Below, piece after piece: positions 1 through 64,000 of a stretch of 64,000 bases of DNA. Each line of letters opens with the position of its first letter. Position 1 is the stretch's first letter. Both the position numbers and the translations under genes were made by a program. Below the pieces are notes generated by a model, which did no database searches, had not been told where the DNA came from, and worked only from the letters and a program-made list of their open reading frames with translations. The stretch comes from an uncultured Bacilli bacterium (GTDB taxonomy: Bacteria > Bacillota_I > Bacilli_A > RF39 > UBA660): positions 62,001 through 126,000 of the forward strand of contig CALVQK010000001.1 of assembly GCA_944358305.1 (NCBI GenBank), written 5' to 3'.

Positions 1-1
1 T

Positions 2-748
2 CCATTTATTAATATTGTTAGAAGCGTTGGTGTTAATATAACTGATATAATCTATAATACTCAAGCTGATTATTATACTGTTGCTACAAAAGAGTTAGAT
101 CGTAAAATGGGAGCGATTATAAATATAGGTGCTGATATTACTAGTGTTGGGGTATTTAATAAAGGTATTATGATAAAAAACTCCTATATACCAGTTGGTA
201 GTAGCAGTGTAGACAAAGACATAGCTTTCGTTTATAAAGTTGATCTAAAAGAGGCAAAGAAATTAAAAGAGTCATTTGCTCTAACTTCTGCAAGATATGC
301 AGACAATAATGACTCTATAGCTGTTGAAACTAAAGAGAATAAAAAAATAACTATAAATCAAATGCAAATATCAGAAGTTATAGAGTCTAGAATAAAAGAA
401 ATTTTAAAACTTGCAAAAAATGAAATAAATCGCTTAACAAAAAGAGAAATAAGTTATATAATTGTAGTAGGTGGTATTAGTGAACTTGCAGGTTTTAACT
501 ATGTAGTTGAAGAAACTTTGGGTAGAAATGCTAGTTGCTTTAATATGAATGAAATAGGTGCTAGACACAATAAATATACAAGTGCCTTTGGAAGTTGTAA
601 ATATTTTGATAAAAAATGTACTTTAAGAGAAAAAGATATAAATATGTTTGATCTTGATGAAATAGATAATTTTATATCACCTAAAAAGAAAAATATTAAT
701 AATGATACTATGACAAATAGATTTTTTGGTCACTTTTTTGATAACTAA
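2..748 (+). CDS. ftsA: Cell division protein FtsA (5' truncated by window edge)
   Basis: Actin-like ATPase that tethers FtsZ filaments to the membrane during septation. The frame is open from base 2 with no start codon, so the gene begins outside the window; an ATG at 107 is internal. Visible are the second phosphate loop ([13 protein letters not shown], near residues 39-51 of the visible part) and the adenosine motif [10 protein letters not shown], both typical of FtsA. The C-terminus lacks an obvious long amphipathic helix but ends in a Lys/Phe-rich tail (RFFGHFFDN) that may serve as membrane anchor. ftsZ follows after 17 bases, the usual ftsA-ftsZ order. Confidence 0.9.
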
Positions 749-765
749 TTAAGGAGGAACTTTTG

Positions 766-1896
766 ATGGGAAACGGACTAGAAATGGATCAATTAGCGAA
801 AATAAAAGTAATCGGCTGTGGTGGTGGCGGCGGTAATGCCGTTAATAGAATGGTAGAATCAGGTGTAAAAGGAGTAGAATTTATAGTTGCTAATACTGAT
901 TTACAAGTATTAAATAATTCTAAAGCAGATGTTAAAATTCAACTTGGTGCTAATCTTACAGATGGACTAGGAGCAGGATCCCGTCCTGATATTGGAAGAG
1001 AAGCAGCTTTAGAATCAAAAAAAGAAATAGAAGATGCTCTAGCAGGAGCAGATATGGTTTTCATTACTTGTGGAATGGGTGGAGGCACAGGAACAGGTGC
1101 TGCTCCTGTAGTTGCTGAAATTGCTCAAGCACTTGGCGCTTTAACTGTAGCAATTGTAACTAAACCATTTACTTTTGAAGGTAAAAAGAGAATGGATAAT
1201 GCCCTACAAGGACTAGCAGAGTTAGAAAAACATGTAGATACTTTAATTGTCATTCCAAATGATCGTTTAAGAGAAATTATAGATAAGACAACACCAATGC
1301 TAGAAGCATTTAAAGAAGTAGATAATGTTCTTCGTCGTGGTGTTCAATCAATATCAGACTTAATCGCTGTCGTTGGACTTGTTAACCTAGACTTTGCTGA
1401 TGTTCAATCAGTAATGAAAGATTCAGGACGTGCTATTATTGGTATCGGTATTGGTATGGGTGAAGATAGAGCTATAGAAGCTGCGGGGCAAGCTGTTTCA
1501 AGTCCATTGCTTGAAACAAGTATTAGTGGAGCAACTGACGCTATTATCAATATTACTGGTGGAGTTAACTTAACTCTATTTGAAGCAGAACAAGCTGCTG
1601 AAGTCGTAAGAGCAGCATCAGGCAATGATATTAATACAATATTTGGTTCTGTTATTAATGAAAACTTATCAGATGAAGTTATTGTTACTGTTATCGCTAC
1701 AGGTTTTGATAAAAAAGAGGCAGGAGCTTCTAAACAGCCAGTATTTTCTAATGCCGCTCCTAATAGAAGGAGTAGAGATGAAATATCTTATGTCGCTACA
1801 ATTCCTCAAGCAGAAGATAATGATGACGATGATGGAGAATTATTAGATGATACAGATTATGATTTTCCACCATTCTTAAGAGATAAAAACTTTTAG
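766..1896 (+). CDS. ftsZ: Cell division GTPase FtsZ
   Basis: Tubulin-like GTPase that forms the cytokinetic Z ring. The GTP-binding glycine-rich loop is GGGTGTG at residues 105-111; the T7 synergy loop NLDFADV at 207-213 supplies the catalytic Asp to the next subunit. An acidic Asp-rich linker precedes the conserved C-terminal peptide [11 protein letters not shown], the docking site for FtsA. The ATG at 766 is chosen over the TTG at 763 because AAGGAGG (751-757) then sits 8 bases upstream. Length of 376 residues is normal. Confidence 0.98.
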
Positions 1897-1920
1897 AGCT
1901 TAAAGCTCTTTTCTTTTTTT
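1895..1920 (+). terminator. Rho-independent terminator of ftsZ
   Basis: Stem AGAGCT / AGCTCT with a 3-base loop followed by a T-rich run. It begins at the ftsZ stop codon and closes the division operon. Confidence 0.8.
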
Positions 1921-1983
1921 CTAAATTAATATATACTAAAGACATATTAATGCAATAATTCAGTATAACTAGAGGTGATGATT

Positions 1984-3135
1984 TTGAAGAAAAAAATAGC
2001 AATATTATCTTTACACTTAGGTTATGGCGGTGTTGAGAAGGCCATAACTTCTCTTGCAAATTCTCTTGCTAGAACAGATAAATATGAAATAGAGATAGTT
2101 TCAATCTATAGATTATATGAAAAACCAGTTTTTGATATAAATGAAAACGTCAAAGTAACATATTTATTATCATCAAAACTAAGTCCTAATAGAAAAGAGT
2201 GGAAAGAAGCTTTACATAATTTAAGACTAATAACGCTTGGTAAAGAATCACTTAAAAGCTTAAAAATATTATATGAAAGACGTAAGAAGATGATAGATTA
2301 TATAAAAAATAGTAAAGCTGACGTTATTATTTCTACTCGCGTTTTTTTAAATGAATTATTAAGTGAATATGGCAGTGATAATACTATAAAAATAGGCTGG
2401 GAACATAACCACTATCATGATGATATGAAGTATGCAACTGATGTTATTAGAAGTGTTAAAAACCTTGATTATTTTGTCTTAGTATCTAAGGGTCTACAAA
2501 AGTTCTACCATAAAAAGATGTTACACCATAAATGTAAATGTATTTATATCCCTAATGCCATTGAAAATGTACCTAAGACTAAAAGTCCTTTAACAAGTGA
2601 ACATTTGATTTCTGTAGGAAGACTTTCTCCTGAAAAGGGATATTTAGATCTTTTAAAAATATATAAAGACCTAAAAGAAAAAAAATGCACTTGGCACTTA
2701 GATATTGTTGGTGATGGTAGTGAAAGGAAAAAATTAGAAAAATTTATTAAAGAGAATAATTTAGAAAACAATGTTACACTTCATGGCTTTAAAAATAGTA
2801 AAGAAATAGAAAAATTAATGCAAAAGTCAAGTATTTATATCATGACTAGTTATACAGAAAGCTTTGGTATCGTTTTACTTGAAGCGATGAGTAATGGTCT
2901 TCCTTGTATTGCTTTTGATTCTGCTGAAGGTGCTAAAGAAGTAATAACTTCAGGACGTGATGGCTATTTAATTAAACATAGAAACTTTAAAGCCATGGAA
3001 AAGAAAATAATCGATTTAACTAAAGATATAAATATAAGAAAAGAATTAGGAAAAAACGGTAGACGCAAAGTAAAAGGGTATATGAGTGATAATATTTGTG
3101 AAAAGTGGGAAAAATTGATTGAAAAGAAGGGATAA
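1984..3135 (+). CDS. GT4-family glycosyltransferase
   Basis: Predicted retaining GT-B glycosyltransferase adding a sugar from a nucleotide-sugar donor, probably in surface polysaccharide or glycolipid synthesis. N-terminal HLGYGGVEKA is the usual acceptor-domain glycine motif; SVGRLSPEKGY starts the donor half, and the E-x7-E motif lies in TESFGIVLLEAMSNGLP near residue 292-300. AGAGGTG at 1971-1977 acts as ribosome site, so TTG at 1984 (MKKKIAILS) is preferred to the GTG at 1975 that overlaps it. The stop is directly followed by the Alg14-like gene, so the three genes to 4412 form an operon. The exact sugar is unknown. Confidence 0.85.
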   Translation: MKKKIAILSLHLGYGGVEKAITSLANSLARTDKYEIEIVSIYRLYEKPVFDINENVKVTYLLSSKLSPNRKEWKEALHNLRLITLGKESLKSLKILYERRKKMIDYIKNSKADVIISTRVFLNELLSEYGSDNTIKIGWEHNHYHDDMKYATDVIRSVKNLDYFVLVSKGLQKFYHKKMLHHKCKCIYIPNAIENVPKTKSPLTSEHLISVGRLSPEKGYLDLLKIYKDLKEKKCTWHLDIVGDGSERKKLEKFIKENNLENNVTLHGFKNSKEIEKLMQKSSIYIMTSYTESFGIVLLEAMSNGLPCIAFDSAEGAKEVITSGRDGYLIKHRNFKAMEKKIIDLTKDINIRKELGKNGRRKVKGYMSDNICEKWEKLIEKKG

Positions 3136-3612
3136 ATGATGCGAAAAGTAATGTTTATATCAAGTACTGGAGGCCATTTAACTGAACTCTTACAACTTGA
3201 TAGTATTATAAAAAATTATGATTATAGTCTAATAACCGAAAAAACAAAAGCTAATAATAAATTAAAAAGAAAATATAAAAATATTAACTTTCTTTTATAT
3301 GGGACAAAAGATCATAAACTTACTTATCCTTTTAAACTTTTTCTAAATTGCTTCATTAGTCTTTTCCTTTATTTCAAATATCAACCAGACTATATTGTTA
3401 CAACAGGGGCCCATACAGCAGGACCGATGTGTTGTATCGGGAAAATTTTTGGTAGCAAAATAATTTATATTGAATCATTTGCTAATATAAAAACTAAAAC
3501 AATTACAGGAACTCTTTTCTATAAATTTCATATTGCTAATCTTTTTATAGTTCAGTGGCGTCCTATGCTAAAACTATATCCTAAAGCAACATATGGAGGG
3601 TGGTGTTTCTAA
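3136..3612 (+). CDS. Alg14/PssD-like glycosyltransferase subunit
   Basis: Resembles the PssD/Cps14F/Alg14 family, the membrane-docking subunit that recruits an Alg13-like catalytic partner to add the second sugar to a lipid-linked saccharide. The glycine motif SSTGGHLTELLQL lies near residues 8-20, a hydrophobic stretch (LFLNCFISLFLYF) near 70-82 is a likely membrane-associated helix, and TTGAHTAGP and YIESFAN are family signatures. Length 158 residues is typical. Its stop TAA shares a base with the ATG of the next gene, which encodes the partner subunit. Either of two adjacent ATG codons (3136, 3139) can be the start. Confidence 0.85.
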   Translation: MMRKVMFISSTGGHLTELLQLDSIIKNYDYSLITEKTKANNKLKRKYKNINFLLYGTKDHKLTYPFKLFLNCFISLFLYFKYQPDYIVTTGAHTAGPMCCIGKIFGSKIIYIESFANIKTKTITGTLFYKFHIANLFIVQWRPMLKLYPKATYGGWCF

Positions 3613-4412
3613 TGATTTTAGTAACGCTTGGTACACAAGATAAAAGTTTTGAAAGATTATTAAAAGCAATTGATAAAGAAATAGAAAAAGGTAATATCAA
3701 AGACAAAGTTTTAGTTCAAGCAGGTTATACCAAATATAAAAGTAAAAATATGGAAATATTTAAAAGTGTTTCTAATGATCGTTTAGAAGAACTAATGGAT
3801 GAAGCCTCTCTTATCATTACGCACGGCGGAGTAGGGAGTATTTTAACAGCTTTAAAACATCATAAAAAAGTTATCGCTACACCACGTCTTGCTAAATATA
3901 ATGAACATACTAATGATCATCAAAAGCAAATAATAGAAGAGTTTGGTAGATTAGGTTATATTATACCTTTAAAAGATTTAACTAAATTAGATAAAATACT
4001 AGTAAAAAGCAAAACTTTTAAACCTAAGGAATTTAAAAGTAATAATGAAAACTTTAAAGAATTAATAACTAATTATATTGAAGAAGCAAATTATACAAGC
4101 TGGTTTAATCGTGACAAGTTTGCTATTTTAACGGCTATTATAAACTTATTTATTTTTATAATATTAAATTTAACTGATCTTAATATCTATCTTAATTTTA
4201 CAATATGTTATTTAATATCATGCTTATTAATGGCCTTATTTAAAGTAAAAAAAATGTCTAATGTTTTGACAACAATTATTTGTTTTTATTTAATAGAAGG
4301 ATTATCTTTATTATTATTAGTTGATAGTTTAGGAATAGATGCTATTCTTTCTAAAGTATTAATTAATATATTAGTGGTAATTATTTATCATTTTCTAGTT
4401 AAGAAAAACTAA
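3612..4412 (+). CDS. Alg13/PssE-like glycosyltransferase with C-terminal membrane domain
   Basis: The first 155 residues (MILVTLGTQDKSFERLLKAI, then ITHGGVGSI and DHQKQ) match the PssE/Cps14G/Alg13 catalytic subunit that pairs with the upstream Alg14-like protein. GGAGGGTGG just upstream and the TAATG stop-start overlap support ATG 3612 rather than the GTG at 3600. The protein is about 100 residues longer than a usual PssE; the extra C-terminus has four hydrophobic segments and ends in a basic tail (FLVKKN), resembling in layout the small GtrA-type membrane proteins that handle polyprenyl-linked sugars. The fusion is an observation; GtrA identity is an inference. Confidence 0.8.
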   Translation: MILVTLGTQDKSFERLLKAIDKEIEKGNIKDKVLVQAGYTKYKSKNMEIFKSVSNDRLEELMDEASLIITHGGVGSILTALKHHKKVIATPRLAKYNEHTNDHQKQIIEEFGRLGYIIPLKDLTKLDKILVKSKTFKPKEFKSNNENFKELITNYIEEANYTSWFNRDKFAILTAIINLFIFIILNLTDLNIYLNFTICYLISCLLMALFKVKKMSNVLTTIICFYLIEGLSLLLLVDSLGIDAILSKVLINILVVIIYHFLVKKN

Positions 4413-4430
4413 ATTTGTGGGGGAGTTAGG

Positions 4431-5132
4431 ATGGATATAAATACTATTAAAGAAAAGATGATACAGCATAAATATTATCTTATTGTTATAGCTGTTCTAA
4501 TCATAATTATTATAATTATGTTAATTGCTTTATTGAATAAAGAAGAGTCTAGCTTTATTAATCCTTATGAAGTAGAAGTTAGCCCAAATGATAACTTCTT
4601 ATTTTTAGGAGACTCTATTACTGAGTATTATTCTTTAGAAGAATACTATGACAATTTACCCGTTGTCAATAGTGGTATTGCTGGTAATAAGACAACTGAT
4701 ATACTAAATGATATGAAAAATAGAATTTATCAATATAATCCTACTAAAGTATTTTTATTAATAGGGACAAATGACTTAGATAGTAGTGAAGATGATATTA
4801 TTGATACAACTTTTGATAATATTAAAAAAATAATAGAAGAAATAAAAGAAAATAGAAGTGAAGCCACTATATATGTTGAAAGTATTTATCCTGTAAATAA
4901 TATTATAGAAAACAGTGTTATAGGTAATAGAACAAATGAAAAAATACAGGATTTAAATGAAAAATTATCTAATTACTGTGATGATGAAAATTGTAAATAT
5001 ATAAACCTTTATGATGACTTGGTAGATGAAGATGGTGTTTTAAAAGAACAATATACAGAAGATGGTCTTCATTTAAATAGTCTAGGCTACGTTGTTATTA
5101 CAAGGGAACTGTTACCATACTTAAATGAATAA
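4431..5132 (+). CDS. Membrane-anchored SGNH/GDSL hydrolase
   Basis: Single N-terminal membrane anchor (residues 17-36) followed by an extracytoplasmic SGNH esterase domain. The four blocks are visible: FLGDSITE (nucleophile Ser), GIAGNKTTD, LLIGTNDLD (block III Asn), and DGLHLNSLGY (catalytic Asp/His). Such enzymes remove or transfer O-acyl groups on cell-wall glycans or polysaccharides. A GGGGGAG ribosome site lies 8 bases before the ATG. Its place right behind the glycosyltransferase genes suggests it acts on the polymer they make, but the substrate cannot be read from sequence. Confidence 0.85.
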   Translation: MDINTIKEKMIQHKYYLIVIAVLIIIIIIMLIALLNKEESSFINPYEVEVSPNDNFLFLGDSITEYYSLEEYYDNLPVVNSGIAGNKTTDILNDMKNRIYQYNPTKVFLLIGTNDLDSSEDDIIDTTFDNIKKIIEEIKENRSEATIYVESIYPVNNIIENSVIGNRTNEKIQDLNEKLSNYCDDENCKYINLYDDLVDEDGVLKEQYTEDGLHLNSLGYVVITRELLPYLNE

Positions 5133-5167
5133 TAATGTACATTTTTAAGCAAAATAATAATAAAAGT

Positions 5168-5196
5168 TTGACGTAAAATTATATTTGTGTTAAAAT
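5168..5196 (+). promoter_or_regulatory. Promoter of rplU operon
   Basis: TTGACG (5168-5173), 17-base spacer, TAAAAT (5191-5196), ahead of the leader RNA of rplU. Confidence 0.75.
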
Positions 5197-5202
5197 CATA
5201 TT

Positions 5203-5325
5203 GTTTGTAGCTTGTTATACCTCATATTGATGGAAAGCTGTAAACCGCATTGAAGAGGTAGAAATTGTTGATTAAAGGACAATACCTTAAAAGCGAGTCT
5301 TTAGTTTGAAAAAGGAGGTTAAAAA
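5203..5325 (+). promoter_or_regulatory. L21-type ribosomal protein leader RNA
   Basis: The transcribed leader before rplU contains a stem TACCTC / GAGGTA (about 5219-5262) and a hairpin ATTGT / ACAAT (about 5266-5285), then the AAGGAGG ribosome site. Its position before rplU-prp-rpmA corresponds to the Firmicutes L21 leader family, thought to mediate autoregulation. I identify it by position and hairpin layout, not by covariance search. Confidence 0.6.
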
Positions 5326-5628
5326 ATGTACGCAGTAATTAAAGTTGGTGGAAAACAATATCGTGTTAGCGAAGGAGATGAAATCTTCGTTGAAAAATTA
5401 AATGCTAACGCTAATGATGTTGTTACTTTTGGAGAGGTTTTAATGCTTGACTCAAAAGTTGGTTCCCCTTATTTATCTAATGTCACTGTAGAAGGTACAG
5501 TCTTAAAAAATGGTAAAGCTAAGAAAATACGTGTTTTCAAGTATAAGAACAAATCTAGAAGCAACCGTAAAACTCAGGGACATAGACAACCATATACTAA
5601 AATTAAAATTACTAAGATTAATGGTTAA
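5326..5628 (+). CDS. rplU: 50S ribosomal protein L21
   Basis: 100 residues, full length. The start MYAVIKVGGKQYRV and the basic C-terminal block (RVFKYKNKSRSNRKTQGHRQ) are the L21 signatures; the protein binds 23S rRNA. It is first in the rplU-prp-rpmA operon with only two bases between its stop and the prp start. AAAGGAGG precedes the ATG at good spacing. Confidence 0.98.
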   Translation: MYAVIKVGGKQYRVSEGDEIFVEKLNANANDVVTFGEVLMLDSKVGSPYLSNVTVEGTVLKNGKAKKIRVFKYKNKSRSNRKTQGHRQPYTKIKITKING

Positions 5629-5630
5629 TT

Positions 5631-5933
5631 ATGATTAGAGTAAAAGTAGAAAAAGAAAAAGGTTATTTTAAAAAGATAAGTATATTAGGACATGCCATGT
5701 ATGATGATTATGGTAAAGATATAGTTTGTAGTGCGGTTAGTTCAATTGTTACTACAACAATTAATGGTATTCTTACTATTGATAAAAGTACTATTACTTA
5801 TCTAGCTAGTAGTAAAGGCTTAACTATTAAAGTTTTAAGTAATGATAGAGTAACACAAAGTCTACTTAAGAATATGTTAAGACTACTAAAAGAATTAGAA
5901 TTAAAATACAAAGAAAATATTGAAATACAGTAA
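5631..5933 (+). CDS. prp: Ribosomal-processing cysteine protease Prp
   Basis: Prp (YsxB) removes the N-terminal extension of L27 in Firmicutes that make L27 in precursor form. The catalytic pair is visible as His21 (LGHAMYDDYG) and Cys33 (DIVCSAVSS), matching the His/Cys spacing known in the Staphylococcus aureus enzyme. Size (100 residues) and position between rplU and rpmA are diagnostic. Its substrate is encoded 12 bases downstream. Confidence 0.93.
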   Translation: MIRVKVEKEKGYFKKISILGHAMYDDYGKDIVCSAVSSIVTTTINGILTIDKSTITYLASSKGLTIKVLSNDRVTQSLLKNMLRLLKELELKYKENIEIQ

Positions 5934-5945
5934 GGAGGGACTATA

Positions 5946-6236
5946 GTGGAATTTTTAAAGTTAAATATCCAGTTCTTTGCACATAAAAAAGGACAAAGTT
6001 CTACTTCTAATGGACGTGACTCTATTGGACGTAGATTAGGAGCAAAGGCTGCTGATGGAGAATATATAACTGCAGGAAGTATTATCTATCGTCAAAGAGG
6101 AACTAAAATATTCCCAGGTACAAATGTAAAACGTGGTAATGATGATACTTTATATGCAACAGTAGATGGAATTGTTAAGTTTGAACGTAAAGGAAGAGAT
6201 AAGAAACAAGTTTCTGTTTATCCAGTAAGTGAATAA
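5946..6236 (+). CDS. rpmA: 50S ribosomal protein L27 with Prp-cleaved leader
   Basis: L27 reaches towards the peptidyl transferase centre with its N-terminus. The GTG start at 5946 is set by AAGGAGGG at 5932-5939. The protein begins [19 protein letters not shown]: the segment ending in LNIQFFA is the Firmicutes leader cut by Prp after the FFA to expose the mature HKKG end. The core [13 protein letters not shown] and QRGTKIFPG motifs are standard L27. Last gene of the operon. Confidence 0.97.
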
Positions 6237-6246
6237 ATAGTGGCCT

Positions 6247-6270
6247 AAGAAGAGTATCTCTTCTTTTTTT
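6247..6270 (+). terminator. Terminator of rplU-prp-rpmA
   Basis: Perfect 8-bp stem AAGAAGAG / CTCTTCTT with 3-base loop followed by a run of T. Confidence 0.9.
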
Positions 6271-6280
6271 CTTTTCTCTA

Positions 6281-6289
6281 TGGTATAAT
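6281..6289 (+). promoter_or_regulatory. Extended -10 promoter of obg
   Basis: TGGTATAAT, an extended -10 element directly after the rpmA terminator and about 30 bases before the obg start; no clear -35 box. Confidence 0.6.
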
Positions 6290-6319
6290 ACAGTTATGTT
6301 TTAGAGGGGATGTGTTAAC

Positions 6320-7591
6320 ATGTTTGTAGATGAAGTAACACTTAAAGTAATCGCTGGTAATGGTGGAGATGGCTGCACCGCTTTTCGCCGTGAAAAATAT
6401 ATACCTATGGGAGGACCTTATGGCGGTAATGGAGGCCATGGCTCTGATATTATCTTTAAAGTAGATGAAGGCCTTCATACTCTTTTAGATTTACGTTACC
6501 AAAAAGAGATAAAAGGTAAAAAGGGGGAGAATGGTAAAGGTAAGAATCAACATGGTAAAGGGGCCGAACCTTTAGTAGTTAAAGTACCTCAAGGAACTGT
6601 TGTAACTGATTTAGATACAGGCCTTATTCTTGCCGATTTAAAGGGTAAAAATGATGAAGCTTTAATTGCCAAAGGTGGTCGTGGTGGCCGTGGTAATACT
6701 GCTTTTAAAACACAAACTAATACCGCTCCTAACTTCTCTGAAAATGGTGAACCAGGTGAAGAAAGAACTATTAAAGTAGAACTTAAACTGCTTGCCGATG
6801 TTGGTCTTGTAGGTCTTCCGAGTGTTGGTAAAAGTACTATTATTTCTAAAGTAAGTAAAGCTAAACCTAAAATAGCAGAGTATCACTTTACTACATTAAA
6901 ACCAAACCTTGGCGTAGTACGTGCTACTAATGGTAAAACTTTTGTTATGGCAGATCTTCCCGGATTAATAGAAGGTGCAAGCAAAGGCGAAGGATTAGGA
7001 GATAGATTCTTAAGACATATTGAACGTACTAGAGTAATACTACATGTCATTGATATGGCTGGTAGCGAAGGCCGAGATCCATATGAAGATTATCTTTTAA
7101 TAAATAAAGAACTAGAAGAATTTAATAAAAAACTTCTTACTAAGCCTATGGTTGTTGTTGCTAATAAAATGGATATGCCAAATGCTAAAGAAAATCTTGA
7201 TAAATTTAAAGATAAAGTCAAAGACAAGAAAATCTTTGAAGTGACCGCTTTAACTAGTGATGGCCTTAGTGAAGTAGTAGATTATCTAAGTAATTTATTA
7301 GATACTATTAAGAATGAGAACCTTTATGAAGATGATGCTTTTGAATCTCATGTCTTATATAAATTTAAAGAAGAAAAGCCCTTTACAATTGAAAAAGATG
7401 GGGAAGACTTTGTGATTAAGGGCGAAAAAGTAGAGAAACTATTTAAAATGACTAAATTCACTGATGAAGGTATTAAAAGATTTAGTAATAAACTAAGAAA
7501 AATGGGCATCGATGAAGAACTTGAAAAAATGGGGGCAGATGATGGGGATATGGTTAGAATATTAGATTTTTATTTTGAATACCGCAAGTAA
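6320..7591 (+). CDS. obg: Obg-family GTPase (CgtA)
   Basis: Essential GTPase of large ribosomal subunit maturation and stress signalling. The glycine-rich Obg fold covers residues 1-158 (GNGGDGCTAFRREKYIPMGG), the G domain starts with the P-loop GLPSVGKS at 165-172, with DLPG (switch II) near 213, NKMD near 283 and a G5 element near 310. A C-terminal OCT domain follows (from about 345; FTIEKDGEDFVI). 423 residues is standard. The next gene begins two bases after its stop. Confidence 0.97.
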   Translation: MFVDEVTLKVIAGNGGDGCTAFRREKYIPMGGPYGGNGGHGSDIIFKVDEGLHTLLDLRYQKEIKGKKGENGKGKNQHGKGAEPLVVKVPQGTVVTDLDTGLILADLKGKNDEALIAKGGRGGRGNTAFKTQTNTAPNFSENGEPGEERTIKVELKLLADVGLVGLPSVGKSTIISKVSKAKPKIAEYHFTTLKPNLGVVRATNGKTFVMADLPGLIEGASKGEGLGDRFLRHIERTRVILHVIDMAGSEGRDPYEDYLLINKELEEFNKKLLTKPMVVVANKMDMPNAKENLDKFKDKVKDKKIFEVTALTSDGLSEVVDYLSNLLDTIKNENLYEDDAFESHVLYKFKEEKPFTIEKDGEDFVIKGEKVEKLFKMTKFTDEGIKRFSNKLRKMGIDEELEKMGADDGDMVRILDFYFEYRK

Positions 7592-7592
7592 A

Positions 7593-8858
7593 ATGCCAGA
7601 TTTAGATAGAGTCTTAAATCCCGAAAAACGCTTTTTAGAATATCAAGACTATCTAATAGATTTAATTGCAAGTTCCTATCATAAAGGGTCTAAAGATTTA
7701 ATCGCTCACCGCATAAAAGAGGCGTTTTACTTCTTTGATACTTTACCACCAGTCGCTTTTAAAACTTTAAAAGATATAGGATATAATCCTAAAACACACA
7801 AAGAGTTATTTGATTATTATGTTTTAAATAAGGACTATCATCTAGCATCTACAAAGGTTAGAAAAAGCTTTGCAAAAGATACTGATTCTTATCTAAGAGA
7901 AATGTTACAAATAAATAAGAAATTTTATAATCAAAATAAAAATGTGATCTTAAGATTACATTTTGAATCTTTCTCTAAAGGCATAAAAGAAATTATTATA
8001 GACTCTGACATTGATAAAGAAATAAGAGATGCCTTTGTAGAAATACAACAAGACTATCTTGATACTTGTAGAAGTATAGGCTTAACACCTTTAGTCGATG
8101 AAAAGAAAATACAAAGTTTTTTAGAGTTTGAAGAAAGAAGAGAAAAATTAATAAAGCAAAATATAATTAATGACACTTTATTTGGTCAAAAAATACTTTC
8201 AAGATTAGAATCATTCAAAGACTTATCTTTAATATCTAAACTTAATATGGCAACAGGAATAATGTATCTTGATGATAAAGAAAATGCTACCACCTCAAGA
8301 TATAAAGTGAGTGAAGATACTAATGTTACAGTTGTATCTTTGCCAGTTCTTAAATTAATGCTAACTAAAGCCCTAGATCTTATTACTCTTCATGAGTTAG
8401 TTCATGTAGTTGAAATGGATCTATCAACTAAGTCAATTCTTGCTGATGATACTTATCATTACTTTAATGAATTTAGAACTCAAGATAAAGCTCGATGCCT
8501 TTTTGAAAAGTTAAGAAAAGATAACATTCATGTCTTTGATCAAGACGATAATAATGATACTATATATAAAAATAATTATGACTATTTTATTCCATATATT
8601 AGATCACTATTAGATGACTATCAATATCTATTTGATTATTGTGGGCTTGCTAATAGAATGGCACCTATATATAAAGCTTTTAAAAGAGAGAATTTTATAG
8701 CCTTGTGTAACTATTTAACCATGCTTTATGAAACTACTGTTTCTTCTGATATTCCTTTGACAGAAGAAAATTTAAATATTGATTTATATTATGAACAATT
8801 AGACAAGACGAAAACATATGCTAAAAGAAAAAAGATTTACAATAAAATAAATCTTTAA
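7593..8858 (+). CDS. Putative zincin-type metallopeptidase, unknown role
   Basis: 421 residues, mostly helical and charged, with no signal peptide. The one recognisable motif is LHELVHVVEMD at residues 266-276: an HExxH zinc-binding pair (His267, Glu268, His271) in a hydrophobic helix, as in gluzincin-type metallopeptidases; the third ligand may be a Glu in the region HYFNEFRTQDKAR about 25 residues later. ATG 7593 is favoured over the TTG at 7575 that overlaps obg, although no strong ribosome site is seen, so translation may be coupled to obg. I do not recognise the family. Confidence 0.6.
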   Translation: MPDLDRVLNPEKRFLEYQDYLIDLIASSYHKGSKDLIAHRIKEAFYFFDTLPPVAFKTLKDIGYNPKTHKELFDYYVLNKDYHLASTKVRKSFAKDTDSYLREMLQINKKFYNQNKNVILRLHFESFSKGIKEIIIDSDIDKEIRDAFVEIQQDYLDTCRSIGLTPLVDEKKIQSFLEFEERREKLIKQNIINDTLFGQKILSRLESFKDLSLISKLNMATGIMYLDDKENATTSRYKVSEDTNVTVVSLPVLKLMLTKALDLITLHELVHVVEMDLSTKSILADDTYHYFNEFRTQDKARCLFEKLRKDNIHVFDQDDNNDTIYKNNYDYFIPYIRSLLDDYQYLFDYCGLANRMAPIYKAFKRENFIALCNYLTMLYETTVSSDIPLTEENLNIDLYYEQLDKTKTYAKRKKIYNKINL

Positions 8859-8859
8859 G

Positions 8860-8888
8860 TTGCTTTAAAGATACGAATATGTTATTAT
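8860..8888 (+). promoter_or_regulatory. Promoter of the small membrane peptide unit
   Basis: TTGCTT (8860-8865), 17-base spacer, TATTAT (8883-8888). The predicted start of transcription near 8895 falls on the first base of the long inverted repeat. Confidence 0.55.
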
Positions 8889-8894
8889 TTACCT

Positions 8895-9130
8895 AGGAAT
8901 ACTTAGTTGTTTAGGTACTATCCCCATAACTTATATTTTCATAATGTGAAAGGGGAGTTGATAATATGAGAAGACTTGAAAGATTTCTATGTTATATCAT
9001 ATTTTCACTTATTTTCGTAATAATAGTTTTATTATTTATGTTAATAAAAATAGTACCTACTCCTTAGAGTGGTACTAAAACCAAAAACTTTTTGGGGATA
9101 GTACCTAACCGCTCAAAGCTAGGTATTCCT
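8895..9130 (+). repeat. Long-range inverted repeat enclosing a 33-codon ORF
   Basis: Bases 8911-8926 (TTAGGTACTATCCCCA) are the perfect reverse complement of 9093-9108. A second pair, 8895-8906 and 9119-9130, adds 12 more pairs in RNA (one G-U). The 5' and 3' ends of one short transcript could thus pair over about 28 positions around the ORF. Confidence 0.85.
8966..9067 (+). CDS. 33-residue hydrophobic peptide, candidate type I toxin
   Basis: ATG preceded by AAGGGGAG (8950-8956) at 9-base spacing. The peptide starts with a basic MRRLERF segment, has one strongly hydrophobic helix (about residues 8-30) and ends KIVPTP. One transmembrane span with charged N-terminus in so short a peptide is the usual form of type I toxins of Gram-positive bacteria. 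The ORF has its own promoter, lies within complementary transcript ends and meets a likely antisense RNA at its 3' end. I know no exact family match, so toxin function is an inference from architecture. Confidence 0.6.
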   Translation: MRRLERFLCYIIFSLIFVIIVLLFMLIKIVPTP

Positions 9131-9159
9131 CTTTTTTATAATATGTAAATTTCTTTTAC
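9046..9159 (-). ncRNA. Candidate antisense antitoxin RNA
   Basis: A minus-strand promoter (AAGCAA/ATATTA on the plus strand) would start RNA near 9159. It would run into a hairpin over 9051-9077 (AGTACC...GGTACT arms) followed by five U, ending near 9046. The RNA of about 114 bases would be fully complementary to the 3' part of the peptide mRNA and its stop-codon region. Convergent overlap of this sort is seen in TxpA/RatA and BsrG/SR4. Confidence 0.4.
9101..9137 (+). terminator. Terminator of the small peptide unit
   Basis: Local stem TACCTA / TAGGTA (9102-9107, 9120-9125) followed by a run of T from 9132. It shares bases with the long-range repeat, so the two foldings compete. Confidence 0.55.
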
Positions 9160-9165
9160 ATATTC

Positions 9166-9194
9166 ATATTATCATAAATGATTAATTTAAGCAA
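9166..9194 (-). promoter_or_regulatory. Minus-strand promoter for candidate antisense RNA
   Basis: On the minus strand TTGCTT (9194-9189), 17-base spacer, TAATAT (9171-9166). Fair match, but AT-rich DNA yields such matches by chance. Confidence 0.4.
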
Positions 9195-9210
9195 GTAAGG
9201 ATCTGATATT

Positions 9211-9861
9211 ATGACTTTAACTATAGATAATGAAATCTATAACTTAGAAATAGTAAAGAAAAGAACTACTAAAAATATTTATATTAGAGTTAAAGATGAT
9301 TTAACTATTTATGTTACTTGTAATACCTTAACTCCTAATAAAAAAGTAATGGCTGTAATAGAAGATAATTATGATTCTATTAAAAAAATGATAAAAAAAG
9401 TTAAAGAAAAGATAAAATTTAATAGTGAATTTTACTATTTAGGTAAAAAATATGATATTATATATACAGAATTTTGTGATTTTAAATTAGGTGAAGAGAA
9501 AGTTTTTATTAGTAGAGACTTTAATCTAGATAAATGGAAGAAAAAAGAAGCTCTTAGAATCTTTAGTGAACATTTAGAAAAGTGTTATAATAATTTTTCA
9601 AGAAGAATACCTCATCCCACCCTTAGACTTAGAAAAATGACTTCAAGATGGGGTGTATGCAATATTAAAACTCATGTTATAACGCTTAATACAGAATTAA
9701 TTACTAAAGAAATAGGCTGTCTAGATTATGTTATTTATCATGAACTAAGTCATTTAGTAGAAGCTAATCATTCTAAAAGATTTTGGGCTGTCGTTGAAGA
9801 AAACTGTCCTGATTATAGGAAATGGCGTAGTCTAACTAATAAATATGGAAGTGAGGAGTAA
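9211..9861 (+). CDS. YgjP-like (DUF45/WLM) metallopeptidase-domain protein
   Basis: Cytoplasmic protein of the YgjP-like metal-dependent hydrolase family. The signature YHELSHLVEANHSKRFW is near residues 176-192: HExxH at 177-181 and third His at 187. The preceding RKMTSRWGVCN block and the -CPDYRKW- tail are also typical of the family. Biological substrate unknown for the family. The downstream methyltransferase gene starts two bases after its stop, so they are co-transcribed. Confidence 0.85.
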   Translation: MTLTIDNEIYNLEIVKKRTTKNIYIRVKDDLTIYVTCNTLTPNKKVMAVIEDNYDSIKKMIKKVKEKIKFNSEFYYLGKKYDIIYTEFCDFKLGEEKVFISRDFNLDKWKKKEALRIFSEHLEKCYNNFSRRIPHPTLRLRKMTSRWGVCNIKTHVITLNTELITKEIGCLDYVIYHELSHLVEANHSKRFWAVVEENCPDYRKWRSLTNKYGSEE

Positions 9862-9862
9862 A

Positions 9863-10603
9863 ATGGTTATAACTAGTTTAGATAATGAAAAAGTTAAATA
9901 CTATTACAAATTGCAAAAGAAAAAATATCGTGATCTTCATAATGAATTTATTGTAGAAGGAGAGCATTTAGTTCTAGAAGCTTATAAAAGTGGTTCTTTA
10001 AAAGAAATCTTAGTAGAAGAAGGTATTGTATTACCTCTTGATATAGAACAACTTGAAGTATCTAAAGAAGTATTAAAAAAAATAAGTACTTTAACTTCTC
10101 CTCCTAAAATGATAGGTTTATGTGAAAAGAAAATAGATACAACTATAGGTAAAAGAATTCTTATTATCGACGAAGTACAAGATCCTGGAAATATGGGAAC
10201 TATTATCAGAAGTGCTGTCGCTTTTAATATTGATACTATTGTAATAGGAAGTAATACTGTAGATGTTTATTCACCTAAAGTGATTAGAGCAACTCAAGGA
10301 ATGATTTTCCATGTTCCGATAGTATTCTATTCTATTGATAAATTAATTCCTATTTTAAAAAAGTTACAAATACCAGTTTATGCTACTAATGTTAAATACG
10401 GTATAGATGTAAAGAAACTATCTAAAGAAGAAAAAAACACTTTCGCTCTTATTATTGGCAATGAAGGAAGTGGCGTTAATCCTAAATATTTAGAAGCAAG
10501 TGATAAATTTATCTATATACCTATGAATAATGTCGTTGAAAGTTTAAATGTCGGAGTAGCAACTAGTATAATTTTATATGAAATGGATGATATAGATGAC
10601 TAA
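9863..10603 (+). CDS. TrmH/SpoU-family RNA 2'-O-methyltransferase
   Basis: SPOUT-class enzyme methylating a ribose 2'-OH of rRNA or tRNA with S-adenosylmethionine. An N-terminal substrate-binding domain (KKKYRDLHNEFIVEGEHLV) is followed by the knotted domain: VQDPGNMGTIIRSA, IIGNEGSG and the closing MNNVVESLNVGVATSI, whose Asn/Glu/Ser pattern is motif 3 of the family. ATG 9863 is set by GAGGAGT upstream rather than the ATG at 9845 inside the previous gene. It most resembles the Bacillus YsgA group; which nucleotide it modifies is unknown. Overlaps rimM by eight bases. Confidence 0.88.
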   Translation: MVITSLDNEKVKYYYKLQKKKYRDLHNEFIVEGEHLVLEAYKSGSLKEILVEEGIVLPLDIEQLEVSKEVLKKISTLTSPPKMIGLCEKKIDTTIGKRILIIDEVQDPGNMGTIIRSAVAFNIDTIVIGSNTVDVYSPKVIRATQGMIFHVPIVFYSIDKLIPILKKLQIPVYATNVKYGIDVKKLSKEEKNTFALIIGNEGSGVNPKYLEASDKFIYIPMNNVVESLNVGVATSIILYEMDDIDD

Positions 10604-11078
10604 GATATATGTTGGTAAGATAGTTAATACTCATGGTATTAAAGGTGAACTTAGAATAAAAGATGAACTGACCAAAAATCAAAGACAAGAAATATTTAAA
10701 ATAGGAACTAATTTTATTATAGATGATAATAAATATTTAATAACTAGTTATAGAAGACATAAAGACTATGATATGGTAACTTTTAAAGACTTTAATAATA
10801 TTAATGATGTTTTAGTACTAAAAGGGAAAAAAGTATATAAAGATAAAAGTGAAATAAACTTATCAAGCAAGGATATTTTAGATAGTGAGCTTATTACTTA
10901 TAAAGTAAAAACTACTGATAATTTAGAAGGTATTATAAAGTCTATAGAATTAACAGGAATTAATTATAAAATAATAAGATTATTAATAAATAATAAAGAA
11001 ATATTGGTTCCATACCATAAAGAGTTTATTTTAAATATAGATCAAGATAAAAAAGAAGTATTGGTAAAGCTTCCATAG
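10596..11078 (+). CDS. rimM: Ribosome maturation factor RimM
   Basis: Assists 30S head assembly by binding ribosomal protein S19. The N-terminal beta barrel begins VGKIVNTHGIKGELRI, the RimM signature; the C-terminal PRC-barrel-like half ends NNKEILVPYHKEFIL with the conserved PY/PF-type strand. 160 residues, normal length. It overlaps the methyltransferase gene and precedes trmD by nine bases, the classical rimM-trmD order. Confidence 0.92.
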   Translation: MTKIYVGKIVNTHGIKGELRIKDELTKNQRQEIFKIGTNFIIDDNKYLITSYRRHKDYDMVTFKDFNNINDVLVLKGKKVYKDKSEINLSSKDILDSELITYKVKTTDNLEGIIKSIELTGINYKIIRLLINNKEILVPYHKEFILNIDQDKKEVLVKLP

Positions 11079-11087
11079 GAGGATTTT

Positions 11088-11771
11088 ATGAAAATAGATA
11101 TTTTAACTTTATTTCCTAATATGTTTAATGGCGCTTTCGAAGAATCTATTATTAAAAGAGCGATAGATAGTTCTAAAGTAGAAATTAAACTTCATAATTT
11201 TAGAGAGTATACTAAAGATCCACATGGCAAAGTAGATGATACCCCATATGGAGGAGGACCAGGAATGGTTTTATCTTGTCAGCCTATCTTTGATTGTGTT
11301 GAAAAGTTAAAAGGCGAAAAAACTAAAGTTATCTTATTGACTCCTTCAGGCATAAAATATCAACAAAAAATTGCCTATGATCTTTCTCATGAAGAACATT
11401 TAATAATCATTTGTGGTCATTATGAAGGCTTTGATGAACGAATATGTTCTATTGTAGATCTAGAACTTAGTATTGGTGATTATGTCTTAACAGGAGGAGA
11501 AATACCAGCGATGGTACTAGTAGATTCTATTGTAAGACTAATACCTGGAGTTATAAATGAGAGGTCTCATCTTGAAGATTCATTCAATAGTAACTATTTA
11601 TTAGATTATCCAAACTATACAAAACCTAGAGTCTTTAAGGGTATGGAAGTACCAGATGTACTCTTAAGTGGTGATCATGAAAAGATTAAAGAGTGGCGTT
11701 ATAATGAGAGCCTTAAAAGGACTAAAGAAAGACGTCCTGATTTATTAAAAGGAGATGATTCTCTTGAATAA
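11088..11771 (+). CDS. trmD: tRNA (guanine37-N1)-methyltransferase TrmD
   Basis: Methylates G37 next to the anticodon to prevent +1 frameshifting. SPOUT knot signatures: [29 protein letters not shown] and the loop [14 protein letters not shown] that binds S-adenosylmethionine. 227 residues, typical. AGGAGG lies just before the ATG. The 3' end carries the ribosome site of the next gene. Confidence 0.97.
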
Positions 11772-12174
11772 TTATATGATAATAGAAAAAAGTTTAATTT
11801 ATAATGGGGATTTAATTTTAGGAAAAGAATTAACTATTAAAGCTCATGATAGTAAAATATCTATTTATAACTTAGACATTCAAAAAGTCTTCATTAATAA
11901 TAAAGTCTATAAAAAATATTTAAAGCTCTTAAAAATGGTAAACTTTTACTTAAATAGTGATGATGATACAGGTACTGCTTATCATGAAGCTTTAAATGAA
12001 ATAGAGAAATTTAGACAACTTGTAAAAAATAAATATAGAGCATATCTTTTAGATAAAACCCTAAAAGAAATGTCTTTAGAATTAAGTAAAAAAGTAATGG
12101 AAGCGAAAAGAAGACTAATATTTATTGAAACTAAAAACTATGATTATACTAATGAAAATAGACGTAGTAGATAA
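11764..12174 (+). CDS. Conserved-looking hypothetical protein, partly coiled-coil
   Basis: 136 residues without signal peptide or membrane helix. An N-terminal beta-rich part ([19 protein letters not shown]) precedes a charged helical stretch (about 55-125) with heptad-like Leu spacing. AAAAGGAGATG at 11747-11757 sits 9 bases before TTG 11764, which I favour over the ATG at 11755. It overlaps the end of trmD and precedes tgt by 23 bases, so it belongs to this RNA-modification operon. I do not recognise a family. Confidence 0.65.
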
Positions 12175-12182
12175 CTTATTAG

Positions 12183-13313
<1,131 letters not shown>

Positions 13314-13345
13314 TTTATATAATCATTATAGAAAGAAGGTATTTT

Positions 13346-14197
13346 ATGTTAATAATAGGGTCTCATGTAGGATATAAAAAAGATTCAGGTTTAGTTGGAA
13401 GTGTAAAAGAAGCTTTAAGTTACAAAGCTAATACTTTTATGTTCTATACTGGCGCTCCCCAAAATACTATTAGAAGTAGTATAGATTTAAATAATGTAAA
13501 AGAAGCTTATAAACTTATGGAAGAAAATAATATAAATAAAGATAATGTCATTGTTCATGCCCCATATATTATTAATCTTGCTAACGGTGATGAAAGTAAG
13601 TTTAACTTTTCCTGTAATTTCTTGAGTGAAGAGTTAAAACGTGTTAATAAGTTTGGTATGAAATATTTAGTTTTACATCCAGGAAGTCATGTAGGAGAAG
13701 GCGTTGAAACTGGTATTTCTAATATTGTTAAAGCCTTAAATTTAGTCTTATCTAAAGATGATAGTAATGTCATGATTTTACTTGAAACTATGGCTGGTAA
13801 AGGTAGTGAAGTAGGTAAGACTTTTGAAGAAATTAAGGCAATTATGGATGGAGTTAATTATAAAAATAGAATTGGTGTTTGCATAGATACTTGCCATTTA
13901 AATGATGCTGGCTATGACTTAACTAACTTTACTGAAGTTTTAAATACTTTTGATAAAATTATTGGTATAGATAAAATTAAATGTATTCATATTAACGACA
14001 GTAAAAATATTTTGGGATCCCATAAAGATAGACATGAAAATATTGGTAAAGGTGCTATAGGATTAGATACTTTATTAGAAGTAATTAATAATCCTAAATT
14101 AAAAGATGTTCCTAAAATATTAGAAACACCTTATATAGATGGACATGCTCCATATAAAGAAGAGATAGAACTTATTAAATCAAGAAGCATTATTTAA
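13346..14197 (+). CDS. nfo: Endonuclease IV (AP endonuclease)
   Basis: Zinc-dependent TIM-barrel enzyme that cuts 5' of abasic sites in base excision repair. Metal and active-site motifs in order: IGSHVGY at the N-terminus, VHAPYIINLA, HPGSHVG, LETMAGKG, CIDTCHLNDAGYD, HINDSK and GSHKDRHENIGKG, then ILETPY. 283 residues, normal. AGAAGG precedes the ATG. The 3' end overlaps the convergent gene at 14180 by 18 bases. Confidence 0.96.
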   Translation: MLIIGSHVGYKKDSGLVGSVKEALSYKANTFMFYTGAPQNTIRSSIDLNNVKEAYKLMEENNINKDNVIVHAPYIINLANGDESKFNFSCNFLSEELKRVNKFGMKYLVLHPGSHVGEGVETGISNIVKALNLVLSKDDSNVMILLETMAGKGSEVGKTFEEIKAIMDGVNYKNRIGVCIDTCHLNDAGYDLTNFTEVLNTFDKIIGIDKIKCIHINDSKNILGSHKDRHENIGKGAIGLDTLLEVINNPKLKDVPKILETPYIDGHAPYKEEIELIKSRSII

Positions 14198-14662
14198 AAA
14201 ACTGTTTTCTTCTTCGTCTGTTAACATTTGTAATTTATAATCAGTAGCATTAATAATTCTAGGATCTTGATATTGTAATTCTAAAGGAGCTTCACCATGA
14301 GCTTCAATATCACCATAACAGAAACTTTTTTCTATTATCTCTTTATTTATTTCAAATATGAATTTAAAACAATCGCCAGGAATAGTAGTCTCAGAATTAT
14401 TAACAAAAGTACCAGATATTATATTCATTTGAGGAGAAACATTAATTATCTGCATATCTTTAATACATAGAGCATCTAAACAATGCTCTTCTTTTATTTC
14501 TGTAATATTACCTTCACGAACTTCTTCTTGAGGAGTTGCCTCATTATCAGTGTTATCTTGTTCATTACTACCGTCATTATTATTTGTAAAAACTAAACTT
14601 ATACCAACAACTAAAGATATTATGCCAATTAATATTAAAACAATTATTACAATTTTTTTCAT
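14180..14662 (-). CDS. Membrane-anchored extracytoplasmic protein, unknown
   Basis: Residues 4-25 form one hydrophobic anchor (IVIIVLILIGIISLVVG), followed by an acidic Asn/Asp/Glu linker (about 28-50) and a small domain of about 105 residues with four cysteines (CLDALC, CFKF, CYGD) that probably form two disulfides. The strand pattern (SGTFVNNSETTIPGD) resembles small immunoglobulin-like FxLYD-type domains. It lies 20 bases downstream of the pilin-like gene on the same strand, so it may be part of the same surface assembly. Function not recognised. Confidence 0.7.
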   Translation of the reverse strand: MKKIVIIVLILIGIISLVVGISLVFTNNNDGSNEQDNTDNEATPQEEVREGNITEIKEEHCLDALCIKDMQIINVSPQMNIISGTFVNNSETTIPGDCFKFIFEINKEIIEKSFCYGDIEAHGEAPLELQYQDPRIINATDYKLQMLTDEEENSFLNNAS

Positions 14663-14682
14663 AACAATATCTCCTTAATTAT

Positions 14683-16218
14683 TTAATCATTTATAACTGT
14701 CCAACCATCAGCAGAACCAAATGGATCAGTAGGACAGACATATTTATATCCAACAAGTGAAGGATTACTATCATAAGTAATTATATTACCTGAAGCGTCA
14801 CTACAATAATGAGAATAGGCTGTAGTATGAGTATGCCCTTCATCACATACCCATGGGAAAAGTCCTGTTAAGATAGAATTACCACGTATTGAACAATTAT
14901 TTGGAGAAACAGTCTGACTATTAACCCAACAACCACTACCATCTAAAGTATAACCATCAACTGTAGTATTTGATAACATATGACCACTTGAGTTAAAATA
15001 CCATCCATGCGTATCACAAGCATAATCTTCACTATAAACCCATCCTGTATACATACAACCAGTAGGTCTAGGACCTGACCATTTACCTTCAGTACTATTT
15101 CCTTTTGCTAAATAGTACCAAAAACCATCAATATATTGCCACCCAGTTACTATAGCACCACTACTATTAAAATACCACCAACCACTAGTACATGTCGGAT
15201 AAGTAGAATTATCATATAGCCATCCAGTATGCATACATCCATCAGAGTCTAAATAATACCATGTATTATCAATAAATTGCCATCCAGTAACTTTTTTACT
15301 ATTTTTATAATAATACCAGCATGAATCATCATCATTCCATTCCCAACCATCACTAGGTTCAACAACAGGTTCAAGCTCAAGTGTTTGTGTGTTTGTATTG
15401 CCAGCCTTATCTCTTATAGAAATAGTTGCACTAGAAACACTAGCACTAACTGATGTTGAATATGCATCTTGTATACAACCGCTTTCTGCATCTCTACACT
15501 CATAAGTAATTGTCCTAGAGTTATTACTAACAGAACCAATTGAAATATTTCTAAAAGTTGGTCTTGTCTTATCAACATAAACATTAACTCTACAACTATT
15601 AGTATTACCATTACTATCTTCTATTTCAATGTCTGCCGTTGTAGTAGTAGTACTAAAAGTTCTAGTAACAGAATTGCAACTACCTTCATCATCAGTACAA
15701 TTCACGGTAATAGTTCTATTACCATTAGTCCAAGTTGTACTTTGCCCAACAATACTACCACATTCAGGAGGGGTAGTATCAGTTCCTTCTGTTACTTCGC
15801 ATGAAGTACCGCTAAAATCTTCATGCTCAAATACCACTTCATTACTATCAGTATCAATACAAGTTAGGTTATAACTATAATTACTAGAGTTTTCAGTTCT
15901 TGTATATCTAACAGTAGCATCGCTACAATCTATATTTTCTTCAGTAAATGGATTAATTAAATCAGCATCCATTAAATCTTGATATGTTATATCAACACAT
16001 CCTATCCAGTTTTTTTCACCAATAGGATTAATATCTTCTCCTTCTTTATCAACATAAACTTTAGCAGCTTCCACTAAACTATCTGCATAATATTCATATT
16101 GTCTTTCTTCATTATTACTAACTAAAGCAGTAATAGAAGGCATAACTAAAATTAGTATTAAAGCCATAATAACGATAGTTACAATAAGCTCAATTAGAGT
16201 AAAACCACGCTTGTTCAT
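14683..16218 (-). CDS. Type IV pilin-like protein with choline-binding-type repeats
   Basis: N-terminus MNKRGFTLIELIVTIVIMAL is a textbook prepilin signal: cleavage between Gly5 and Phe6 with Glu at mature position 5, then the hydrophobic pilin helix. Residues 150-282 hold two Cys-containing immunoglobulin-like repeats (around VNCTDDEGSC and YECRDAESGC). Residues 291-425 carry four to five aromatic repeats (GWQFIDNTWYYLDSDG; GWQYIDGFWYYL) of the choline/cell-wall-binding type, and a Cys-rich tail follows. At 511 residues it is far longer than a major pilin. GGAGTGAT upstream selects ATG 16218 over GTG 16227. A matching PilC and prepilin peptidase lie at 25.1-27.3 kb. Confidence 0.88.
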   Translation of the reverse strand: MNKRGFTLIELIVTIVIMALILILVMPSITALVSNNEERQYEYYADSLVEAAKVYVDKEGEDINPIGEKNWIGCVDITYQDLMDADLINPFTEENIDCSDATVRYTRTENSSNYSYNLTCIDTDSNEVVFEHEDFSGTSCEVTEGTDTTPPECGSIVGQSTTWTNGNRTITVNCTDDEGSCNSVTRTFSTTTTTADIEIEDSNGNTNSCRVNVYVDKTRPTFRNISIGSVSNNSRTITYECRDAESGCIQDAYSTSVSASVSSATISIRDKAGNTNTQTLELEPVVEPSDGWEWNDDDSCWYYYKNSKKVTGWQFIDNTWYYLDSDGCMHTGWLYDNSTYPTCTSGWWYFNSSGAIVTGWQYIDGFWYYLAKGNSTEGKWSGPRPTGCMYTGWVYSEDYACDTHGWYFNSSGHMLSNTTVDGYTLDGSGCWVNSQTVSPNNCSIRGNSILTGLFPWVCDEGHTHTTAYSHYCSDASGNIITYDSNPSLVGYKYVCPTDPFGSADGWTVIND

Positions 16219-16229
16219 AACGATCACTC

Positions 16230-16250
16230 CTATGATAAATTATATCATAG
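16230..16250 (-). promoter_or_regulatory. Palindrome over extended -10 of pilin-like gene
   Basis: CTATGATA / TATCATAG (16230-16237, 16243-16250) surrounds TGATATAAT read on the minus strand, a good extended -10 box just before the ribosome site. Such a palindrome may be an operator or a 5' hairpin. Confidence 0.45.
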
Positions 16251-16259
16251 TTTTGACTC

Positions 16260-16508
16260 TTATAGATAACTATTCTTTAAATTCATAATAATAGTTGACA
16301 CTCCACTATATATTTCATCTCTAATATTGCCTTTTAAATTAAGTAAAATACTATTATCTCTTAATAAAGTATTATAATTTTCTTTTAAAAAATTACAAAT
16401 AACAATCGCTTCATCTAGAGTAGGATAAATATTTTTACTTTCTAAATATCCCATTACTAAATGAGGGTTTAAAATTTTTATATTATTTTTAATTATTCTT
16501 TCTATCAA
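16260..16508 (-). CDS. YqfT-like (DUF2624-like) small protein
   Basis: 82 residues, soluble, helical. The pattern LNPHLVMGYLESKNIYPTLDE followed by ICNFLKENYNTLL recalls the small DUF2624/YqfT proteins, which in Bacillus subtilis sit beside nfo (yqfS), here 2 kb away. AAAGGTGAT upstream favours TTG 16508 over GTG 16517. Role unknown; family assignment is tentative. Confidence 0.5.
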   Translation of the reverse strand: MIERIIKNNIKILNPHLVMGYLESKNIYPTLDEAIVICNFLKENYNTLLRDNSILLNLKGNIRDEIYSGVSTIIMNLKNSYL

Positions 16509-16588
16509 AATTATCACCTTTCATTAATTTATATGTAGTAAAATCAAAATTATGTGATAAACTAGTAAGGAAAGAAGGTGTTGTAGTT

Positions 16589-18670
16589 ATGAGAATAAAA
16601 CAGAAAGTAAACAAAAAAAACATTAACAGAAAAGATAGAAAATACACAGTTAATGGCTCAACTTATAAAAAGCGATTTCTTTTTTTAGGCAGTGTTTTAG
16701 TAGTTTTATTTTTAGTAATAACCCTCCGCCTTTATCAGGTAATGCTAAGAGAACAAAGCCACTATGAAGAAGAACTTACAACACTTGCTACTACGATAGT
16801 AGAAGGAGATAGTTCGCCAAGAGGTAGAATATTAGACCGTAATGGAAAAGTAATCGTAGATAATAAAGCAGTTAAGACTATCTATTATAATAAAGATAAT
16901 GATAGGGAAACTGAAGAAGAAATAGAGCTTGCTTATAAAGTCTCAGCACATTTATCGTTAGATTATGACAAATTAACAGATAGAAATAAAAGAGAGTTTT
17001 TTGTCGCTAAAAATAGTGATAATATGAATGATAGAATTACGAAAGAAGAATGGGAAAAATATGAGCAAAGAAAACTAGATAGTGATGATATTTATGAACT
17101 TAAAATAGAAAGAGTAACAGAAGAAGAACTATCTTCTTTCACAGAAGAAGATAATAAAGCAAGTTACTTATATTATTTAATGAATAGAGGCTATTCTTAT
17201 GATGATAAAATTATTAAAGATGAAGATGTAACCGATGAAGAATATGCCTATATCGCTGAAAATAATGAAGACTTACCTGGATTTAATACGAAACTTGGTT
17301 GGGAGCGAGTTTATAATTATGGCGATACTTTTAGAACTATTTTAGGTAATATTGGTACGATTCCTAGTGAAGAAAAAGATGAGTATCTTGCAAAAGGATA
17401 TTCTTTAAATGATATAGTAGGTACCAGTTATATAGAAGAGCAGTATGAAGAGTATTTAAAAGGCACGAAAGCAATTTATAAAACAATTAATTCCCATGAA
17501 TTAGAACTAGTTAGTGAAGGCAAAAGAGGTAATGATATAGTTCTTACTATTGATATAGAACTACAACAACAATTAGAAGCAATATTAAATGAAGAAATAT
17601 TATCTACTAAAGGACAAGCTAATACAGAGTATTATGATAGAAGTTATGCTGTAATACAAGATCCTAATACTGGAGAGATACTTGCTATGGCAGGACGTCA
17701 AGCTGTAAGTGATGGTAATGGCGGTTATAAAACAGTAGATTGTACTACTGGTATTATGACTGATCCAATGACTAGTGGTTCTGTTGTTAAAGGAGCTAGT
17801 ATGTTAGTAGGGTATAATACAGGAGCAATTACTATAGGGGAGTATCAAGTAGATGAATGTATCAAAATAGCAGGAACCCCACAAAAATGTTCTTGGAGAA
17901 CTTTAGGTAGGATTAATGATATAGATGCTCTAGCTTTATCTAGTAATGTCTATCAGTTCAAAACAGCTATGAAAGTAGCAGGAGCAACATATCAGTATAA
18001 TAAACCTTTAGTAATTAATGAAGAAGCTTTTGATATTTATCGTAATACGTTTAAAGAGTTTGGTCTTGGCGTAAAAACAGAAATAGATTTACCAGTAGAG
18101 TCCTTAGGATATACAAGTGATAATAAAGCTCCAGGATTACTTCTTGACTTTGTTATGGGACAATATGATACTTATACACCTATTCAATTATCCCAATATA
18201 TTTCAACATTTGCTAACGGAGGTAGTAGATTACAACCTCATCTTTTAAAAGAAGTTCACGCTGCAACAGATGATGAAAGCTTAGGGGAAACGATATATAC
18301 ATTTGAAACCAATGTTTTAAATACTGTTACTACAAAGTCAGAATATTTAAATAGAGTTAAAGAAGGGTTTTATGCCGTTATGAATACAAGTTATGGTTTA
18401 GGAGTAGGTTATATAGATGACTCCCATGATCCGTCTGGTAAGACAGGTACAAGTCAAAGTGCTAAAGATACAAATGATGATGGCATTAATGATACGGATA
18501 CTGTTTCTACTGCTTTTGTTGGTTATGCTCCATCGAGTAGCCCTAAAATGTCTATTACAGTAACTAGTCCGCATTCAACTTGGGAAAATTCAAGAAACAG
18601 TTATTCTACGCTAGTAACAAGAAGAATTAGTAAAAGAGCAAGCGATGCTTATTTTGCTCTATATCCTTAG
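16589..18670 (+). CDS. Class B penicillin-binding protein (transpeptidase)
   Basis: Cross-links peptidoglycan. Basic cytoplasmic N-terminus, one membrane anchor (about residues 29-48), a pedestal domain beginning SPRGRILDRNGKVI, and a C-terminal transpeptidase domain with SVVK (nucleophile Ser398, Lys401), SSNVY (SxN motif) near 451 and KTGTSQ near 617. 693 residues fits PBP2/PBP2b-like enzymes of elongation or division; a long charged insertion at about 120-220 is unlike ordinary PBP2b. Presence of a PBP shows that the cell has a wall. The ribosome site (AAAGAAGG) is rather far (about 12 bases) from the ATG. Confidence 0.93.
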   Translation: MRIKQKVNKKNINRKDRKYTVNGSTYKKRFLFLGSVLVVLFLVITLRLYQVMLREQSHYEEELTTLATTIVEGDSSPRGRILDRNGKVIVDNKAVKTIYYNKDNDRETEEEIELAYKVSAHLSLDYDKLTDRNKREFFVAKNSDNMNDRITKEEWEKYEQRKLDSDDIYELKIERVTEEELSSFTEEDNKASYLYYLMNRGYSYDDKIIKDEDVTDEEYAYIAENNEDLPGFNTKLGWERVYNYGDTFRTILGNIGTIPSEEKDEYLAKGYSLNDIVGTSYIEEQYEEYLKGTKAIYKTINSHELELVSEGKRGNDIVLTIDIELQQQLEAILNEEILSTKGQANTEYYDRSYAVIQDPNTGEILAMAGRQAVSDGNGGYKTVDCTTGIMTDPMTSGSVVKGASMLVGYNTGAITIGEYQVDECIKIAGTPQKCSWRTLGRINDIDALALSSNVYQFKTAMKVAGATYQYNKPLVINEEAFDIYRNTFKEFGLGVKTEIDLPVESLGYTSDNKAPGLLLDFVMGQYDTYTPIQLSQYISTFANGGSRLQPHLLKEVHAATDDESLGETIYTFETNVLNTVTTKSEYLNRVKEGFYAVMNTSYGLGVGYIDDSHDPSGKTGTSQSAKDTNDDGINDTDTVSTAFVGYAPSSSPKMSITVTSPHSTWENSRNSYSTLVTRRISKRASDAYFALYP

Positions 18671-18684
18671 AATAATTTATCACC

Positions 18685-18704
18685 CTTTATAATAAATTAT
18701 AAAG
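18685..18704 (+). promoter_or_regulatory. Hairpin abutting ribosome site of deacetylase-like gene
   Basis: CTTTATAAT / ATTATAAAG with a two-base centre; its 3' arm runs into the AGAGGTGG ribosome site and could limit translation. Confidence 0.45.
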
Positions 18705-18706
18705 AG

Positions 18707-19576
18707 GTGGTTATTACGAAAAAGGTAATAGAAGCTATTTTAGTTATCGCTCTTGTTCTTTTTTCTTTTTATTATACAGAAAAAGCTATCGTTTTATTAG
18801 AATCTAATGATCCTATTATGAAAGAAATAAAGAATAATAGTGATGCAAAAGAAGAAAAAGCTATTAATGCTAAAGTAGAAGGAGATTATCTAATACCAGG
18901 TTATAACGGACTTGTAGTTAACTTAGAAGAAAGCTTTTTAAAAATGAAAAGTTATGGCAATTACAATGACGCTCTTTTGGTATTTGAAGAAGTAACTCCA
19001 TCTATTTCTATTGATGATTACTATGATAAATATATCTCAAGTGGTAATGGTATAAGTACTAATATCGCTTTAGTTTTTCCTGTAACTACTAGTACCTATA
19101 ATGACACTGTAATAAATATTTTAAAAGAAATGGGAACAGTCGCTACTTTCTTTATTGATGGAGACTATATTGATAAAAATACATCTTTTGCAACAGAAGC
19201 GGTTGCAAGTCAAAATGAAGTAGAAGTATTAAGCTATGATAATAGTTATGATGAATTATTATTTAAAGCTTCAATTGATAAAGTAAAGACACTAACTAGT
19301 ACTACACCAAAATATTGTTATGCAACCTATGACAATGAAGAAATTTTGAATTTATGTAGTAAATTATCTATGCATACAATTATACCTACTATAAAACTAG
19401 AAAATAATATATATAGTAATGCTAAAGGAAATCTTAGAAGTGGAAGTATCATTAGTATAAGTCTTACAGAAAACAATATGAATGAATTAAAAGTATTAAT
19501 TAACTATATTAAACAAAGAGGTTTTACTCTAGTTACATTAGATACCTTATTAAATGAAGCAAGATATGAAAAATAA
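18707..19576 (+). CDS. Degenerate polysaccharide deacetylase (NodB)-like protein
   Basis: N-terminal anchor (ILVIALVLFSFYYTEKAIVLL) and an extracytoplasmic domain. The block NIALVFPVTTSTYNDTVINI, then GTVATFFIDGDYI, follows the strand-helix pattern of NodB deacetylases, but the metal-binding TFDDG motif and the HxxxH motif are absent, so catalysis is unlikely. AGAGGTGG (18704-18710) overlaps the GTG at 18707; the true start may be a non-AUG codon (ATT 18713 or ACG 18716), which would still keep the anchor. Follows the PBP gene by 36 bases; a wall-related role is an inference. Confidence 0.6.
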   Translation: MVITKKVIEAILVIALVLFSFYYTEKAIVLLESNDPIMKEIKNNSDAKEEKAINAKVEGDYLIPGYNGLVVNLEESFLKMKSYGNYNDALLVFEEVTPSISIDDYYDKYISSGNGISTNIALVFPVTTSTYNDTVINILKEMGTVATFFIDGDYIDKNTSFATEAVASQNEVEVLSYDNSYDELLFKASIDKVKTLTSTTPKYCYATYDNEEILNLCSKLSMHTIIPTIKLENNIYSNAKGNLRSGSIISISLTENNMNELKVLINYIKQRGFTLVTLDTLLNEARYEK

Positions 19577-19584
19577 TAGTTAGT

Positions 19585-19613
19585 TTGACATTTATGATAA
19601 ATTGTACTACAAT
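19585..19613 (+). promoter_or_regulatory. Strong promoter of structured RNA
   Basis: TTGACA (19585-19590), 17-base spacer, TACAAT (19608-19613). One of the best sigma-A-type promoters in the window; start of transcription expected near 19620. Confidence 0.8.
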
Positions 19614-19619
19614 ATATAG

Positions 19620-19721
19620 ACCGTGAGGGAATATAAACACAATATTATGTGCGAGCTATTCCGGGTAATAACCTACACAAGTTTTTGGAGTCACGAGTAA
19701 TTATTAATCGTGGCTTTTTTT
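19620..19721 (+). ncRNA. Unassigned structured RNA or leader with terminator
   Basis: About 100 bases between a strong promoter and a hairpin with T-run. A closing stem CGTGA / TCACG (19622-19626, 19691-19695) encloses GGAATA / TATTCC with an inner CACA / TGTG hairpin, and a small GGT / ACC hairpin. The 3' closing arm is shared with the terminator stem CACGA / TCGTG (19692-19696, 19708-19712), and TCGTGG can also pair with CCACGA at 19726-19731. Mutually exclusive stems suggest a switch for the gene at 19751, or a small RNA of the 6S kind. I cannot assign a known family. Confidence 0.55.
19692..19721 (+). terminator. Terminator/attenuator after structured RNA
   Basis: CACGA / TCGTG stem with 11-base loop followed by GC and seven T. 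It lies 30 bases before the next gene. Confidence 0.7.
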
Positions 19722-19750
19722 GTTACCACGAATAAAAAGGAGGAATTAAA

Positions 19751-20284
19751 ATGAGCTATGCTGCATTCATAGCAAAAGAAGAACAAAATCTATATAATAA
19801 TTTAAAAGAAGGTATGTCTTTTGTCCCTAATAAAAATCAAGTCAGGGATATTGAGATATTATCTATCTTAGAAAAGTTAGGGTATCCAATGAACGCTTTA
19901 GGTACATATCTTTATAAAGATGTTGTTATAGGTGTATGTGAAGAACTTGAAAAAAGTCAGGTAACATCTAATAATAAACGAAGAAAAATAACATCAGACT
20001 TAAACAATAGTTATTCTGACATTTATTTATGGATTGCTAGTGAAGATAAAGAATTAGGTTGTAAAACATTTCATTATTTTATAGAAAAAGCAGTAGAGGA
20101 AATTGATGAAGATAAAGTAGATCCTGCTTTAGCTAGTAAAATATATGGTGATAAAAAAGAAATTACTTATGGTGAAAGTGCCCTACATATCGCTGAATAT
20201 TATTTAGGAACAAATACATATGATACTAGTAAGGTATACACTCCTACCAAAGTAAAGAGACTAGCAAATGTTAATAAAGAATAA
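19751..20284 (+). CDS. Hypothetical protein with weak Spo0A C-domain resemblance
   Basis: 177 residues, soluble. Residues 25-60 (ILSILEKLGYPMNALGTYLY, then KDVV) and 80-125 (SYSDIYLWIASEDKELGC, then FHYFIEKAVEEI) follow the helix pattern seen in Spo0A-type DNA-binding domains (a helix ending in L-x-x-LG, a GxxYL turn, then a second helical bundle), but similarity is faint. AAGGAGGAA precedes the ATG. It stands alone between a structured leader RNA and the T-box of rnr. Function unknown. Confidence 0.6.
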   Translation: MSYAAFIAKEEQNLYNNLKEGMSFVPNKNQVRDIEILSILEKLGYPMNALGTYLYKDVVIGVCEELEKSQVTSNNKRRKITSDLNNSYSDIYLWIASEDKELGCKTFHYFIEKAVEEIDEDKVDPALASKIYGDKKEITYGESALHIAEYYLGTNTYDTSKVYTPTKVKRLANVNKE

Positions 20285-20295
20285 ATAAAAATAAT

Positions 20296-20323
20296 TTGAC
20301 AACTTAATAATTTGTAGTAAAAT
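20296..20323 (+). promoter_or_regulatory. Promoter of T-box-rnr-thrS operon
   Basis: TTGACA (20296-20301), 16-base spacer, TAAAAT (20318-20323). Confidence 0.75.
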
Positions 20324-20329
20324 AATATT

Positions 20330-20545
20330 TATAAATACGTTATTAGTTAGGGACCCGGTAAAAGAATCCTTTTAATCTTAGAGACTTAACGGCTGGTGAA
20401 AGTTAAGAAAAGCTCTTTTATTACTACCTTAACGAGTAGAATTATGCAAAGTAATTCCGGTTAATGCCGTTATTTAAATTAAGTTAAAAAAGGATGGTAT
20501 CGTGTAGTGTAAAGCACTCCTAGCGGTATCATCCTTTTTATTATA
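20330..20545 (+). promoter_or_regulatory. T-box leader, probably tRNA-Thr responsive
   Basis: Leader RNA with a long stem I (GGTGAAAGTTAAG in its upper part), an AGTA-type box (GAGTAGAA near 20434), and the T-box AGGATGGTATCGTG at 20491-20504, whose TGGT can pair with the ACCA end of an uncharged tRNA. The terminator AAGGATGGTATCG / CGGTATCATCCTT (20490-20537) with T-run is the OFF state. An ACT/ACC triplet pair lies near 20424-20431, consistent with a Thr specifier, and thrS is in the operon. The exact specifier is not proven. Confidence 0.85.
20490..20541 (+). terminator. T-box-controlled terminator
   Basis: Long stem over 20490-20537 with an inner GTG / CAC hairpin, followed by five T and an AT-rich run; alternative to the T-box antiterminator. 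Confidence 0.8.
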
Positions 20546-20564
20546 AAGTCATGGGGAAGATATT

Positions 20565-22880
20565 ATGGATATAATAGAACTATTAGTAAATTTTTTTAGA
20601 AAAAATAATCAAGCTGTAAGTATTAGTAGTTTGTATAAAATATTAAAAATAAAAGACAGTGATAAAGATGCTTTTTTAGATGCTTTATTTGAATTAGAAA
20701 AAGCAGGTAAAATAATTTATCAAGATAATATGTATATTAAAGTTCCCCATAACTCAGATTTATATCATGGAAAACTCCAAATATCTAATAAAGGTAACTT
20801 TTATATTAGTATAAATAAAAGTAGTAGAATAAATATTAAAAATTTCAGACAATATAGATTAAAAAAAGATGACACTATATATGTAGTAAAAAGAGAAAGT
20901 AAAAGAACAGAAACTTATAAAAAGTATTTTGAAGGAGATATTATTAGGGTTGTAACAAGAGAATCTTTGCCTAAAGATAATTATCTTGCTAAAGGTATAA
21001 TAAAAAAAGAGTATTTATCAGGAAAATATTATATTCAAGTAGAAAACAAAAAATATTATATTAAAAGTAAAAATATGAGAAGTGCTTATCCAGGAGATTT
21101 AGTTTCTATACATTTAGGCACTAAAGGTTCTTTAGACGAAGTTAAAGTTTTAAATATTATTAAAAGAAAAAATGATACTCATATATTTAAATGTATAGAG
21201 CATGAAGGAGTTAAAAAATGGCTTCCTTTAGGAACAACATATTTTGAGATAAGTTCGATTCCAGAAGAAGAGTATGAATCTGGATCCTTAGTTGTAGCAT
21301 CCTTAAAGCTTAAAGAAGGAAAATATTATCTTGATATAAAAGAAAAATTAACATCTAGCTATAATGAAGCTACTATAAATAGTGCTACAGAAAATAAGTT
21401 TTCTTTGGAGTTTGATAACCAAATAATTAAAGAAGCAGAAAATATTCTTTTCTTAAATCATAAACCAGATTCTTCTAAAAGAAGAGATTTGCGAAACTTA
21501 GTTACGGTAACAATTGATTCCCACCATGCCAAAGATTTAGATGATGCCATTAGTTTAGAAGAAAAAGGGGGACTTTATTACTTATATGTCAGTATAGCCG
21601 ACGTTTCTTCTTATGTACCTTTTGAATCACCATTGTTTAATGAAGCCATCAAAAGAGGGACAAGTGTCTATCCGCTTGATGCCGTAATACCTATGTTTCC
21701 TCAAAAAATATCTAATGAAATTTGTTCTCTTAATCCTCGTACAGATAAATTAGCTTTAACCTGTATGATGAAAATAGATGTAAATGGTAATGTTTTAGAT
21801 TTTGAAATATTCAATAGTATAATTAATAGCAACTATAAAATGAGTTATGATAGTGTCAATAATTTGTTATCAGGTAAAGAATATGATTATGATTATCTTC
21901 CATTCTATCAACTATTATTTAGGATGCAAAGACTTTCTAATATTATTCAAAATAAGCGAATAGAAAATGGTTCCTTATTTTTACAGACTAGTGAATATGG
22001 CTTCAATATGGATGAATTTAGTAATCCCTTGTCTTTAGAAGGAAATGAAAAAGGACCTGCTCAATCAATAATTGAAAACTTTATGATTATGGCTAATAAA
22101 ACTGTTGCCGACTATGCCTATTACTTAGAATTACCATTTGTTTATAGGAATCATGAGCCCCCAACTAATATGGGATTAGATAAATTGAAAAGCAATCTAA
22201 AACATGAAAAAGTAGTAATTACCAGATTGAATTCTATAACTAATCCTAATATTTTAAAGAAAGTACTTGTAAGTATTTTAACAAATGCAACTAAAGAAGA
22301 AGCTACCTTTATTTCTGAAATAGTGTTAAAGTCAATGACACGAGCTTATTATGATAATAAAAGTATAGGACACTATGGTCTTGGATTAGATAGATATGCA
22401 ACCTTTACTTCGCCAATTAGAAGAGCACCAGATCTATTAAATCACTATGCTTTAAATGCCATTCTTAATTATGACAAAGATGGAGAAGTAGTACTGGAAA
22501 CATTACAAAAAGAGTTACCTAAATTATGTGATCATTTGACAGAAAGACAAATAGCTGCCGAAAATGTAGAAAAAGAAACAAGCTATACTATGTTAAAAGA
22601 ATTATCCAATACGGCTTTAGTTGGAAGACTATCACAAGTAATTCAAAACTGTGCTTTTATAAAGCTTGAAGACAGTGTAATGGGACTAATTCATACTAGC
22701 GATAGATATGCTATTAGTTTAAAAAGACAATGTTTAATTGATAGAAAAGAAAAGAAAACTTATAATATAGATGATACAATGTCCTTAAGAATATGTAACG
22801 ACAAAAATATTGCTAGTTTTATACCATTAGAAATAGAAGAAAAAGATAAAAAACTAATAAAAAGGAGAGATGAAATATGA
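20565..22880 (+). CDS. rnr: Ribonuclease R
   Basis: Processive 3'-5' exoribonuclease of the RNB/RNase II family that degrades structured RNA and damaged rRNA. An N-terminal winged-helix-like region (1-65), cold-shock-like domains, then the RNB domain beginning VTIDSHHAKDLDDAIS, in which the Asp spacing D-x5-D-x-D-D of the catalytic metal site is kept. Motifs YRNHEPP and FTSPIRRAPDLLNH are also typical. A C-terminal S1 domain follows (about 680-760). 771 residues, full length. Its ATGA overlap with thrS means the two are translated together under the T-box. Confidence 0.95.
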   Translation: MDIIELLVNFFRKNNQAVSISSLYKILKIKDSDKDAFLDALFELEKAGKIIYQDNMYIKVPHNSDLYHGKLQISNKGNFYISINKSSRINIKNFRQYRLKKDDTIYVVKRESKRTETYKKYFEGDIIRVVTRESLPKDNYLAKGIIKKEYLSGKYYIQVENKKYYIKSKNMRSAYPGDLVSIHLGTKGSLDEVKVLNIIKRKNDTHIFKCIEHEGVKKWLPLGTTYFEISSIPEEEYESGSLVVASLKLKEGKYYLDIKEKLTSSYNEATINSATENKFSLEFDNQIIKEAENILFLNHKPDSSKRRDLRNLVTVTIDSHHAKDLDDAISLEEKGGLYYLYVSIADVSSYVPFESPLFNEAIKRGTSVYPLDAVIPMFPQKISNEICSLNPRTDKLALTCMMKIDVNGNVLDFEIFNSIINSNYKMSYDSVNNLLSGKEYDYDYLPFYQLLFRMQRLSNIIQNKRIENGSLFLQTSEYGFNMDEFSNPLSLEGNEKGPAQSIIENFMIMANKTVADYAYYLELPFVYRNHEPPTNMGLDKLKSNLKHEKVVITRLNSITNPNILKKVLVSILTNATKEEATFISEIVLKSMTRAYYDNKSIGHYGLGLDRYATFTSPIRRAPDLLNHYALNAILNYDKDGEVVLETLQKELPKLCDHLTERQIAAENVEKETSYTMLKELSNTALVGRLSQVIQNCAFIKLEDSVMGLIHTSDRYAISLKRQCLIDRKEKKTYNIDDTMSLRICNDKNIASFIPLEIEEKDKKLIKRRDEI

Positions 22881-24622
22881 TAAATATTAAAGAAAGTGAA
22901 AAATTAATGCCACTAAATCATTCTTGTGCGCATTTATTAGCAGAAGCAGTTAAAAAATTATACCCTGAGGCAAAGTTCTGGGTAGGACCTGTAATAGAAG
23001 ACGGTTTTTATTATGATATTGACCTAGGAGATAAGACTCTAACAGATGATGATTTACCTGTTATCGAAAAAGAAATGAAGAAAATTGCTAAAGGTAATAA
23101 AAAAATCATTCGTCATGAGTTAACTAGAGAAGAGGCTCTTGATAAATTTAAAGATGATCCTTATAAAATAGATTTAATTAATAATATGCCAGATGATGAA
23201 GTAATTACTTGCTATACGCAAGGAGACTTTACTGATCTATGTCGTGGTCCACACGTAGAGTCAACAAAAGAATTAAGACATTTTAAACTTCTAAGAGTAA
23301 GCGGCGCTTACTTTAAAGGAGATTCTAAAAATAAGATGCTACAACGTATCTATGGCGTATGTTATGAGAGTGAAGAAGACCTTAATAAACATTTAGAAAT
23401 GCTTGAAGAAGCGAAAGAGCGCGATCATCGTAAATTAGGTAAAGAATTAGGAATATTCATGTTCTCTGATTTAGTAGGCAAGGGCCTACCTATGTGGTTA
23501 CCTAATGGCTTCTTTGTTAGACGTACATTAGTAGATTATATTACTGATAAGGAATTACAACATGGTTATAAACATGTTATGACTCCATCTTTAGGTAGTG
23601 TTGATTTATATAAAACTAGTGGTCATTGGGATCATTATAAAGATGATATGTTTCCTGCTATGGAACTTGATAATGAAGCTTATGTTTTAAGACCAATGAA
23701 CTGTCCTCATCATATGATGATGTATCAAAATTCACTTCACTCATATCGTGATTTACCACTACGTATTGCAGAAATTGCAAATGACTTCAGATATGAGGCA
23801 AGTGGAGCCTTATGTGGAATTGAAAGAACAAGAGCTTTTACCCAAAATGATTCGCATATTTTCTGTACTAATGAACAGATAAAAGATGAATTTAAAGCAG
23901 TTATTGATTTAATTCTTGATGTCTATAAAGACTTTGGTTTTAAAGATTATAGTTTTAGACTTTCTTTAAGAGATAAAAATAATAAAGAAAAATACTTTGG
24001 AAATGATCTTTTATGGGAAAAAAGCGAACAAGAACTAAGAGAAGTTTTAGAAGAAATAGGTGCCGACTTCTATGAAGCAGAAGGAGAAGCAGCATTTTAT
24101 GGACCTAAACTTGATGTTCAAGTTAAAAGTGCTATTGGTCATGATGTAACACTTTCAACTGTACAATTAGATTATCAATTACCAGAGAGATTTGAACTTA
24201 CATATATTGATAAAGATGGAAGTAAACAAAGGCCAGTTGTTATTCATAGAGCGATACTTGGTTCTCTTGATAGATTTATTGCTTTCCTTCTTGAAGAGAC
24301 TAAAGGTAATCTTCCTTTATGGTTAAGTCCTGTACAAGCTATTGTTATTCCAGTATCTAGTGAATATCAAAATGATTATGCTACTAAAGTATATGAAGAA
24401 TTAAAGAATAATGATATTAGAGTAGAGTTAGACAATCGTAATGAAAAATTAGGCTATAGATTAAGAGAAGCCCAAACTAGAAAGATTAATTATACTCTAA
24501 TTCTTGGAGATAAAGAAAAGACTGATAATACAATTAGTTATAGACGTCACGGAGAAAAAGATACTACTACAGTTACAATAGATGAATTTATTAAGCTATT
24601 AAAAGAAGAGGTAAAACTTTAA
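22877..24622 (+). CDS. thrS: Threonyl-tRNA synthetase lacking the TGS domain
   Basis: Class II synthetase, 581 residues. It starts directly at the editing (N2/SAD) domain (MPLNHSCAHLLAEAVKKLYP; GDFTDLCRGPH), so the N-terminal TGS domain of about 60 residues is missing while the editing site remains. Catalytic core motifs: RPMNCPHHMMMY (zinc Cys), FRYEASGALCG (motif 2 region), GEAAFYGPKLDVQ and VIHRAILGSLDRF (motif 3). Anticodon-binding domain from about 480. Start overlaps the rnr stop as ATGA. Synthesis should rise when tRNA-Thr is uncharged. Confidence 0.97.
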   Translation: MINIKESEKLMPLNHSCAHLLAEAVKKLYPEAKFWVGPVIEDGFYYDIDLGDKTLTDDDLPVIEKEMKKIAKGNKKIIRHELTREEALDKFKDDPYKIDLINNMPDDEVITCYTQGDFTDLCRGPHVESTKELRHFKLLRVSGAYFKGDSKNKMLQRIYGVCYESEEDLNKHLEMLEEAKERDHRKLGKELGIFMFSDLVGKGLPMWLPNGFFVRRTLVDYITDKELQHGYKHVMTPSLGSVDLYKTSGHWDHYKDDMFPAMELDNEAYVLRPMNCPHHMMMYQNSLHSYRDLPLRIAEIANDFRYEASGALCGIERTRAFTQNDSHIFCTNEQIKDEFKAVIDLILDVYKDFGFKDYSFRLSLRDKNNKEKYFGNDLLWEKSEQELREVLEEIGADFYEAEGEAAFYGPKLDVQVKSAIGHDVTLSTVQLDYQLPERFELTYIDKDGSKQRPVVIHRAILGSLDRFIAFLLEETKGNLPLWLSPVQAIVIPVSSEYQNDYATKVYEELKNNDIRVELDNRNEKLGYRLREAQTRKINYTLILGDKEKTDNTISYRRHGEKDTTTVTIDEFIKLLKEEVKL

Positions 24623-24625
24623 TAT

Positions 24626-24679
24626 AAAAAAGATAGCTAGTCCTATAAATAAAATATAGGTCCATTGCTATCTTTTTTT
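24626..24679. terminator. Bidirectional terminator between thrS and the 24643 gene
   Basis: AAAAAAGATAGC (24627-24638) pairs with GCTATCTTTTTT (24666-24677), with an inner CCTATA / TATAGG stem. T-run on plus and A-run (T on minus) let it stop both convergent genes; it includes the last codons of the minus-strand gene. Confidence 0.75.
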
Positions 24680-24954
24680 TCATTATAATTTACATTGCTT
24701 TCATAATTATTTTCATTAATATTATCATTACTTACTTCTTCATCTCCATTATCATTAATAAAAGATGCTACTCTAAAAAGAGTTCTTGCATTGCTAAGTA
24801 GTGGTTTTACTTGATATACAATAGGTATCGCTTGATTTATTATTCCAAGTGTTCTTTGCGTATTATTTAAAATGTTATTCCAATTTATACCTCTTCTTGG
24901 CATATAATTGTAATTAGGCATTCCCATATTATACTGATTATACATAATTATCAC
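24643..24954 (-). CDS. YqfQ/VrrA-like small protein
   Basis: 103 residues. N-terminus rich in Asn, Tyr and Met (MYNQYNMGMPNYNYMPRRG), then the helical block NILNNTQRTLGIINQAIPIV and VKPLLSNARTLFRV, which follows the pattern of the Bacillus YqfQ (VrrA) family, and a disordered Asn/Glu-rich tail. GTG 24954 is the start with AAAAGGAG five bases before it; ATG 24945 is possible. Function of the family is not settled; assignment is tentative. Confidence 0.55.
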   Translation of the reverse strand: MIIMYNQYNMGMPNYNYMPRRGINWNNILNNTQRTLGIINQAIPIVYQVKPLLSNARTLFRVASFINDNGDEEVSNDNINENNYESNVNYNEKKDSNGPIFYL

Positions 24955-24995
24955 TGTTTCTCCTTTTACTTTAATATATGATTAATTTTTCCTAC

Positions 24996-25024
24996 TTGTG
25001 AATATAAAAAGAGAGTGATATAAT
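24996..25024 (+). promoter_or_regulatory. Promoter of pilC-pilD genes
   Basis: TTGTGA (24996-25001), 17-base spacer, TATAAT (25019-25024) with the upstream TGA of an extended -10. Confidence 0.7.
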
Positions 25025-25051
25025 TATTTTAAGAATAAGGAGGAGAAGGTT

Positions 25052-26506
25052 ATGGAAATAATTGCAATGCCATTTATCTTTATATATCACATAGTCCATT
25101 ATATTTTACTTTCTCCTAAACGTATTTTAAGTTATGCTTATAGTGGTGCATTAGCAGTTATAGATAAATTAAGTAGAGGTAAAGTAACACAAAAGAAAAA
25201 AGAAAAAACAGAAGAAGAAAAAGCTATCCTAGAAGTAGAGGAAATGATGAATGCTACAAAGCTAAACTCTGCTTCTAAAGTAGTTATTAATAAAGAACCA
25301 GAAATTTCTTTCCGCTATAAAATAAAAGGAAATAATGGTAAGATAGTAAATGGTACTTTTGAAGGACCAAGTGCTGACGAAGTTAAGGTGTTTTTACAAA
25401 ATGAAGGTTATGAAGTATTGGAGGTTGTACCACGTAAGTTTTATGATATAGATGTTAATATAGGTGGTAAGTTTAATGCTGCTGATCTTTCCTTCTCACT
25501 TACTCAGTTATCTACATATTTAAAAGCAGGAATCGCTTTAATAGATTCTGTTAGAATACTAGAAAAACAAAGTGAAAAACCAGAACAAAGAAAAGTATAT
25601 CAAAAAGTTGTATATGAACTTTTAAAAGGAGAAAGTTTATCAACTGCTATGGAACGTCAAGGAGATAAATTTCCAACTCTTTTAGTTAATATGATTAAAA
25701 CAGCGGAGTTAACAGGGGATTTAACTTCGGTTTTGGACGATATGGCAGACTATTATACTTCTAAAGAAGAAACAAGAAAATCAATGGTATCTGCAATGAC
25801 TTATCCAATAATAGTCTTATGTATCGCTATTGGTGTTATTATCTTTATACTAGTTAGTATTGTTCCAAGCTTTGTCGAAATGTATGAAGATAATGATGCT
25901 GAAATCCCAGCCATTACAACCTTTGTTATGAATGCTAGTGATTTTATTGTTAATAATTATATTATTGTAATTCTTGGTGTAGGTATTTTTGTCGGCATAT
26001 TTATCTATTTATATAAAAAAGTTAAAGACTTTAGAAAAAACGTCCAATTAGTTCTTATGCATATACCAGTATTTAGTCAAATTATCATTTATAATGAGGT
26101 ATATAATTTTACTAAAACTTTTGCCTCATTACTTAATCATGGAGTTTTCATAACAGATAGTATGGAAGTTCTTGCTAAAATTACTAATAATGAAATCTAT
26201 AAAGAATTAATTGCTAAAACTATTATAAATCTAAATAAAGGTGCTAATATCTCAGAATCATTTAAAGGTAGTTGGGCTTTTCCAGTAGCTGCTTATGAAA
26301 TGATTGTAACAGGAGAAAAAACTGGACAGCTTGGTCTAATGATGGAAAAAGTCGCTAACTATTATCAAGTATTACATAAGACTTTAGTTAAACAAATGCA
26401 AAGTTTTATAGAACCTTTAATGATTGCATTTTTAGCATTAATAGTTGGTACTATTCTTTTATCAATAGTTGTTCCAATGTTTGATATTTATGGAAAGATT
26501 CAATAG
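25052..26506 (+). CDS. pilC: PilC/GspF-family inner membrane platform protein
   Basis: Polytopic protein that couples the assembly ATPase to the growing pilus or pseudopilus. Two T2SSF domains are visible: first at about 150-275 (FSLTQLSTYLKAGIALIDSV, MIKTAELTGDL), second at about 350-475 (FTKTFASLLNHGVFITDSM, MIVTGEKTGQL), each followed by transmembrane helices. Residues 1-70 are an extra hydrophobic and charged N-terminal extension (MEIIAMPFIFIYHIVHYI). An extracytoplasmic ligand-like segment precedes the first domain (FRYKIKGNNGKIVNGTFEG). It works with the peptidase gene 9 bases downstream and the pilin-like protein at 14.7-16.2 kb. Confidence 0.9.
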   Translation: MEIIAMPFIFIYHIVHYILLSPKRILSYAYSGALAVIDKLSRGKVTQKKKEKTEEEKAILEVEEMMNATKLNSASKVVINKEPEISFRYKIKGNNGKIVNGTFEGPSADEVKVFLQNEGYEVLEVVPRKFYDIDVNIGGKFNAADLSFSLTQLSTYLKAGIALIDSVRILEKQSEKPEQRKVYQKVVYELLKGESLSTAMERQGDKFPTLLVNMIKTAELTGDLTSVLDDMADYYTSKEETRKSMVSAMTYPIIVLCIAIGVIIFILVSIVPSFVEMYEDNDAEIPAITTFVMNASDFIVNNYIIVILGVGIFVGIFIYLYKKVKDFRKNVQLVLMHIPVFSQIIIYNEVYNFTKTFASLLNHGVFITDSMEVLAKITNNEIYKELIAKTIINLNKGANISESFKGSWAFPVAAYEMIVTGEKTGQLGLMMEKVANYYQVLHKTLVKQMQSFIEPLMIAFLALIVGTILLSIVVPMFDIYGKIQ

Positions 26507-26514
26507 GTGATTAT

Positions 26515-27282
26515 ATGGAAGTTGTATATATAGTATGTTTCTTTATTATAGGCCTAGTCTTTGGGTCTTTCTTTTGTTGTGTAGGATTAAGATTAAGTCA
26601 AGGAGAAAAATTTACTAAAGGAAGAAGTGTTTGTGATAATTGTCATCATGAGTTAGCTTGGTATGACTTAATTCCTATAATATCGTATATAATATTAAAG
26701 GGTAGGTGTAGATACTGTCATAAAAAGATTAGCTTATTAAATCCTTTTATAGAAGTTGTAACAGGTATTTTATTTTCTCTATCTTATTATAGTTTTGGAT
26801 TTTCTTTAGAATTAGTTTTAGCCCTTTGCGTTGCTTCTCTTGCCATGATTATTTTTAGTAGTGATCTAACTTATATGATTATTCCTGATGAAGTATTAAT
26901 ATTTTTTAGTATTGTTTTTATAATATTAGAATTTCTATTAAAAGGAATATCTGGAGGCCTTTTAGCACTTTTAAGTGGTGTCTCTTTATTTATCTTCATG
27001 TTCCTTTTAATGAAATTAGGTAATGCTTTATTTAAAAAAGAATCATTAGGTGGAGGAGATGTTAAATTATTCTTTGTCTTAGGCCTTGTCATTGATCCTT
27101 TTCTAGGCCTTGTAACTATCTTTTTAGCAAGTTTTATCGCTTTACCAGTATCTTTATATTTACTTTACAAAAATAAAGAACACATGATTCCTTTCGGACC
27201 TTTCATCTTAGTGGCTTTTCTTATAGTTTTTTTCAGTAAAATTACTACTAGTGAGATCTTTGACTTTTTAACATTATTTTAA
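26515..27282 (+). CDS. pilD: Prepilin peptidase (PilD/ComC-like)
   Basis: Aspartyl membrane protease that cleaves and usually N-methylates type IV prepilins. Cytoplasmic loop with two CxxC pairs (CDNC, CRYC) that bind zinc and mark the methylating class, then catalytic Asp residues in SSDLTYMIIPDE and GGGDVKLFF. About eight membrane helices, 255 residues. AGGTGATTATATG start next to pilC. Expected substrate in the window is the KRG/FTLIE protein at 14683-16218. Confidence 0.94.
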   Translation: MEVVYIVCFFIIGLVFGSFFCCVGLRLSQGEKFTKGRSVCDNCHHELAWYDLIPIISYIILKGRCRYCHKKISLLNPFIEVVTGILFSLSYYSFGFSLELVLALCVASLAMIIFSSDLTYMIIPDEVLIFFSIVFIILEFLLKGISGGLLALLSGVSLFIFMFLLMKLGNALFKKESLGGGDVKLFFVLGLVIDPFLGLVTIFLASFIALPVSLYLLYKNKEHMIPFGPFILVAFLIVFFSKITTSEIFDFLTLF

Positions 27283-27290
27283 TTTTATCA

Positions 27291-27319
27291 TTGACGAACA
27301 TTTATTCTAATGTTAATAT
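27291..27319 (+). promoter_or_regulatory. Promoter of rhuM-like gene
   Basis: TTGACG (27291-27296), 17-base spacer, TAATAT (27314-27319). Confidence 0.7.
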
Positions 27320-27380
27320 ATTAAGCACTAAAACATTTATAAAGGGAAGATGTTATATTGTTGTATGAGGAGACATAGAT

Positions 27381-28367
27381 ATGAATGAATTTGGTGATAT
27401 AATTATTTATAAAGATAAAAATGGAAAAGATAATATTGAAGTAAAGATAGAAGATGGTACTGTTTGGTTAAATCAAGCACAGTTAGTAAAATTATATAAT
27501 TCTAGTAAATCTAATATTTCAGAGCATATAAAGCATATATACGAAGAAGGTGAGCTAGAGGAAAAATCAACTGTTCGGAAATTCCGAACAGTTGCTATAA
27601 ATGGTAAGACATATGATATGAAGTATTATAATCTTGATATGATAGTTGCTATAGGTTTTAGAGTTAGATCTGACATTGGAACTAATTTTAGAAAATGGGC
27701 AAATGATAAATTAAAAGAATATATGATTAAAGGATTTGTACTTAATGATGAAAAATTAAAGAATAATGGTGAAAGTCCTTACTTTGAAGAATTGCTTGCT
27801 AGAATTCGTGATATTAGATCATCAGAAAAGGTTTTTTGGAGAAAAGTATTAGATATATATGCAACGGCCGTTGATTATGATCCTAAAGATAAGATATCAA
27901 TAGAATTTTTTAAGACTGTTCAAAATAAAATGCATTATGCTACACATGGACATACTGCAGCAGAAATAATTTTTGATAGGGTTGATTCTTTAAAAGAAAA
28001 TTTAGGACTTACTAATTTTAAAGGAGATTATCCAACAAAAAGTGAAACAGAAATTGCTAAAAATTATTTAACTGAAGAAGAATTAAATATTTTAAATAGA
28101 ATGGTTTCTGCATACTTAGATGTAGCAGAGATCAATGCTTTAGATAGGCACCCAATGACAATGAAAGATTGGGTAAATGAGCTTGATTCATTTTTAAAGA
28201 TGACTAGGAAGGATATTTTAAAAGGGCAAGGTACTATATCTCATGAGAAAGCATTAAAAAAAGCTCATGAAGAGTATGATAAGTATATGCAAAAACATTT
28301 AACTACTGCTGAACAAGATTATTTAGAAGTGTTGAATAAAGAAATAGAAGAAATTAATAAGCAATGA
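27381..28367 (+). CDS. rhuM: RhuM-family protein
   Basis: 328 residues, soluble. Strong family marks: VWLNQAQLVKLYNSSKSNIS (predicted helix-turn-helix), TVRKFRTVAINGKTYDMKYY, then NLDMIVAIGFRVRS and FRKWANDKLKEYMIKGFVLND. RhuM proteins occur in accessory DNA and Salmonella pathogenicity island 3, and their molecular role is not established; a DNA-binding or toxin-like function is often supposed. The gene has its own promoter and sits on the edge of the SANT-repeat island. Inside it, 27568-27594 is a 27-base palindrome. Confidence 0.9.
   Translation: MNEFGDIIIYKDKNGKDNIEVKIEDGTVWLNQAQLVKLYNSSKSNISEHIKHIYEEGELEEKSTVRKFRTVAINGKTYDMKYYNLDMIVAIGFRVRSDIGTNFRKWANDKLKEYMIKGFVLNDEKLKNNGESPYFEELLARIRDIRSSEKVFWRKVLDIYATAVDYDPKDKISIEFFKTVQNKMHYATHGHTAAEIIFDRVDSLKENLGLTNFKGDYPTKSETEIAKNYLTEEELNILNRMVSAYLDVAEINALDRHPMTMKDWVNELDSFLKMTRKDILKGQGTISHEKALKKAHEEYDKYMQKHLTTAEQDYLEVLNKEIEEINKQ
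27568..27594. repeat. 27-bp perfect palindrome within rhuM
   Basis: CAACTGTTCGGAA, one central A, TTCCGAACAGTTG: a 13-bp inverted repeat with one-base centre, in the coding segment for the conserved VRKFRTV motif. Confidence 0.85.
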
Positions 28368-28503
28368 AATATATTTATTTGATAAAGAGTTAAAAAATAT
28401 TTGTTTAGAAAACAATGTTGATTATGATTTATTAGAACTTGAAGATCTTTTTGATGGTTTGCATCCTAATAATGTAGGACATCAAAAAATTGTGATAAAG
28501 TAA
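28363..28503 (+). pseudogene. Remnant of an SGNH/GDSL hydrolase C-terminus
   Basis: In the +1 frame after the rhuM stop, about 46 codons are open to a TAA at 28501 and end NVDYDLLELEDLFDGLHPNN followed by VGHQKI. DGLHPNxxGHQKI is the catalytic Asp-x-x-His block V of SGNH hydrolases. No start codon or other catalytic blocks are present, so this is the tail of a destroyed gene, which suggests that rhuM and neighbours were inserted or that the region was deleted. Confidence 0.6.
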
Positions 28504-28562
28504 AAACTAAAATAAGTAAATATTTTTAATGTAACTATAAGAAGTTTGGGGGGTGAGTAAAG

Positions 28563-30638
28563 ATGAATCAAAGAAATTGGACAGAAGCAGAGGATGAATA
28601 TATAAAAAATAATATTGAAAATAAAACTTTTAGCGAGATGGCAAAATATATTGGGTGTGCAATTAATACAGTTCAAAATAGAGCGATAGTTTTAGGCTTT
28701 GACGTTCAAAAGAAAACAAGAAGAAGCTGGACGGAAGAAGAAATAGAATTATTAAAAATAATGTCCTCAAGATATTTAAACAAAACTATAGCAAGAAAAT
28801 TAAATCGTTCTATCAGTGAAGTGAATAAAAAAGCTCGGAAATTAGGAATTAATTTAATTTTTAAAAGACCAGTATGGAAAAAATGGAAAGTAAAGTTTTT
28901 GAAAGAGAATATTAATACACTATCCTTATTACAAATTCAAAAAGAATTAGAAGTTGATTACTATCAGATTATGGATAAACTTGATGAACTAGGTATTAAA
29001 TATAATAGTAATCGTTGGACTGATGAAGAAGAAAAAATTTTAACTGAATTATCCAGTAAAGTATATATAAGAGAACTTGCTAAAATTTTAAATAGAACTG
29101 AAGCAGCTATTATATCTAAAGCAAGTAAAATGGGATTAGACTATATTACTTTAAAAAAAGTTTATACTGAGGAAGAATTAGAATATATAAAAGATAATTG
29201 GGGTATAGTTTCGGTCAATGACATTGCAAGGAATTTAGGTGTGAGTAGAATAATGATTCAAACTCAAGCAGATAAAATGGGACTACCAAAATTAGATAAA
29301 AATCCTCCGAAAAAATGGACTGAAGATGAATTGATAAAATTAAGAAAAATGGCCAGTAAGAAATCTATTACTGAATTAGCAAAATATTTTAAAACAACAA
29401 ATACTGCAATTATAACTGTGGCACATAAAAATAGTATATATTTAAATGATGATAAAATTCATTGGACTGATGAGGATAATGAACTTTTAAGAGAATTAGC
29501 TAAGACTATGGATTTATCAGAAATAGCTGAAAAAATGAATAGAAGTCAATCTGCTATTCGTATCCAAGCTAAAAGACAAAATATTAAAATTATTCCAAAT
29601 AAAAAAAGTGTTGAAAGTGTATGGACAGAAGAGAATAGTAAAGAATTATTAATGCTAGCTAACCAAGGAAAAACGTTATTGGAAATATGTCAGATAATGA
29701 ATAAAAAAGATTTTACAGTATTAAAAAAAGCTAGAGAATTACAACTAGATATAAAAAAAGAGAATACTAAAGAGTGGTCTTTAGATGAAATAGATAGGTT
29801 AAAAGAGTTATCTAAAACTAAAAAGTTAAGTGAGTTAGTAAAAGAATTAAATCGCTCAAGTGCTTCAATTACAGCAAAGGCTAAAAAGTTAGGAATTACT
29901 TTGATAAGCGATAGAAAAAAATGGACTGAAGAGGAGTATCAGCTCCTTGAAAAACTGGTTATGTCTGATAAGAAAACTCCTAAAGAAATAGCAGAGATAC
30001 TTGGAAGAACTGAAGATGCAATTATTATTAAAATAAATAGAAGAGGACTGCAAGTTCAAACAAATGATAAAAGATTTTGGACAAAGGAAGAAGAAACATT
30101 ATTATCAGATTTGTGGGGTACAGAGTCACTCGAAACAATTGCAAAGAAATTAAATAGAACTGTATCTTCAATTAAAAATAAAGCTTTTCTTTTAGGACTT
30201 GGTTCTTTTAAAGAAAATAATTATAATGGTTTAACGATTAAAGAAATTAGTGATTTGTTTAATGTAAATATAGATATAGTAAGTGTTAGTTGGATTGGCT
30301 TAGGACTTAAATATAAAGTTCAAAAGATTTCAAAAGCAAAAAGTTATAGATATGTAGAAATAAAAGATTTATATGAATTTTTAGAAACAAACCAAAATAT
30401 ATGGGACAGTAGAAATTTAGAAAAAAATATTTTAGGTTATGAACCTGAATGGTTAAAGCAAAAAAGAAAGTTAGATAAAGAACAAAATTCTAATATAGAA
30501 CAATTAAATTTAACAAAACAGCAGTTAATACTTGCTAGAAAATTCTTTTTAGAATTACAGGAAGAGAAAAAAGAACCAGAGGGGGAATCCACCTTCGAGT
30601 CTGGGCCACAATTATCTTTAAAAATTGAAAAAAGGTGA
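28563..30638 (+). CDS. Tandem SANT/Myb/GcrA-like repeat protein (11 repeats)
   Basis: 691 residues built from eleven tandem three-helix DNA-binding-like repeats, each about 50 residues with a leading W-T-x-E-E motif and a closing I-x-x-K-A-x-x-LGI helix. Leading aromatics are at 6, 56, 105 (degenerate), 152, 201 (Tyr), 252, 301, 354, 405, 454 and 506. Each repeat matches the pattern of Myb/SANT and GcrA N-terminal domains (IAxxLxRSxxAIxxKAxxLG). A different helix-turn-helix (LTIKEISDLFNVN, about 557-585) and a phage-type tail (NQNIWDSRNLEKNILGYEPE, then WLKQKRKLD, 611-638) follow. GGGGGGTGAG precedes the ATG. First gene of a three-gene operon ending in a sigma factor. DNA binding is inferred; function is unknown. 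Confidence 0.85.
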   Translation: MNQRNWTEAEDEYIKNNIENKTFSEMAKYIGCAINTVQNRAIVLGFDVQKKTRRSWTEEEIELLKIMSSRYLNKTIARKLNRSISEVNKKARKLGINLIFKRPVWKKWKVKFLKENINTLSLLQIQKELEVDYYQIMDKLDELGIKYNSNRWTDEEEKILTELSSKVYIRELAKILNRTEAAIISKASKMGLDYITLKKVYTEEELEYIKDNWGIVSVNDIARNLGVSRIMIQTQADKMGLPKLDKNPPKKWTEDELIKLRKMASKKSITELAKYFKTTNTAIITVAHKNSIYLNDDKIHWTDEDNELLRELAKTMDLSEIAEKMNRSQSAIRIQAKRQNIKIIPNKKSVESVWTEENSKELLMLANQGKTLLEICQIMNKKDFTVLKKARELQLDIKKENTKEWSLDEIDRLKELSKTKKLSELVKELNRSSASITAKAKKLGITLISDRKKWTEEEYQLLEKLVMSDKKTPKEIAEILGRTEDAIIIKINRRGLQVQTNDKRFWTKEEETLLSDLWGTESLETIAKKLNRTVSSIKNKAFLLGLGSFKENNYNGLTIKEISDLFNVNIDIVSVSWIGLGLKYKVQKISKAKSYRYVEIKDLYEFLETNQNIWDSRNLEKNILGYEPEWLKQKRKLDKEQNSNIEQLNLTKQQLILARKFFLELQEEKKEPEGESTFESGPQLSLKIEKR

Positions 30639-30644
30639 GAAAAT

Positions 30645-31694
30645 ATGCCAGGAAAAAAGTATGAATTTACAGAAGAACAAATTAAATATATTCTTGATAA
30701 TTGGGGTAAAGAGTCACCACATAGTATGAAAAATAAGTTTGGATGTACATGGTATGCTGTTTGTAAAGTAGCAGAGTCTCATGGATTAGAAATTCCTAAG
30801 TCAAATGCTTGGACTGAAGAGGAGATAAAAGCATTGAAAGAACTAGCTGATAAATATCATTATACAGAAATTGCTAAAATAATGGGAAAAACAGAGAATG
30901 CTATTTATTTAAAAGCTAGAAAATTAGGAATAACTTTAATTCAAGATAGAAGGAAATGGACAGTTGAAGAAGAAACACTTTTATCAGATTTATGGGGAGT
31001 TAAATCAATAGAATATATTGCCAAAAAAATGAAAAGAACAGTTTTCTCAATAAAAGTAAAAGCTGTAAGAATGGAATTAGGACCAATGATTAGAAATAAT
31101 TATGATGTAATTACAATTTCTGATATGGTTGACCTATTAAATGTTACTCGTGATAGAATTATAGATAGTTGGGTTAAATTAGGATTAAAACTAAAGAAAG
31201 CAAAATTAACAAATAAAATGTCCTATTATACTATAAGTTGGAAAGATTTAATGGATTTTTTAGAGAATAATCAAAATGAATGGGATTCAAGAAATGTAGA
31301 AAAAAATATGTTAGGTATAGAGCCAGATTGGTTGCAGGAAAAAAGGAAACGTGATACTATAGAAAATCCATTATGGTATCGTAAATGGACAGAAGATGAG
31401 ATAAAGAAAGCTGAGTCATTATTTAAAAATGGTAAAACTTATCAAGAAATTAGTAGTATAATAGATAGAAGTGAATGGGCTGTTGCAAATCTCCTTAGAA
31501 ATCTTGGATATAGTTATATGCTTCCACAATATTGGAAAGGTAAAGAGATAAAGTATTTAAGAGAAAATTATCAAGATATGACATATCAAGAAATTGCTGA
31601 AGAGCTGGGAAGAACAACAAAAGCGATAAGCGCTAAAGCTGAAGAATTGGGATTCCAAAAGAAACTAATCAGAACTAAAAAGGAAGGAAAATAA
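30645..31694 (+). CDS. Second SANT/Myb/GcrA-like repeat protein (5 repeats)
   Basis: 349 residues. Repeats start near residues 8 (degenerate, FTEEQIKYI), 56, 105, 248 and 297 (WKGKEIKYL). Between repeats 3 and 4 lie the same helix-turn-helix (ITISDMVDLLNVTRD, 156-183) and phage-type tail (NEWDSRNVEKNMLGIEPDWL, 211-230) as in the first protein. Residues 105-237 align with residues 506-638 of that protein (for example EEETLLSDLWG in both), so the two share a duplicated core with repeats added in front or behind. It starts six bases after the first gene, and the sigma factor gene begins one base after its stop. Confidence 0.83.
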   Translation: MPGKKYEFTEEQIKYILDNWGKESPHSMKNKFGCTWYAVCKVAESHGLEIPKSNAWTEEEIKALKELADKYHYTEIAKIMGKTENAIYLKARKLGITLIQDRRKWTVEEETLLSDLWGVKSIEYIAKKMKRTVFSIKVKAVRMELGPMIRNNYDVITISDMVDLLNVTRDRIIDSWVKLGLKLKKAKLTNKMSYYTISWKDLMDFLENNQNEWDSRNVEKNMLGIEPDWLQEKRKRDTIENPLWYRKWTEDEIKKAESLFKNGKTYQEISSIIDRSEWAVANLLRNLGYSYMLPQYWKGKEIKYLRENYQDMTYQEIAEELGRTTKAISAKAEELGFQKKLIRTKKEGK

Positions 31695-31695
31695 A

Positions 31696-32343
31696 ATGGC
31701 AAGACTTTTGACTTTAGATGAAACAGAAAAGTATTTAAAATTATATAGAGAGTTTGCTGATGAAGATGCTTTAACTTTGTTAGTTACTTGTAATGGCGGT
31801 TTAGTTGGCTTTTTTGCAAAAAAGTATCTAGGAAAAGGATTAACTTTTGATGAATTAGTTTCAGCAGGAAATGAAGGATTAATAAAGGCTATTAATAAAT
31901 TTGATTATGAAGAACGAGAGATACAAGGTTTTAGAGCTTATATTTCTGTAGCAATAGATAATGCGATGAAATATGAGTTAAGAAAATACAATAAACATAG
32001 TCATGTGTTAAGTTTTGAACAACCATTAGGGCAAAATAAGGATGGTGATGAACTTACTATTGAAGATATTGTAGGAACTGATGCTGAAGAATTAATAGAA
32101 GATGTTATTTCTGAAATGAAAATTGATATAGTTAGGGAAGCTTTAAAAAGTTTAACATCAAGGGAACAACAAATAATTTTTTTAAGGTATGGATTAGATG
32201 ATGTTCATAGAAAAACTCAAGCAGAAGTTGCAGAAATATTTGATTGTTCTACACATACTATTGCAAAACAAGAACAAAAAGCATTAGTTAAAATGAGACA
32301 TCCGAGAAATACAAGAAAATTAAAAGATTTTATAGAGGAATAA
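31696..32343 (+). CDS. Sigma-70-family RNA polymerase sigma factor
   Basis: 215 residues with region 2 (LTFDELVSAGNEGLIKAINK, then FDYEERE and FRAYISVAIDNAMKYELRK) and region 4 (LTSREQQIIFLRYGLDD with helix-turn-helix AEVAEIFDCSTHTIAKQEQK). A short region 3-like linker (LSFEQPLGQNKDGDELTIED) joins them; region 1.1 is absent. It is larger than most ECF factors and is closest in form to sporulation- or phage-type group 3 sigma factors. Ribosome site AAGGAA. Co-transcribed with the two SANT-repeat genes, so it may direct polymerase to promoters those proteins bind, or transcribe the island itself; both are inferences. Confidence 0.88.
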   Translation: MARLLTLDETEKYLKLYREFADEDALTLLVTCNGGLVGFFAKKYLGKGLTFDELVSAGNEGLIKAINKFDYEEREIQGFRAYISVAIDNAMKYELRKYNKHSHVLSFEQPLGQNKDGDELTIEDIVGTDAEELIEDVISEMKIDIVREALKSLTSREQQIIFLRYGLDDVHRKTQAEVAEIFDCSTHTIAKQEQKALVKMRHPRNTRKLKDFIEE

Positions 32344-32382
32344 GGTTTCATATCAAGATAAAATATATAAGGAAGTGATGTA

Positions 32383-33657
32383 ATGAAGGCATGTGTTTAT
32401 ACATTAGGTTGCAAAGTAAATACTTATGAAAGTGAATATATATTATTAAAACTAATAGAAGCAGGTTATGAAATAGGAACTATTGATGATAAAGATTGTA
32501 ATGTTTATATAGTTAATACTTGTACTGTTACTAATACAGCCGATATTAAGAGTAGAAAGATAATACATCGTATTAAAAGAAATAATCCTAATGCTTGTAT
32601 TGTAGCATTAGGATGTTATGTCGAAGATCATCCCGATGAATTTAATGATATAGATATTTATATTGGTAACAAAGATAAGAGTAAAATTATAGAATTGTTA
32701 GATTTATATTTTACTAAAAAAGAACCTATTAGAAGAGTAGGACTTACTAAAGAAACATTTGAAGATATGTTTATTACTGATTTTAAGAATAGATGTAGAG
32801 CGTTTGTTAAAGTACAAGATGGTTGTGAAAATTTCTGTAGTTATTGTATTATCCCTTATGTTAGAGGAAAATGTAGAAGTAAAGATTTAGATACGGTAGT
32901 TAAAGAAGTTAGCTCATTAGTTAATAAAGGTTTTAAAGAAATAGTATTAACTGGTATCCATACTGGTAATTATGGTGTTGATCTTAATACAAACTTTGCT
33001 ACACTTCTAAAAGAACTAGTCAAAATAGATGGTCTAGAACGTCTTAGAATATCTAGTATAGAAGTAACAGAATTAACTCCTGATGTACTAGATGTAATTA
33101 AAAATAATAAGAAAATAGTAGATCACTTACATATTCCTTTACAAGCAGGTAGTGATAAAGTCTTAAGATTAATGAATCGTAAATATGATTTAAAATACTT
33201 TGAAAATAAATTAAAAGAAATTAGAAAAATAAGACCAGATATTTCTATTACTACTGATATAATTGTTGGTTTTCCAAACGAAAGTGAAGAAGACTTTTTA
33301 GACACTATTGAAAACTCTAAAAAATTTGCTTTTACTAAAATACATGTATTCCCTTATTCAGATAGAAAAGGAACAGCCTCTAGTGAAATGACAGGACATA
33401 TAGACGGTAATATTAAGAAAGAACGTGCTAGACGTCTTTTAATGGTATCTAAGGAGTTAGAAAAAGAATATGCTAATAAATTTATTGGTAAGAGTTTAGA
33501 AGTTCTATTTGAAGAAGTTAAAGATGGAGTTAGTATAGGTCATACTAGTAATTATTTAAAAGTAAAAGTAAAAGGAGAAATATCTACTAATACTTTTAAA
33601 AATGTTAAAATAAAGAGTTATTTAATGGAGAGTTTAATAGGAGAAATAGATGAGTAA
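32383..33657 (+). CDS. mtaB: tRNA methylthiotransferase MtaB
   Basis: Radical SAM enzyme that converts t6A37 to ms2t6A37 in ANN-decoding tRNAs. N-terminal UPF0004 domain with TLGCKVNTYES (first Cys) and NTCTVT, whose Cys residues bind the auxiliary cluster; radical SAM cluster motif CENFCSYC (C-x3-C-x2-C) near residues 150-157; TRAM domain at the C-terminus. 424 residues, full length. GGAAGTGATG precedes the ATG. Overlaps recD2 by eight bases. Confidence 0.93.
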   Translation: MKACVYTLGCKVNTYESEYILLKLIEAGYEIGTIDDKDCNVYIVNTCTVTNTADIKSRKIIHRIKRNNPNACIVALGCYVEDHPDEFNDIDIYIGNKDKSKIIELLDLYFTKKEPIRRVGLTKETFEDMFITDFKNRCRAFVKVQDGCENFCSYCIIPYVRGKCRSKDLDTVVKEVSSLVNKGFKEIVLTGIHTGNYGVDLNTNFATLLKELVKIDGLERLRISSIEVTELTPDVLDVIKNNKKIVDHLHIPLQAGSDKVLRLMNRKYDLKYFENKLKEIRKIRPDISITTDIIVGFPNESEEDFLDTIENSKKFAFTKIHVFPYSDRKGTASSEMTGHIDGNIKKERARRLLMVSKELEKEYANKFIGKSLEVLFEEVKDGVSIGHTSNYLKVKVKGEISTNTFKNVKIKSYLMESLIGEIDE

Positions 33658-35830
33658 TATAACAGGCAATTTTAAAAAGACAATTTATAGAAATAGTACT
33701 AATAATTATTTAATAGGCTTATTTAAAGTAAAAGAAGCAAGCAATGATTTAGATAAATTTATTAATAAAACAATTACTATTACAGGTTATCTACCAGACT
33801 TGAATGAAATAGATACTTATATTTTAGATGGCAATATAACTACTCATGCCAAATATGGTGAACAGTTTATGGTTAATAATTTTGAAAGAGTTATGCCTAA
33901 AGAAACTGATTCTATGGTTAGTGTTCTATCTAGTGATATGTTTAAAGGAATAGGTAAAAAAACTGCTGAAGCGATAGTTAATATGTTCCATGAAGATACT
34001 TTTGATGTTATTTTAAATCATCCTAATAATCTTTTACTTGTTAAAGGAGTTAGTGAAAAACAAGTAAGAGTATTACATGAATCTTTAAAAAACTATCAAG
34101 GTAGTTATGAAATAATTCTTAATTTATCTAAATTAGGATTTGGAACAAGAGATAGTCTTAAAATATATAGCAAATTTAAAGAAAAAAGTTTTGATTTTAT
34201 TAATGAAGATATTTATAAAGCCTATTATTTTATAGATGAAATTAACTTTAAAACCTGTGATTATATCTATCAAAAAAATGACTGTGATAAGTTAGATGTT
34301 AAAAGAATAAGAGCAGTGTTTATATACATATTAAGAGAACTTACTAATGTAAGTGGTAATACTTATTTTTATTTAGATGAAATTAGACCTTACTTTATTA
34401 GAATAATTGGAACAGATATTAGTGATGAATTATTATTAGAAGCCTTAAATAGTTTAATTAGTTTAGAATTAATAGTAGTAAAAGAAGATAAAATTTATTT
34501 AAAAGAATATTATGATGCCGAAATATTTATTGCAAGACGCTTAAGGTTACTTGCTCATGAAAAATGTGAAACACTTAAAAATTATGAGAAAGTACTAAAA
34601 GAAATAGAATTAAAAAATAGTATTACTTATAATGAAGAACAAGAGTTAGCGATTAAACAAGCTTTAACTAACAAGTGTTTAGTAATAACAGGTGGACCAG
34701 GAACTGGTAAAACGACAATTATTAAAGGAATTATAGATCTATATCAAGGACTTAATAATTATAAAATTAAAGACTTAGAAGAGAACTTAGTTTTATTAGC
34801 ACCAACAGGTAGAGCTAGTAAAAGAATGAGTGAAGTTACTGAGCTTTCTGCTTCAACTATCCATAGATTTTTAAAATGGAATAAAGATACTAATAGATTT
34901 CAGGTTAATGAGTATAATAAAAGTAATGCTAGTTTTGTTATTATAGATGAATCTAGTATGTTAGATACCTTGTTACTTTCTAATCTTTTAAAAGGACTAT
35001 CTACTAATACAAAAGTAATTTTTGTAGGAGATGCTAATCAATTACCAAGTGTGGGAGCAGGTAATATTTTATCTGATTTAATTACAAGTGAAGAGTTAAA
35101 AGTAATTAGATTAAAAAATCTTTATCGTCAAGGGAAAGATTCTAATATCATAACACTAGCTCATGATATTAATGAAGGTATACTAAATAAAGATATTTTT
35201 AATAAAGGAGAAGATCTAAGATTTATAAAATGTCCTGATAATAAAGTTTTAGATAATATAAAAAAAGAAGTCAAAAAAATAGATGATCCTAACTATCAAG
35301 TACTAGCACCTCAATATAAGACTATTAATGGTATTGATAATATTAATGAGGCTTTACAAGAATTATTAAATCCTAAAAAATCTACTAAAAAAGAATTAGT
35401 TATTAACAATATTACTTATAGAGAAGATGATAAGGTAATTGAGTTATCTAATATGCCAGATGAATATGTATTCAATGGAGATATAGGAGTAATTGATAAA
35501 ATAAAATTATCTCCTAAAAAAGAGATTTACATAGACTTTGATGATAATAAAGTTAAATATACTCCTACAATGTTTAATAAATTTTCTTTATCTTATGCTA
35601 TATCTATTCATAAAAGTCAAGGCAGTGAGTTTAAAACAGTTATCATGCCAATAGTAAAAGGATACCATAAAATGTTATATCGAAAATTAATATATACAGG
35701 TGTTACTAGAAGTAAAGAAAAATTAATATTGATAGGTGATATGAACGCTTTAGAGATGGCTATTAATAATAACAACGAACAAAAAAGAAGAACAAGTTTA
35801 GATTATTATTTAAAAAATGGTATAATTTAG
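33650..35830 (+). CDS. recD2: RecD2-type SF1 DNA helicase
   Basis: 5'-3' helicase of the RecD2 class, which works without RecBC and limits recombination or aids fork repair. N-terminal OB-like and helix-hairpin-helix region (GIGKKTAEAIVNM, VKGVSEKQVRVL), then the motor: Walker A GGPGTGKTT near residue 348, APTGRASKRM, Walker B VIIDESSMLD, GDANQLPSVGAG, and C-terminal SYAISIHKSQGSEF with YTGVTRSKEKL. 726 residues. Starts inside the mtaB stop region. Confidence 0.94.
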   Translation: MSNITGNFKKTIYRNSTNNYLIGLFKVKEASNDLDKFINKTITITGYLPDLNEIDTYILDGNITTHAKYGEQFMVNNFERVMPKETDSMVSVLSSDMFKGIGKKTAEAIVNMFHEDTFDVILNHPNNLLLVKGVSEKQVRVLHESLKNYQGSYEIILNLSKLGFGTRDSLKIYSKFKEKSFDFINEDIYKAYYFIDEINFKTCDYIYQKNDCDKLDVKRIRAVFIYILRELTNVSGNTYFYLDEIRPYFIRIIGTDISDELLLEALNSLISLELIVVKEDKIYLKEYYDAEIFIARRLRLLAHEKCETLKNYEKVLKEIELKNSITYNEEQELAIKQALTNKCLVITGGPGTGKTTIIKGIIDLYQGLNNYKIKDLEENLVLLAPTGRASKRMSEVTELSASTIHRFLKWNKDTNRFQVNEYNKSNASFVIIDESSMLDTLLLSNLLKGLSTNTKVIFVGDANQLPSVGAGNILSDLITSEELKVIRLKNLYRQGKDSNIITLAHDINEGILNKDIFNKGEDLRFIKCPDNKVLDNIKKEVKKIDDPNYQVLAPQYKTINGIDNINEALQELLNPKKSTKKELVINNITYREDDKVIELSNMPDEYVFNGDIGVIDKIKLSPKKEIYIDFDDNKVKYTPTMFNKFSLSYAISIHKSQGSEFKTVIMPIVKGYHKMLYRKLIYTGVTRSKEKLILIGDMNALEMAINNNNEQKRRTSLDYYLKNGII

Positions 35831-35835
35831 TTTAA

Positions 35836-35874
35836 CTTATCCATAATACTTGTAGGAGGCGTATTATGGATAAG
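35836..35874 (+). promoter_or_regulatory. Start-codon hairpin with ribosome site in loop
   Basis: Perfect 14-bp stem CTTATCCATAATAC (35836-35849) / GTATTATGGATAAG (35861-35874). The 11-base loop holds TAGGAGG and the ATG at 35866 lies in the 3' arm. No T-run follows, so it is not a terminator; it looks like a translational control hairpin. Confidence 0.75.
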
Positions 35875-36021
35875 AAAAAAATGATGATAACAGCAGGCAT
35901 TATGGCTGCAGCAGGATATGGAATATATCAATATTTTAAGAAAAATCCTGCTAAATTAAACATGATGAAACAAAAGGTAAAAACTGCTGTTAATAATTTT
36001 GAAGATGAGATGATGATGTAA
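35866..36021 (+). CDS. Small membrane-associated protein, 51 residues
   Basis: ATG behind TAGGAGG. Sequence MDKKKMMITAGIMAAAGYGI, then YQYFKKNP: a basic start, one short hydrophobic segment (about 6-22) and a charged helical rest ending EDEMMM, similar in design to YtxH-like small proteins. Its start codon is buried in the hairpin at 35836-35874, and a terminator-like hairpin overlaps its stop. I find no named family. Confidence 0.65.
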   Translation: MDKKKMMITAGIMAAAGYGIYQYFKKNPAKLNMMKQKVKTAVNNFEDEMMM

Positions 36022-36036
36022 AGTTATCATCTTTTT
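36012..36036 (+). terminator. Terminator of the 51-residue gene
   Basis: GATGAT / ATCATC with 8-base loop spanning the stop codon, then five T. Confidence 0.6.
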
Positions 36037-36094
36037 GATTGTTATAATATCTATATTGTGTTAAAATTTAAATAGAAGATACGAGGTGTTTATA

Positions 36095-37954
36095 ATGAAA
36101 GAGGCATTAAAAAATAATAAGAAGTTTATTATTATAGGCATTTTTATAATTATATTATTAATAATAGGAATAGCATTTGCCTATCTAACAACAACATTAC
36201 AAGGAGACAAAGAATATGTTGTAAGAGCAGGAACCCTTGATTTAGTGTTGGATGAAGGAAATGAACTAACTTTAGAAAAACAAATACCTTTAGAAGATTC
36301 TGAAGGTATGAAACTAGATGGCTTTAATTTTAGTCTAGTAAATAATGGAAAGATAGATACAGATTATACAATTTACTTGGATGATATGGAGTTAAGTGAA
36401 GGAGAAAGTAGAATACCAGACTCTAGTATAAGGTATAGTCTAACAAGAAATGATGAAACATTTATGGCTAGGAATATGACAACCATGGGAAGTAATCCTA
36501 ATAGAAGAGTAGATTTTGGAACAATAACACCAGATGAAACAATAAACTACACCTTAAAAATCTGGATAGATTATGATACAACAACTGAAGAAGCAAGTGG
36601 TAAAGTATTTAAAGGAAAGTTAAGAGTAGTAGCAACTCAACCAGTAGGAGAAGAAGCAAGTACATTATTACTTGAAAATATACCTGAGTCTAATCAATAT
36701 GATGATGGAACAGATACATTTATAACAGGAGAAGATCCTAATAATTACATTTGGTATTCTGGTAAATTATGGAGAGCAGTATCTGTTAATAATGAAGCAA
36801 AGACAGTTAAATTAGTAACCCAATGGAATATAAGTACTATTTCTTATAATACAAGTGGTAATACATCTTTTGCAGGAAGTTATATGGAAGAGTGGCTAAA
36901 TGATACAACAGTAGATGGTTTCCTAGGTAATTTAAGAAATTATGAAAACTTTATAGTAACAGATGCAGTATGGGATGCAACAGAAGATAATAGAGGATTA
37001 GGCAGTATAGCAAGACCAAGTGGAACAACAATAGTAACAGATACAGTTGGACTTTTAAATATGTATGAATATCAAACAAGTAGTGGTGTAAACGTTTCAC
37101 AATATACTAATAGTTATTTAAACAACGGACTTTATTGGTGGAGTTTAACCCCATATAGCACATCTAGTGTATGGAATATAGGACGCAATGGTAGTAGTGA
37201 GAATAGTCGCAGTCCTTTAGATTCACTTGGCGTTCGTCCATCCATAAATCTTAAATCTACTGTAAAGATAGTATCAGGAAGCGGAACAGAGGATGATCCA
37301 TATAGATTAATGGGAGATAGTGATGAAGAATTATCAGGAACTTTGTTAAATACAAGATATAGCGGAGAATATGTAAGATTTGGAAATGAAGAGAATAACC
37401 TATATAGAATAGTAAGCCATGAAAATAAAACAGGTACAAAGATAACCAGCGATGGTTCCTTAAAAAGTAATGACAGTTTTATATCAATTGCATTAGGGAA
37501 CTTAAATTATTCAAGTACCACAATAATGGGGACATTTTTAAATGGAGAATATTTAACAAGTTATGTGGATAGCATATATAGTGACATGATAGAAGATAAT
37601 ACAGCTTGGTATTTAGGAACAGTAGCAAGTGGCATGAGTTATAAATTAGCAAAATATAAAGATACTAATATGTCAGGTTATTCCACAACAATTGATGCTA
37701 AGGTAGGCTTACTTCGATATGGAGAATTAATGGCAGGACAATTTGATAGCTATGAAAATAATACGGTTTATTGGCTATTAACCCCATCCAATGCTTCTAA
37801 CGTTTGGAACATCAGCACTGGTAGCGGTTACGTACCTAGTATTAGTCCTTCAGACTCATCTGGAGTACGACCTTCTCTCAACCTAAAATCTAACGTGCGA
37901 ATTACATCTGGGACAGGTACGAAAGAAGATCCATTTATAATTGCTTTATCATAG
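36095..37954 (+). CDS. SipW-type secreted protein with two C-type-lectin-like (DUF6273-like) repeats
   Basis: 619 residues. N-terminal signal segment IIIGIFIIILLIIGIAFAYL followed by TTT and RAGTLDLVLDEG is the SipW-dependent pattern of TasA/camelysin-type proteins; residues 30-185 form a beta-rich camelysin-like domain. Two homologous domains follow (about 205-410 and 415-619), each ending in an aromatic YWW/YWL, LTP, a variable stretch, then GVRPSxNLKS. That ending resembles the C-type-lectin fold of surface adhesins and diversity-generating retroelement targets. ATG 36095 fits the GAGGTG ribosome site better than GTG 36086. A lipoprotein gene follows 16 bases later. Confidence 0.75.
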   Translation: MKEALKNNKKFIIIGIFIIILLIIGIAFAYLTTTLQGDKEYVVRAGTLDLVLDEGNELTLEKQIPLEDSEGMKLDGFNFSLVNNGKIDTDYTIYLDDMELSEGESRIPDSSIRYSLTRNDETFMARNMTTMGSNPNRRVDFGTITPDETINYTLKIWIDYDTTTEEASGKVFKGKLRVVATQPVGEEASTLLLENIPESNQYDDGTDTFITGEDPNNYIWYSGKLWRAVSVNNEAKTVKLVTQWNISTISYNTSGNTSFAGSYMEEWLNDTTVDGFLGNLRNYENFIVTDAVWDATEDNRGLGSIARPSGTTIVTDTVGLLNMYEYQTSSGVNVSQYTNSYLNNGLYWWSLTPYSTSSVWNIGRNGSSENSRSPLDSLGVRPSINLKSTVKIVSGSGTEDDPYRLMGDSDEELSGTLLNTRYSGEYVRFGNEENNLYRIVSHENKTGTKITSDGSLKSNDSFISIALGNLNYSSTTIMGTFLNGEYLTSYVDSIYSDMIEDNTAWYLGTVASGMSYKLAKYKDTNMSGYSTTIDAKVGLLRYGELMAGQFDSYENNTVYWLLTPSNASNVWNISTGSGYVPSISPSDSSGVRPSLNLKSNVRITSGTGTKEDPFIIALS

Positions 37955-37970
37955 TAGAAAGGAGTAAATA

Positions 37971-38297
37971 ATGAAAAAAGTTATTTTGATCGGACTATTA
38001 ATAATAACATCTACAGTAATTACAGCGTGCTCTAATAATGAAGATAAAGATCCATTATTAGGAGTTTGTGATAATGTCTATGAAATAATTGATGAATATG
38101 AAGCAAGTAATATTGGCAAAAGCAGTTTTATAGATAAAATAAAAGCTTTGTCAGAAGATTGTACAAATGATAGTGCATATATTTGTACAGAAATCTCTAC
38201 TTTTAACAATCTTTCTCCAACTATTAGCGATGATATTATAAATGCTCATATAACTCAATTAAGAAATTATTGTCAGATGGTAGAAGATAATCAATAA
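37971..38297 (+). CDS. Small lipoprotein
   Basis: Signal peptide MKKVILIGLLIITSTVITAC ends in a lipobox (VITAC) with lipidated Cys20. The mature part of about 88 residues is acidic with four more Cys (GVCDN, EDCTND, YICTE, NYCQM) that can form two disulfides and is otherwise helical. AAAGGAG precedes the ATG. It is in one unit with the SipW-type protein, so it may help display or tether it; no family recognised. Confidence 0.75.
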   Translation: MKKVILIGLLIITSTVITACSNNEDKDPLLGVCDNVYEIIDEYEASNIGKSSFIDKIKALSEDCTNDSAYICTEISTFNNLSPTISDDIINAHITQLRNYCQMVEDNQ

Positions 38298-38323
38298 AAG
38301 GTTCTTTGTTAAGAATCTTTTTT
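38296..38323 (+). terminator. Terminator after lipoprotein gene
   Basis: AGGTTCTT / AAGAATCT (one G-U) with a four-base loop, then T-run. Confidence 0.7.
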
Positions 38324-38576
38324 GTTGATTTATTTTATCTAATATGATACATTAAAATTAGATGGGAGACTTGTAAAAAAGATGGAAAAGGAAGGAGGAA
38401 GAAAAAGTTAAAAAACTTGTAATTTTGAAAATTGGATATACTTTTAAAGGTCAATATTTTAAATTGAACTAGTGAATTAAGAAAATTGATAGGTGTTTTT
38501 ATAACCAATTTAAAAAATTACCTTTTTGCAATAACTTTCTGTATCTGATAACTTAATTGCAGAAAGGAGTTATTAT
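38324..38576 (+). promoter_or_regulatory. Leader region of rpn gene with ribosome-site hairpin
   Basis: About 250 AT-rich bases without a supported gene. At the 3' end AATAACTTTCTG (38530-38541) pairs with CAGAAA (38560-38565) and GTTATT (38569-38574), leaving the GGA of the ribosome site as a bulge. This may damp translation of the nuclease. Confidence 0.5.
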
Positions 38577-39536
38577 ATGAAATACATTAGAAAAAAAGAA
38601 ATACCTTATAAAGCCAGTCCAGAAGAAATAAGGAAATATCTATTAGAAAATAACTTTGTCATAGAAGCAACTTTTGATCCTGTGTTTAAATCAATAATGG
38701 GAAACTGTCCTAATTATTTAGCAGATTTAATATCTAATATAACAGGTATAGATAAAAACTTAATAAAAAAGACATTTAAAGAAAAGAATGTTGAGTATAA
38801 AGTAAGTAATGCTTTAGAAAGAAAGAAAACTTCAGATTTTATCTTTCAGTGTAGAGGCTATATCATTAATCTAGAATGTAATAATGAATACTGGGAAGGT
38901 CTAATAGAAAGAAATGAAGCTTACTTTTCTAAAATAAAAGGAGAATTATTAAATAAGGGAGAACAATATAGTAAGAATATAAAAGTAATTCAAATAAACT
39001 TTGATAATTATAAGGAATATGAAAAAGCTTTAGGGAAAGAATTAATATCAGATTTTAAGATAAGAAATGGCATTGGTTTAATAGAAACAGAGTCTAGTAT
39101 AAAATATCATATAAATTTATATAAAATAAAAGAGAAATATTATAAAGGAGAAGATTTAACGAGATTAGAAAAAGAGTTATTAATATTAACACTAGATGAT
39201 TATAAAGAAATAATAAAAATAAGTGAAGGAGATGAAATACTAATGGAAGTAAGAGATAAATTATATGAACTAACAAATGATATAGATAATATAGGGCTTT
39301 ATGATCCTGAGAAGAGGAGAAAAGAGGAAGAAGAGTTAAAGATAGAATACCATACTAAACTTGCTAGAGAAGAAGGAATTGAACAAGGAATAGAAAAAGG
39401 GATTGAACAAGGGATTAAACAAGGTACTAGTAATGAAAAAAAATTTATTGCTAAAAATCTCTTAAAAGATGGATTGCCTATAGATAAAATATCTAAATAT
39501 ACTGGCCTTAGTGAAAAGCAGGTATCACTATTATAG
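38577..39536 (+). CDS. rpn: Rpn-family PD-(D/E)xK nuclease
   Basis: 319 residues. Recombination-promoting nuclease/putative transposase family (PDDEXK_2). The nuclease core has TFDPVFKSIM, SDFIFQCRGYIINLECNN (Asp87, Glu100; the third position is Asn102 rather than the usual Gln/Lys) and a following helix. The C-terminal third (about 223-319) is a charged coiled region with G-I-E-x repeats (GIEQGIEKGIEQGIKQG) and a helix-turn-helix-like end (ISKYTGLSEKQVSLL). An in-frame ATG at 39243 preceded by AAGGAG could express the C-terminus alone, as known for Rpn intragenic antitoxins. Confidence 0.85.
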   Translation: MKYIRKKEIPYKASPEEIRKYLLENNFVIEATFDPVFKSIMGNCPNYLADLISNITGIDKNLIKKTFKEKNVEYKVSNALERKKTSDFIFQCRGYIINLECNNEYWEGLIERNEAYFSKIKGELLNKGEQYSKNIKVIQINFDNYKEYEKALGKELISDFKIRNGIGLIETESSIKYHINLYKIKEKYYKGEDLTRLEKELLILTLDDYKEIIKISEGDEILMEVRDKLYELTNDIDNIGLYDPEKRRKEEEELKIEYHTKLAREEGIEQGIEKGIEQGIKQGTSNEKKFIAKNLLKDGLPIDKISKYTGLSEKQVSLL

Positions 39537-39550
39537 GAGATGAAAATTTA

Positions 39551-39835
39551 ATGGAAGTAAGAGATAAATTATATGAACTAACAAATGATATAGATAATAT
39601 CGGACTATATGATCCAGAGAAAAGGAGAAAAGAGGAAGAAGAGTTAAAGATAGAATACCATACTAAGATTGCTAGGGAAGAAGGAATTGAGCAAGGAATA
39701 GAAAAAGGGATTAAACAAGGTACTAGTAATGAAAAAAAATTTATTGCTAAAAATCTTTTAAAAGATGGACTATCTGCATCTAAAGTATCCATGTATACGG
39801 GATTATCAGAAAAACAAATAAAAAGTTTAATTTAA
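39551..39835 (+). CDS. Stand-alone duplicate of the Rpn C-terminal domain
   Basis: 94 residues, nearly identical to residues 223-319 of the upstream Rpn, with one fewer four-residue G-I-E-x repeat and a diverged last 15 residues. AGGAGA at 39535-39540 overlaps the upstream stop and lies 10 bases from ATG. It has no nuclease core. It is either a remnant of a tandem duplication or a free copy of the small inhibitor form. Being intact, with a ribosome site and a good terminator behind it, it could be translated. Confidence 0.65.
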   Translation: MEVRDKLYELTNDIDNIGLYDPEKRRKEEEELKIEYHTKIAREEGIEQGIEKGIKQGTSNEKKFIAKNLLKDGLSASKVSMYTGLSEKQIKSLI

Positions 39836-39843
39836 TACCTAAC

Positions 39844-39872
39844 AAAACTGTAATAAAAACTACAGTTTTTTT
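39844..39872 (+). terminator. Terminator after rpn locus
   Basis: Perfect 9-bp stem AAAACTGTA / TACAGTTTT with 8-base loop and T-run. Confidence 0.85.
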
Positions 39873-39903
39873 GTGATATATTTTTAATGGAAGGAGAAAT
39901 ACT

Positions 39904-40659
39904 ATGGAAGTTTTAAAAGTTAATAATTTAAAAAAATACTATGGTAATAATAACAATATTACTAAAGCCTTAAATAATATATCATTTACTGTTAATAATA
40001 ATGAATTTTTGGCTATTATGGGAGCAAGTGGCTCTGGTAAAACAACTTTACTTAATACTATTTCTACAATAGATTCTGTTACTAGTGGTAATATTATTAT
40101 TAATGGAATAGATATTACTAATTTAAATGAAGAAGAATTGTCTGATTTTAGAAAAGATAATCTAGGTTTTGTTTTTCAAGACTTTAATTTACTTGATACT
40201 CTAACTATTAAAGAAAATATTGCCTTATCTTTAATTATCAATAAAAAAGATAAAAACAAAATAGATGATTTAGTTTTAGATATTAGTAAAAAGTTAGGTA
40301 TTAGTGATATTTTAAATAAGTATCCTTACGAAGTAAGTGGCGGTCAAAAACAAAGAGTGACAAGTGCTAGAGCTCTTATCAATAATCCTAAACTAATACT
40401 AGCAGATGAACCTACAGGGGCACTTGACTCTAAAAATGCTAGAATCTTACTAGAAACCTTCAAAGAAATGAACGAAGATTTAAATGCAACTATTTTAATG
40501 GTTACTCATGATGCCTTTTCAGCCAGTTTTGCTAACCGTGTTTTATTTATTAAAGATGGTAAGATTTTCAATGAAATAATTAAAGGTAAGAAAAAAAGAG
40601 AAGAGTTTTATGATGAAATAATAGATGTTTTAACCTTACTTGGAGGAGATACAAAATAA
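39904..40659 (+). CDS. bceA: BceA-like ABC transporter ATPase
   Basis: 251 residues, MacB/BceA class. Walker A GASGSGKTT near 42, Q-loop FVFQDFNLLDTL, signature VSGGQKQRV, Walker B LILADEPTGALD, H-loop VTHDA. Energises the FtsX-type permease encoded next, with which it shares the ATAATG junction. BceAB transporters free lipid II cycle intermediates from peptide antibiotics. First gene of a unit that ends in a two-component system. Confidence 0.93.
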   Translation: MEVLKVNNLKKYYGNNNNITKALNNISFTVNNNEFLAIMGASGSGKTTLLNTISTIDSVTSGNIIINGIDITNLNEEELSDFRKDNLGFVFQDFNLLDTLTIKENIALSLIINKKDKNKIDDLVLDISKKLGISDILNKYPYEVSGGQKQRVTSARALINNPKLILADEPTGALDSKNARILLETFKEMNEDLNATILMVTHDAFSASFANRVLFIKDGKIFNEIIKGKKKREEFYDEIIDVLTLLGGDTK

Positions 40660-42632
40660 TGCTTTTTAAACTTGCCATAAGTAATGCTAAAAGAAGCATT
40701 AAAGACTATTTAATTTATGTAGTTACTATTACAATTGCTTTTTCTCTTATGTTTTCTTTTAATCTTATTTCTAATTCGAAAGATATCTTAGAACTAGCAG
40801 ACATGATGAAAAACTTTCGTATCGCTGTTGTTTTTGTTAGTCTAATAGTTTGTTTTGTCTTAGGATTCCTAATTAATTATATGATTAAGTTTATCTTTAA
40901 AAGACGAAGTAAAGAGTTTGGACTTTATTTATTACTAGGAATTAAGAAAAAAGATATTTCCAAAATGTTTATTTTAGAGAATCTAATACTTGGTTTTATA
41001 TCTTTAGTATTATCATTCTTTGTAGGTATTTTATTAAGTACTATAATATCTAGTATTATCTTAAATATTTTTAATGCCCCATATCTTGTTAAGCTACCTA
41101 CTGATTATTTAGTACCATTCTCTCTTTCATTAGGCTACTTTTTACTTATCTATATAGTAGTATTATTTTTAACTAAAAGACGAATTAAACGCCTTAAAAT
41201 ACATGATTTACTTTATTATGATTCTATTAATGAAAAGAATAGAACTACAAAAAATAAATCTATTATTTCCTTTATAAATTCCCTTATCCTCATTATAGGC
41301 GGTCTTTTTATCTTTAATAATGAATTTAAAGGAGTAGGAATAGAACCAGATACTTTATTAGTCTTATTATCTATTGTTCTTTTAATAGTAGGTATTTACT
41401 TATTTGTATCATCATTTGCCGATGCTATTTTAATATTGATTTTAAAACATAAAAAGTTAAAATATAATAAAGATAATCTTTTTATCATAAGACAATTTAA
41501 TGCTAAAGTTAAAACCATGAAATTATCTTTAGGAACTTTATCTTTACTAATAACTTTAACATTAGTATCATTAACATTCTCTTTAATGTTTAATTCTATC
41601 TTTGAAATTCAAATAGATACATCCGCTCCTTATGATGTTACAATTATTGATGATGAAGAGAATTTTGATAAATATATAAATCATATAAAAAAAGATTATA
41701 CCATAGAAGAAGTATTTATATATCATGAATATTTTAATGATATTAACTATATAAATGATACCTTAAGTGAAGATTATCGTGGTTGGCGTGGTACTGATAC
41801 TTATTTAAAATTAAGCGACTATAATAAACTTTTAGAACTTAAAGGCAGGAATCCCATAACTTTAAATAATGATGAGTATTACATTCATACATCTAATAGT
41901 AGTTATAATGGTATTATGGATATTATTGATACTCTAGATACTATTAAAGTAGGGGATAAGGCTTTAAAACTAAAAGATATTACTGATTCTTATTATACTT
42001 CTAGTTGGTCTTTTGGTAATGGTTTTGTTATTGTTGTACCTGATAGTATTATTAATAATCTCAAAGAAGAATCTGACACTTTAGTAGTTGATACTAAAGA
42101 AGAGACAGATGAAAAGTTAAATAATGAACTTATTAATATCTTAAATAATGATATATGTGAAACTGATCCTGATACAGGAGTAGTTTACTGTTATGCAAGT
42201 GCTAATGTTTTTGTAAAGGGGTATTACATGGCTACTAATAAATCTGTTATGACAATTATGGACTTTACTTTATTCTATCTAGCCTTTATCTTTACTGTAG
42301 TAACTGGTACTATAATTTCTGTTCAAAGTATAAATGATGCCATTAATTATAAGAAATATTATGATACTTTAAATAAATTAGGTCTAAGTAAAAGAAAAAT
42401 TTTGAAAACCGTTAGGAAACAATTGTTAATATATTTCTTATTCCCTGTGACATTACCATTCATTATTAATTTCTTTATCACTGTAAGCCTAAATCATGTT
42501 TTTGCACCTTTCCTTGCTACCAATAATGCTTACTTAACATTTATCCTTTTAAGTTCCAGTCTTTTCCTAATTATTTACTTAATCTATTATTTAATTGCAT
42601 ATTTCTCATTTAAAAGATGTTTGGAGTACTAA
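40659..42632 (+). CDS. bceB: BceB-like FtsX-family permease
   Basis: 657 residues with the ten-helix BceB layout: one helix, then three-helix FtsX unit (about 50-170), two pairs around 200-260 and 285-320, a large extracytoplasmic domain (about 320-530; DVTIIDDEENFDKYI) and a final three-helix FtsX unit. The large external domain is the signalling and sensing module in Bce-type systems. Start overlaps the last base of bceA. Confidence 0.9.
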   Translation: MLFKLAISNAKRSIKDYLIYVVTITIAFSLMFSFNLISNSKDILELADMMKNFRIAVVFVSLIVCFVLGFLINYMIKFIFKRRSKEFGLYLLLGIKKKDISKMFILENLILGFISLVLSFFVGILLSTIISSIILNIFNAPYLVKLPTDYLVPFSLSLGYFLLIYIVVLFLTKRRIKRLKIHDLLYYDSINEKNRTTKNKSIISFINSLILIIGGLFIFNNEFKGVGIEPDTLLVLLSIVLLIVGIYLFVSSFADAILILILKHKKLKYNKDNLFIIRQFNAKVKTMKLSLGTLSLLITLTLVSLTFSLMFNSIFEIQIDTSAPYDVTIIDDEENFDKYINHIKKDYTIEEVFIYHEYFNDINYINDTLSEDYRGWRGTDTYLKLSDYNKLLELKGRNPITLNNDEYYIHTSNSSYNGIMDIIDTLDTIKVGDKALKLKDITDSYYTSSWSFGNGFVIVVPDSIINNLKEESDTLVVDTKEETDEKLNNELINILNNDICETDPDTGVVYCYASANVFVKGYYMATNKSVMTIMDFTLFYLAFIFTVVTGTIISVQSINDAINYKKYYDTLNKLGLSKRKILKTVRKQLLIYFLFPVTLPFIINFFITVSLNHVFAPFLATNNAYLTFILLSSSLFLIIYLIYYLIAYFSFKRCLEY

Positions 42633-42635
42633 AAT

Positions 42636-43196
42636 ATGAAAAATAGTAAATTACTTATTAAAATAGTAACAATTATTATTACTATTTTTCTTGTTTGTTT
42701 TATAATTTATGCAGTTAAATTAGGACTTTTAGAAGATAAAGAAGTACTTGTTTCCTATATGAACTCTCTAGGATTTATTGCCCCTTTCTTCTTTCTTTTC
42801 TTACAAGCCTTTCAAGTAGTATTCCCCGTAATACCAGGAGGTGCTTCCTGTCTTGCCGGAGTACTTGCTTTTGGACCTATAGAAGGTTTTATCTATAATT
42901 ATGTAGGTTTAACTATAGGCAGTATAATAGTCTATCTATTGGTGGGAAAATATGGCCTTAAAATAATATATAAATTATTTGATAAATCTTTAGTAGACAA
43001 ATATCTTAAATATATTAGAAATAATACTTTTAAAAAGATATTTTTCTTAGGAATACTATTTCCTGGTGCCCCAGATGATTTATTATGTTATATTGCAGGA
43101 ATTAGTAATATTAATCTAAAAGAATTCATAATCTATATACTGCTTGGTAAGCCTTTAACCCTAATATTTTATAGTATCTTTTACATGATACTTTAA
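42636..43196 (+). CDS. TVP38/TMEM64 (DedA-like) membrane protein
   Basis: 186 residues, five to six membrane helices. The core QVVFPVIPGGASCLAGVLAF, then GPIEGF, and FLGILFPGAPDDLLCYIAG are the SNARE-associated/TVP38 family signatures, whose members move or scramble lipids such as undecaprenyl phosphate in related groups. It begins three bases after bceB, inside the antibiotic-response unit, so a part in lipid carrier handling is a reasonable inference. Confidence 0.85.
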   Translation: MKNSKLLIKIVTIIITIFLVCFIIYAVKLGLLEDKEVLVSYMNSLGFIAPFFFLFLQAFQVVFPVIPGGASCLAGVLAFGPIEGFIYNYVGLTIGSIIVYLLVGKYGLKIIYKLFDKSLVDKYLKYIRNNTFKKIFFLGILFPGAPDDLLCYIAGISNINLKEFIIYILLGKPLTLIFYSIFYMIL

Positions 43197-43246
43197 TATT
43201 GACTAAATAGTTTTACCTCTATAAAATAAATATTGGAGTGATAAAT

Positions 43247-43648
43247 ATGAACATTAAAGTGACTTCTCTATGTATAGGAGACATTTATCAAAAAATAACA
43301 GTAAGAAAAGAATTTAGACCTGGAAAATTTGGCACTGATGTTACCAGTGTTCCTTATAAAGAAAATGCTTTATTAATTAAAGTAGGCAGTGGTTATGTCG
43401 ATATAGATACTATTAAAAATGAAAAAAGCTTAAAAGAAAAATATAATGAAGTTAATGCTTTAGGAGAATTTCGTAATGGCTGTGGTATTTTAAGAGACAC
43501 TATTCCTTTTGATGATAATGAAGGACTTTTATATGTAGATTATGAAAGTATAAAAGACACTTCATATGATACTCCAGCTATTTCCTTTAAAAAATTAAAG
43601 AAAGTAAGAGAAAATAATGGAAAAAATATTAATCATAGAAGACGATAA
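43247..43648 (+). CDS. Hypothetical protein in Bce module
   Basis: 133 residues from ATG 43247 (TTGGAGTGA ribosome site; GTG 43238 is the alternative). Soluble, beta-rich start (MNIKVTSLCIGDIYQKITVR), conserved-looking RNGCGILRDTIPFDDNEG, basic tail. It overlaps the start of the response regulator by 32 bases, so the two are probably coupled. I do not recognise it. Confidence 0.6.
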   Translation: MNIKVTSLCIGDIYQKITVRKEFRPGKFGTDVTSVPYKENALLIKVGSGYVDIDTIKNEKSLKEKYNEVNALGEFRNGCGILRDTIPFDDNEGLLYVDYESIKDTSYDTPAISFKKLKKVRENNGKNINHRRR

Positions 43649-44279
43649 AGTAATTAGAGAAGAGTTATCTATTCTTTTAACTAATAACAATTATACGGTT
43701 AGTAATACCACAGATTTTCTTAATATAGAGAAAGTTATAGAGAATATAAAACCTGATCTAATTTTACTTGATATTAATTTACCTAATACAAGTGGCTATG
43801 AAGTAATTAAAACAATTAAAAAAGTTACATCTAAACATGTTATTTTTGTAACTAGTAGAAATACTATAGAAGATGAACTTAAAAGCCTCAAAAGTGGTGG
43901 CTATGACTTTATTACTAAACCATACAACAAAGAATTATTGTTACTTAAAATTAGAAGATGTTTAGATGAAGTTAATCCTAAAAATCATAAAGACCTAGTA
44001 GTAAATGGGGTAGTATTGGATTTACATTTATCTAAACTTAAATATCAAGACAAAGAAATAGAACTAACTAGAAACGAATTTTTACTAATGTATTATTTAT
44101 TCTTAAATTATCCTAATATCTTAAGTAAGGATATGTTAATAGAATATTTATGGAATGATCAGTTTTATTTAGATGAGAATATCTTAATAGTAAATATTAA
44201 TAGATTAAGAAATAAATTAAGAGATATAGGTCTTGATGACTTTATTAAGACAGTAAGAGGTGTTGGTTATAAGTTATGA
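43617..44279 (+). CDS. bceR: BceR-like OmpR-family response regulator
   Basis: 220 residues. Receiver domain with acidic pocket (IIEDD), phosphoacceptor Asp in LILLDINLP, Thr/Ser in FVTSRN and Lys in FITKPYN; C-terminal winged helix (ELTRNEFLLMYYLF, then INRLRNKLRDIG and VRGVGYKL). Partner of the kinase, whose ATG overlaps its stop. Likely activates the transporter genes of this module. Confidence 0.93.
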   Translation: MEKILIIEDDKVIREELSILLTNNNYTVSNTTDFLNIEKVIENIKPDLILLDINLPNTSGYEVIKTIKKVTSKHVIFVTSRNTIEDELKSLKSGGYDFITKPYNKELLLLKIRRCLDEVNPKNHKDLVVNGVVLDLHLSKLKYQDKEIELTRNEFLLMYYLFLNYPNILSKDMLIEYLWNDQFYLDENILIVNINRLRNKLRDIGLDDFIKTVRGVGYKL

Positions 44280-45280
44280 TATTTTTAGAGTATTTAGAAG
44301 AAAAGATATTTTTTATCATAATTAGCTTAATTTTTACTTTATTACTTAGTATTTATCTGCTGCTAATAGGTATTGATTCTAGCGTTGTTATTTTACTCGC
44401 AGTACTTATTATTCTTTTTATATTTATATTTTTAATATCTAATTATTTGCTTATTAAAAAAAGATATAAGAAAATAGTCAATTTAGTGGATTCTCTAGAT
44501 GAAAAATATCTAATTAAGGAAGTAATAAAAAAGCCTAAAAATTTAGAGAATAGAGCCTATTACTATGCTTTAGATAAATCTTGTAAAGCTTTAAATGATA
44601 AATTAAGTGAAGTAGAAAACTCTAAGAATGAATACCTTGATTTTTTAGATAGTTTTATTCATGAAATTAAAACTCCAATTGCCGCCTTATCTCTTTATGC
44701 TGATAATAATAGTGATAAGAAAATAAAAGAAGAAGTCTTAAAAATTAGTAGATTAGTAGATAAAATGCTCTTTTTCTCTAAAAGTGATGTTGTAGAAAAA
44801 GACTATTTTATTAAAGAAGTCTCTTTAATAGACTTAGTTCATCCTGTTCTTTTAGAATATAAGAATTATTTACTTAATTATTCATTTAAAGTAGAAGTAA
44901 AAGATTTAGATAACTTGAAAGTTTACACTGATATTAAATGGTTAAATTTTATTATAAGTCAAATCCTTAGTAATTCTTTAAAATATCAAAATAAAAAGAA
45001 TCGTCTTATTAGAATTAAAGGTATTAATAATAAGAATAATATAAAATTAGAAATATATGATAATGGTGTAGGAATAAAAGAAAGCGACTTATCTAAAGTC
45101 TTTGAGAAAGGCTTTACAGGCAGTAATAGGGCAAAGAAAAACTCTAGTGGTATAGGTCTTTATCTTACGAAAAAATTATGTGATAAACTAGGCCTTGATA
45201 TAAAAATAGAGTCAGTTTATTTAAAATATACTAAAGTTACTATTACTTTCCCTAAAGGAAATTATTTTCTTACAAAATAA
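44276..45280 (+). CDS. bceS: BceS-like intramembrane-sensing histidine kinase
   Basis: 334 residues. Two closely spaced membrane helices (about 10-30 and 35-57) with almost no extracytoplasmic loop, the hallmark of BceS-type kinases that sense through their transporter. H box SFIHEIKTPIAAL, N box QILSNSLKYQ, G1 IYDNGVGI, G2 SSGIGLYLTKKL. Overlaps bceR (ATGA) and, by 11 bases, the convergent uvsE. Confidence 0.92.
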   Translation: MIFLEYLEEKIFFIIISLIFTLLLSIYLLLIGIDSSVVILLAVLIILFIFIFLISNYLLIKKRYKKIVNLVDSLDEKYLIKEVIKKPKNLENRAYYYALDKSCKALNDKLSEVENSKNEYLDFLDSFIHEIKTPIAALSLYADNNSDKKIKEEVLKISRLVDKMLFFSKSDVVEKDYFIKEVSLIDLVHPVLLEYKNYLLNYSFKVEVKDLDNLKVYTDIKWLNFIISQILSNSLKYQNKKNRLIRIKGINNKNNIKLEIYDNGVGIKESDLSKVFEKGFTGSNRAKKNSSGIGLYLTKKLCDKLGLDIKIESVYLKYTKVTITFPKGNYFLTK

Positions 45281-46214
45281 TAGTCGTTCCTTTTACTTTA
45301 AAATCTTTATAAAACTTAAGCTGTCTTACTAATCTAAATAAAGCTTCATCTTTGCCTTTCGCTTCAAGCATTATATCTATATCTGTATTAAGAGGCTTTA
45401 ATAGTTTTAGAAATTTTATAAAAGAATTATAATTCAAATAAGTACTATGATTTCTCTTTTGTTTAGTATTTAAGGAGTTAGAAAAATGCATTTTAGGATT
45501 TAGATTAGTGTTTTCCCAAGTCTTTATAATTCTTGGTAATAATTTATTTATATTTTCATCTTTTTCATGATTACAAATAAAGTGATGATAATCTAAAACC
45601 ATAGGTATATTTAGTTCTTCACATAGTGTTAAAGTATCAGTAACAGTATAAGTCTTGTCATCATTTTCTAATATTATTAATTTCTTTAACTCTTTAGGTA
45701 ACCTATTAAAATTATCTTTAAATCTTTTTAAAGCTTCTTCTTTAGTTGGCCTAGCACTGCCAATATGTAAGACACACTTACCATTAATACCTAAGAGTTT
45801 AAATATTTCTAAATGAAATTTTAATATATTAATACTATTATTAGTAACATCATTCTTTTCACTACTTAAAAGACAAAATTCGTCAGGATGTATATCTATT
45901 CTAATGTTATATTTATTAATGGCTTCCTTTAGTTTATTAAATTCATCCTTAAATACATTCTTATAATCAATATCAACCAAAGGATGAGTAATTAAAGGAA
46001 ACATAGTATGAGTCATGCGATAAAATTTAATTTTATTATCATTATTATATTTTAATACTTTAAGAAAGTTATTAAAATTTGCTCTTATTCTACGTATTAA
46101 TATTTCCATACCAAGAGAATCTTTGTATTTAGAGTATTCTTTAAAAGTCAAAGTATGAGAATAAATATCTAAAATAGTAACAGGATTACCAACATAACCT
46201 AAATTTATTTGCAT
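45270..46214 (-). CDS. uvsE: UV damage endonuclease
   Basis: 314 residues, TIM-barrel metal enzyme of the UvdE/UvsE family, which nicks 5' to UV photoproducts. Family marks: LGYVGNPVT, FYRMTHTMFPLITHP, RIDIHPDEFCLL, VLHIGSARPTKEEA, LENDDKTYT, VLDYHHFICNH (metal ligands) and a final EAKGKDEALFRL with the last Glu ligand. Minus strand, convergent with bceS. Family members are found in Bacillus and Deinococcus. Confidence 0.92.
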   Translation of the reverse strand: MQINLGYVGNPVTILDIYSHTLTFKEYSKYKDSLGMEILIRRIRANFNNFLKVLKYNNDNKIKFYRMTHTMFPLITHPLVDIDYKNVFKDEFNKLKEAINKYNIRIDIHPDEFCLLSSEKNDVTNNSINILKFHLEIFKLLGINGKCVLHIGSARPTKEEALKRFKDNFNRLPKELKKLIILENDDKTYTVTDTLTLCEELNIPMVLDYHHFICNHEKDENINKLLPRIIKTWENTNLNPKMHFSNSLNTKQKRNHSTYLNYNSFIKFLKLLKPLNTDIDIMLEAKGKDEALFRLVRQLKFYKDFKVKGTTIIL

Positions 46215-46295
46215 AAAGCTTCACCATTATTATGATTTATGGTTTTATTCCTTTTTATACTTATCTTTTAATAACATTTCCTACTTAAAAATATC

Positions 46296-46324
46296 TTTAC
46301 AATTTTAATACCTTATACTATAAT
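46296..46324 (+). promoter_or_regulatory. Promoter of the 46352 gene
   Basis: TTTACA (46296-46301), 17-base spacer, TATAAT (46319-46324). Confidence 0.7.
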
Positions 46325-46351
46325 AAGCGGTAAATGGAGGAGAATCTATTT

Positions 46352-47392
46352 ATGGACAAAGACAAAGTCGATAAACTTAAAGATTATTATAAAGATGGTT
46401 TAACTATTATAGGTTTAAACGATTTAGAAGTAGCATCTAAAGCTGGTTCTTTTTTTAAGAAAGATTTACTAGATTATTTAGTAAATATTCTAGCAGGTGA
46501 TGAAGTAGATCCTCTTGTTATTAATGCTTTTTCACCTATAATAAATAAGACAGAACATATTAATTGTTTATTAAAAAGCAATGTAAGTATAGAAGAACTT
46601 AAATTAGCTAGAGTCTATAGTATAGTACTATATTTAGAAGAACTTTGTAAAAAACATCATCTTCCTAAATCTTTAGGAAAAATAGGTTACTTATCTAAGT
46701 TGCGTAATCTTGTGAATGCCGATGATGATAAAACTCGCATAGTATCTGTTTTAGAAGAAGCGAAAGAACCTATAATAATTTATTCTAGTGGTTATAGTAA
46801 TTTAAAAAGAGAAATAGCTTTTGATGGTGTAAATGATCCAAAAGATTATGCTTATACTTTAAAAAGAGTAAATAGTAAGAAAATATTAAATGGGATAATC
46901 ACGGGAGTTGAAAAAAACTTCTATAGTATCTTATCTATCAATGATAAAAGTGATATTTATGTTTTAAGTGCTCCTATTCCAGATACTATAAAAGAAGTTA
47001 AAAATCTAGTTATATCATTTAATGAAGCCATTTATAATTTATGTAGAGAATATAGTTTAACTTATATTGATAGAGCCTCTACTGATAATACGATGGTTTC
47101 TTTAACTAGCCAAATAGCAGATGCTATTTATGATAATAAATTTGTTAACCCAAAAGTTCAAACTAAAGAGTATAGTGATTATAGTTACAATTCCAAAGGA
47201 GCTTTAGGAATGATGGATAAAACTTTATATAGCTGGCGTACCTCTCAAAGAGAAGCTATAGGAAAAGAAGGATATGAACAGGAACACATTTTAGAAGTCG
47301 CTAAATCCTATAAAAATGAATATGATGTCTTTGATAAGGTTCATAAAGTTTTAACTAAAAGAGATAAAAAATATAGTCCTAGAATAGTATAA
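46352..47392 (+). CDS. SGNH-hydrolase-like protein, unassigned
   Basis: 346 residues, no signal peptide. GGAGGAG (46337-46343) selects ATG 46352 over ATG 46334. The middle (IIIYSSGYSNLKREI, NFYSILSINDKSDIYVLSAP, LVISFNEAIYNLCREYSLTY, then IDRA) follows the layout of a divergent SGNH-like fold, in which a Ser/Asn strand is followed by N-x-x-L-x-x-LC and YID; the GDS nucleophile is not clear. The C-terminal 90 residues (LGMMDKTLYSWRTSQREAIG) are of unknown kind. Function unknown. Confidence 0.55.
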   Translation: MDKDKVDKLKDYYKDGLTIIGLNDLEVASKAGSFFKKDLLDYLVNILAGDEVDPLVINAFSPIINKTEHINCLLKSNVSIEELKLARVYSIVLYLEELCKKHHLPKSLGKIGYLSKLRNLVNADDDKTRIVSVLEEAKEPIIIYSSGYSNLKREIAFDGVNDPKDYAYTLKRVNSKKILNGIITGVEKNFYSILSINDKSDIYVLSAPIPDTIKEVKNLVISFNEAIYNLCREYSLTYIDRASTDNTMVSLTSQIADAIYDNKFVNPKVQTKEYSDYSYNSKGALGMMDKTLYSWRTSQREAIGKEGYEQEHILEVAKSYKNEYDVFDKVHKVLTKRDKKYSPRIV

Positions 47393-47465
47393 TAATCAAT
47401 TATGCCAAAACAAACTATTTACAACTCTTAATTTATTTGTTATATTCTTATTGACGTTTATGCTT

Positions 47466-47520
47466 AAAACCTATTTTTTAACACGAACTACATATTAACT
47501 TATGTAGGTTTTCTTAGTTT
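47466..47520 (+). promoter_or_regulatory. Leader with competing stems before helD
   Basis: CTACATA / TATGTAG (47488-47494, 47501-47507) followed by GTTTTCTTAGTTTT looks like a terminator. AAAACCTA (47466-47473) can pair with TAGGTTTT (47505-47512) and would open that stem, which gives an attenuator-like pair. TTGACG at 47452 may be the -35 box, but no good -10 is seen. Confidence 0.45.
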
Positions 47521-47558
47521 TCCAAAGAGCTTTACTAATAAGTAAAGGAGGGTATAGT

Positions 47559-49559
47559 ATGTCTATTAGTAAAGAAGAAATCATAAAAGAAAAGAAAAAG
47601 TTACATGACGTTTTAACAAAATTAGATGAGGAAATAAGTAAAACTAGCAATGACTTATTTTTAAAGGAAGAAGAACTTGTTAATTTTAGAAAACTTAACT
47701 ATCAAGATAAATCATCTTTTGATAAAGCTGAATTTAATCAAGTCATGAGTGCTGATGAATTAGAGGCTTTAAGAGTATTAAATAAAAGAAAATATTATAA
47801 GTCTTTAATTAATATTAAAGATAAGCCATATTTCGCTTCTTTTCTCTATAAAGATAATGATGGTAATACTTATGATATTTATATGGCTTTAACTTATTTA
47901 AAGGATGATAACTTTGATAATATTTTATATGATTGGCGTAGTCCCATTTGCAGTATATTTTATGATTATGAAGTAGGACCTTGTAAATATAAAGTAGATG
48001 ATTATTTGAATGTTGGTAATCTTCTAAAGAAAAGACAATATATAATTGAAAATAGAAATCTCATTAATGTTTTTGATAATTCTCTAAATATTGATGATGA
48101 ACTATTACAAAAAGTAATCGCTACAACTGATAATGACAAGATGAAAAATATTGTTAATACCATCCAAGCTGAACAAAATAAAATAATTCGTAATTTAGAC
48201 GATCATAATTTAATTGTACAAGGTATCGCTGGAAGCGGTAAAACATCAGTTGCCTTACATCGTATTGCTTTTCTTTTATATCGCATCAAAAACTTAAGCT
48301 CTAATAATGTTTTAATTTTTTCACCTAATAAGATTTTTTCCGAGTATATCTCTAATGTCTTACCAGAATTAGGAGAAGCGAACACCCTAGAGACAACTTT
48401 CAGCGATTATTTAAGTTATTTCTTAAAAGAATATAAAAATATTGAAAGTTTTCCATCTTTTATTAGTAAATATTATAAAGGTGATAAAAGTAATGTAGAT
48501 ATTATTAAATATAAACAAAGTAAAGAGATTATTAAAGACTTAGATAATTATATTAGTGCCTTTATAAAGAAATTTAAAGTTGTTAATGATATAGAACTAG
48601 ATAAGATAAATGAAGTTACTAAGGATGAATTAAACTACTTACTTAAAGATAAATATAGTAGATTTCCTTTGGTAGAAAGAATTGAAGAAGCAGCTAAGTA
48701 TTTATCATTAAAATATTATGGTACTCCTGGTAAGAGAAAAGCACCTATTAGAAAACTGATTAAAGATAATATTAATGCTTCTTTAAATATTAAAGATATT
48801 TATAAAGATTTCTTTAAAAGTCCTTACGCTAAATATAAATTAGAGATAAAAAATACTAAAGTAATAGATTATGATGATGCTTTACTAGTATCCTATTTAA
48901 AAGGCAAGTTATTTGGTTTTCCCTATAATAACTATATTAAGCAAGTAGTAATAGATGAAGCCCAAGATTATAATTATTTACAATATGTGATTATTAAAGA
49001 GATGTTTAAAAAAGCAGACTTTACAATATTAGGAGATGTTAATCAGAATATTAATCCTTATTATAAATATGCTTCTTTAAAAGAGTTAAAAGAGATATTT
49101 AATGACAGTAATTATTTAGAGCTATTAAAGACTTATAGATCTACTAAAGAAATAATAGAATATACTAATAAGATACTGAATTTAGATTATGTTAATGCCA
49201 TTAAGAAGAGTAATAATAAAGATGTTATAATTAGAAAGCCTAAAGATATAAAAGAATCATTACTTACTGATATAAAAAATCTAACTAATACATATAAGTC
49301 TCTTTCTATCATTACTAAAGAAGATAGAGAAGCAGAAGTTATTTTTGAGTTATTAAAAGATGATTTAAGTATTAGTTTACTAACCGAAGAGTCTAAATCA
49401 TTTATTAAAGATTTAGTAGTAGTTCCAAGTTATATTGCTAAAGGGTTAGAGTTTGATAGTGTCATTATAATAGATAGTGATGAGACCTTTAAGAAAAATA
49501 AATATCTTTACTATGTTGCTTGTACAAGAGCAAGAGAGGAACTTATCATTTATGAGTAA
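47559..49559 (+). CDS. helD: HelD-like RNA polymerase-recycling helicase
   Basis: 666 residues, UvrD-like SF1 fold. An N-terminal coiled coil (about 1-70) is followed by YDWRSPICSIFYDYEVGP and IQAEQNKIIRNLDDHNLIVQ, the HelD signatures, then Walker A GIAGSGKTS near 222, VVIDEAQDYNYLQ (Walker B) and YVACTRAREEL (motif VI). HelD pushes its coiled coil into the RNA polymerase secondary channel and its bulky part into the main channel to free stalled polymerase. AAAGGAGGG precedes the ATG. Overlaps the Gre-like gene by eight bases. Confidence 0.88.
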   Translation: MSISKEEIIKEKKKLHDVLTKLDEEISKTSNDLFLKEEELVNFRKLNYQDKSSFDKAEFNQVMSADELEALRVLNKRKYYKSLINIKDKPYFASFLYKDNDGNTYDIYMALTYLKDDNFDNILYDWRSPICSIFYDYEVGPCKYKVDDYLNVGNLLKKRQYIIENRNLINVFDNSLNIDDELLQKVIATTDNDKMKNIVNTIQAEQNKIIRNLDDHNLIVQGIAGSGKTSVALHRIAFLLYRIKNLSSNNVLIFSPNKIFSEYISNVLPELGEANTLETTFSDYLSYFLKEYKNIESFPSFISKYYKGDKSNVDIIKYKQSKEIIKDLDNYISAFIKKFKVVNDIELDKINEVTKDELNYLLKDKYSRFPLVERIEEAAKYLSLKYYGTPGKRKAPIRKLIKDNINASLNIKDIYKDFFKSPYAKYKLEIKNTKVIDYDDALLVSYLKGKLFGFPYNNYIKQVVIDEAQDYNYLQYVIIKEMFKKADFTILGDVNQNINPYYKYASLKELKEIFNDSNYLELLKTYRSTKEIIEYTNKILNLDYVNAIKKSNNKDVIIRKPKDIKESLLTDIKNLTNTYKSLSIITKEDREAEVIFELLKDDLSISLLTEESKSFIKDLVVVPSYIAKGLEFDSVIIIDSDETFKKNKYLYYVACTRAREELIIYE

Positions 49560-50031
49560 AATATATTTAGATAAAGTTGGATATGAAAACTATTTAAAAA
49601 GTCTTGAAGATATTAAAAAAGAAATAGATGATAATGCCAAACTAATGAGTTTATATGCAAGTGATGATGCATACGGTGATGGATGGCATGATAACTTTGC
49701 TTATGAAGAGACTATGCATAAAGAAGCTGAGTTATTTCAAAAGTATAATAAAAAGAAAAGTATGTTAAAGGATATAGTTATTGTAGATAAGGAATCTAAT
49801 GGAACAGTTAGTCTTAATATGAAAGTAGAGATATTATTTATAGATGATGATTCGGTTGAAGAATATCTTTTAACTGGCGACATTAATAGTAATATTGATG
49901 ATAATAGTATCACTTTAAATAGCCCACTAGGATCTGCCATTTATGGTAAGAAAGTAGGGGATAAGGTAAGTTATAAAGTGGGGGATAATGTTTATAGTAT
50001 AGAGATATTAGGGATAGTTGCTAATGATTAG
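49552..50031 (+). CDS. GreA/GreB-like transcription factor
   Basis: 159 residues from ATG 49552; the longer frame from 49477 lies within helD. N-terminal coiled coil (about 1-75) with tip SDDAYGDGWHDNFAYEE, where acidic residues occupy the place of the GreA tip that reaches the polymerase active site, and a C-terminal FKBP-like domain ending ITLNSPLGSAIYGKKVGD, typical of GreA_GreB. The ATGAGTAA overlap couples it to helD. Whether it promotes cleavage like GreA or acts as an inhibitor or antibiotic-response factor is not known. Confidence 0.82.
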   Translation: MSKIYLDKVGYENYLKSLEDIKKEIDDNAKLMSLYASDDAYGDGWHDNFAYEETMHKEAELFQKYNKKKSMLKDIVIVDKESNGTVSLNMKVEILFIDDDSVEEYLLTGDINSNIDDNSITLNSPLGSAIYGKKVGDKVSYKVGDNVYSIEILGIVAND

Positions 50032-50069
50032 TGGAAAATATTGGTAGTCGCATAATTTTAAAATTATTG

Positions 50070-50075
50070 TATAAT
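50070..50075 (+). promoter_or_regulatory. -10 box of candidate sRNA
   Basis: TATAAT at 50070-50075, TG just before it, no clear -35. Start of RNA expected near 50082. Confidence 0.5.
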
Positions 50076-50081
50076 ATAAGT

Positions 50082-50180
50082 AAGTGAGAGATAATCTCAT
50101 AAAAAGGACACTCTACTTGAGTGCTTGCCTTTATTTGTTAGGTTACAGCACTATCCTAAAACGGATGGTGCTATTTTTAT
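50082..50180 (+). ncRNA. Candidate small RNA with three hairpins
   Basis: About 100 bases: TGAGA / TCTCA (near 50083-50098), CACTC / GAGTG (50109-50113, 50119-50123) extended by AGG / CCT, and a strong terminator AGCACTATCC / GGATGGTGCT (50147-50156, 50163-50172). GTGCT at 50121 could also pair with AGCAC at 50147, which would break the terminator, so it could be an attenuator. No coding frame in it is convincing. Confidence 0.5.
50147..50180 (+). terminator. Terminator of candidate sRNA
   Basis: 10-bp stem (one G-U) with six-base loop followed by ATTTTTAT. Confidence 0.85.
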
Positions 50181-50471
50181 AAGTTCAGTTACTATAAGTA
50201 AAAGAAAATATATTATTCCTATAAGAAAAAGAATAAAAAAATCTTTTTTACTCATAGGAGTCCACTGTTTAATTTACTTTACTGAAAAAGAAAATGGCAA
50301 GGCACAGTTTAAATGTTCAAGTGTCAATATATATACTAGCAAATATTTGTTCTAATTGGATGCGGTAATTATTTCCAATTTATTTTGGATTTATTGTTAA
50401 AAAATAAATGTTTATTTATTAGGTTATATGCTAAAATATAATTAATACAATTAAAAGGAGAGTGATAATAA
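50181..50471. other. Gene-poor AT-rich stretch
   Basis: About 290 bases without a supported gene. A 76-codon open frame (50125-50355) has no ribosome site and starts inside the sRNA. The only signal is TGCTAAAAT, an extended -10 about 45 bases before the next gene, with an AAAAGGAGAG ribosome site. Confidence 0.6.
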
Positions 50472-50873
50472 ATGAAAGAAGTATATGATTTTTTAGTAAA
50501 AACAGAAGTTAATTATTTAAGTACTATTGATGGTGATAAACCTAGTTGTAGACCTTTTGGAGCACCGGTTATATACGATGATAAGATTTATATTTTGACT
50601 AGCAAACATAAAAATGTTTCTAAACAAATAGAAAAAAACAACAATGCTTGTATCGTTGCTTACGATGGAGATAACTGGCTTAGGATAAACTGTAAATTAA
50701 TAGATGATAGTAGTAATACAAATGTTAAGGCTAAATTCTTAGAAGAATTTGATGATTTAGAGGAAGCAGGTTACAGCTTAGATAATCCTGATATGCAAGT
50801 TTTGTATATGAGTGATGTAGAAGCAATACTTTATGATGAGGATGGCAAAGAGTTAGAGGAATATTGTTTTTAA
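50472..50873 (+). CDS. PNPOx-like FMN-binding family protein
   Basis: 133 residues, split-barrel flavin-reductase/pyridoxamine-phosphate-oxidase fold. NYLSTIDGDKPSCRPFGAPV starts the barrel, ILTSKHKNVSKQIEKNNNAC is the usual flavin-contact segment and IVAYDGDNWLRINCKL the dimer strand. Such small proteins bind FMN, F420 or haem and are often stress- or detoxification-related. A radical SAM gene starts 47 bases downstream but has its own promoter. Confidence 0.82.
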   Translation: MKEVYDFLVKTEVNYLSTIDGDKPSCRPFGAPVIYDDKIYILTSKHKNVSKQIEKNNNACIVAYDGDNWLRINCKLIDDSSNTNVKAKFLEEFDDLEEAGYSLDNPDMQVLYMSDVEAILYDEDGKELEEYCF

Positions 50874-50883
50874 ATAATTTATA

Positions 50884-50892
50884 TGATATAAT
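50884..50892 (+). promoter_or_regulatory. Extended -10 promoter of radical SAM gene
   Basis: TGATATAAT just after the PNPOx gene; start of RNA would fall close to the AAGGGGGAT ribosome site. Confidence 0.5.
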
Positions 50893-50920
50893 ACAGGCAA
50901 ATTTACAAGGGGGATTTAAT

Positions 50921-51916
50921 ATGAATCATCTTAATTCTGTAGCACTGCATATTACTAATATATGTTCTCATAATTGTCCTATGTGTTATGCTACTAATCA
51001 AACACAAATAAAAAGAGAAAGTGATCTTGACACTTTAAAGAAAATTGCAATAGAGTTAAAAAAAACAAATGTTGAGGAAATTAATTTAGTAGGAGGAGAT
51101 CCGTGTGAGTATTCGCATATAGAAGAATTACTAAAATATTTAAATAGTTTAGGATTTTCTCTTCCAATTCTTTCAAATACTCATAATTATAAGAACTCTA
51201 GTATTGAAAGAGTTACATCTTATGTTAGCTCACTTGAAGGAACAATTCATGGAGAAAGTGCTAAAATTCATGATGCTTTCTGTGGCATGGAAGGAGCTTA
51301 TGATAATCTAGTTAGTAATTTAAAATTATATAATAGTATAAAAGATAAAAATCAAAATATTGGTATAGTTTTGAATGTAATGAAACATAACTATAATCAT
51401 TTATATGATAGTATTTATAGTTTGAAAGAACAAAATTTAGATATAGATTATGTTTTAGTTCAGAGAATTGGTACATATGGTAGAGCAGAGGGAAAAGATA
51501 ATTATAAAATGGCTTTAAATCAAATCATTTCTGCTTTTTATGATATTGATAGAATTAACAAAGAACTAAATATAGAAACAAGAATGGTTGATGCTTTTCC
51601 ATATTGTTTGATTCCAGAAGAATATCATCAATATTTAGATAGATGTGATTGGGGATTTGGAACTGCTGCTATTGATATGGATGGTAATTTATCAAGATGT
51701 GCTGTATGTTTTAAACCACTTGGTAATGTTTTAACAGAAAATATCGCCGACTTATGGGAGAATAGTGAGGAATTAAAAAAATTTCGCAGTAAAGAATATT
51801 TAACTGATATATGTAAAAAATGTGATGTTTTAGATAAATGTGGTGGTGGTTGTGCTATTAGTTGTGGTACTGCCAAGCTAGAAACAGATCAATTAGTTAA
51901 AAGTTTAAAATTATAA
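50921..51916 (+). CDS. Radical SAM/SPASM-domain protein
   Basis: 331 residues from ATG 50921 (AGGGGGAT upstream; the frame is open to 50864). The radical SAM motif CSHNCPMC is at residues 14-21, followed by the glycine motif LVGGDPCEY for S-adenosylmethionine. The C-terminal SPASM-type region has Cys residues in CDWGFG, SRCAVC, CKKC, CGGGCAISC for auxiliary iron-sulfur clusters. Such proteins modify peptides (RiPPs) or mature enzymes as anSMEs. No obvious precursor peptide is seen between 50.4 and 52.7 kb. A terminator follows directly. Confidence 0.88.
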   Translation: MNHLNSVALHITNICSHNCPMCYATNQTQIKRESDLDTLKKIAIELKKTNVEEINLVGGDPCEYSHIEELLKYLNSLGFSLPILSNTHNYKNSSIERVTSYVSSLEGTIHGESAKIHDAFCGMEGAYDNLVSNLKLYNSIKDKNQNIGIVLNVMKHNYNHLYDSIYSLKEQNLDIDYVLVQRIGTYGRAEGKDNYKMALNQIISAFYDIDRINKELNIETRMVDAFPYCLIPEEYHQYLDRCDWGFGTAAIDMDGNLSRCAVCFKPLGNVLTENIADLWENSEELKKFRSKEYLTDICKKCDVLDKCGGGCAISCGTAKLETDQLVKSLKL

Positions 51917-51942
51917 AGATACTTTAATATAGGTATCTTTTT
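51915..51942 (+). terminator. Terminator of radical SAM gene
   Basis: Perfect 8-bp stem AAAGATAC / GTATCTTT overlapping the stop region, then T-rich tail. Confidence 0.8.
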
Positions 51943-51998
51943 AATTTTTAGAGCAAAAAAATGTTTTTCCTTAATTATATATATGAGGAGGAACATTT

Positions 51999-52529
51999 AT
52001 GAGCATGAAAAAAGTTGGCTCAATAGAAGTATATGAGCTTGATGAAAATTTAGACAAATATACTAGAAAAGAAAGGGAGGAGTATATAAATGAGCTTTTT
52101 AAACAAGAGTATCAAGGTAAAGAAATATCCTATCTTCTTAATGGTGAAGAGATAAAGGCTTTGATTAATCAAACGACTAAAAGAAATTTTAGAGCATATC
52201 AACATTCAGAAAAATATGAAACAAATAAAGCATTTCGTACTAGACAAAATATTGCTTTTAGTGGTGATTATATTGATATGATTTCAAATACTTCTTATAA
52301 TTATTCTAAAGATGAACAAAAAGAATTTCAAAAGAGACATTATAGGGGGAGTAAATGGCATTATTTTAAAAAAAATATCAAATGTAATACTTCTTTTTTC
52401 TCTGTCAATATTGATATTCTTGAAAAAAATAGTAATTATTATATTTATAATACAAAATTAAAAGAAGTGGATGCTCCAGCCTTAAGCCGAAGTATGATAC
52501 CCACTTCTTCTGTTACTAATATATCATAA
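51999..52529 (+). CDS. Hypothetical protein, possible mobile-element-associated domain
   Basis: 176 residues, soluble. Charged N-terminus, then GKEISYLLNGEEIKALINQT, TKRNFR, and a C-terminal beta-rich part (FFSVNIDILEKNSNYYIYNT) ending in Ser/Thr-rich residues. The layout, with a strand-rich module after an N-G-E-x-I-x-A-x-I-N block, recalls the LPD/PBECR modules of phage and conjugative polyvalent proteins, but no catalytic motif is certain. GAGGAGG precedes the ATG. The long hairpin at 52566-52617 follows. Confidence 0.6.
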   Translation: MSMKKVGSIEVYELDENLDKYTRKEREEYINELFKQEYQGKEISYLLNGEEIKALINQTTKRNFRAYQHSEKYETNKAFRTRQNIAFSGDYIDMISNTSYNYSKDEQKEFQKRHYRGSKWHYFKKNIKCNTSFFSVNIDILEKNSNYYIYNTKLKEVDAPALSRSMIPTSSVTNIS

Positions 52530-52565
52530 GTACTAAATAATATGCAAGAAAAAATAAAAAAAATA

Positions 52566-52617
52566 AAGAGGCGATGTTCCCGTTACAAAAAGTAACAGAA
52601 TGAAATTACCGCCTCTT
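52566..52617 (-). terminator. Large stem-loop, terminator-like on minus strand
   Basis: AAGAGGCG (52566-52573) / CGCCTCTT (52610-52617) with an inner GTTAC / GTAAC hairpin (around 52581-52595). Read on the minus strand it is followed by a long T-run; on plus it is not. GC-rich compared with its surroundings. It may be the end of a mobile element or stop an unseen minus-strand RNA. Confidence 0.55.
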
Positions 52618-52708
52618 CTACAAATAATATACATTAATATTAGTTAATAAGCAAGAATTTTAATGCATAAAGTTAATTTTTTTGATATTCTATTATTGGG
52701 TGAAATTT

Positions 52709-53374
52709 ATGGAGAAAATATTAATTGTAGAAGATGATGAAACTTTAAGAGATGAGCTATCTAATTTATTATCTAATTCAGGTTATGAAGTATTAATACT
52801 AACAGATTTTAAAAACAGTAAAGAAGAGATTATAAAACAAAATCCTGATTTAATTCTTTTAGATATTAATATACCTTATTTAAATGGAGAAGCTCTACTT
52901 AAAAGTCTCCGTGATGATAATAAAAATATACCTGTTATTATGCTAACTAGCAGTAATAAAACTATCGATGAAGTACTATCTATTAGTTATGGTGCAGATG
53001 ATTATATTACTAAGCCATACAATCCTACCATACTCTTACTTAGAATTAATAATATCTTTAAAAGAATGAAAAAGAGTTTTGATTATTTAGAATATAATGA
53101 TTTAAAGATTTATCCTAATAAAGGAATTATTGTAAAAGATAATGAAGAAATATATATAACTAAAAACGAAATGTTAATCTTTACCTACCTTTTAAATAAT
53201 CGAGGTAGTATTGTAAATCGTGATGATTTAATGAGCTATTTATGGAATAGTGATGAATATATAAATGATAATGCTTTAACTGTTAACATCAGTAGATTAA
53301 GAGCTAAACTTGCTAATATTGGTTATGATAATGTTATTATTACAAGAAAAGGAGAAGGTTATTTATTAAAATGA
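52709..53374 (+). CDS. BceR-like OmpR-family response regulator (second module)
   Basis: 221 residues from ATG 52709 (weak ribosome site GGGTGA; upstream in-frame starts lack one). Receiver: VEDDE acidic pair, phosphoacceptor Asp in LILLDINIP, MLTSSN, YITKPYN. Winged helix ending VNISRLRAKLANIGYD and RKGEGYLLK. Closely similar in design to the regulator at 43617. Overlaps the kinase start. Confidence 0.92.
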   Translation: MEKILIVEDDETLRDELSNLLSNSGYEVLILTDFKNSKEEIIKQNPDLILLDINIPYLNGEALLKSLRDDNKNIPVIMLTSSNKTIDEVLSISYGADDYITKPYNPTILLLRINNIFKRMKKSFDYLEYNDLKIYPNKGIIVKDNEEIYITKNEMLIFTYLLNNRGSIVNRDDLMSYLWNSDEYINDNALTVNISRLRAKLANIGYDNVIITRKGEGYLLK

Positions 53375-54366
53375 AACTATCCACATATTTAAAAGACAAA
53401 CTTTATGCTTTCATTATCTTTATCGCTTATATAATTGTCTTAATTCTATTTTTAATTGCCTTAAAACTTTCTAGTAGTATAATTATCTTTATCACTGTTT
53501 TCACTACCATTATCTTTTTTATCATATTATTTTATGATTATTTTAGAAAAAGGAAATTCTATTTAGAACTTTTAGAAAAGTTAGATAATTTAGATCAAAA
53601 ATACCTTTTAATAGAAATGCTCCTTGAACCTAACTTTTTAGAAGGTAAAATCCTTTATCAAGTCTTAGATGAAGTAAATAAAAATGAACATGATTTAATA
53701 AGTGAATTAAAACAAAAAGAACAAGACTTCAAAGAGTATATAGAGCTTTGGATTCATGAAGTTAAACTTCCTCTTGCGAGTCTTACTTTAATGAATAGAA
53801 AAGATACAAATACCTTAAGAGAGTTAAAAAGAATAGAAGATGATGTTGAACAAATTCTTTACTATGTAAGATGTGAAAATGCTAATAATGATTATTTAAT
53901 AAAAGAATGGAATCTTGAAAATATCGTTAAAAATGTTGCATTAAGAAATAAAGATGATTTACTTGCTTTGTCTATAGATCTAAAAGTAAATAATTGTAAC
54001 TTAAAAGTATTAACAGATTCTAAATGGCTAGAATTTATTATTAATCAAATTGTTAGTAATAGTATTAAATATAAAAAAGATAAAGACTCTTTCATTGAAA
54101 TAACAGGCAAAGATTTAGAAAATAGCGTTACTATCACAATCTATGACAATGGTAAAGGTATTAGTAAAAGTGACTTACCACGTGTTTTTAAAAAGACTTT
54201 TACAGGTGAAAATGGAAGAGGAACTAAAGCGACGGGCATGGGTCTTTACTTATGTAAAGAATTATGTGAAAAATTAGGTCATAAAATAGAGATTACCTCA
54301 TGTTTAGGAGAGTATACTAAAGTTGTTATAACTATCTATAAAAAAGGCTTTTATAATTTAGATTAA
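53371..54366 (+). CDS. BceS-like histidine kinase (second module)
   Basis: 331 residues. Two membrane helices (about 12-32 and 37-56) with minimal loop, as in BceS. H box LWIHEVKLPLASL, N box QIVSNSIKYK, G1 IYDNGKGI, G2 ATGMGLYLCKEL. ATGA overlap with its regulator. An 8-bp hairpin AATCTTAC / GTAAGATT at 54365-54386 follows the stop but has no T-run, so read-through into the transporter genes is possible. Confidence 0.92.
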   Translation: MKLSTYLKDKLYAFIIFIAYIIVLILFLIALKLSSSIIIFITVFTTIIFFIILFYDYFRKRKFYLELLEKLDNLDQKYLLIEMLLEPNFLEGKILYQVLDEVNKNEHDLISELKQKEQDFKEYIELWIHEVKLPLASLTLMNRKDTNTLRELKRIEDDVEQILYYVRCENANNDYLIKEWNLENIVKNVALRNKDDLLALSIDLKVNNCNLKVLTDSKWLEFIINQIVSNSIKYKKDKDSFIEITGKDLENSVTITIYDNGKGISKSDLPRVFKKTFTGENGRGTKATGMGLYLCKELCEKLGHKIEITSCLGEYTKVVITIYKKGFYNLD

Positions 54367-54454
54367 TCTTACAAAAAAGTAAGATTTAGTAATGTTAAAC
54401 AAACGACAAATAACATAATTAATAGTATATTATCTACTACAAAGGAGGAATTTT

Positions 54455-55222
54455 ATGACTAATTTATTAAAAATTGATAATATTGAGAAGTATTATGGAT
54501 CTAGAAGTGGATTAACCAAAGCGATTAATAATATTTCTTTTGAAGTAAGTAAAGGTGAATTTGTTGCTATCATGGGATCATCTGGTAGTGGTAAAACAAC
54601 CTTACTTAACTGTATTTCAACTATTGATAGAGTAACATCGGGTCATATTTATATGGAGGAGCGCGATATTACTAAATTAAAAGGTAATGATTTAAACAGG
54701 TTTAGAAGGGAAGAGTTAGGTTTTATTTTTCAAGACTTTAATTTACTTGATACTCTAACTGCTTATGAAAATATTGCTTTAAGTCTTTCTATTCAAGATA
54801 AAAGTTATCATGATATTGATAAACTTATTAAAGATACTGCAAAAAAGTTAGGAATAACTCATATTTTAAATAAGTATCCATATCAAATGAGTGGAGGTGA
54901 AAAGCAAAGAGTTGCTAGTGCTAGGGCCATTATTACAGAGCCTAAATTAATTCTTGCCGATGAACCAACTGGAGCCTTAGACTCTAAATCTAGTAAGATG
55001 TTACTTGATAGCTTTAATTATTTAAATGAAGAGTTGGATGCTACTATTTTAATGGTAACTCATGATGCTTTTACAGCAAGTTATGCTAAAAGAGTTATCT
55101 TTATTAAAGATGGTAAAGTCTTTAATGAAATTATAAGGGGAGATAAAAATAGAAAAGAGTTCTTTGATGAAATAATTGATGTAGTAACCCTTTTAGGAGG
55201 GGATTTAAATGATGCTCTTTAA
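54455..55222 (+). CDS. BceA-like ABC transporter ATPase (second module)
   Basis: 255 residues. Walker A GSSGSGKTT, Q-loop FIFQDFNLLDTL, signature MSGGEKQRV, Walker B LILADEPTGALD, VTHDAF. Paralogous to the ATPase at 39904. AAAGGAGGAA precedes the ATG. Overlaps the permease gene by 14 bases. Confidence 0.93.
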   Translation: MTNLLKIDNIEKYYGSRSGLTKAINNISFEVSKGEFVAIMGSSGSGKTTLLNCISTIDRVTSGHIYMEERDITKLKGNDLNRFRREELGFIFQDFNLLDTLTAYENIALSLSIQDKSYHDIDKLIKDTAKKLGITHILNKYPYQMSGGEKQRVASARAIITEPKLILADEPTGALDSKSSKMLLDSFNYLNEELDATILMVTHDAFTASYAKRVIFIKDGKVFNEIIRGDKNRKEFFDEIIDVVTLLGGDLNDAL

Positions 55223-57269
55223 ACTAGCTTTCAAAAATATTAAGAAAAGTGTTAGTGACTATGCTATTTACTTTTTTACTCTAGTTCTTGGTGTTGCCAT
55301 ATTCTATGTTTTTAATGCCATAGACTCACAAACTGCCATGATGAAAGTATCAGAGAGTACTAGAGATATTATAGACTTAATGTTAAATATGTTAAGTGGT
55401 GTCTCAGTTTTTGTTTCTTGTGTTCTAGGCTTTCTCATAATTTATGCTTCTAGATTTTTAATGAAAAGAAGAAATAAAGAGTTTGGTATTTACATGACTC
55501 TTGGTATGAGTAAAGGTAAAATTTCTAAAATACTAGTAGTAGAAACATTCTTAATTGGTTTATTATCATTAGTAGTAGGACTAGTTTTAGGTTGTGCTTT
55601 ATCACAAGTAATGAGTGTTATCGTTGCTAATATGTTTGAAGCAGACCTTACAGAATTTACTTTTGTCATAAGTACTAACGCTATTGTTAAGACTATAATT
55701 TACTTTGGTATAATGTATTTACTTGTTATGATATTTAATACTATTAGTGTGTCACGCTGTAAATTAATAGATTTAATAAATGCTAACAAGAAAACAGAGA
55801 CTATTAAATTAAAGAATCCTTATCTATGCACAGTTATCTTTATAATAGCAGTTGCAATACTAGGATACTCTTATTATTCTGTAACAATTGATGTAGAGAA
55901 TTTAAGAGAGACTTGGCAGATATTCTTAATTATAGGTCTTGGAGCCTTAGGCACATTTTTACTATTCTTTTCACTATCAGGACTCGTTTTAAGAGTATTA
56001 CAGCACTTTAAGAAGTTCTATTATAAAGGACTAAATAGTTTCACTATAAAACAGTTTAGTAGTAAGATTAATACAACAGTATTCTCCATGACTATTATAT
56101 GTTTAATGTTATTTGTAACAATCTGTGTCTTCTCAAGCTGTATGTCAATGAAAAATGCCATGACATCTAACTTACAAGAGTTAGCACCTATTGATATTCA
56201 GTTATTAAAAACTAGAGATATACCAAGAGAGTTTATTGAAGAATATGGTTATAGTGAACAGCAAGTAAATAATTCCTATCAAAGTATAGAAGATGATTTA
56301 AATAGTGTAGGCTTTGATATAAACAATTATTACAAAGATATAGTCCATATTAATACTTACACAACTAATGAACTTACTGTTAGAAGTACTTTAGGTAGTG
56401 CTTATGATGAGATATATAAGAAATATCCATTTATGACCTATGATGCAATAGAAGAGATTGTTACAATAAGTGACTATAATAAAGCTGCTAAAATACTTGG
56501 CCTTGATACATATACCTTAGATGATGATGAGTATTTAGTAATAGCAGATTATGATAATATGGTTGGTGTTAGAAATGCTGCTTTAGAGTTAGATACACCT
56601 ATTACTATTTCAGGTAAAACATATTATCCTAAATACGATAAATGTACGGATGGCTTTTTAGAGATATCCAATAGTCATATAAATGATGGAGTATTTATTG
56701 TTCCCGATAGTGCAGTTAGTAGTTTAACTGTAGAAAATGAGTATTTATATGCAAATTATAAAGCTGTGTCCGATGAAGAAAAACAAGAGATAGAAGATTT
56801 ATTAATAAGTAAAAGTGATGCTCTTACAAATATTGGCTCAACAATCAGTGCTGGTACAAGACTTTCTATTTATGAAGGGAGTGTAGGACTTGGCGCTTTA
56901 GTAACCTTTATTGGCCTATATCTTGGAGTAATCTTCTTAATAAGTAGTGCTGCTATTCTTGCCTTAAAAGAGTTAAGTGAAGCGACAGAAAACAAAGAAA
57001 GATTTAAAATGATAAGAAAAATAGGGGCAGATGAAAAACTAATTAATAAAGCTCTATTTAGACAAATAGCAATCTTTTTCTTAGCACCGTTAGTAATTGC
57101 CATCATTCATTCAATCTTTGGTATAATGTTTTGTAACTACATCTTAGAAACATTTGGTAATGAGAGTTTATTACTAGCTATAGTCTTAACTGCTATATTC
57201 TTAATACTTATCTATGGAGGATATTTATTAATTACCTATTATTGTAGTAAAAGAATAATTAAAGAATAA
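55209..57269 (+). CDS. BceB-like FtsX-family permease (second module)
   Basis: 686 residues, ten predicted helices arranged as in BceB, with FtsX units at about 60-200 and 555-680 and a large external domain (about 325-545; PIDIQLLKTRDIPREFIEEY). It should form one transporter with the ATPase gene it overlaps and act as the sensor of the second kinase. Starts at either of two adjacent ATG codons (55209, 55212). Confidence 0.9.
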   Translation: MMLFKLAFKNIKKSVSDYAIYFFTLVLGVAIFYVFNAIDSQTAMMKVSESTRDIIDLMLNMLSGVSVFVSCVLGFLIIYASRFLMKRRNKEFGIYMTLGMSKGKISKILVVETFLIGLLSLVVGLVLGCALSQVMSVIVANMFEADLTEFTFVISTNAIVKTIIYFGIMYLLVMIFNTISVSRCKLIDLINANKKTETIKLKNPYLCTVIFIIAVAILGYSYYSVTIDVENLRETWQIFLIIGLGALGTFLLFFSLSGLVLRVLQHFKKFYYKGLNSFTIKQFSSKINTTVFSMTIICLMLFVTICVFSSCMSMKNAMTSNLQELAPIDIQLLKTRDIPREFIEEYGYSEQQVNNSYQSIEDDLNSVGFDINNYYKDIVHINTYTTNELTVRSTLGSAYDEIYKKYPFMTYDAIEEIVTISDYNKAAKILGLDTYTLDDDEYLVIADYDNMVGVRNAALELDTPITISGKTYYPKYDKCTDGFLEISNSHINDGVFIVPDSAVSSLTVENEYLYANYKAVSDEEKQEIEDLLISKSDALTNIGSTISAGTRLSIYEGSVGLGALVTFIGLYLGVIFLISSAAILALKELSEATENKERFKMIRKIGADEKLINKALFRQIAIFFLAPLVIAIIHSIFGIMFCNYILETFGNESLLLAIVLTAIFLILIYGGYLLITYYCSKRIIKE

Positions 57270-57278
57270 CATAATTTA

Positions 57279-57311
57279 AAAGGAGTCGATTTTGACTCCT
57301 TTATTTTTTTG
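57279..57311 (+). terminator. Terminator of second Bce module
   Basis: AAAGGAGTC / GACTCCTTT with a six-base loop and a T-run. Confidence 0.9.
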
Positions 57312-57353
57312 TCAATAATTATATATTAGTCTGATAACTAAACGATAACAGTG

Positions 57354-57382
57354 TTGACAAATTAATTTTAAAATGTTAAAGT
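57354..57382 (+). promoter_or_regulatory. Promoter of RSH leader
   Basis: TTGACA (57354-57359), 17-base spacer, TAAAGT (57377-57382). GATAAC is repeated just upstream (57333-57338 and 57344-57349), a possible regulator site. Confidence 0.6.
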
Positions 57383-57413
57383 CTTTATAATATTTTGAAG
57401 AGGTGTAGTAAGT

Positions 57414-57500
57414 ATGAGAAGTATTTTTAAAGAAAAAGTTACTTTTATTTTAGTCTCTATAAAACTTTCTTTAAGCATGCTTCCATCTTTCACATTTTAA
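57414..57500 (+). CDS. 28-residue leader peptide of RSH gene
   Basis: ATG with AAGAGGTG 8 bases upstream. The peptide begins MRSIFKEKVTF and is rich in Ile, Leu, Ser and Phe, ending PSFTF. Its stop lies just before a strong terminator hairpin (57507-57530) that precedes the RSH gene, the layout of ribosome-mediated attenuation. It could also be a small hydrophobic product in its own right. Confidence 0.55.
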   Translation: MRSIFKEKVTFILVSIKLSLSMLPSFTF

Positions 57501-57504
57501 TATT

Positions 57505-57538
57505 CTGCGTTGGGCAACAAGGCTCAACGCCTTTTTTG
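57505..57538 (+). terminator. Terminator/attenuator before RSH gene
   Basis: Nine-pair stem with outer GCGTTG / CAACGC and inner GGC / GCT pairing, six-base loop, then CCTTTTTTG. It lies between the leader peptide and the coding start at 57570. Confidence 0.8.
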
Positions 57539-57569
57539 TATATAAAAGAAAATTAAACGGAGGTGTTAT

Positions 57570-57932
57570 ATGAATAATCTAACTTTTAATGATTTAGTTT
57601 TAAAAGTTGCCGAATATAATATTGAAGGCCTTGAAAAAATTAGAAAAGCCTATCATTATGCTGAAAAATTACATCAAGGGCAAAAAAGACAGAGTGGGGA
57701 GCCTTACATTACCCATCCTTTAAATGTTGCTTATATCTTAGCAGAAATGCATGCCGATACCGATACAATCTGTGCTGCTCTTTTGCATGATACTATAGAG
57801 GATACAGATATTACAAAAGAAGAACTTGCTAGAGAATTTGGACCTGATGTTGCTAATCTAGTAGATGGTGTTACAAAGATAAGTAAAATGAACTTTTCAT
57901 CTAAACAAGAAAAAAAATCTTGCCAATACTAG
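57570..57932 (+). CDS. rel: RSH (RelA/SpoT) protein, N-terminal hydrolase part, frameshifted
   Basis: First 120 residues of a ppGpp synthetase/hydrolase. The HD hydrolase signature is intact: GQKRQSGEPYITHPLNVAYI, LLHDTIEDT and DGVTKI. The frame breaks in a run of eight A (57910-57917) and stops at 57930. Removing one A restores EKNLANTRKIITSIREDVR and the frame continues to 59013, so this and the next entry are one gene. GGAGGTG precedes the ATG. Confidence 0.85.
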   Translation: MNNLTFNDLVLKVAEYNIEGLEKIRKAYHYAEKLHQGQKRQSGEPYITHPLNVAYILAEMHADTDTICAALLHDTIEDTDITKEELAREFGPDVANLVDGVTKISKMNFSSKQEKKSCQY

Positions 57933-58002
57933 AAAGATAATAACTAGTATTAGAGAAGATGTTAGGATTATCATAATTAAACTAGCAGATAGATTACATA
58001 AT

Positions 58003-59013
58003 ATGAGAACATTACAGTTTAAAACTAAATTTAAACAGCAAGAAAATTCAGTAGAAACAATGGAAATATTTGTACCACTTGCTTACTATATAGGAGCTTA
58101 TAGAATTAAAAGTGAACTTGAAGATATATCATTACAATACCTTTATCCTGATGATTATAAAAGAGCAGAAGAAATAAAACAAAAAGTAGAAAGAGAAAGT
58201 AAATCTTGTTTAAACGAAATGTTATTAACTATAAATGATATATTAACTAATGAAGAGATTCCTCATGAAATAAAAGTAAGAACTAAAAATATATATGGTA
58301 TATGTAAAAGATTAAAAGCTGGAGATAAATTATCTGATATACATGATTTACTATCTTTAAAAGTAATGGTTGATACCATTGATAATTGTTATTCAACTCT
58401 AAGATTAATTCATTTTGAATATCATCCTATGAACTATAGATTTAAAGATTATCTTTGTAATCCTAAAACTAATATGTATAGATCACTTCATACAACTGTA
58501 TTTGGTGCTGATGATAGATTAGTTCAAACTCAAATTAGAACTTTTGATATGGATAAGATTGCTTCCTTTGGCTTAACTGCCTATTGGGATATAAATAAAG
58601 GAAATGCCAGAGAAGTTATGCAAGAAGATTTAAAGAATAAATATCAATTCTTTAAATCATTAGTAGATATTGATAACGTATTTAGCGACAATAAAGAATT
58701 TGTTGATCAAGTAAAAGGAGAACTTTTTGCTAATAAGGTTTATGTATATACACCTAAAGGAGAAATAATAGAATTACCTGAAGGTTCAACTGTTATAGAC
58801 TTTGCTTACAAAATTCATTCTGCTATTGGTAATGCCATGGTAGGTGTTGAAATAAATGGTGAAAAAGCTGATATAGGTAGTCCTCTTCATCTTAACGATA
58901 GGGTAAGAATAATTACCTCTTCAACAGCCACTGGCCCTAAAGAAGAATGGATAGAAAAAGCTAAAACAACAAGAGCCAAAAGAAAAATAAAAGAAAAGTT
59001 AAAAGAGATTTAA
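58003..59013 (+). CDS. rel: RSH (RelA/SpoT) protein, synthetase and TGS part
   Basis: Second part of the broken gene; in-frame similarity starts at 57913, so ATG 58003 is only the first internal start. It begins within the HD domain (ADRLHNMRTLQFK), then the synthetase domain: KVRTKNIYGICKRL, HDLLSLKV, YRFKDYL, MYRSLHTTV, and VQTQIRT, where the Glu of the usual E-x-Q-I-R-T is Gln. A TGS domain follows (VYVYTPKGEIIELPEGST). The protein ends right after it (AKTTRAKRKIKEKLKEI): the helical, zinc-finger and ACT regions of full-length Rel are missing. Restored length is about 480 residues instead of about 730. Confidence 0.83.
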   Translation: MRTLQFKTKFKQQENSVETMEIFVPLAYYIGAYRIKSELEDISLQYLYPDDYKRAEEIKQKVERESKSCLNEMLLTINDILTNEEIPHEIKVRTKNIYGICKRLKAGDKLSDIHDLLSLKVMVDTIDNCYSTLRLIHFEYHPMNYRFKDYLCNPKTNMYRSLHTTVFGADDRLVQTQIRTFDMDKIASFGLTAYWDINKGNAREVMQEDLKNKYQFFKSLVDIDNVFSDNKEFVDQVKGELFANKVYVYTPKGEIIELPEGSTVIDFAYKIHSAIGNAMVGVEINGEKADIGSPLHLNDRVRIITSSTATGPKEEWIEKAKTTRAKRKIKEKLKEI

Positions 59014-59020
59014 AAATATA

Positions 59021-59052
59021 AAAAAATGAGGATAAGTTTTCCTCATTTTTAT
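59021..59052. terminator. Bidirectional terminator between rel and proS
   Basis: AAAATGAGG / CCTCATTTTT stem flanked by A-run and T-run, between convergent genes. Confidence 0.8.
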
Positions 59053-59054
59053 TT

Positions 59055-60494
59055 CTAATAAGATTTACCCCAAATAACCATATGCTTAGCTTCCTTACCA
59101 CAACATATACATTTATCAGATAGATGTTTTTCCTCAAATGGTATACATCTAGAACCAGCACCTGTTATTTCTTTGATCTTTTCTTCACAATCATCATCAC
59201 CACACCACATGGCTCTAACAAATCCAGCTTTTTCTTCCATAGTTTTCTTCATTTCATTAATATCAGTCTCATCATAAATATGACTATCTAAAAATTCTTT
59301 CGCTTTATTATACATATCTTTTTGCATAACTTCAAATATCTCTTTTAGTTTATCACTAACTTTATCAATAGAAACTTCTATTTTTTCTCTTGTATCACGT
59401 CTTACAATAGTAACAGTAGAGTTTTCTATATCTCTTGGTCCTATTTCAATTCTTGTAGGAATACCTAAGACTTCCTGTTCGCTAAATTTAAATCCAGGAG
59501 TTTTATCCGAAAAATCTGCATTAACTCTAATACCATCTTTCTTTAATTGCTCTAGAAGTTCATTAGCTTTTTCACACACACCTTCTTTATGCATAGCGAT
59601 TGGAATTATTTTAGTTTGAATAGGAGCGATTCTAGGTGGTAATATTAAGCCACTATCATCACCATGAACCATAATAAGCGCACCAATTATTCTTGTAGAT
59701 AATCCCCAAGAAGTTTCATTAACAACTTCAAGTTCATTATCTTTATTTAAAAACTTAATATCAAAAGCTTTAGCAAAACCATCACCAAAGAAATGACTAG
59801 TACCAGATTGTAAAGCTCTACCATCATGCATCATTGCTTCGATAGTATAAGTATCCTTAGCACCTGCAAATTTCTCGCTTTCTGTTTTCTTTCCTTTTAT
59901 TAAAGGAATAGCTAAATCGTTAGTAACAAAATCATAATAAATATCTAACATCATTTTTGTTCTGTCTTCTGCTTCTTTACTACTTGCATGAACTGTATGT
60001 CCCTCTTGCCATAAAAACTCTCTACTTCTAAGAAATGGTCTAGTTGTTTTTTCCCATCTTACAACAGAGCACCATTGATTATAAAGTAAAGGTAAATCAC
60101 GATAAGATTTAACTTCTTTTTGAAATTGATCACAAAATAAAGTCTCTGAAGTAGGGCGGATACATAAATTTTCTTCAAGTTTTGCATCTCCTCCTTTAGT
60201 TACCCAAGCAACCTCAGGCGCAAAACCTTCAATATGATCTTTTTCTTTTTGTAGTAAACTCTCAGGTATTAATAAAGGAAAATAAACATTAGAAACTCCT
60301 GTTTCTTTAAATCTTTTATCTAAGTTATCTCTAATCATTTCCCAAATAGCATAACCATTAGGTTTATAAATCAAAAAACCCTTTACACTAGAATAATCAC
60401 ATAATTTAGCTTCCATAACAACATCTGTATACCATTTAGCAAAATCCTCATTACGAGGGGTAATATTATTAACAAATTTTTTATCTTTACTCAT
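59055..60494 (-). CDS. proS: Prolyl-tRNA synthetase, eukaryote/archaeal-like type
   Basis: 479 residues, class II. Motif blocks: NVYFPLLIPESLL, NLCIRPTSETLFC, LLYNQWCSVVRWEKTTRPFL, FLWQEGHTVHAS and SRIIGALIMVHGDDSGLILP; anticodon domain, then a C-terminal zinc-binding-like end with Cys pairs (WCGDDDCEEK, CICCGK). This is the short ProRS form without the inserted editing domain of bacterial-type enzymes. GGAGAAAATT precedes the ATG. An editing homologue is encoded 11 bases upstream in the same operon. Confidence 0.96.
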   Translation of the reverse strand: MSKDKKFVNNITPRNEDFAKWYTDVVMEAKLCDYSSVKGFLIYKPNGYAIWEMIRDNLDKRFKETGVSNVYFPLLIPESLLQKEKDHIEGFAPEVAWVTKGGDAKLEENLCIRPTSETLFCDQFQKEVKSYRDLPLLYNQWCSVVRWEKTTRPFLRSREFLWQEGHTVHASSKEAEDRTKMMLDIYYDFVTNDLAIPLIKGKKTESEKFAGAKDTYTIEAMMHDGRALQSGTSHFFGDGFAKAFDIKFLNKDNELEVVNETSWGLSTRIIGALIMVHGDDSGLILPPRIAPIQTKIIPIAMHKEGVCEKANELLEQLKKDGIRVNADFSDKTPGFKFSEQEVLGIPTRIEIGPRDIENSTVTIVRRDTREKIEVSIDKVSDKLKEIFEVMQKDMYNKAKEFLDSHIYDETDINEMKKTMEEKAGFVRAMWCGDDDCEEKIKEITGAGSRCIPFEEKHLSDKCICCGKEAKHMVIWGKSY

Positions 60495-60505
60495 AATTTT
60501 CTCCT

Positions 60506-60985
60506 TTATATATTAATATACATTATTTTATTTCCATGTTCTTCAATTATCTTAATTAAGTCATTAAAATCTAAAAATACAGTCGCTGTATTTTTATTAG
60601 GATGAAATCCTACTTTCTCCTTAGAAGTTAAATCATTATCAAAAACAACTATAACTTCGCTATTTGTATCAAAAACTACCCCGAAGGGCGAAACAGCTCC
60701 TTGTTCTACATTTAGATATTTTTTTAATCTCTCACTACTAGCAAAACTAAGACGAGTGCTATTAAGTTTAGAAGCTAGTTCTTTAAAATCTATTTTTTTA
60801 TTAGGATCACAAGATACTAAATAATGCACTTTACCATTAGCATTTCTAACAAAAACATTTTTAGGTATATAACCATTATTATCAAGTCCTATATCATGAA
60901 TATCTTCCATTGTATAGACAGGATCGTGTTTAACTAAATCATATTTAATCCCTTTATCATCAAGTAACTTTAAAATTTCATCCAT
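60506..60985 (-). CDS. ProXp/YbaK-like aminoacyl-tRNA deacylase
   Basis: 159 residues of the YbaK/ProX trans-editing family. Marks: KHDPVYTMEDI at the N-terminus, NVFVRNANGKVHYLVSCDPN with the functional Lys in strand 3, and GAVSPFGVVFD. AGAGGTG selects ATG 60985 over GTG 60994. Family members hydrolyse Ala- or Cys-tRNA-Pro made in error by ProRS; cotranscription with proS lacking the editing domain supports a ProXp-ala role. Confidence 0.88.
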   Translation of the reverse strand: MDEILKLLDDKGIKYDLVKHDPVYTMEDIHDIGLDNNGYIPKNVFVRNANGKVHYLVSCDPNKKIDFKELASKLNSTRLSFASSERLKKYLNVEQGAVSPFGVVFDTNSEVIVVFDNDLTSKEKVGFHPNKNTATVFLDFNDLIKIIEEHGNKIMYINI

Positions 60986-61071
60986 ACGTAGCACCTCTTT
61001 GTACTAGATTCTACCATAAAGTAAAGAAAAAGGCAAAAAGTAATAAAATAAAAGAAAAAAGCCACTAATAA

Positions 61072-61101
61072 TTGACAAAATAATTATATTTTTTCTATAA
61101 T
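61072..61101 (+). promoter_or_regulatory. Promoter of 61127 gene and acyl-AMP ligase
   Basis: TTGACA (61072-61077), 18-base spacer, TATAAT (61096-61101). Confidence 0.8.
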
Positions 61102-61126
61102 AGCTTTGGAAAGGAATATATTGTAT

Positions 61127-61315
61127 ATGGGTTTAATAGTAAAGAACACAAGTTTTGATGAAACTGGTGATGATATTGATATTGGTAATGAAGTGATAAT
61201 CAAAGATACAGGAATGACTGGGGTTGTCGTGATGAAAATAGGATCTATTTATCAAGTAAAAATAGGTAATGCAGTATCTTCCTATACTTATGATGAAATA
61301 GAAGTTAAGAAGTAA
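61127..61315 (+). CDS. Small hypothetical protein, SH3-like barrel pattern
   Basis: 62 residues from ATG 61127 (AAGGAA 10 bases upstream; TTG 61106 overlaps that site). MGLIVKNTSFDETGDDIDIG, then VIIKDTGMTGVVVMKIGSIYQVKIG gives five predicted short strands with a G-V-V turn, as in small SH3-like barrels. It precedes the ligase by 12 bases under a shared promoter. Function unknown. Confidence 0.65.
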   Translation: MGLIVKNTSFDETGDDIDIGNEVIIKDTGMTGVVVMKIGSIYQVKIGNAVSSYTYDEIEVKK

Positions 61316-61327
61316 AGGAGATTTTTT

Positions 61328-63292
61328 ATGAATATAGTAAATATTGATAAAATAAGAGAAATAATATTATCTAAATTTAAGTTAAATAAAGAAAAAAGTA
61401 ATAGAATTGTTAAAACTAATAATAAAGTAGAAACAGCTTTAAAAGAAATAGAAGAACAACGTAATTATGCTTGGGATCTAGATATAGAAACCCGCAACAA
61501 AGCTAATTCAAATAAAGAAGCTCTATTCTATAGAGGCAAAGTTATTACTTTTAAAGAACTCTTCGAAAAAAGAGATCAAGTTGCTAGGTCATTAAAACAA
61601 GCAGGTGTCAAAAAAGGTGATGCTATTGCTATTTGCATGTCAAATACGCCTGAATTTATCTATAGTATGATGGCTATCAGTGAAGTAGGAGCAGAAGCTA
61701 CTATTTTTGGTGAAGACTTTGATAAAAATTATATAGAAAAAATACTAAAAGGTTGTACTGATAAAGTGTTTTTTGCTACTGATAAAAAATATGAAAAAAT
61801 TAAAGATATCCTAAAAAATAAAAAATTCAAGCATAAAGTTATAGCTTCACTAACGGACTCTTTACCTAATGGGATTGATCCATATTATGAATTAGATAGA
61901 GATTTCTATGATTTTTCTAATAAAGTTCCAAGTCTTAAAAAGGAAGATAAAAACATTGAATCATTTGAAGAATTTATGAATTTTGGACAACAATATTCCG
62001 GACCAGTTAGAGAAAATGTAACTTTAGATGACGATTTTCTTAGAAGTTTTACAAGTGGTTCAACTAGAAAAGGCTTGCCAAAACAAATAGTTCATCCTCA
62101 TCGTAGTTTAATAACTATGGCTAGATTTCATGATGCAGATTTATCTGGATTACCTGCAATGAACAATGTTAGAATGTTAGCACATATTCCAACTTATTCA
62201 AATACAGATGTCATTACTAGTATTTCTGACCCACTATCCCAAGGGTGTAGTGCTGCTTTAGAACCTATTTATGATATAAAGTTCCACAATAGATCATTAG
62301 TAATTAATAAACCTAATGCTATACCATCTACCACAAGTTTCTTGGTTCATTCTGCTAAAACATTTGAAAAAGAATTTCCAAACGAAAAAATGGAACAAGC
62401 TTATATAGTAATAGCAGTTGGTGAACCTACAAGTAAAGGTGAGGAAAGACTAATAAATAAATGGTTAAAAAATGTTAAAGCAGGAACAAAAAGAGTACCA
62501 TTTCCTTTATCGCCTGTAACGTTATCTTTAGGTGGTGGTGACTGCGAACATGGTGGTATCTATTTCACTTTATTTCATGCTTTAAGGCAGAAAGTATCGT
62601 TATCAAAAGAGACATATGGTCTCACACCGTTTAAATGTGTTGAAGAAGTTATACTTGATAAAAATGGTAATCATATAACTGATGGAAGTGTTGGACGCCT
62701 TGCTGCTATTGGTCCTACCATCATGAAAAGATATGACGGAAACGAAGAAGCTACTAACAAATTCTTCATCAAAGATGCTAATGGTAAAGTTTATGGAGAC
62801 ACTAAGGCGTGGGCTTCTAAAAATAAAAAAGGTAATACAATTATGCATGGTAGAATGGGATCTGAGTTCCATTTAAGCACTGGAGAAGAAATAGCACCTT
62901 ATGTTATATCAGAAACAGTACAAGAAGATTATTTAAATATTTTATCTTGCGAAGTAATTAATGCTAAAACAGAAGAAGGAGTAGAAATTCCTATAGCTCA
63001 CATAGAATTACAACCAGATGCTAAAGATATGATGCCAGTAGCCATATTAAATGCTAAAGAAAAATTAGATTCTTTACTTCCTAGAGAATTATCTGAAAAA
63101 GTCGTTTTTAGATTTCATAACAATGAAGATGAATTTCAAGTTACAGGTTCTGGTAAAAGAAGTTTAAACGCTTTAGAGGAGGAAGGCTTAACTGAAAAAT
63201 GTTTTAGGCCAGAAAGAATAGATGGTGAAATATATTTTGTAAATTACAAAACTAACTCTATAGATATTGATAAGAAATTAATCTTAGATTAA
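61328..63292 (+). CDS. AMP-forming acyl/amino acid ligase (ANL superfamily)
   Basis: 654 residues. Adenylation domain: ITFKELFEKRDQVARSLKQA (A1-like), the phosphate loop SFTSGSTRKGLPKQIVHPHR, ETYGLTPFKCVEEVIL (A5/A6 region), and a C-terminal small domain with GSGKRSLNAL near the end, holding the likely catalytic Lys. The loop is slightly unusual (STRKGLPK rather than TTGxPK). No carrier-protein or transferase domain is fused. Fatty acid, aromatic acid or amino acid as substrate cannot be told. AAAGGAG precedes the ATG; a terminator overlaps its stop. Confidence 0.85.
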   Translation: MNIVNIDKIREIILSKFKLNKEKSNRIVKTNNKVETALKEIEEQRNYAWDLDIETRNKANSNKEALFYRGKVITFKELFEKRDQVARSLKQAGVKKGDAIAICMSNTPEFIYSMMAISEVGAEATIFGEDFDKNYIEKILKGCTDKVFFATDKKYEKIKDILKNKKFKHKVIASLTDSLPNGIDPYYELDRDFYDFSNKVPSLKKEDKNIESFEEFMNFGQQYSGPVRENVTLDDDFLRSFTSGSTRKGLPKQIVHPHRSLITMARFHDADLSGLPAMNNVRMLAHIPTYSNTDVITSISDPLSQGCSAALEPIYDIKFHNRSLVINKPNAIPSTTSFLVHSAKTFEKEFPNEKMEQAYIVIAVGEPTSKGEERLINKWLKNVKAGTKRVPFPLSPVTLSLGGGDCEHGGIYFTLFHALRQKVSLSKETYGLTPFKCVEEVILDKNGNHITDGSVGRLAAIGPTIMKRYDGNEEATNKFFIKDANGKVYGDTKAWASKNKKGNTIMHGRMGSEFHLSTGEEIAPYVISETVQEDYLNILSCEVINAKTEEGVEIPIAHIELQPDAKDMMPVAILNAKEKLDSLLPRELSEKVVFRFHNNEDEFQVTGSGKRSLNALEEEGLTEKCFRPERIDGEIYFVNYKTNSIDIDKKLILD

Positions 63293-63303
63293 TTTCTTTT
63301 TTC
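63275..63303 (+). terminator. Terminator of acyl-AMP ligase gene
   Basis: Perfect 9-bp stem AAATTAATC / GATTAATTT starting in the last codons, then a C and T-run. Confidence 0.8.
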
Positions 63304-63353
63304 TTTTCTATTGATTAATAAAGTGCTATACTTAAATAGAAGGATGTGGTCAT

Positions 63354-64000
63354 ATGACAACAGGGTTGTTTTTCCCAACTTGCGCTATATTTTTCTCAAT
63401 ACTTTTAAATATTATTTATTTTTCTAAACAAAGAGTAAAAAATACTGAGAATAAACTATATCGCTTTTTAGTTGTAAGTAATCTTTTTGCTTTAATTTTC
63501 GAATATGCCTGTACATTTTTTTCTAATAATTATATACCAATTGTAAGTAATATAGTTTTAAAAATATATTTAATATTACTTTTAGTATGGATTAGTATAT
63601 TTGTTATATATATGACTTACATTACCAAAAAGAATCATCAGATATTAAAGCCTTTTTGGATTGGAGCGATAAGTGTCTTTACAATTGCAGTTTTAATATT
63701 TCCTATTTCTTTTGAACAAACTGCTTATGGTCCCACTATTACAGGTATACCAGTAAATGTTGTTTATCTAGCCAGTTTCAGCTTCATTATTATTTGGATG
63801 GGAGTATGTTTTATAAATAGAGGTTTTTACTTTAATAAAAAAGTCCTTCCCATTATGGTCTACATAGTTCTTGGTATGATAACTTCTATCATTCAAAAAT
63901 TAATACCAGGTCTATTATTGATCACTCCAACAGAGACTTTAGTAACTTTCCTTATGTATTTTACAATAGAAAATCCTGATATTAAAATGATAGAAGAATT
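63354..64000 (+). CDS. Multi-pass membrane sensor, probable histidine kinase (3' truncated)
   Basis: Open from ATG 63354 (AAGGATGTG upstream) to the window end, 215 codons. Seven hydrophobic segments alternate with short loops (LFFPTCAIFFSILLNIIYF; FWIGAISVFTIAVLIFPI; VVYLASFSFIIIWMGVCFI), and the visible end FLMYFTIENPDIKMIEE is the usual junction between a seven-helix sensor and the dimerisation helix of a histidine kinase. Kinase motifs lie outside the window, so the call is an inference from layout. Confidence 0.6.
   Translation, partial: MTTGLFFPTCAIFFSILLNIIYFSKQRVKNTENKLYRFLVVSNLFALIFEYACTFFSNNYIPIVSNIVLKIYLILLLVWISIFVIYMTYITKKNHQILKPFWIGAISVFTIAVLIFPISFEQTAYGPTITGIPVNVVYLASFSFIIIWMGVCFINRGFYFNKKVLPIMVYIVLGMITSIIQKLIPGLLLITPTETLVTFLMYFTIENPDIKMIEE

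Follow-up and report, generated by a model that had tools for sequence, protein, structure and literature searches.

Introduction

During sigma appropriation by MotA and AsiA in phage T4, an activator box stands in for the -35 element (PMC7403470), and in T4 late transcription with gp55 and gp33 the part of -35 recognition is likewise taken by an activator or co-activator bound to DNA (PMC2988020). Other described systems that come close to the locus reported here are GcrA, the sigma70 cofactor of Caulobacter, the PHROG_323 D5-like phage transcriptional regulators, the sporulation sigma factors SigE and SigK, and the tandem Myb proteins Reb1, SNAPc and c-Myb.

The locus comes from a genome of RF39, which like RFN20 is an uncultured order (PMC10868615); in gene content, too, the genome is like these orders. 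It lies in a stretch of 64,000 nucleotides, hereafter the window, and holds genes for two proteins built of Myb/SANT-like repeats together with one for a sigma-70 family factor. In the SANT, Myb and phage sigma literature that we searched, such a system is not described.

Results

Organization of the window operon

The three open reading frames of the operon all lie on the + strand, as do the ribosome-binding stretch and the RhuM-family gene given below, with gaps of 6 bases between genes A and C and of 1 base between gene C and the sigma gene. Gene A (28563..30638) encodes a 691-aa product in which 11 Myb/SANT-like three-helix repeats with a spacing of ~49-50 aa (28578..30209, aa 6-549) are followed by a winged HTH and a conserved tail (30219..30482) with the motif WDSRNLEKNILG.EP.WL..KR..D. 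Gene C (30645..31694, 349 aa) has, in this order, repeats 1-3 (30666..31088, aa 8-148), a winged HTH with tail (31107..31364, aa 155-240) and repeats 4-5 (31386..31664, aa 248-340). The sigma gene, SIGs (31696..32343), encodes a 215-aa sigma-70 family protein with regions 2 and 4. An earlier note on this DNA had described an 11-repeat protein, a 5-repeat paralogue and a sigma-70 factor with these same gaps, and the positions of the ORFs and the repeat counts bear it out. A G-rich ribosome-binding stretch lies 5′ of gene A (28546..28557), and the neighbour in the same variable slot is a RhuM-family gene (27381..28367; PADLOC candidate PDC-S05). Compared with the complete four-gene operon of relatives, A(11)-B(13)-C(5)-sigma, the window operon is reduced, B being the gene that is missing. 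Elsewhere in the window, a 622-aa protein (36086-37954) has two halves that are alike, with the pattern YW.LTP…GVRPS.NLKS… occurring twice, and gave no Pfam match.

Fold and residue conservation of the repeats

The repeats, of ~49-50 residues each, were counted both from their motif and with a profile made from the repeats themselves, and start at residues 6, 56, 105, 152, 201, 252, 301, 354, 405, 454 and 506 of A (n=11) and at residues 8, 56, 105, 248 and 297 of C (n=5). Profile searches of the 691-aa A protein gave a match to Pfam Myb_DNA-binding of 44 bits (E 2.5e-11) against a cut-off of 24.4, and PHROG_323 matched both A (E 2.4e-96, 8 stretches) and C (E 1.5e-46), the match spanning the SANT repeats and the HTH. 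AlphaFold2 models predicted three helices in a Myb/SANT fold for every repeat of A and C, and a winged HTH followed by the conserved tail in both proteins, which are 52% identical across their common repeat-HTH-tail stretch. Mean pLDDT of the two models was 78.5 and 70.1, with a low pTM, so that the relative placement of domains is not to be read off. The repeats combine three helices, a leading Trp and a recognition helix, in keeping with their Myb/SANT likeness, and the HTH and tail that the two proteins had been said to share are confirmed.

In Foldseek searches of the PDB, the top match of both models was Reb1-Ter, with SNAPc among the top few. For repeat 4 of C, VIA-align returned the GcrA DNA-binding domain as the top structure (rmsd 0.9-1.4 A) with a Z of 8.2-8.4, by the tool's own warning a middling value where the domain is small and helical. 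The likeness to GcrA previously suggested for the repeats holds for the fold of a single repeat and fails for the sigma-interacting part. Pfam GcrA aligns over positions 2-68 of 155 only, without the C-terminal sigma2-interacting domain, and NCBIfam GcrA, whose cut-off is 280 bits, scored 13.8-14.3. Judged by profiles and predicted folds, SIGs belongs to the sigma-70 family, and the array proteins are Myb/SANT repeat proteins with PHROG_323 as a relative; a place among GcrA proteins is not supported.

Repeat positions 29, 30, 33, 34 and 37 point outward from the third helix and, by analogy with Myb recognition helices in general, are taken to be DNA-facing. Across 28 repeat consensus sequences they showed the lowest between-repeat identity (mean 0.093; p 3e-5 vs. 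all positions and 0.002 vs. other variable positions). Such diversity is the pattern expected, though not proof, if each repeat reads its own bases. Among orthologues the identity at these positions (0.62) does not exceed that at other variable ones (0.67), and specificity for the site therefore seems to drift too. The third helix is the best-conserved element in gene C (0.80 vs. 0.70-0.71), which is not so in gene A.

The sigma factor

SIGs matched Pfam Sigma70_r2 with 40.2 bits and Sigma70_r4 with 43.8 bits, both exceeding the cut-off, and a profile search of the 215-aa protein found no region 3. Its region 2 is similar to that of SigE/SigK and its region 4 has an RpoD-like C-terminal tail. 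With two more distant sigma genes it forms a clade of its own, separate from SigE, SigK, SigF/SigG and RpoD. Assignment as a SigE/SigK equivalog was rejected on this separate clade, on the scores (SigK subfamily 136 bits vs. a cut-off of 252; SigE 129 vs. 339) and on the lack of a conserved -35-reading helix. Likewise, MzaA of the MZA system was rejected at 76 bits vs. 800, the partial profile match covering the general sigma domain only.

The -35-reading helix of SIGs (32245..32274, aa 184-193) differs strongly in conservation from the end of the protein. Residues aligned to R584, E585, R588 and Q589 of sigma70, which would be those that read the -35 box, showed identities of 0.26, 0.19, 0.32 and 0.33 in 16 orthologues. 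The corresponding SIGs aa 186, 187, 190 and 191 are among the least conserved, with 0.71 for the whole protein. In a control set of 31 SigE orthologues, mostly close relatives though extending to 56% identity, the equivalent residues had an identity of 1.00. The same value was found for the core of the C-terminal tail of SIGs, KMRHPRNTRKLKDFI (32290..32334, aa 199-213), which is nearly invariant among the 16 orthologues (KMRHPRNT.KLKDF; KMRHPRNTRKLKDF). Given the drifting SIGs helix, the invariant SigE helix and the near-invariant SIGs tail, region 4 of SIGs seems to have lost the constraint of -35 reading and to have retained a surface, most simply read as one for contact with polymerase and a partner protein.

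The window genome also encodes RpoD, SigE with SpoIIGA, SigK, SigG and a SigF-like factor; SpoIIGA adjoins SigE (L206:1647-3134) and the other three lie elsewhere, so that a genome of 1.36 Mb holds a set of sporulation sigma factors. We also observed two very large proteins, of 1174 aa (L199:6449-9973, of the same genome but beyond the window) and 1554 aa (L198:2038-6702), that start as a complete RpoD-like sigma and go on into a long tail. In addition, L204 encodes a SigK-like protein of 460 aa, and several more RpoD-like paralogues were seen in genomes of relatives of ~1 Mb.

Operon forms across relatives

Array genes are distributed patchily, occurring in 16 of 386 family genomes spread over 15 of 150 genera; the named relatives are mostly metagenome-assembled genomes, many of them from gut samples by record title. 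Typical products are ~690 aa with 11 repeats for A, ~786 aa with 13 repeats for B, which is usual in the operon outside the window copy, and ~350 aa with 5 repeats for C. The complete A-B-C-sigma form was found in three related gut Bacilli (L075/L112, L076/L114, L107). Other loci have A-C-sigma (the window and L128, with a frameshifted C in L128), B-C-sigma (L071/L105, L072/L108), A-B-sigma (L085) or C-sigma (L038/L104, L106, L109, L110, L111, L113, L120, L123). The partner is SIGs in 16 loci, while sigma factors of separate clades accompany C-A-B in L079/L121 and A-B in L086, both with RpoD-like paralogues that differ from the housekeeping RpoD, and C in L125, with another sigma. Sigma-free loci are L115, L116, L117, L118, L119, L122, L124, L126, L127, L084, L087 (A alone) and L172 (a pseudogene).

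An adjacent sigma factor is thus present in 19 of the 31 classifiable loci and absent from 12, a count that leaves out the contig-end A fragments L088 and L089. At 10 of the 15 loci for which it was measured, the C gene shares 8-23 bases with the sigma gene; L125, with its different sigma, is one of the ten. Co-occurrence of arrays and sigma across the 386 genomes gave p 1.6e-9 in a Fisher test, which ignores phylogeny and operon linkage, genes of one operon not being independent. SIGs genes without arrays were seen in L133 and L134 (the latter frameshifted), and no array-gene remnants were found flanking either of them. As L108 retains a vestige of A 5′ of B, the simplest history would be an A-B-C-sigma ancestor followed by losses; the tree of C requires four changes of the SIGs label.

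Lateral transfer and recombination

In another genome of the genus (G030), C and sigma are found at a different site with a DNA identity of 93%, the homology beginning 13 bases 5′ of C. At fourfold-degenerate sites, C+sigma of the window genome and G030 are 80% identical vs. 61% for neighbouring core genes (p 1.3e-5), the natural reading of which would be recent lateral transfer of C+sigma within the genus. No integrase adjoining the operon genes was seen. Patchy and laterally transferred, the locus behaves as a mobile accessory cassette, in agreement with the mobile-element character that the earlier note had thought possible. The arrays are reshaped by repeat-driven exchange: over 496 bases at their 3′ ends, A and B of L085 share 86.7% identity (vs. 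~80-83% with orthologues), and in L105 the initial 378 bases of B match A.

Discussion

Proposed mechanism

We consider it somewhat probable that the arrays take the place of -35 recognition by binding DNA upstream and docking on region 4 of a dedicated sigma. The operon would then be a laterally moving transcription cassette, of which A (11 modules), B (13, absent in the window) and C (5) would be sequence-specific DNA binders with one recognition helix per module. Sitting upstream of a small set of promoters, the arrays would recruit RNA polymerase carrying the dedicated sigma, probably by contact with the conserved region-4 tail. Their binding would substitute for the -35 element, and region 2 of the sigma would read and melt the -10 region. 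Direct support exists for the order and linkage of the genes, the predicted fold, the number of repeats, residue conservation, lateral transfer and A/B recombination, and from them we infer DNA binding, array-sigma contact, promoter selection and target genes. Sigma adjacency in 19 of 31 loci, the C/sigma overlap, the several sigma clades, the co-occurrence, the sigma-like gene that also adjoins relatives in Pelosinus and Anaerosolibacter, the Myb folds and the diverse DNA-facing positions all argue for the model, as does the low identity of the SIGs -35 helix vs. 1.00 in the tail core and in SigE. The unconstrained upstream-reading helix of SIGs suggests that strings of modules choose its target genes.

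If this is true, promoter choice moves from the sigma factor to the repeat array, a design that we did not find in the literature searched, and the operon would provide modular DNA-binding repeats of a new class, along with a compact system for testing how sigma factors acquire obligate activators. A more far-reaching version appears doubtful to us, namely a modular system in which up to 13 Myb units with their own DNA-facing residues, shuffled by recombination, would recognise sites of great length and pass the promoter on to a -35-blind dedicated sigma, so that shuffling would create new regulons.

Alternative explanations

The closest relatives outside the family were found in phages and Priestia plasmids. 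On pNCT2_1 the relative gene comes after genes for replication and plasmid stabilisation. A Priestia megaterium plasmid relative with four SANT repeats and an HTH (L039:5827-6720) also follows replication/stabilisation genes, and the plasmid relatives of this species are sometimes annotated as sigma-70 factor. Relatives in Pelosinus, whose contig is also among the listed viral contigs, and in Anaerosolibacter adjoin a weakly scoring sigma-like gene, which makes a phage origin of the array-sigma pairing plausible. In clostridial phage-like loci (L129:4931-6087, L130:4614-6705) a sigma-like gene lies directly 5′ of a SANT-HTH-tail protein, 3′ of which L130 has two further short ORFs with the same domains. 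Scanning viral contigs with C gave zero matches, and with the clostridial relatives five loci. A neighbouring sigma is lacking in most of the phage and plasmid relatives, and this, with the 12 sigma-free array loci and the two array-free SIGs genes, counts against the array-sigma model. The earlier note had staked the pairing on homologues not normally occurring without the sigma, and the sigma-free loci and relatives go part of the way towards refuting it; its array-sigma link stands as a recurrent one, with the sigma frequent and not obligatory.

These relatives bear on an explanation that we regard as unlikely, in which the arrays would be phage-derived DNA binders with a main role other than activation (maintaining or partitioning DNA, or acting as a roadblock, in the manner of centromere-binding proteins or of Reb1, a terminator protein with tandem Myb modules) and the sigma would have been picked up with the same phage-derived region. 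The phage and plasmid setting, above all the gene order on pNCT2_1, the Reb1-Ter match and the existence of sigma-free loci speak for it. However, several kinds of sigma accompany the arrays, the genes overlap, and in the contexts examined no obvious partition ATPase stands beside solitary chromosomal copies, except in L083, with ParA/ParB-like genes ~6 kb off.

The DNA upstream of the operons is relevant to both the array-sigma model and a second alternative. A site resembling a TGnTATAATA promoter lies ~50 bases upstream in several relatives, with no clear counterpart in the window, and ordinary sigma-A-type promoters seem to be present at several operons. An alignment of eight operon upstream regions contained no long common operator, only the TGnTATAATA-like site and a G-rich ribosome-binding stretch, and no repeated element was found when the upstream region of the window operon was compared with its own genome. 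The missing operator and the apparent sigma-A-type promoters weigh against the array-sigma model, and so does the possibility that a drifting -35 helix means an own -35 motif for each sigma, the site specificity of the arrays drifting as well. Such changing motifs would fit arrays that are autorepressors or anti-sigma-like holders, with the sigma reading its own promoters through lineage-specific -35 motifs. Sigma/anti-sigma pairs are typically co-transcribed in one operon, and co-transcription of this operon would agree with that. Yet A and B, with 11-13 DNA-binding modules, differ from known anti-sigma folds, and an autorepressor sits poorly with the failure to find an upstream operator conserved across operons; we hold this explanation to be distinctly unlikely.

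Between the prepilin peptidase gene and mtaB lies a variable slot, comprising 64 bases in L224 and RhuM pieces or other genes elsewhere, and the RhuM-family gene (PDC-S05) is intact in the window and fragmented in relatives. That the operon belongs to an anti-phage or inter-element conflict island, its sigma and arrays sensing or hijacking phage promoters, would suit the presence of RhuM/PDC-S05 in this slot, the lateral transfer and the phage ancestry of C, but is highly improbable, as the operon is without an effector gene, RhuM was not seen beside other operon copies examined and the MzaA match is to the general sigma domain only.

Comparison with known systems

We compare the locus with described systems under the array-sigma model. 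The PHROG_323 D5-like regulators and the SANT-HTH proteins of Bacillota phages and plasmids are alike in SANT repeats, winged HTH and EPxW tail; those examined have 2-5 repeats only and are mostly without an adjacent sigma. GcrA resembles one C repeat in the fold of its DNA-binding domain, and the proposed model in its sigma partnership, but has one module vs. 5-13 here, where the partner is a dedicated alternative sigma and the phylum is different; recognition of m6A-methylated promoters is a further trait of GcrA. SigE and SigK share region 2 and the general layout with SIGs and provide its best NCBIfam models, whereas SIGs scores far under their cut-offs, has an RpoD-like region-4 tail and falls in a separate clade. 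Tandem Myb modules are also found in Reb1, the SNAPc large subunit and c-Myb, which are eukaryotic, have far fewer repeats and work with no sigma factor. With MotA/AsiA and gp55/gp33 the likeness is an analogy of mechanism only: the proteins are unrelated, and T4 remodels the host sigma70 or splits the sigma.
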